A DNA stretch of 20,453 nt from positions 1 through 20,453 of IMG/VR virus record IMGVR_UViG_3300031631_000037; one strand, 5' to 3'. The number at the start of each line of letters is the position of its first letter. The first letter of the stretch is position 1. The position numbers and the translations under genes are program-made. The notes beneath the pieces are model-generated. The model saw nothing but the letters and a program-made list of their open reading frames with translations, made no database searches and had not been told where the DNA came from. The stretch is from a virus. Positions 1 through 20,453 of this stretch are shown here, one piece after another.

Positions 1-787
1 TATCGATTTCATAAGAAAAATCTACAGAACTATTAAATTCCCATCCTCTCCTTCCCGTGATATTATTTAATTCAATAATATTATTTATAGAATTTATAAT
101 ATCTCGTCGATTATGTAATTCAATATCAGATGTTGTTAATGTAGATAAATTATTTGAAACTAATTCACGTTGATTATTTAATTCAATATCCGAAACATAA
201 CATAATGTAACAAGAGTTGATACTAATTCTCTTGTTAATATTTCAATAGCATTAACAATAGATGTTGTAACTATAGTAGATGTATTTGAATATAGAAGTC
301 TTTCAAAAGAAACATCTATTGGTGAGGTTATAATTGGTATTGAAATATTAGAAATAAATTCTCTATCTATAGCAATTACTATATCTGAAAGTGATAAAGC
401 AACAGATAGATTGGAAAGGAAATCTCTTTGTGATTTCCCCATAATATCAGATGTATTAATTGTTGCATAAACATTTGACAATAGATAGTGAGATGTAATT
501 TCAATTGCATCAATAACAGATGTTGATAATGTTATTATTACATTTGAATTCAATTCACGAGTTGTAACTTCTATTGCATCAATTTCAGAAACAATAACAG
601 AAGTAGATAAGTTTGAAATTAACTCTCTGTCAACAGTTACTTCACTAAATTTAGGAACATTAAATAAGTCTTCAATGGACGTTGTTAATTTAGACGAAAT
701 TAAATCAGCATAATAAAACCCAATATCATTATAACCAAATACCTTAAATTTTTGTTCAATAGAAGCTACTAAATTATATGTCACCAT
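1..787 (-). CDS. Repeat protein, probable virion or fibre protein, partial (C-terminus off the left edge)
   Basis: An uninterrupted frame starts at an ATG at 787 and stays open to base 1, giving 262 residues with no stop. The start is supported by an AGGA Shine-Dalgarno 7 nt upstream and a TATAAATA box 54 nt upstream. After a unique head of about 50 residues, the protein consists of nine imperfect repeats starting near residues 54, 77, 100, 121, 142, 163, 186, 207 and 228. Their spacing is 21 or 23 residues and the core is R-[ED]-[LF]-x-S-N followed by Ser/Thr/Ile/Val-rich residues and S-[DE/x]-I. No signal peptide or membrane segment is seen. I do not recognise the family. A regular repeat array behind a late-type promoter, in a late structural region, suggests a virion or fibre component, which is inference. 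The frame itself is secure; the function is not. Confidence 0.8.
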   Translation of the reverse strand, partial: MVTYNLVASIEQKFKVFGYNDIGFYYADLISSKLTTSIEDLFNVPKFSEVTVDRELISNLSTSVIVSEIDAIEVTTRELNSNVIITLSTSVIDAIEITSHYLLSNVYATINTSDIMGKSQRDFLSNLSVALSLSDIVIAIDREFISNISIPIITSPIDVSFERLLYSNTSTIVTTSIVNAIEILTRELVSTLVTLCYVSDIELNNQRELVSNNLSTLTTSDIELHNRRDIINSINNIIELNNITGRRGWEFNSSVDFSYEID

Positions 788-840
788 TATTTTAGTCCTT
801 CATACCGTATATTTGGAGTTCATATAACATATTTTGCTCC

Positions 841-848
841 TATTTATA
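841..848 (-). promoter_or_regulatory. T4-type late promoter box TATAAATA
   Basis: The minus strand carries an exact TATAAATA, the T4 late promoter consensus. It overlaps the stop codon of the PAS gene and lies 54 nt upstream of the ATG of the left-edge repeat protein. This would give that gene its own late transcript. The same octamer also occurs by chance inside genes in this AT-rich DNA (for example 82-89, 2139-2146, 3178-3185), so position rather than sequence is the main support. Confidence 0.45.
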
Positions 849-1602
849 ATTTATTATCGAGTATTTTGTTGTTATCTGAACACACATAACAAATATCACC
901 ACAATCTGGATTAGGATTAGGACAAATATGTTTAAACACATTACATTGTTTTACTGATGGTGAAATAGCATAACAAAACACAGAAGGAGCGTGATATAAA
1001 CTAACTGCTTTATCCTCATAAATCCATCTATTCAATTGTTGAACTAAAATATCTGCTTGAGATGTCATAACCCAACCAATACCGACTGAACCATTAAAAT
1101 TACCTAATGAATCAAATTGTGGAGTTTTAATAACATACAATAGGACTTCTGTTCCTTCTACTATTCCTGCTTCAAGAAAGTGAATTGGTTTAGTTTTATC
1201 CCTTATATAATCATCTGACATATTACAAATTTCACCAAACGTATTCTGAATATCATAACCACGAAAAAGATCTACTATTAATTCGGTATCAGTTTTACCT
1301 ACTATATAATCAAGACATTCCGTAGTACCTTCAAATCCAAAGAAACTCTTACAGTGTAGTTTATTAGCAAGGAGATAATTATTATCTACATCCTTCGTCC
1401 AAACTAAAGCTCCCATCGATTCGGTCAAAGTGCTTAGTGCTGAAACATAATTACGATGCCATTCGGTCAGATTCAAATATTCTTCTTTTAATATTCTAAT
1501 ATTCTTTCGTTGTTCTTTTATTTCAATTGTTAATGCTTTTGATGCAATTTCAGGACGAAAGAAGTTTCTTAATGATTGTTTTATAGACAGTTTAGTCATC
1601 AT
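844..1602 (-). CDS. Phage PAS-domain protein with Cys-rich tail
   Basis: This 252-residue protein has a charged, probably coiled-coil N-terminus (about 20-55), then a PAS-like sensor fold at about 62-180. PAS hallmarks are the W-T-K-D-x-D-N-N-Y-x-x-A-N strand/helix start, the V-G-K-T-D-x-E segment and the L-G-N-x-x-G-S-V-G-I-G final strands. The tail (210-241) has six cysteines, including C-x3-C-x2-C at 234-241, which might bind metal. There is no kinase, cyclase or DNA-binding output domain. Its start overlaps the stop of the holin-like gene by one base (TAATGATG), so the two are translationally coupled. A second ATG at 1599 sits at better spacing (7 nt) from the GGAG. PAS proteins sense ligands, redox or light; what this one senses is unknown. 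The PAS call is good, the role in phage is not established. Confidence 0.75.
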   Translation of the reverse strand: MMTKLSIKQSLRNFFRPEIASKALTIEIKEQRKNIRILKEEYLNLTEWHRNYVSALSTLTESMGALVWTKDVDNNYLLANKLHCKSFFGFEGTTECLDYIVGKTDTELIVDLFRGYDIQNTFGEICNMSDDYIRDKTKPIHFLEAGIVEGTEVLLYVIKTPQFDSLGNFNGSVGIGWVMTSQADILVQQLNRWIYEDKAVSLYHAPSVFCYAISPSVKQCNVFKHICPNPNPDCGDICYVCSDNNKILDNKL

Positions 1603-1856
1603 TATTCTCCTTTAATACCGACAGTAGTTCGGTCTATTTTATGATAAGCAGATGTTGAGTTAGCTGTGTTATTATTAATATTTGAATATATTGAAGAAAC
1701 ACCAGAGCCAAACAGAACAATTATAATACCTATCACGAGTTTAGAGACAAGACTCAAAGTAGCTGCATTAGTATGAACAATCTCAGCTAAATCCTCTAAT
1801 TTTTTGGAGTGATTGTCTAACTCAGTAAATACTCTACTCGTTATTCTATCATCCAT
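1602..1856 (-). CDS. Holin-like small membrane protein
   Basis: This 84-residue protein has a charged, probably helical N-terminus (1-30), one hydrophobic segment at about residues 36-57 (V-S-K-L-V-I-G-I-I-I-V-L-F-G-S-G-V), and a short polar Asn/Thr-rich tail. This resembles single-TM XhlA-like or pinholin-like lysis proteins. It lies directly downstream of the endolysin, where phage holins often sit. An AGGTGG Shine-Dalgarno lies 4 nt before the ATG, and the stop overlaps the next gene (TAATG). A 14-codon ORF with a good ribosome site overlaps its start. Holin families share little sequence, so the call rests on size, topology and neighbours. A spanin component or an unrelated membrane protein remains possible. 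Confidence 0.6.
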   Translation of the reverse strand: MDDRITSRVFTELDNHSKKLEDLAEIVHTNAATLSLVSKLVIGIIIVLFGSGVSSIYSNINNNTANSTSAYHKIDRTTVGIKGE

Positions 1857-1893
1857 GAGTCCACCTATTTCTTTTAGTATTTGTCTTAGTCAT
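1849..1893 (-). CDS. Possible 14-codon leader ORF upstream of the holin-like gene
   Basis: The minus strand has AAAGGA, 7 nt, then an ATG at 1893 opening a 14-residue frame (M-T-K-T-N-T-K-R-N-R-W-T-H-G) that ends in TGA at 1849. The stop lies just past the holin-like ATG (1854-1856) in another frame. The ribosome site is stronger than the holin's own, so the peptide could couple or delay holin translation. This is too short to prove by sequence alone and may be chance. Confidence 0.25.
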   Translation of the reverse strand: MTKTNTKRNRWTHG

Positions 1894-1917
1894 TTTAGAA
1901 TCCTTTCTCAAATAAAG

Positions 1918-2469
1918 TTAAAACTTTATTCTATTCAACCACCCTCTAATAAATACTTCTTGGGATTCATTTGCTTCAACAATATCTATATAATGTTTAG
2001 CTTTGAGGAGTAGAATCAATTTTAGTAAATATGCTTCTGTGTCTGTACTTAAATATTTATCAATCATACTTATCGTCTTATTTCCAATTAATCCATCTAC
2101 AATTAAATTATCATAAGTATGTTCTTCTCTGTTTAATATATTTATAGAACGTTGAAGAATCTTTCCAGCAGTTCTAACTCCCATATTAACCGAAATATCA
2201 AATAACTCTATTGCTGAATTAGAAATCTTTTTACTTATTTCGTCGAGTTTTAAGATATCCCAGAACTTTCCTTTATAGAAATCTTTAACTTCATTGTCTA
2301 AATCAACCATAGATTTGAAGTCGGTTTTGTCGAGTTTAATCCAACCTTTCCATTCTGGATGAAATACTCTTGAAATACCATTGAATGTTTCTCCACCACG
2401 ATCAGAAGGATGATTTGAATATCCTCCTTCATGAGATATTGTTATTTTATATGCTTTATTGAAACTCAT
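1918..2469 (-). CDS. Endolysin, GH108-type N-acetylmuramidase
   Basis: This 183-residue protein would cut the glycan backbone of peptidoglycan at the end of infection. Residues 11-33 carry the GH108 signature: H-E-G-G-Y-S-N-H-P-S-D-R-G-G-E-T-x-x-G-I, with Glu14 as the expected catalytic acid. A central W/Y-rich section follows (about 60-75, F-Y-K-G-K-F-W-D). The C-terminal half (about 85-183) looks like the peptidoglycan-binding partner domain usual in this family (N-M-G-V-R-T-A, then D-G-L-I-G-N-K-T). Length fits the family. There is no signal peptide, so it would depend on a holin, and a one-TM protein lies just downstream. The start has only a weak GTGAG ribosome site. Confidence 0.88.
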   Translation of the reverse strand: MSFNKAYKITISHEGGYSNHPSDRGGETFNGISRVFHPEWKGWIKLDKTDFKSMVDLDNEVKDFYKGKFWDILKLDEISKKISNSAIELFDISVNMGVRTAGKILQRSINILNREEHTYDNLIVDGLIGNKTISMIDKYLSTDTEAYLLKLILLLKAKHYIDIVEANESQEVFIRGWLNRIKF

Positions 2470-2648
2470 TTTTTACTCACTTATTTTTATTTTTCACTAA
2501 ACTGGTACTTTACTATTACTTTGTGATTAAAACATTGAAAACGTCACTTTCCGTGATTTCCTGTTTCTTAACTAATTGATATCATTAGACTAATTTTAGT
2601 GAAAACCACTTTTAATAATTAAAACCACCATCAGTAACTATGAATAGC
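2470..2648. other. Non-coding gap between the 180-residue gene and the endolysin
   Basis: This 179-nt stretch has no plausible gene on either strand. It holds an 11-bp perfect inverted repeat (2491-2501 TTTTCACTAAA and 2595-2605 TTTAGTGAAAA) with arms 93 nt apart. No clear terminator hairpin with a U-tract and no TATAAATA box were found. It is the natural boundary between the DGR cassette and the lysis genes and may hold a promoter or a processing site. Confidence 0.4.
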
Positions 2649-3191
2649 CTATAGTTTATCGAGATATCTGGTTTTAACAATATCAGCGAACTCCATTTCA
2701 TCAGCAAATACACTACTGATTTTTTCTAATTGATTTGGCTCAACATCAACTCGTAATTTAGCGTCTGGATTCATTAACATCTGTGCACATGCGGCAATAT
2801 TATTACCATGAGATAAATTAGACTTCTGTGTTGCAGTTAATACTGAATAAATATCAGCAACTGCATATGCCAACCATTGAATTACCTGTTTAGTATCAAC
2901 GAAATCATCCTCTAATCCCTTCTTATTTCTGATATCTTCTCTTACGAATTTCTTGATATTACTTAATGATCTCTGTTTCTTCAAATTCACTATTTGGTCT
3001 TCAGTTAATGAAACAATTTCCATTTGTATTTCATTAGGTTGATTAGTTAGATCTAATTCAGTATCACTATGAATAAATGTATATTCTCCTATTTCACCTA
3101 AATTAAGAATATTAACTTCATCTATTTGTCTATGATTAATAGTTGTTCCATTCGGTCCATCTGTTTGATAAACTATATATTTATAATGCAT
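2649..3191 (-). CDS. Conserved-looking hypothetical protein next to the DGR reverse transcriptase
   Basis: I do not recognise this 180-residue protein. The N-terminal half (1-60) is polar with short strand-like segments. Residues 65-100 are charged and helical (D-Q-I-V-N-L-K-K-Q-R). The rest is helical with an Ala-rich segment near 110-120. There are no membrane segments or signal peptide. Its ATG lies inside the last codons of the RT gene (11-nt overlap), with a good GAAGGAAG ribosome site, so the two are probably translationally coupled. It could be a fibre assembly factor, a small virion protein or an accessory of the retroelement; the sequence does not decide. Confidence 0.7.
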   Translation of the reverse strand: MHYKYIVYQTDGPNGTTINHRQIDEVNILNLGEIGEYTFIHSDTELDLTNQPNEIQMEIVSLTEDQIVNLKKQRSLSNIKKFVREDIRNKKGLEDDFVDTKQVIQWLAYAVADIYSVLTATQKSNLSHGNNIAACAQMLMNPDAKLRVDVEPNQLEKISSVFADEMEFADIVKTRYLDKL

Positions 3192-4188
3192 ATTCTTCCT
3201 TCGTTTCTTTGATTAAATTTTTCATGTTTGTATAATTACAAGTAAGTTTAGCATGTCCAAGTATTGAATTTAATGAAATAAATTCTCCTCGTTTCAATGC
3301 CATATAAAATCTATATATTGAACGTTTACGTAACATTTTCTTATGTTGATATGTTCTATAACCCACAAAATTTGTTCCAGTCTTAATTTTAGATATACGA
3401 AATTTAGATAATTCTAATTCAAGATGTTCTTTGATATATTTATCAATCATATGAAGATAATTAGTTGCTTGTTCCTTAGACAACCCAAGTAATATAAAAT
3501 CGTCTACATATCTAACATATTTCTTTACTTTGAGAACTCGTTTAATATAATGATCTATTCTATCAAGATATATTAAACCATATAATTGTGATAATAAATT
3601 ACCCACATATAATCCTTCATCATCTTTCGAAACAAATAACATCATGAGATCAAGAAGACTATTATCTTTTATTTTACGAGAAAGTCTATCACGCAATATT
3701 ATGTGATTCACACTATAATAATACTTGCGTATGTCTAATTGTAAATAATATGATTCTGAATCAGAAGAACGCATAAACTTCTGTACTTGTGCACTCGCTT
3801 TATGCGTTCCCTTACCTTTTCTACAACCATAACTATCAAAAATGAATCCTTTATCGAATTCATCATAAACAAGATCATATATGGTATGTTGCACTATACT
3901 ATCTCTAAATGTAGGAGCAACTATAAGTCGTTCCTTTGGTTCAAATATCTTAAACTCTCTATAACCAGATGGTGTATAAGTTTTATTAGATATTTCTTCT
4001 GATAGTTTTTGTAGGTTTCGTCCTATGTCTTTCTCAAAATCATAAACTGCTTTTTTGGTTCTTTTAGTTTTTCTGGCATTAAGATAACCATTGTATAAAT
4101 TATCAATATTAGCTACTTGAGTTAAGGAACAAGAATATAATTCAGTCTTGCCCTCAGTAAATTTCGTCAATTCGACAGGAAGTGCCAT
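3181..4188 (-). CDS. DGR-type reverse transcriptase
   Basis: This 335-residue enzyme copies TR RNA into adenine-mutagenised cDNA. The order of motifs is typical of DGR RTs. At about residues 87-125 are I-V-A-P-x-F-R-D and the hallmark F-D-S-Y-G-C-R-K-G-K-G-T-H-K-A. Motif A is L-D-I-R-K-Y-Y-Y (catalytic Asp152). The G-N-L-L-S-Q block (about 206-211) has Ser-Gln where retroviral RTs have Gln-Gly, a DGR trait. The catalytic box is Y-V-D-D (227-230), followed by N-F-V-G-Y-R. There is no RNase H, maturase or endonuclease domain. I chose the ATG at 4188, which has GGAG 8 nt upstream. The in-frame ATG at 4215 lacks a ribosome site and lies only 12 nt past TR. The gene follows TR and overlaps the next gene by 11 nt. 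Confidence 0.93.
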   Translation of the reverse strand: MALPVELTKFTEGKTELYSCSLTQVANIDNLYNGYLNARKTKRTKKAVYDFEKDIGRNLQKLSEEISNKTYTPSGYREFKIFEPKERLIVAPTFRDSIVQHTIYDLVYDEFDKGFIFDSYGCRKGKGTHKASAQVQKFMRSSDSESYYLQLDIRKYYYSVNHIILRDRLSRKIKDNSLLDLMMLFVSKDDEGLYVGNLLSQLYGLIYLDRIDHYIKRVLKVKKYVRYVDDFILLGLSKEQATNYLHMIDKYIKEHLELELSKFRISKIKTGTNFVGYRTYQHKKMLRKRSIYRFYMALKRGEFISLNSILGHAKLTCNYTNMKNLIKETKEEYAL

Positions 4189-4226
4189 CCCTATGTCTCC
4201 AGTATTTATTTGCATAATATCAGGGG

Positions 4227-4350
4227 AAAAATAGTCGGAACACCGGAAACCATTATTGTTATTATCATTAGTCCGGTTATTGTTGAAGTTACGGTTGAAC
4301 AGACCCGCATTAGCAGAATTGTTCCAGTTACCACAGCATTGAACATTATA
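4227..4350 (-). repeat. DGR template repeat (TR)
   Basis: The core TR, plus-strand 4231-4347, aligns without gaps to VR at 4849-4965 (offset 618). There are 21 mismatches and all fall at plus-strand T, that is, adenine in the transcribed TR; 36 such adenines exist. No other base differs. At the IMH-like end, position 4230 is the first non-adenine difference, as expected for an IMH versus IMH* boundary. Read in the VR frame, TR encodes C-C-G-N-W-N-N-S-A-N-A-G-L-F and then an Asn-rich run ending N-G-F-R-C-S-D-Y. It has AAC/AAT codons at nearly all variable sites, which avoids stop codons after adenine mutation. TR lies between avd and the RT gene, the same order as in Bordetella phage BPP-1. 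Confidence 0.95.
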
Positions 4351-4362
4351 AGGACACTCCCT

Positions 4363-4406
4363 TTCATTCTTAGTTCATTCTTAGTTCATTCTTAGTTCAT
4401 TCTTAC
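4363..4406 (-). repeat. Four tandem 11-bp repeats between avd and TR
   Basis: The plus-strand unit TTCATTCTTAG is repeated four times back to back (4363, 4374, 4385, 4396), with the last base of the fourth unit changed. The avd stop codon (4403-4405) lies in the fourth unit. On the transcribed strand each unit reads CTAAGAATGAA, so every copy brings a stop and an ATG. The array sits about 15 nt upstream of TR in the RNA and would form part of the leader of the template RNA. Slippage is a likely origin; a role in folding, Avd/RT binding or blocking ribosomes from TR is inference. Confidence 0.85.
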
Positions 4407-4792
4407 TTTAATTCTGATTTAATCCATCCACCAATCATCGCTCCTACTTCATTTACCATCGATGACATAAATAGATATTTTCTGTTTGCCTCATTTTCAG
4501 TGTTACTATGTTTTCCATTTTTGCAATAGAAATAATTTAATTCGTGTGCTAACTTAAATAACATTCTTAGTTGCTCATGTTTGACATCTAATGTCGTAAG
4601 TGTTGTTTTCTTATGATATCGCTTCTGACATTCAGTTACTAAATTGTATATATCATACATCACGTTTCTAATTTGTTGAGCTAATCCATATTTCTCATAT
4701 TTTGGAAAATGATTTAGGTATATACTCGCTTGTGTTATCATTTTCAAAAGCTTAACATGAAGATTAACTTCTGGGTTTTTTGTTTTACTCAT
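4403..4792 (-). CDS. avd: Avd, DGR accessory variability determinant
   Basis: This 129-residue protein is all-helical in appearance, matching the four-helix-bundle Avd family in length (about 120-130) and position. A recognisable family segment lies at about residues 28-50: H-F-P-K-Y-E-K-Y-G-L-A-Q-Q-I-R. It is followed by Lys/Arg-rich helices and a C-terminal helix with G-A-M-I-G-G-W-I-K. In BPP-1, Avd forms a pentameric barrel with a basic surface that binds the RT and template RNA and is needed for mutagenic homing. Here it lies between the target gene and TR. Its ribosome site AGGTC lies inside a duplicated octamer (plus-strand ATTGACCT at 4793-4800 and 4801-4808). The call is by family resemblance plus context. 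Confidence 0.88.
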   Translation of the reverse strand: MSKTKNPEVNLHVKLLKMITQASIYLNHFPKYEKYGLAQQIRNVMYDIYNLVTECQKRYHKKTTLTTLDVKHEQLRMLFKLAHELNYFYCKNGKHSNTENEANRKYLFMSSMVNEVGAMIGGWIKSELK

Positions 4793-4811
4793 ATTGACCT
4801 ATTGACCTATT

Positions 4812-4831
4812 ATGGGAGCTATCGCTCCCAT
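4812..4831 (-). promoter_or_regulatory. Hairpin/cruciform downstream of VR, 8-bp stem with 4-nt loop
   Basis: ATGGGAGC (4812-4819) and GCTCCCAT (4824-4831) form a perfect 8-bp stem around a 4-nt loop; on the coding strand the loop is GATA. It starts 11 nt past the stop codon of the target gene. In phage DGRs such as BPP-1, a hairpin or cruciform of this size just 3' of VR is known to be needed for efficient homing, and the loop here fits the GRNA type as I recall it. There is no U-tract, which argues against a simple terminator. Confidence 0.8.
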
Positions 4832-4842
4832 TTACACAAAAA

Positions 4843-6825
4843 CTAAACATAGGCGGAACACCGGAAACCATAAGTGATATAAGCATCAGTCCGGGTAGTG
4901 AGGAAGAAACGGTAGAACAGACCCGCATCAGCAGAATGGTACCAGTGACCACAGCAGAGAACATACATATTTTGAACATTATATCGATATAAAAAATCAT
5001 TACCAAACTGATTTGTTCCAGATGCATCAGATGATGTGTTATCCTTAGGAACAAACCCACATAGGTCACGACTGACACCAGTCGTTGCCGATGAAAATAC
5101 TGCGTTTGAACCACTTCCCCAATAAACAGATCCAGTTGTAGATCCCAATGCATGTGGTGACGTAACTACATCATATAATGTCGCAAGATGAGTAGTATTT
5201 CCCCACGCATCAGTTGAACCATCCCAACCACCAGTCAAATCACCCAATGCTGAAGTTTGTTTCAGCAAATAAATTGAGTCAGTTGCAATGGCGGTTGTAG
5301 CAGTTGATGTGGTTCCAAAATTAGTTAAACCTAAAGCAACTTCATACATTCCACCATTCAAATCACAAACACCATTATTCTGCCCATTATGTGTAGTCTT
5401 TGCAAACACAGATGCAGATCCTGTTAATGGTTTAGCTGCATCTTCATCACCAGCGGTTGTATATGTAACTGTACCATCATTAACATCTGCGAGACTTGAA
5501 TTACATCCTTTAGGGAAGTTAGTTGTTCCACCTGCATCATACCAAGCACAATATGTGGTCGCGGTAGCTGCTTGTGCATGTGCAACTGACAAAATAGCCA
5601 TGGCTCCCATCATAAATACCGAAGTATTATTATAGCCTGTTCCTCTGGCGCGGCTTAGGACAACCGCATCTGCTAAAATACCAGTACATCCAGTCATACC
5701 ACTTGATGGAGTATAACCAGCAGTAGTTGTCAATGAAATAGGAACGCCATTTTTAACAGATACACCTTTATCATTATCGGCTGGTGAAGCCATATATTTG
5801 TCGATGAAGAAGCCAGCTTTCTCAGCACCACCATCAATAAATGCACGATGCATTGAGTAGCCAGCGGCATTAGCGGCAGCTTCATCTGCGTAAGTGTCAG
5901 TTCCCGCAATATCCAATGCGTTAGCTCCATAAACTGAGTATTGTGGTGATGCTACATTACCAACACGGTAGAAGAACTTTGGAATATGGCACATGATTGA
6001 ACTTGTTGCTGTCTGGATATAGTTTCCGAAGTTATCGTGTTCAGAAACATCTGTTCCCGTCATTGCAACAAGACCGAGTGAAGTAAGTGTCTCGTATGAT
6101 GGCGCAACACCAAAATCAACATCACCAGCGGTTCCGATACCTATCTCAAAAGCAGCAGATGTAGTAAAGCTAAATGTAGTAGAATAAGCACTATCACCAT
6201 AAGTTGTTCCGGTGTACTTAACTCGCCAGTAATAAACAGTACCAACTAACAAGTTACCTGCGGGGATGTCGATAGTTTCTAAATTACCTGCATCTGCAAG
6301 ACTCTCATAAATAATAGTTACAAAACCAGAATCAGTTGATACTTGCCAACTGGATGAAGCGTGAGTATCTGTTCCGTTGACGCAAACAAAGGCATCTGCT
6401 GTAAGAGTTGGTGTTTCTCCAATATCGGTATCGGAATTTATTGGCAATGTATTTGTAGGTGTTTGAATATATGTATTAGAAGTTGTAAATGATATAGTTG
6501 AGGACCAGTCACTCCATCTCAGTTCTGAATCTTGATATCTAATTCTGCAATAGTGTAATGTCAAAAGGTTTAGTCCAGTAACATCAAATGATATAACTGC
6601 TGAACCTTCTAAAGTATTAATAACTGTTGTTGAGAAGTCATCTACTTCTGATATCTGAATTTGTGCATCTGATTGGTTATAGTCGTATAATGATCTATAA
6701 GTTGATCCAATAACAGTTAATGAGGGTGAAGATCCTGTATCACCATTTGTAGGAGATGTTATATTTGGAGTTTCAACCACTCCGAGAGTTTTTAATTTTT
6801 CTATATTATCTAATGATTTTGACAT
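4843..6825 (-). CDS. DGR target: tail-fibre adhesin with FnIII domains and a variable lectin-like C-terminus
   Basis: This 660-residue protein is the diversified receptor-binding protein. After a short N-terminus there are two FnIII-like modules at about 18-116 and 121-223; each starts with a Thr-Pro-rich turn and ends in F-x-x-x-W-S or Y-Y-W-R-V followed by S-F-T-T-S. Residues 225-660 look like the C-type lectin/formylglycine-generating-enzyme fold used by DGR targets, with W-G-x-x-x-x, a D-L-C-G-F-V-P motif and a terminal G-F-R-C-S. VR occupies residues 621-660. Relative to TR the changes are N621Y and Q623L, then all 14 Asn sites from 627 to 652 plus D648A and D658A. The fixed residues W628, G635, F637, G653, F654 and C656 match TR. 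The ribosome site is AAGGA, 6 nt before the ATG. It lies just after a tail fibre gene and before avd. The host receptor is unknown. Confidence 0.92.
   Translation of the reverse strand: MSKSLDNIEKLKTLGVVETPNITSPTNGDTGSSPSLTVIGSTYRSLYDYNQSDAQIQISEVDDFSTTVINTLEGSAVISFDVTGLNLLTLHYCRIRYQDSELRWSDWSSTISFTTSNTYIQTPTNTLPINSDTDIGETPTLTADAFVCVNGTDTHASSSWQVSTDSGFVTIIYESLADAGNLETIDIPAGNLLVGTVYYWRVKYTGTTYGDSAYSTTFSFTTSAAFEIGIGTAGDVDFGVAPSYETLTSLGLVAMTGTDVSEHDNFGNYIQTATSSIMCHIPKFFYRVGNVASPQYSVYGANALDIAGTDTYADEAAANAAGYSMHRAFIDGGAEKAGFFIDKYMASPADNDKGVSVKNGVPISLTTTAGYTPSSGMTGCTGILADAVVLSRARGTGYNNTSVFMMGAMAILSVAHAQAATATTYCAWYDAGGTTNFPKGCNSSLADVNDGTVTYTTAGDEDAAKPLTGSASVFAKTTHNGQNNGVCDLNGGMYEVALGLTNFGTTSTATTAIATDSIYLLKQTSALGDLTGGWDGSTDAWGNTTHLATLYDVVTSPHALGSTTGSVYWGSGSNAVFSSATTGVSRDLCGFVPKDNTSSDASGTNQFGNDFLYRYNVQNMYVLCCGHWYHSADAGLFYRFFLTTRTDAYITYGFRCSAYV
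4849..4965 (-). repeat. DGR variable repeat (VR), with IMH at its 3' end
   Basis: This is the copy of TR inside the target gene. It differs from TR at 21 of 36 TR adenines and at no other base. The substitutions are spread across the array, and on the coding strand A becomes C, G or T. The segment at the gene's 3' end (4849-4870, coding GGTTTCCGG-TGTTCCG-CTAT) is nearly invariant and GC-richer than its surroundings, as expected of the initiation-of-mutagenic-homing site. A second 12-bp match to the far end of TR lies 15 nt beyond the VR edge (4972-4983). Confidence 0.95.
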
Positions 6826-6869
6826 TATATTTCCTTGTTATCTCTTGCTATGTTTATAGATGTGAACCA

Positions 6870-6892
6870 CCACTAAGCTAATGACTTAGTGG
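6870..6892 (-). other. Stop-adjacent hairpin after the tail fibre gene
   Basis: CCACTAAG (6870-6877) and CTTAGTGG (6885-6892) form an 8-bp stem with a 7-nt loop. It begins 2 nt past the stop codon of the 474-residue fibre gene and precedes the DGR target gene. There is no U-tract on either side, so it is more likely an RNA-stability or processing hairpin, or a weak attenuator, than a full terminator. Confidence 0.5.
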
Positions 6893-6894
6893 GT

Positions 6895-8319
6895 TTATAG
6901 ATATAAAATTTTCCAACCTATTGTTGAATTGACAAAAACCATTCTAATTGAAATTCCATTTGTATCTAAAATCAAATTTTCAGCTAAGCCTTCTATATTA
7001 TTACCATTATATGCAATAGAAACATTATTTGTCGTTAGATTTGATCCAACATCAACCAGTTCTACTTCAAAACCATCATTAGGTGTTGTAGGTAAAGTTA
7101 TCCCAAAAGTTTGAGTAGTTGAGTCTAAAAATACTTTAGAATACAATGTAACATCCATTGAATGATTATCAATTAAAGTCACCCAAGGGTTACCAAATTC
7201 AATTCCATCACCGGTATTATTTATCCAAACTGGTTGACTTGCTGAGCCTGAATAATCTGATTCAACATCATCCATAGATGTAATTGATCCAGATATAGCA
7301 GTCACTTCTTCCGAATAAACTTGAACATCTAAAATATCATTTAATTCAACAGTTATACCAGTTAAAGTTATTTGACCAGAAACAGTATCAATAAAATCAA
7401 CTCCGTGGTTTAATTTCAAACCATTAAAAAAGCATAAAGTATTACCAGCTACAAATAATGGATTTTCAACCAAAACTTGCGAAGCAGATAATGTAAATAT
7501 AAACTGAGTAACGCCGACACCAAGAGAAGGACCATCAACATAACCAAATATATCAACTAAATCACCTACATCTAAACCAGCAGTTATTGTTATTGATGTT
7601 CCAGATGAAGCAGTATAATCAGCTGAGTTTAATAAAATTCCATTTACAAATACTTGAACCTTATCAACATAATATAATAATGAATTAGAATTATCATCTA
7701 AACCTGTAAACAATGTTTGAGCGGCAGTTGCAGTATACAAAAATGAAGTAAACTCAGCTCCACCAGATCCACCAGAACCACCAACTGTTCCAAGTAATAT
7801 AACACCACCACCTAAAGCCAATCCAACCGATACAGATGTTTCAGTAGCAGTAACTGCTCCAGCAGTATCTTCTGACAAAAATATCTTAGTATTTGCTACT
7901 ATTGCTGTTCCGATATTAACAAAACCAGAACTAATAACCTTTCCATTAGTAACATCAGCGACACCGACCACATTTAATGTATCAAGTGAATCTGCTTGAG
8001 CTTTATGATAGTTTCCGGAAGCGAGGTTCTTATATACAAAATCATTATTTGCTACAGTACCTTCAAATGTTGCCAACTCATCAAAAAACTGACCTATATA
8101 TTCATGATCAGCTGAGTCGGCAAATATTCCTGCTTTATTAATATTTAATGAAGCTTCAATTTTATCTCTTAAAGTGTTCAAGATTGTCAATGTAGTTGGA
8201 TCGTAATCTCTTCCAGTCAATGTTATACCGAAATTTTCATTCAATACATCAACAATAGAAGTATAAGCATCCAACCATATCTCAAAATCTTCTGTTTGAA
8301 GAACTGTTTTTAATGCCAT
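6895..8319 (-). CDS. Tail fibre protein with two repeated adhesin modules
   Basis: This 474-residue protein has an N-terminal part (1-110) that is helical and could attach to the virion. Residues about 110-180 look like a beta-rich fibre segment. A Gly/Ser hinge follows (about 178-188). Two copies of a small beta module lie at about 190-262 and 268-341. Each copy reads F-x-x-x-x-A-x-Q-x-L-F, then V-F-V-N-G or F-F-N-G, then D-Y or D-F, G-x-I/T-x-I/L-T, and a closing D-x-x-D/V. Such modules are common in T4-like and cyanophage fibres. The C-terminal 110 residues are beta-rich and end the protein. The start overlaps the stop of a small coiled-coil gene (TAATG). It lies between the large DUF4815 protein and the DGR adhesin, so it probably belongs to the same fibre, for example as the shaft. 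No DGR repeat is found in it. Confidence 0.75.
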   Translation of the reverse strand: MALKTVLQTEDFEIWLDAYTSIVDVLNENFGITLTGRDYDPTTLTILNTLRDKIEASLNINKAGIFADSADHEYIGQFFDELATFEGTVANNDFVYKNLASGNYHKAQADSLDTLNVVGVADVTNGKVISSGFVNIGTAIVANTKIFLSEDTAGAVTATETSVSVGLALGGGVILLGTVGGSGGSGGAEFTSFLYTATAAQTLFTGLDDNSNSLLYYVDKVQVFVNGILLNSADYTASSGTSITITAGLDVGDLVDIFGYVDGPSLGVGVTQFIFTLSASQVLVENPLFVAGNTLCFFNGLKLNHGVDFIDTVSGQITLTGITVELNDILDVQVYSEEVTAISGSITSMDDVESDYSGSASQPVWINNTGDGIEFGNPWVTLIDNHSMDVTLYSKVFLDSTTQTFGITLPTTPNDGFEVELVDVGSNLTTNNVSIAYNGNNIEGLAENLILDTNGISIRMVFVNSTIGWKILYL

Positions 8320-8471
8320 TATTTATTTTCCTTTTCCAATTCCTTTATTTTATCCAAGAAATATTTATTTTGATTTTCTAATTTCTTTATTCTTTCTTTT
8401 ATATTTATAATTTCATTATCTTTAGGTTCTGTATTGAAAAAAATAGCGCCATTCTTATTAGTTTGTTTCAT
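8319..8471 (-). CDS. Small coiled-coil protein, 50 residues
   Basis: An ATG at 8471 opens a 50-residue frame ending in TAA that overlaps the ATG of the fibre gene by one base (TAATG), so the two are coupled. A ribosome site (AAGGA) lies 9 nt upstream. The product begins M-K-Q-T-N-K-N-G-A-I-F-F. Residues 20-50 are rich in Ile/Leu at heptad spacing with Lys/Glu between (I-N-I-K-E-R-I-K-K-L-E-N-Q-N), a parallel coiled-coil pattern. It fills the only sizeable gap in this operon. It may be a fibre chaperone, a trimerisation peptide or a small virion protein. I do not recognise a family. Confidence 0.65.
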   Translation of the reverse strand: MKQTNKNGAIFFNTEPKDNEIINIKERIKKLENQNKYFLDKIKELEKENK

Positions 8472-8492
8472 TATATTTATCCTTACCTTACT

Positions 8493-11400
8493 TTATACTA
8501 CTTTCTTAAGAATATATTTTAAGTTTTGGAACACAGCTGAATTCTTTTCGGAAGTTGAATCGAAAACAATTTTACCTTTGAATACAGTATTAACATCTAA
8601 ATTTGAAACATCAGCTATATCAACAGTAAAAACTCCACCAGATGAAGTAGTAATTATCTGAGCATCAACTATTGTTCCAGTTGCTACTTTTAATATTACT
8701 GTTGAACCTGAATATGATTCAATTGTTCCAGTTGAAGCTCCAGTAGTTGCTCCAATAAAAGTATCATTAACGACAACAGAACCAGTTGGAGTTACATTAA
8801 CTAATTTGAAGTAAGGATCTAAATCAGTTTCATATATATTTCTTGTGAAACCATTATTCAAAACTTCTGATGATGTAGGAGAGGAATTAAGATCAAAATA
8901 CATTGTATCATCGATAGATGCTTGTAATGTTTTAGAACAAGTCCCAGGCATCGTTTCGTCTAAAATAACTTTTACATTATTATATTCAGGAACGCCAGTA
9001 ATTGTTTTTGTTAAATAAACACTATATTCAGTTATATCGTATCTAGATCCAACAACTAAATTATTAGCCATATTCATTATTGGAGTATATTTGCTTGCTC
9101 CATGTAATACGAATTTTAATTTAAGAGTAGATGATAGATCGTCTAATTCAACAAATTCGTCTGGATCAAAAGGGTGAAATATAACACCATCATCAGTTGA
9201 ATAAAAATAGTCTATTGAAGTTCCATCAGGGAATAAAGCTGATGGGGAATACTTAAAAAATACAATTTCATTTGCAAAGGTTATATTTTCTGTTATTATA
9301 GATCCAGTTCCATAATAGTTTCCTTCGAATAAATTAAAGGACAAATCAGTTTCTTGATGTGCCGTCCAAGTTGAATTATTTGAAGAAGTAAAAAATACCC
9401 CTGCTAAATAAGGATTCTTAGAAATGAAATTATCAGTAACAATATCCCGTTCACCCATTTTACCAATATAAACTCTCCAATCTACTGATTCGGAACCTAA
9501 TGATATAAAAAAGTTTGTTCTTCTTGGAATATAAATTGGTTTATCAAATTTTAAGTTAGTTGGTTGCCAACCAGTTACATCATATAAAATATCACTCGCT
9601 TTGAAATATTGTTTATGAAAAATAGATTCTGAACTTGGATAACCATTTATCACATATCCTATTTGTAAGAAAGCTGAAACATCAACATCAACTGATTTAA
9701 TATAAAAATTCAAAGATGTTAAGATTTTATCATCTGAAAAATAAAAACTTTGTGCTACTGGATCTGTAACACAATAAGTGTTAGGACCTTGTCCTGGAAA
9801 ACTCATTACAGGTAAGGTCGCTCCAGCAACACCACTTGATTTTGTTGTAACTGATGACGTGGTTGGAGTTCCCACGCTATCAACCAAAGTTGAAGTGTTC
9901 ATGTTTCCAGGTGGAACATTTGAAACTCCATCTGTAACTGTATAATTTAACCCCTCGCCTCCTGCGTAAGCTGCTTTAAACGATGACTCAAGGAGGCCTT
10001 GAGACATTCCTGTTTCAAGAGATGTTACCCAATAATCTAATCCACTAATATCAGGAGCTCTACCAGTAATTGTAGTGTAAAGATTATTTACAAACGAAAC
10101 GTCTTCAGTACTTGTTCCAGCATGACCGGCATATTCAGCTAATGTATTTTGTAGAGCTGCATTTACATCACCACCTTCTGCCATTTTATATCCAGCATTA
10201 TTTCCAAATTTCACTTCAGTAACATCCCCATAAACAATAAAAGTCTCTACAGGAAGTGAAACTGGATCAACTGGATCAACTGGATCAACTGGATCAACTG
10301 GATCAACTGGATCAACTGGATCAACTGGATCAACTGGATCAACTGGATCAACTGGATCAACTGGATCAACTGGAACCACTATTATTGGTTTAGGTGGATT
10401 ATATGTTGCAACAGGAGGATATACTGGGGCTGAATAATTATAACTCGTTAATGTTTTAGTTCTCTCAATATTAATTTCTTTTTCATAATATTTTTCCATT
10501 CCAGTTGATGTAAACGAGTTAATAGTATAATGTTTTCTATCAATAGTTAAATTTAAGAATTTAATAGAAATATTACCAGTTGGTATACCTGCTGGCATAG
10601 TTAAAGTTGCATTAAAAGTTTTATCAGATTGTACTATTGCCGCTGAATATGAATTTCCATCATTTGGAATGTGAACTGGGTAAATAGCATTTGTAACATC
10701 AGTCCATAGAGAATCTTCATTTGTTCCATTCCAAACAACCCCATCAGGACCTGTCAATGAAACTAACATATCATTAACATAAGCAATAATCTTTGAATCC
10801 TCTAACCATTCAACTGCTGATATTTGAATTGGAATTTGTCGAGCATTCTCAATAATAATTTCTTTCTGAAATTCAACCGTTGTATCAGTAGTAATATTAT
10901 TTATTGATGTAACTGTTTGATTTCGTAAAGAATAATTACTTGTGGAAACTGTTTTGTTTACAACAACGTTATCTATAACTTCATTTTCAATAATAATATC
11001 ATCGATCCAAGTATCAACATTAGGGTTTAATACAATATTCCCTGGAATAATATCCAAGAATCCATGAGGGTTCAAACTTACAGCTGAACTTCTAAAAATA
11101 TTTGATACAGATGTTATCTCTTCTATCAACGCAATAGTATATAAATTAGCATCTATCTCATATTTTTTAATATTATCAGTAACATTATTTGAATTTGTAA
11201 ATGTATTATGAGTATAATCCATATACATTTCTAAAGTGTTGAGGAAATAATTCAATGCACAATGAAATGAACCAGAATCACCTTCAGCTCTATTTAAGTT
11301 CTTAAAATTATCTACATAAATACCTTTAATCTCTGTTGGTAATTCACCAGCAATAATTTCTTGTTCTATTTCTTGTTGTGCTTGATTTTCTTCCATTTGA

Positions 11401-12860
11401 GTTAGTCTTTGCATCATATAATACAATTGAAGCATAGTTGTTCGTTTGAAATTAAAGTTTTTAATTAATGAGAAACTCGCTGCACTATTGGGAAAATGTT
11501 TAATATATCCAAGTTTAAGAAGTTCTCTACTCTCATAAGGAATTAAAGTTTTTTCCCAATCAGATGAATTACCTGATTTAGTAATTATATTTCCAGTTTC
11601 ATCAAGTGAAATTAAATCAACTCTTGCTAAGTAATAATTATAATCAACATCAACTGTTGAACCATTAACTGGATAATGATTATTAAGAGGATATGAAACA
11701 TCATTCAAATCAGAATCAAACACTAAATTATAAGTATTAGTTGAACCAGCTGTTAATGCTAAAGTATACTCAGCAGCAGCATAAGTTTTATTATACTTAA
11801 ATGTAACTTCATATGACCCAGAAGGTTCAATTCCCAATGGACTCCAATCAATTGTATCATTTGTTAATTGATAATCTGTTGTTTCAGTATATCCAGTAAT
11901 ACTTGTAATTGAAATAATTGAAGAATATTCATCACCAGGATTTCTATTTCCAGATTCAGAATTTTCTAAAAATAAATCTGATGTATTAGCTACTCCTCTT
12001 GTTACAAATATAACCGTCTCAACTTCTGAATTTACTTCTATAATATCTGAAACATATTTCTCATTAAATTCATATTCATATGTTCCTGTTACAAAAACAT
12101 TAGGTTCATTTGAACGTAAATTTGTTTCAATTGCTTTTGAAATTGATATTTTTCTATTAGAAGGAAAATATACTTCATAACCTTTTACATAAGCTGTACC
12201 AGGTTTTATAATAATCTCTAACTTAGTATTATCAAGTAAATCATCTTCAACACTTAATTCTAGACCATTAATTAAATAATTACCTGATTCATCATATGTT
12301 CTTTTTGCTAAAGTATTAAGTAGAAGTGAATAATCTGGTTTAGATGGGTCACCTGTTATCAATAAATCTGTAATCTCCCAAAGCTTAAAAACACCAGATT
12401 CATTGGCAATTAATATAATAGTCTCTTTTAATCTATCAGCACCAGATAAATTATAATTAGCATATCCACTTGATGGATCTGTTAATGCCAAATCATCTTC
12501 ATAAGTAACAACTTCTGATGAAACTTTCATTCCAATAAATTCTTTACCAGACCCTTTTAATGTTATTGATTGTGTATCAACATTATGAATTCTACCATCA
12601 ACATAAAACCGACCAGATGTAATTGATGCTGTTGGAACTCCCGCTAATACATAAACTGATAATTCACAACCATCAACAATTGTTCCATTTGTGTATATTG
12701 TTCGAAATCCATCGTCAAGTTGATCATTTATCAAACTTTGAATTTGAGTTAATTCTCTTGCTTGAACTGCTCTACCAGGATTGAATAATAATTGTTTGTA
12801 ATTTTTACCATGCTGTAATTCATGATCATCATACCATGGTGAAGAAGATATGTCTACCAT
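8493..12860 (-). CDS. Large baseplate/tail structural protein with DUF4815-like N-terminus, (PVD)12 linker and DUF4214-like module
   Basis: This 1455-residue protein begins W-Y-D-D-H-E, then L-L-F-N-P-G-R-A-V-Q-A-R-E-L-T-Q-I-Q, which I recognise as the DUF4815 type found in large virion proteins of T4-like phages. A long beta-rich and coiled body follows (Q/E-rich helix near 490-510). Residues 830-865 are twelve exact Pro-Val-Asp triplets. Residues about 918-966 resemble DUF4214 (F-V-N-N-L-Y-x-x-x-x-G-R-x-P-D-x-x-G-L-x-Y-W). The last 480 residues contain beta-sandwich-like segments that may bind carbohydrate or other fibres. It follows the gp8-like wedge gene, where T4 has its peripheral baseplate and fibre-socket proteins (gp9-gp12), so it probably links baseplate to fibres. 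That role is inference. Confidence 0.75.
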   Translation of the reverse strand: MVDISSSPWYDDHELQHGKNYKQLLFNPGRAVQARELTQIQSLINDQLDDGFRTIYTNGTIVDGCELSVYVLAGVPTASITSGRFYVDGRIHNVDTQSITLKGSGKEFIGMKVSSEVVTYEDDLALTDPSSGYANYNLSGADRLKETIILIANESGVFKLWEITDLLITGDPSKPDYSLLLNTLAKRTYDESGNYLINGLELSVEDDLLDNTKLEIIIKPGTAYVKGYEVYFPSNRKISISKAIETNLRSNEPNVFVTGTYEYEFNEKYVSDIIEVNSEVETVIFVTRGVANTSDLFLENSESGNRNPGDEYSSIISITSITGYTETTDYQLTNDTIDWSPLGIEPSGSYEVTFKYNKTYAAAEYTLALTAGSTNTYNLVFDSDLNDVSYPLNNHYPVNGSTVDVDYNYYLARVDLISLDETGNIITKSGNSSDWEKTLIPYESRELLKLGYIKHFPNSAASFSLIKNFNFKRTTMLQLYYMMQRLTQMEENQAQQEIEQEIIAGELPTEIKGIYVDNFKNLNRAEGDSGSFHCALNYFLNTLEMYMDYTHNTFTNSNNVTDNIKKYEIDANLYTIALIEEITSVSNIFRSSAVSLNPHGFLDIIPGNIVLNPNVDTWIDDIIIENEVIDNVVVNKTVSTSNYSLRNQTVTSINNITTDTTVEFQKEIIIENARQIPIQISAVEWLEDSKIIAYVNDMLVSLTGPDGVVWNGTNEDSLWTDVTNAIYPVHIPNDGNSYSAAIVQSDKTFNATLTMPAGIPTGNISIKFLNLTIDRKHYTINSFTSTGMEKYYEKEINIERTKTLTSYNYSAPVYPPVATYNPPKPIIVVPVDPVDPVDPVDPVDPVDPVDPVDPVDPVDPVDPVDPVSLPVETFIVYGDVTEVKFGNNAGYKMAEGGDVNAALQNTLAEYAGHAGTSTEDVSFVNNLYTTITGRAPDISGLDYWVTSLETGMSQGLLESSFKAAYAGGEGLNYTVTDGVSNVPPGNMNTSTLVDSVGTPTTSSVTTKSSGVAGATLPVMSFPGQGPNTYCVTDPVAQSFYFSDDKILTSLNFYIKSVDVDVSAFLQIGYVINGYPSSESIFHKQYFKASDILYDVTGWQPTNLKFDKPIYIPRRTNFFISLGSESVDWRVYIGKMGERDIVTDNFISKNPYLAGVFFTSSNNSTWTAHQETDLSFNLFEGNYYGTGSIITENITFANEIVFFKYSPSALFPDGTSIDYFYSTDDGVIFHPFDPDEFVELDDLSSTLKLKFVLHGASKYTPIMNMANNLVVGSRYDITEYSVYLTKTITGVPEYNNVKVILDETMPGTCSKTLQASIDDTMYFDLNSSPTSSEVLNNGFTRNIYETDLDPYFKLVNVTPTGSVVVNDTFIGATTGASTGTIESYSGSTVILKVATGTIVDAQIITTSSGGVFTVDIADVSNLDVNTVFKGKIVFDSTSEKNSAVFQNLKYILKKVV
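10261..10373 (-). repeat. 9-bp tandem repeat, 12 copies, encoding (PVD)12
   Basis: The plus-strand unit GGATCAACT recurs in phase with GGATCA starting at 10264, 10273 and every 9 nt to 10363, giving 12 identical copies and partial units at the edges. It encodes Pro-Val-Asp twelve times inside the 1455-residue protein. No copy has diverged even at third codon positions, which points to recent slippage expansion. The Pro-rich linker joins the N-terminal structural part to the DUF4214-like module. Confidence 0.97.
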
Positions 12861-12917
12861 TATATATTTCCTTTTCTAATTTTGATTCTTTAATAGTAAC
12901 AAGCATTATTTCTTTTA

Positions 12918-13679
12918 TCAGAACTCCACAATAAATTGTATGGCTTCTCTTTGTGAAGATGTTCTATAAATAGGAGCTCTATTATCAATATAATGTAAAA
13001 CACCTTGTGGATATTCTGCGACAGCAGATAAACCAGCAGCAAGATAAACATTATTTGTACAAAGTGATTCAGTTGTTAATTCAACTGGTTTTTCTAACAA
13101 ACCAATTTGTCTATAATCTATACCAACTGGTAAACTATCATTATCATAAGCAAAAACTGCTTCATAAAAAATATTATTGATATCATTAGTTTCTAAGTTT
13201 GATTTAATAGTAATTGAATTACCAACTGCTTCATCAAATGTAAGATCTGATACAACTAAATCAGAAGCATTACTTGTAACAACTATAAAATAATTATCAC
13301 CAGTTGAACCAATTACTTTTATTCTCGTTCCAACTTCAAAGATCGGCATACCAGCACCAGTATCATTAATAGTATTTGTTGCTGATACAAAAGAAATTGT
13401 GCTTGCTGTTATTGTTTGTTCAGTTGCTGAAACCTCAACCCAAGTATTATTATTAAATAAAATATCTCCACCTGTTTGTATTCTTACATATTTAGGAGTT
13501 TCTATTTTCTTAATTGCAACCAATTCATTTATTTTTTCTAAAGTATCAATTGCTATATCTGGTGTTGGTTCAGCAGTCCAATCTGTTTCCTGCCCTATTC
13601 CGACATACATATTGGTTTTAGCAAAGAAATCAATTGTCCTTTGCGTTCTACCATTATTTGTCATTATCGATGTTGCCAT
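12918..13679 (-). CDS. 8: Baseplate wedge protein, gp8-like
   Basis: This 253-residue protein resembles T4 gp8 (334 residues) best at its ends. Near the N-terminus are R-T-Q-R-T-I-D-F-F and Y-V-G-I-G-x-x-x-x-W. At the C-terminus is Y-I-D-N-R-A-P-I-Y-R-x-x-x-Q-R-E-A-I-Q-F-I-V-E-F; T4 gp8 ends with a similar E-N-R-P-P-I ... I-L-F-T-F. gp8 forms a dimer in each wedge arm. A small beta domain at about 92-165 (I-S-F-V-S-A ... I-T-I-K-S) is inserted and also occurs at the end of the neighbouring gp7-position protein. It lies 28 nt after that gene. A GGGAGAAA-type ribosome site precedes the ATG. Confidence 0.72.
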   Translation of the reverse strand: MATSIMTNNGRTQRTIDFFAKTNMYVGIGQETDWTAEPTPDIAIDTLEKINELVAIKKIETPKYVRIQTGGDILFNNNTWVEVSATEQTITASTISFVSATNTINDTGAGMPIFEVGTRIKVIGSTGDNYFIVVTSNASDLVVSDLTFDEAVGNSITIKSNLETNDINNIFYEAVFAYDNDSLPVGIDYRQIGLLEKPVELTTESLCTNNVYLAAGLSAVAEYPQGVLHYIDNRAPIYRTSSQREAIQFIVEF

Positions 13680-13701
13680 TTATGTTTCTCCCTTTTAACT
13701 T

Positions 13702-13709
13702 TATTTATC
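13702..13709 (-). promoter_or_regulatory. Possible late promoter box GATAAATA before the gp8-like gene
   Basis: The minus strand reads GATAAATA, matching the NATAAATA late-promoter form described for T4-like cyanophages. It overlaps the stop of the gp7-position gene and lies 22 nt before the gp8-like ATG. AT-rich DNA makes chance matches likely, so this is tentative. Confidence 0.28.
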
Positions 13710-14748
13710 ATTCATTAGTTAATGATATTAAAGCTCCTATTGATTCTGTGGCTAAGTTTCCAATCACAAATATTTGTGTAGGAGAAACTATTCCTGTTAT
13801 TGTAAAAGTAGAACTATTTCCAGGTGAACCAGATATAGTTATTTCAGTTCCCGTTTCAAATACTGAAAAATCAGTTCCTACAGATGTATTTATCGAATCA
13901 TCAACTGTATCGAAACTTATATTTGTATTACTAATTGTATAAAAAATATCTACTGGAATTCCTGGATCTTGTGTTAGTTTTTGAACTGTTAGTCCAAAAT
14001 AATCTTCTATATTTTTTGCTGTAATTACAAAAAAATTATCTTCAATGATAGATGAATAAGTCGAAGGATATCCTTTCAATATATTTTCATATATTAAATT
14101 CTGTTCGCCAGTAATATTATTAGTTCCAACAACACTTTCTTCGATATATCTTACTGTATTAGATGTAACTTGAGCGTCAAATATAACACCTTCTGCCGTA
14201 GCATAAACTAACTTCTTAAAGAATAATTTCTCACCAATAGGATGAGTCATACTTCTTAAAATTGTTTCATATACACTTGCATCCAAATCTGTTATTACTT
14301 CATATACATAATAAGCATAGAAGAAGTTATCATGTATCTTATGAGAACCACTTAGAGTAGAACTATTTAATTCAAAAATATAGTCTGAAGGATAAAAGAA
14401 ATCTAACGAACCACCAGTTAAATTAAAAATAAATCTAACAGAAGATTCTCCACCTTTATATGAATAAAAGTTCTTTGAATTAGTGACAAACTCTCTAATA
14501 TTAACATCACCTAAAAATTCAACTGGAAATGAACTTAAATATTGATAAACAAAATCAGATAATGTTTCTTCAGGTGTTTTACTAATATCAATAAAATTAA
14601 TAATATCATTTAGGACTTTGAATGGTCCGGTTTCTTCTTCCTGCATTTGTAAATAAGCAGTAATAAAGGAGACATATTTGGGATATTCCTCCTTTATATA
14701 TTCTGGTAATAAAGAATCAACTAAATAATTTAATGGTTTTTCTATCAT
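13708..14748 (-). CDS. Baseplate wedge protein at the gp7 position
   Basis: This 346-residue protein matches a type common in T4-like marine and cyanophage baseplates. Landmarks are L-P-E-Y-I-K-E-E-Y-P-K-Y-V-S-F near the N-terminus, F-Y-S-Y-K-G-G-E-S-S-V-R-F-I-F-N-L at about 112-128, then D-N-F-F-Y-A-Y-Y-V-Y-E-V and M-T-H-P-I-G-E-K-L-F. It is far shorter than T4 gp7 (1032 residues) and aligns with it poorly by eye, so the gp7 link rests on gene order (between gp6-like and gp8-like). The last 70 residues (about 277-346) form a small beta domain shared with the gp8-like neighbour. The gene starts right after the gp6 stop with no gap. Confidence 0.68.
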   Translation of the reverse strand: MIEKPLNYLVDSLLPEYIKEEYPKYVSFITAYLQMQEEETGPFKVLNDIINFIDISKTPEETLSDFVYQYLSSFPVEFLGDVNIREFVTNSKNFYSYKGGESSVRFIFNLTGGSLDFFYPSDYIFELNSSTLSGSHKIHDNFFYAYYVYEVITDLDASVYETILRSMTHPIGEKLFFKKLVYATAEGVIFDAQVTSNTVRYIEESVVGTNNITGEQNLIYENILKGYPSTYSSIIEDNFFVITAKNIEDYFGLTVQKLTQDPGIPVDIFYTISNTNISFDTVDDSINTSVGTDFSVFETGTEITISGSPGNSSTFTITGIVSPTQIFVIGNLATESIGALISLTNE

Positions 14749-16383
14749 TTATATTGCCTCAAAAATATACGATGCTTGATATAATACAGGTAAACTATTC
14801 TTTAGAAAATAAATATCTCTTACATCTGTCTCAAATTTAACAATATTATCAATTGAATTCATTTCAGGAGATATAAAATTAAGTTCACCAGTTGTATAAT
14901 CAATTCCACCAATTACTGTTGAAGTTGATTTCTGAATTATATTCCCTAAACCATCATCTTTAATATATTCATTATCTATTGAGTTTATCTTAATAGTATT
15001 ACCGAGATCAAAAATATAATTATTACTTGTCGATACTGTTTTATCGAATTTAATATGACAAGTGATATCAGTTAAGTTGTTTGATACGTCATCAACTGAA
15101 TCTATTTTTTCAATTAACCTTGAATATTTTAGAGTTGTTTCTTCTATTGTTAAATCATTAGTGAAATAAGCAGTTATTAATGAATCTAATTCACTTCTAA
15201 TAACTGTTGAATCTACACTATATCGAGAATAATAATAAACTGTTGATGTGATAGTGATGTATATATAAATTGGATCTACTAAAGTGAATTTCAATGTCAA
15301 AGGCATAAATTGTTTAATATGAGTTTGTATTTCAGCCTTTTGAGAAGTTGTTAATAAATCATCACCAGATACTGGTTTTACAGATCCAAATACAGTTCCA
15401 TATACAGGTGGATTTGCTTCTGCTCCATCCCATATATTAATAGTTTCAATAAATGATAATCCTTTCAGAAGAACTTGATAATCACCTTTAGTAACTGCTC
15501 TATTTTGTGCTTCATAAAATTTAGGAGCATTTACTTTAATTGATTGAATTGTTTCTTCTTCTGTACCTGCTGATGATGTTGAATTAGCAATTGTACAATC
15601 AGAATCAATATATGAATAAACACCTGAATAAACAGTTTGATTAAGAACAATTAAACTTAAATCATTACCAGCTGAACCAGCTGTAACCCCATATGTTACA
15701 ACTATTTCAGATCCTATTGTAGGAGTTTTTCCAATTATATTATCACCAAACGTAACTTCAAGTTTATTATTTAAGTTATTATCTATAAAATAAATATCTG
15801 AAGTAGAGTTAGCGTCTATATCATTTAAGTATTGTGACCAAATAACTCCATCAACTGTAATACTTATAAATCTATCATCAATTTCAAATCCATATAATAA
15901 TTCTTTTGCTATACCTGTAAACGAATATGTTTCTGTATTAATACTTCGTTGATAAAGTAAAATATCAATTGGATCACTGTCATATATATTATAAGAAGTA
16001 TTTGTTAAGAATTCAACTCCATTAACCAGAAATGAACAAGTAGAAGGTATTTCAATCGGTCCATCTAATAATAAAGGGTTTGTTTGATCGAATGCAATAC
16101 TTGTATTTATTTTAGCAGATTGTTTTCTATGAGGAATGTAATTCAATGATTTAGCAATTGCTACTACATTTTTATATATTGTAGCTGAACTTAAATATAA
16201 TTCTTGAGTTGTCATATTCAAGTAATAATTTTGTTGAAGTGTAGTATATGCTAATAAACCCGCTATACTATTTAGAGCAGATCCTCCAAACTCATAATCT
16301 TGGAAAGTATCAGACTCTTTTATATAAGCTATTAAATCTGCTTTTAAGCTTTCAAAATCGAGTGATGTGAAATTATATGCCAT
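14749..16383 (-). CDS. 6: Baseplate wedge protein, gp6-like
   Basis: This 544-residue protein fits the gp6/phage J-like wedge family that forms the inner ring of the baseplate. Near the N-terminus are D-F-E-S-L-K-A-D-L-I-A-Y-I-K, G-G-S-A-L-N-S-I-A-G-L-L-A-Y and A-K-S-L-N-Y-I-P-H-R. The middle has V-T-K-G-D-Y-Q-V-L-L (about 298-307) and I-W-D-G-A-E. The C-terminal part has Y-I-Y-I-T-I-T-S-T-V-Y-Y and Y-S-R-L-I-E-K-I-D-S-V-D-D-V, typical of the dimerising domain. T4 gp6 is 660 residues. It follows gp25 by 3 nt, the order expected for partners in the wedge core (gp25-gp6-gp7). Confidence 0.88.
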   Translation of the reverse strand: MAYNFTSLDFESLKADLIAYIKESDTFQDYEFGGSALNSIAGLLAYTTLQQNYYLNMTTQELYLSSATIYKNVVAIAKSLNYIPHRKQSAKINTSIAFDQTNPLLLDGPIEIPSTCSFLVNGVEFLTNTSYNIYDSDPIDILLYQRSINTETYSFTGIAKELLYGFEIDDRFISITVDGVIWSQYLNDIDANSTSDIYFIDNNLNNKLEVTFGDNIIGKTPTIGSEIVVTYGVTAGSAGNDLSLIVLNQTVYSGVYSYIDSDCTIANSTSSAGTEEETIQSIKVNAPKFYEAQNRAVTKGDYQVLLKGLSFIETINIWDGAEANPPVYGTVFGSVKPVSGDDLLTTSQKAEIQTHIKQFMPLTLKFTLVDPIYIYITITSTVYYYSRYSVDSTVIRSELDSLITAYFTNDLTIEETTLKYSRLIEKIDSVDDVSNNLTDITCHIKFDKTVSTSNNYIFDLGNTIKINSIDNEYIKDDGLGNIIQKSTSTVIGGIDYTTGELNFISPEMNSIDNIVKFETDVRDIYFLKNSLPVLYQASYIFEAI

Positions 16384-16386
16384 TAT

Positions 16387-16767
16387 CTATATCCCCTGTA
16401 CATTCAAAGATACATTTGCTGTTCCAAGAGTATCTAATTTAATTATAATATATTCAATCGATACTGAATAAACTAATGTATCGTAATTCGATTCTATATC
16501 TATATTATTTATCTTTATCCTCGGTTCATAGTTTTCAATAGCATAGTTTATTTCTTGCTCTAATAAATACTCAGTTACAACATCCATCTTTTCAAATAAT
16601 AATTGTCGTATACCAGAACCAAATAATGGATCAAAGAAAACTTCCCCTCTGTTTGTTAATAATATATTTTTTATAGATTGATTGATAGATGTAGCATCTT
16701 CTACAACCTTAATATCATTCGTTGTCTCTCTTTCTAAATTCCAATCTATATCAGAGTAAAAACTCAT
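16387..16767 (-). CDS. 25: Baseplate wedge protein, gp25-like
   Basis: This 126-residue protein is close to T4 gp25 (132 residues) in size and motif. Residues 27-50 read S-I-N-Q-S-I-K-N-I-L-L-T-N-R-G-E and F-F-D-P-L-F-G-S-G-I. Then come E-P-R-I-K-I-N-N-I-D-I and a closing beta hairpin (Y-S-V-S-I-E-Y-I-I). gp25 binds the sheath initiation layer and the gp6 ring and is the most conserved protein of contractile baseplates. It sits 26 nt after the gp5-like gene with an AAAGGAAA ribosome site. The call is firm. Confidence 0.92.
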   Translation of the reverse strand: MSFYSDIDWNLERETTNDIKVVEDATSINQSIKNILLTNRGEVFFDPLFGSGIRQLLFEKMDVVTEYLLEQEINYAIENYEPRIKINNIDIESNYDTLVYSVSIEYIIIKLDTLGTANVSLNVQGI

Positions 16768-16793
16768 TTAATTTTCCTTTCTATATTTCAATA

Positions 16794-17675
16794 TTAATTT
16801 AGATGAATAATTTGAGCAGAATAAGTCATTGTTCCACCAGCAGTTATAGATTGTGTTCCACCTATATTTCGTGTTTCACTACCCGATATATCAGTAATTT
16901 CATTTTGATCAATTTGAATATTTCTATTACCAACAATGTGCTCATTATCATTACCATCGATATGAATATTATTATTTCCTGATATCTTAATATTATCATC
17001 ACCTAATATAAGCGTCGTTCTTTTACCATTAGTTTTAACGACTTTAGAACCATCTGGATATGTTTCTTCAAATGTTCCAGCTCTATGATATAAATGTATT
17101 CTTTCTGCACCATCAGTATCATCTATTTCAATAAAATGACCTGATTTGGTTTCAATAACTCTATTATTAGGATATACTGTTGCATAAGGAGTCATTGGTT
17201 CATCAAATGAAGTAGTTTTACAATCTATTCCAGTTATAACATTATCTTTCTTTGTTTGTACAATAGTTTGATCTATTTTTTCATTACGCGCTAATCTTGA
17301 TATTGGAGACTCTTTCAAATAATTATCTTTAGGATGTACTTTATCTGGATCAGAAAACCCAGTTGAGAAATCAGGTCTTGTAGTTGCTATTTTAGGTAAA
17401 GTAGCAAAGTAAATAGGAGTTTGTTCATCTTGATCTAAAAATATAACAAGAACAGTTGAACCATTAGCAGGAACTTGAAAATCAGACATACCATCGATGC
17501 TTTGAGTATTAATAGGATATGCTGGTAGAGCCCATGGTAAATCATCTACAGAAAGTAATTTATGATCATTTACTCCTGCTTTAATTTCAGTATGCTTACC
17601 ATGTATTCTTACTTTAATTCTACCGAGTTTATATTCTATATCGTTATTATCTTCACATATCCCTGAATATATCAT
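16794..17675 (-). CDS. 5: Baseplate spike protein, gp5-like, without lysozyme domain
   Basis: This 293-residue protein has an OB-fold at about residues 1-96 (L-G-R-I-K-V-R-I-H-G, then W-A-L-P-A-Y-P, and V-P-A-N-G-S-T-V-L-V-I-F). A linker follows (about 97-165). The C-terminal needle at about 200-275 is an octapeptide array: I-L-G-D-D-N-I-K, I-S-G-N-N-N-I-H, I-D-G-N-D-N-E-H, I-V-G-N-R-N-I-Q and so on, the VxGxxxxx repeat of the gp5/VgrG triple beta-helix. T4 gp5 (575 residues) has a lysozyme domain between these parts; there is no room or motif for it here. It overlaps the hub gene by 4 nt (ATGA). In the virion it would form the membrane-piercing spike on the gp27 hub. Confidence 0.9.
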   Translation of the reverse strand: MIYSGICEDNNDIEYKLGRIKVRIHGKHTEIKAGVNDHKLLSVDDLPWALPAYPINTQSIDGMSDFQVPANGSTVLVIFLDQDEQTPIYFATLPKIATTRPDFSTGFSDPDKVHPKDNYLKESPISRLARNEKIDQTIVQTKKDNVITGIDCKTTSFDEPMTPYATVYPNNRVIETKSGHFIEIDDTDGAERIHLYHRAGTFEETYPDGSKVVKTNGKRTTLILGDDNIKISGNNNIHIDGNDNEHIVGNRNIQIDQNEITDISGSETRNIGGTQSITAGGTMTYSAQIIHLN

Positions 17676-18874
17676 AAATTCTTTCTACCTTTAGCTTTAG
17701 AAAATGTTTTGAAATTAAAAAAAGCATTTTTAATGATTTTTACTTTCTGTATATAAGTTCCATCACCTTGAAGTTCATGATTTATATTTGTTATAAACCA
17801 TTTACCAGTAAGTAATTCATTTCTATCACCAATCTTCTCTCTAACTCTCGAATCTAATTCAAACTCAACAATCTGTCCAATTGTTTTTGTGCTATCACCA
17901 TTTAACTTTATTATCTGATGATATTTACTGAGAGATTTAATAATTATATCTCTCTTAGTTACATGGTTTCCATCTTCATATGTTAAATTAATACTATTGT
18001 TATTTATCAGTTCATCTCTATGTTGTAAATGTTTTCCTAATGATGTAGAAAACTCAGTGATAGATTCAAAATCTTGTTGATGTTTTGTAAAACCATAATG
18101 ATAAGGTTTCAATTTGAAATATGTATTTCCATATACTCCAAAGTTTAATCCTTCTATATCATTCATATATTTCTTCATAGTTTTACCTTTTACATTAGAA
18201 TATGAATATAACATATCAGGAGTATCTGAAAAGGTTAATTTATGTGATTCAGGTTGATTCATCAATTCACTTATAGAATGAAAATTGAACCCTTTATTAT
18301 TCTCATAAAAAATAAAATCATCAAACTGTCCTATTGTATTATTTTCAATATATGATATTAATTTAGATGGTTTCCAAAAGTTAGTTATGATATCAAGTTT
18401 ATTTTTTGTATTATGTTGATAGAAATCCTTTTTAGTTTCAAATATATTTTTTAATATATAATTTAATGGAGTATTAGGATCAGTATCTTTCCATCTCTTA
18501 CTTATTGAAGTTTTTCTATCTATTATTTTCTCTGGAGAACAAAAGTATAAAGTGATGTTTTTTTTATTGCTTTCAGATTGATGAACACCATCATCTGCTT
18601 CTATATTATATACAATAAAGGTTTGTACTTTTGGCTTCTGATCCTCATCATCATTTTCAGATGTAAAATATATTTCTAATTCTTCACCACCAACAAATGG
18701 GAAAATAGATAATAAATCAAAAGTATCTTTAACTATTATTTTCCCTAACTTAAAATTTTCAAATATACTTTCATAAATATTCAATGTAACAAATATATCT
18801 AATAGTGAAATCTCTTCATTAGTATTACTTTTTATTTTAATTGTATTTATTTTAGTTGTTATTATTTCAGTCAT
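17672..18874 (-). CDS. 27: Baseplate hub protein, gp27-like
   Basis: This 400-residue protein matches T4 gp27 (391 residues) in length and place, directly upstream of the gp5-like spike gene. The N-terminal region has L-L-D-I-F-V-T-L-N-I-Y-E-S-I-F and G-G-E-E-L-E-I-Y-F, as in the tube-like hub domains. The middle has Y-I-E-N-N-T-I-G-Q-F-D-D-F-I-F-Y-E-N-N-K-G (about 172-191) and F-H-S-I-S-E-L, a pattern seen in gp27/gpD-type hub proteins. The C-terminus has G-Q-I-V-E-F-E-L-D and L-T-G-K-W-F-I-T-N-I-N-H. It forms a trimer that links the tail tube to the spike. Its ATG overlaps the gp53 stop (TAATG), and its stop overlaps the gp5 start by 4 nt. Confidence 0.85.
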   Translation of the reverse strand: MTEIITTKINTIKIKSNTNEEISLLDIFVTLNIYESIFENFKLGKIIVKDTFDLLSIFPFVGGEELEIYFTSENDDEDQKPKVQTFIVYNIEADDGVHQSESNKKNITLYFCSPEKIIDRKTSISKRWKDTDPNTPLNYILKNIFETKKDFYQHNTKNKLDIITNFWKPSKLISYIENNTIGQFDDFIFYENNKGFNFHSISELMNQPESHKLTFSDTPDMLYSYSNVKGKTMKKYMNDIEGLNFGVYGNTYFKLKPYHYGFTKHQQDFESITEFSTSLGKHLQHRDELINNNSINLTYEDGNHVTKRDIIIKSLSKYHQIIKLNGDSTKTIGQIVEFELDSRVREKIGDRNELLTGKWFITNINHELQGDGTYIQKVKIIKNAFFNFKTFSKAKGRKNL

Positions 18875-19323
18875 TATAAATTCTTCACTATTTCAGTTAA
18901 TATAGTTCCAAGATATTCTGGTTTTATTATATTGATAGGTCTTTTAGAATCGTTCTCTGAAACTAAATCTTCAAATTGAGTTATATAATAATCCATAGCA
19001 CCAGAATCACTAATATCATTATATTGTATTAAAGTTCTGTCCATGGATACTTTTTGTAAAACTTCCTCATCAATAGGGAGATCAAAAATGATATCATGTA
19101 TATTATTTAGTTTAGCTAAAATCCACCAATGTTCTGTTGAACCATATAATTCATAAGATATATTATCTAATCGTTTAATACCTTCAATAACATATAGTTG
19201 AATTACATTTGGAGAATTAACAACTAATTCTAATACCTGGAATAGATTTCTCATTTCTGCTGAAGGTAAAGTTATATCTGTAGGCTGATGTGTTATAATC
19301 GGAATATATGTGAAATGCTGCAT
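18874..19323 (-). CDS. 53: Baseplate wedge protein, gp53-like
   Basis: This 149-residue protein has the gp53/LysM-like core at about residues 45-85: E-G-I-K-R-L-D-N-I-S-Y-E-L-Y-G-S, then W-W-I-L-A-K-L-N-N-I-H-D-I and L-P-I-D-E-E-V-L. In T4, gp53 staples the wedges to the hub at the end of wedge assembly. T4 gp53 is 196 residues, so this is a shorter form. Both ends overlap the neighbouring genes by one base (TAATG), showing a tightly coupled operon. Confidence 0.85.
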   Translation of the reverse strand: MQHFTYIPIITHQPTDITLPSAEMRNLFQVLELVVNSPNVIQLYVIEGIKRLDNISYELYGSTEHWWILAKLNNIHDIIFDLPIDEEVLQKVSMDRTLIQYNDISDSGAMDYYITQFEDLVSENDSKRPINIIKPEYLGTILTEIVKNL

Positions 19324-20069
19324 TATCTACCTCCGAGTCCTGAAGTTAATGTCGAATAGTTTTTTTGTCCAAATACAGATCCAACTATATCAGTATCAGA
19401 TGCTCTATAAATTTCCTTAAATGTAATATCCATTGTAACAGAAACTGGATGACCTGTATTATATGTTTTGAATACACCTTCTGGAGAATAATTAACAGTA
19501 AAATTAGTAATGACAGAATCTCTTAATACAATTCCAATTTTACTTTCAAGAGCTGGGTTTACCGTCCACATATAAGGATATTTCACTTCAAATGTAGAAT
19601 AATTAGGTAATGAATAATATCTTATTGTTCTAATGATATTTTGAATACTTTCTGCTTCATCAGCTGATGAAGGAATTAATATCCATGAATATGAAAACTC
19701 TCTAAAAGCGGATCCTTGGTAAGCAAGAGAAGCATAATCATTAATAAATCGACCAGATGTAATTGCTCCAGAAAATTTACCCATACTATCAGTAACTCCT
19801 TTTACTGCTGCACCACCTAATGCTTGACCTACACTCTTTAATGTAGCATCGTGATTTACTCCGGCGGCTTCTTCCCAATTTCCAGTTTCAGATAAAGTTA
19901 TACCACTTGATGGTGTTGGTAAAATTATAGTAGAACCTGAATTTGCTTTATATTGAGCTGTTTGTTTTAATTTTACTTTATCTGTTGAAACCTTAAATTC
20001 AATTGGTGTCATTAGAAATAAATCCCCTTTACCATTTTTTGAACCACTTGGAAATCTCAATCCAGCCAT
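19323..20069 (-). CDS. 48: Baseplate tail tube cap, gp48-like
   Basis: This 248-residue protein resembles the T4 tail cap family (gp48; related to gp54). Recognisable parts are F-R-E-F-S-Y-S-W-I-L-I-P-S-S-A-D-E-A, then I-I-R-T-I-R-Y-Y-S-L-P, Y-P-Y-M-W-T-V-N-P, and Y-S-P-E-G-V-F-K-T-Y ... V-T-M-D-I-T-F-K-E-I near the end. gp48 sits on the hub and begins the tail tube. I start at the ATG at 20069, which has GGAG 6 nt upstream; the frame extends four codons further to a TTG but that has no ribosome site. It is the first gene after the capsid terminator. gp54 is the main alternative. Confidence 0.82.
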   Translation of the reverse strand: MAGLRFPSGSKNGKGDLFLMTPIEFKVSTDKVKLKQTAQYKANSGSTIILPTPSSGITLSETGNWEEAAGVNHDATLKSVGQALGGAAVKGVTDSMGKFSGAITSGRFINDYASLAYQGSAFREFSYSWILIPSSADEAESIQNIIRTIRYYSLPNYSTFEVKYPYMWTVNPALESKIGIVLRDSVITNFTVNYSPEGVFKTYNTGHPVSVTMDITFKEIYRASDTDIVGSVFGQKNYSTLTSGLGGR

Positions 20070-20109
20070 ATATAACTCCAATTATTTAATTAAACATTAG
20101 TCTTTATTA

Positions 20110-20117
20110 TATTTATC
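20110..20117 (-). promoter_or_regulatory. Possible late promoter box GATAAATA before the baseplate operon
   Basis: The minus strand reads GATAAATATAATAAAG, matching the NATAAATA late-promoter form. It lies between the capsid terminator and the gp48-like gene, about 41 nt before its ATG, where a promoter for the baseplate operon is needed. Position is the main support. Confidence 0.45.
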
Positions 20118-20159
20118 TGTTTACATAAATCACACGAAAGACAATAAAAGGTCAAAAAG

Positions 20160-20189
20160 AAACGCCATTAAAATTAATTAATGGCGTTT
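20160..20189 (-). terminator. Intrinsic terminator after the major capsid gene
   Basis: A perfect 12-bp stem (20160-20171 with 20178-20189; AACGCCATTAA core) closes a 6-nt loop. On the minus strand it is followed by TCTTTTTG, a U-tract, 24 nt past the gp23-like stop. The plus-strand side also ends in TTTTATTT, so it could work in both directions. Confidence 0.92.
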
Positions 20190-20212
20190 TATTTAATCTA
20201 CTAAATTATTGT

Positions 20213-20453
20213 CTATACAGCGGACAAATTAACAATAATTTTCTGAAAGTAATTTTTAGCACCGAAAGGATTTTCTCCCAGCCCATAACGTGTGCTGAAA
20301 AACAATCTCGGAATATTATCTTCTTCGCCATAACCTTTATTTACTTTAAGAGGAATATATGGACAATAGTAAAAACCAGCATCAACATTATCACCCTTAT
20401 AACCAAGAATAATATATTCAGTAGCAGAAGTAGTAGCAACTGAAGGAAACATA
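20213..20453 (-). CDS. 23: Major capsid protein, gp23-like, partial (N-terminus off the right edge)
   Basis: Only the last 80 codons are present. They match the C-terminus of T4 gp23-type capsid proteins: G-Y-K-G-x-x-x-D-A-G-F-Y-Y-C-P-Y-I-P-L, then P-R-L-F-F-S-T-R-Y-G-L-G-E-N-P-F-G, and a short F-Q-K-I-I-V-N-L end. In T4 the corresponding parts are G-x-K-G ... D-A-G-x-F-Y-C-P-Y-V-P-L and T-R-Y-G. The frame is open to the right boundary, and the Met near 20452 is probably internal. A strong terminator follows, so capsid expression is insulated from the baseplate operon. Confidence 0.9.
   Translation of the reverse strand, partial: MFPSVATTSATEYIILGYKGDNVDAGFYYCPYIPLKVNKGYGEEDNIPRLFFSTRYGLGENPFGAKNYFQKIIVNLSAV

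What the first reader, a model, noticed from the sequence alone, without database searches (positions are those of the whole stretch)
3181..6825. Complete diversity-generating retroelement in a T4-like phage tail region
Target adhesin, Avd, TR and DGR-type RT occur in the same order as in phage BPP-1, embedded between baseplate/fibre genes and the lysis block. TR and VR differ at 21 positions over 117 nt, all at TR adenines. This is direct evidence that the element has been active on this gene. It would let the phage change its receptor-binding tip.
Basis: partly seen in the sequence, partly recalled or inferred. Interest (0 to 1): 0.95.

Follow-up and report, generated by a model that had tools for sequence, protein, structure and literature searches.

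The report
Diversity-generating retroelement in T4-like phage
A T4-like virus of bacteria carries a complete, standard "diversity-generating retroelement" that rewrites the tip of one of its tail proteins at chosen letters, so the find is real and well supported but of a known kind; its one unusual trait is that a structured guide part of its RNA overlaps the start of the enzyme gene.

Summary
On the minus strand, in the BPP-1 order, lie a 660-aa target, avd, the template repeat (TR) and a DGR-type reverse transcriptase (RT). TR and VR differ at 20 of 35 TR adenines and at 0 of 81 other positions over 116 nt (21 over 117 counting one edge adenine). The RT falls with 51 other DGR RTs, apart from group II intron RTs. 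The target's C-terminal domain folds (pLDDT 92) like the Thermus DGR variable protein (Z 31). Related viral contigs give 75 TR/VR pairs with the same adenine bias, and four pairs of closely related phages differ in VR almost only at TR adenines. No close relative of this phage was found, so its own activity is inferred. One A-to-C difference (4235/4853) is the same in 44 of 44 related elements: a fixed boundary mark, not random mutation. After TR comes a conserved, covarying RNA (32 loci) that matches the window (E 7e-12) but not Rfam's Phage_DGR; every usable RT start codon lies inside it. Verdict: a new member of a known kind; the RNA/RT overlap is a small, testable novelty.

The parts
4843..6825 (-). 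DGR target gene, 660 aa: Ig/FN3-like N-terminal repeats, then a 435-aa C-type-lectin-like domain ending in the VR
   Evidence: ORF; weak Ig hit; model pLDDT 92.3, TaqVP Z 31.1
4849..4965 (-). Variable repeat (VR), residues about 622-659 of the target; 17 amino acids differ from the TR reading
4853..4853 (-). Fixed TR/VR difference at the 3' end (TR GACT at 4235, VR GCCT): probable IMH*/IMH mark
   Evidence: 44 of 44 GACT-ending related elements show A to C here
4812..4831 (-). DNA hairpin/cruciform ATGGGAGC-GATA-GCTCCCAT, 8-bp stem, GRNA loop, 18 nt past VR
   Evidence: matches the rule in PMC3240598
4403..4792 (-). avd, accessory variability determinant, 129 aa
   Evidence: Pfam bAvd 3.6e-16, PHROG Avd 6e-21, NCBIfam DivGenRetAVD 74.6 bits with cut-off 80
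4363..4405 (-). 11-nt tandem repeat, 3.9 perfect copies, between the avd stop and TR, in the 5' part of the DGR RNA
   Evidence: function unknown
4231..4346 (-). Template repeat (TR), 116 nt; 14 AAY codons in the VR frame
4114..4236 (-). Spacer (Sp) RNA match; conserved structured core about 4236-4160; begins in the TR 3' end and runs into the RT reading frame
   Evidence: covariance model R1 built from 32 other loci: 49.5 bits, E 7e-12
3181..4215 (-). DGR reverse transcriptase, 344 aa from the first ATG (alternative ATG at 4188 after GGAG); YVDD box, LLSQ motif

Best explanation
This is a complete BPP-1-type (Avd-bearing) diversity-generating retroelement in a T4-like contractile-tail phage. 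The RNA that spans the avd end, TR and spacer is copied by the RT-Avd complex into cDNA with random bases opposite template adenines. The cDNA replaces the VR at the 3' end of the target gene, guided by the conserved TR/VR 3' end and the GATA-loop hairpin. This changes up to about 17 residues of a C-type-lectin-like domain on a tail protein, while TR stays constant. Shown here: anatomy, adenine-only TR/VR difference, RT and Avd identity, target fold, hairpin, spacer RNA homology, and adenine-site variation in related phages. Inferred: current activity in this phage, the location of the target on the virion, and receptor switching.
For: TR/VR 20/35 A against 0/81 non-A. RT: BPP-1 bRT E 2e-42 against group II RTs at about 1e-16 or weaker; tree. 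Avd. Target fold TaqVP Z 31.1, with Mtd and TvpA also found. Hairpin. 75 related loci: 1108 of 2074 TR adenines differ against 29 of 6511 other positions. Related phages with different VRs. Spacer RNA.
Against: No near-identical genome or read data for this phage, so its VR has been seen in one state only. A fixed, no longer active TR/VR pair would look the same. Two of the near-identical relative pairs have identical VRs. The contig is a 20-kb fragment with unknown host.
Confidence: 0.96

Rival explanations
1. The DGR is a decayed relic: the TR/VR difference records past activity, and the phage now carries a fixed tail tip.
For: Relatives show decay: L008 keeps the target, the VR hairpin and the avd start but lacks about 1.5 kb of avd-TR-RT; L011 has an in-frame avd-RT fusion with TR and the RT N-terminal half deleted.
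Against: In the window RT and Avd are open and intact, the YVDD box is present, and TR, the spacer RNA match and the hairpin are all kept.
Confidence: 0.1
2. TR and VR are ordinary duplicated sequences next to a group II intron-like or defence RT.
For: Group II and DRT profiles hit the RT weakly.
Against: Group II score 124 against a cut-off of 300; RT falls with the DGR RTs; adenine bias p = 2e-13; Avd and variable-protein fold present.
Confidence: 0.01
3. The target diversifies something other than host attachment, for example an adhesin that binds surfaces or mucus while true receptor binding lies in another fibre.
For: The receptor role is by homology only; at least one more putative fibre gene lies next to it (6895-8319).
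Against: Phage DGR targets are mostly tail proteins linked to host attachment (PMC8144416); position beside baseplate genes.
Confidence: 0.2

Closest known systems
Bordetella phage BPP-1 DGR (mtd-avd-TR-brt)
   Same: Same gene order, Avd, adenine-only TR/VR difference, GRNA-loop hairpin after VR (8-bp stem in both), RT related (29.5% identity)
   Different: T4-like contractile-tail context; target domain closer to TaqVP than to Mtd; spacer RNA does not match Rfam Phage_DGR, which BPP-1 does (104.7 bits); RT start codons lie inside the spacer RNA, while in BPP-1 brt starts about 145 nt after TR
Pseudomonas phage Bise DGR (OR683401)
   Same: Target-avd-TR-RT order, RT 45% identical, GACT/GCCT mark, same spacer RNA family
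   Different: Different phage type; RT start lies downstream of the spacer RNA
Thermus aquaticus variable protein TaqVP (5vf4)
   Same: Fold of the target C-terminal domain (Z 31.1, rmsd 2.6 over 295 residues)
   Different: 20% sequence identity
   Same: Nearest RTs (L007 55% identical), target domain 62% and 58% identical, and the same RT-in-spacer overlap with an ATG in the same place
   Different: The genes next to L007's cassette are not the window's T4-like baseplate set, so the cassette moves between phage types

Membership tests
Diversity-generating retroelement | TR/VR pair with differences confined to TR adenines | tested here: met
   20/35 A, 0/81 non-A
Diversity-generating retroelement | RT of the DGR clade | tested here: met
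   bRT best PDB match; tree with 51 other DGR RTs apart from group II RTs; outgroups were group II only
Diversity-generating retroelement | Accessory protein (Avd) | tested here: met
   Pfam bAvd 60 bits, cut-off 40; NCBIfam just under its cut-off
Diversity-generating retroelement | VR at the C-terminus of a C-type-lectin-fold protein | tested here: met
Diversity-generating retroelement | Hairpin/cruciform with GRNA loop downstream of VR | tested here: met
   8-bp stem, GATA loop
Diversity-generating retroelement | Adenine-mutagenised cDNA and transfer to VR | not testable with these tools
   needs bench work or reads of this phage; seen as standing variation in relatives only
Rfam RF03022 Phage_DGR RNA | Match at gathering score | tested here: not met
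   no match in the window, while BPP-1 scores 104.7 bits
T4-like phage | T4-type baseplate and head genes | tested here: met
   PHROG baseplate wedge subunits, hub/lysozyme, tube cap, major head protein; genome fragment only
Group II intron RT | Curated score of TIGR04416 | tested here: not met
   124 bits, cut-off 300

The most novel reading that the evidence does not exclude
In the lineage of this phage (window, L007, L027) the structured spacer RNA, needed in BPP-1 to recruit RT-Avd and prime cDNA synthesis, has fused with the RT coding start. A ribosome starting RT synthesis must then unfold the RNA that RT binds, so each transcript is either translated or used as template: a built-in feedback switch on mutagenesis.
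Probability: 0.3. Interest if true: 0.5.

Novelty: new member of a known kind. Interest (0 to 1): 0.36.

Why it matters
It adds a well-supported case of targeted tail-tip diversification in a T4-like phage and places it in a clade of related elements whose VRs vary at template adenines between closely related phages. It also yields a reusable covariance model of a spacer RNA that Rfam does not recognise in the window or in the sampled relatives. The overlap of that RNA with the RT start makes a regulatory question testable. The same cassette in phages with unrelated neighbours, together with deletion scars, shows gain and loss of the system.

Tried and rejected
RT as a single-protein query found no relative in IMG/VR; an alignment query was needed. 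DNA and TR/VR pattern searches for near-identical genomes found none. The first structure model of the whole target was useless (pLDDT 34), so the C-terminal domain was folded with 40 aligned sequences instead. Single-sequence RNA folding of the window spacer is not better than shuffles (z 0.78), so the RNA claim rests on the covariance model. Model R1 does not match BPP-1; a weak Rfam RT-14 hit in L012 (23.7 bits, gathering 48.1) did not recur in L036 or L019. A paper on bRT-Avd RNA control (PMC11995886) was not held, so whether its authors described this spacer variant could not be checked. No open-access paper on a DGR in a T4-like phage surfaced, which is weak evidence of absence.

Full report
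Observation. The window is a 20,453-base IMG/VR virus record. On the minus strand lie, in order, a 660-aa ORF (6825-4843), a 129-aa ORF (4792-4403), a 116-nt repeat (4346-4231) and a 344-aa ORF (4215-3181). The repeat copies the 3' end of the first ORF at a distance of 618 nt. Aligned without gaps, 20 of 35 adenines of the intergenic copy are changed in the gene copy, and none of its 81 other bases; Fisher p = 2e-13. In the VR frame the TR holds 14 AAY codons, the changes fall in codon positions 1 and 2 with one exception, and 17 residues (623-658) differ.

Identity of the parts. The RT matches the BPP-1 RT as best solved structure (E 2e-42; next, a group II intron RT, 8e-17) and PHROG RT family 1423. 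It scores far below the group II cut-off. In a tree of 56 RTs it falls with 51 other DGR RTs, separated from four group II RTs with support 100. Its nearest rows are L007 and L027. The 129-aa protein is Avd. The C-terminal 435 residues of the target were folded with an alignment of 40 sequences (pLDDT 92.3). The best PDB match is TaqVP, a DGR variable protein (Foldseek 1.5e-15; Z 31.1 over 295 residues); the Mtd variants of BPP-1 and Treponema TvpA (2y3c) follow at Z about 12, level with formylglycine-generating-enzyme-type chains. The VR is therefore at the C-terminus of a C-type-lectin-like domain.

A missed part. Eighteen nt past the VR lies ATGGGAGC-GATA-GCTCCCAT (4812-4831). This meets the rule in PMC3240598 (7-10 bp stem, 4-nt GRNA loop, 4-34 bp from VR), where the hairpin was shown to be required for efficient retrohoming. 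Across 73 related elements a GRNA-loop hairpin of 6 bp or more follows VR in 25, against 0.4 expected from shuffles (uninterrupted-stem criterion, so an undercount).

Relatives. The target query fetched 12 viral contigs, the RT alignment 80 more. The order target-avd-TR-RT recurs. In 75 elements 1108 of 2074 TR adenines differ from VR, against 29 of 6511 other bases. The detection score favours adenine mismatches, so the size of this bias is partly built in. The pair test is not: L040/L042 11/24 v 0/85; L099/L100 16/24 v 0/76 with one flank mismatch in 5720; L093/L094 22/36 v 2/83; L086/L090 15/26 v 2/93; these pairs are 98.9, 99.7, 98.7 and 90.6% identical over the shared stretch. Two other pairs have identical VRs. 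L015 and L016 (96% identical) differ densely in the VR although no RT was found on either contig. Decay is seen: L008 lacks avd-TR-RT but keeps the hairpin and avd start; L011 has an in-frame avd-RT fusion. Phages with similar baseplates, L005 and L006, show no RT on 42-kb and 89-kb contigs, and L007's cassette sits among unrelated genes. The cassette is therefore patchy and exchanged.

A fixed mark. In 44 of 75 elements the last TR/VR difference is GACT to GCCT, always C, the window included (4235/4853). Random mutagenesis would give three outcomes. This is best read as the counterpart of the IMH*/IMH difference of BPP-1 (knowledge of the BPP-1 system), or as selection on the encoded residue. 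It should not be counted as mutagenesis.

Spacer RNA. Downstream of TR, 32 related elements share a structured RNA. Of 20 consensus pairs 14 show changes on both sides, 92% of cells pair, and the covariation score is 0.54 against 0.14 in shuffles and at most 0.10 when slid. Its first helix pairs the CT of the terminal GACT. A covariance model built without the window finds 4236-4114 of the window at 49.5 bits, E 7e-12, and L007 and L027 at 2.6e-12 and 3.1e-10. Single-sequence folding does not detect it. Rfam's Phage_DGR model finds BPP-1 (104.7 bits) but not the window or the relatives scanned.

Overlap with the RT. In the window, L007 and L027 the RT frame is open through this RNA. In the window the in-frame start codons upstream of the conserved RT domain (ATG 4215, ATG 4188 after GGAG, TTG 4170) all lie inside the RNA match; L007 and L027 have an ATG at the site of 4215. 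Most other elements start RT downstream, often at an MKR or MPKR, and BPP-1 does too. That translation and template use compete is a proposal, not shown.

Mechanism and limits. The steps (RT-Avd recruitment by the spacer, priming in it, adenine mutagenesis, hairpin-aided transfer) are those established for BPP-1 (PMC3240598; PMC12875486) and are inferred here by homology. Host, lifestyle and virion position of the target remain unknown.

Novelty. DGRs in phages and their tail targets are well surveyed (PMC8144416; PMC7981956). This is a new member; the RNA/RT overlap is a variant-level trait.

Noticed in passing
4363-4405: Perfect 11-nt tandem repeat (3.9 copies) between the avd stop and TR, near where cDNA synthesis ends in BPP-1; no function known.
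   Followed up: partly
10260-10374: 9-nt repeat, 12.8 perfect copies, encoding a (Val-Asp-Pro)n linker in the 1455-aa DUF4815-type tail protein, followed by a DUF4214-like stretch (by eye).
   Followed up: no
844-1602: 252-aa protein that by eye resembles a PAS domain; no Pfam, PHROG or NCBIfam hit.
   Followed up: partly
2-787: Protein with repeated roughly 25-30-residue units (SN...TS.I); no PHROG hit.
   Followed up: no
L015:4579-6147 and L016:7629-9506: Near-identical phages with hypervariable target 3' ends but no RT found on their contigs: a DGR acting in trans, or recent loss.
   Followed up: partly
L011:9544-10491: In-frame fusion of avd with the C-terminal half of the RT, with TR deleted.
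   Followed up: partly
L002:4842-7655: The counterpart of 13708-14748 carries a long insert of repeats (WYSG...YATS.DG..W) that look like glycosidase propeller blades by eye.
   Followed up: no
4190-4345: The RT reading frame is open backwards through the whole TR, in the same frame as the VR in the target; also in L007 and several relatives.
   Followed up: no
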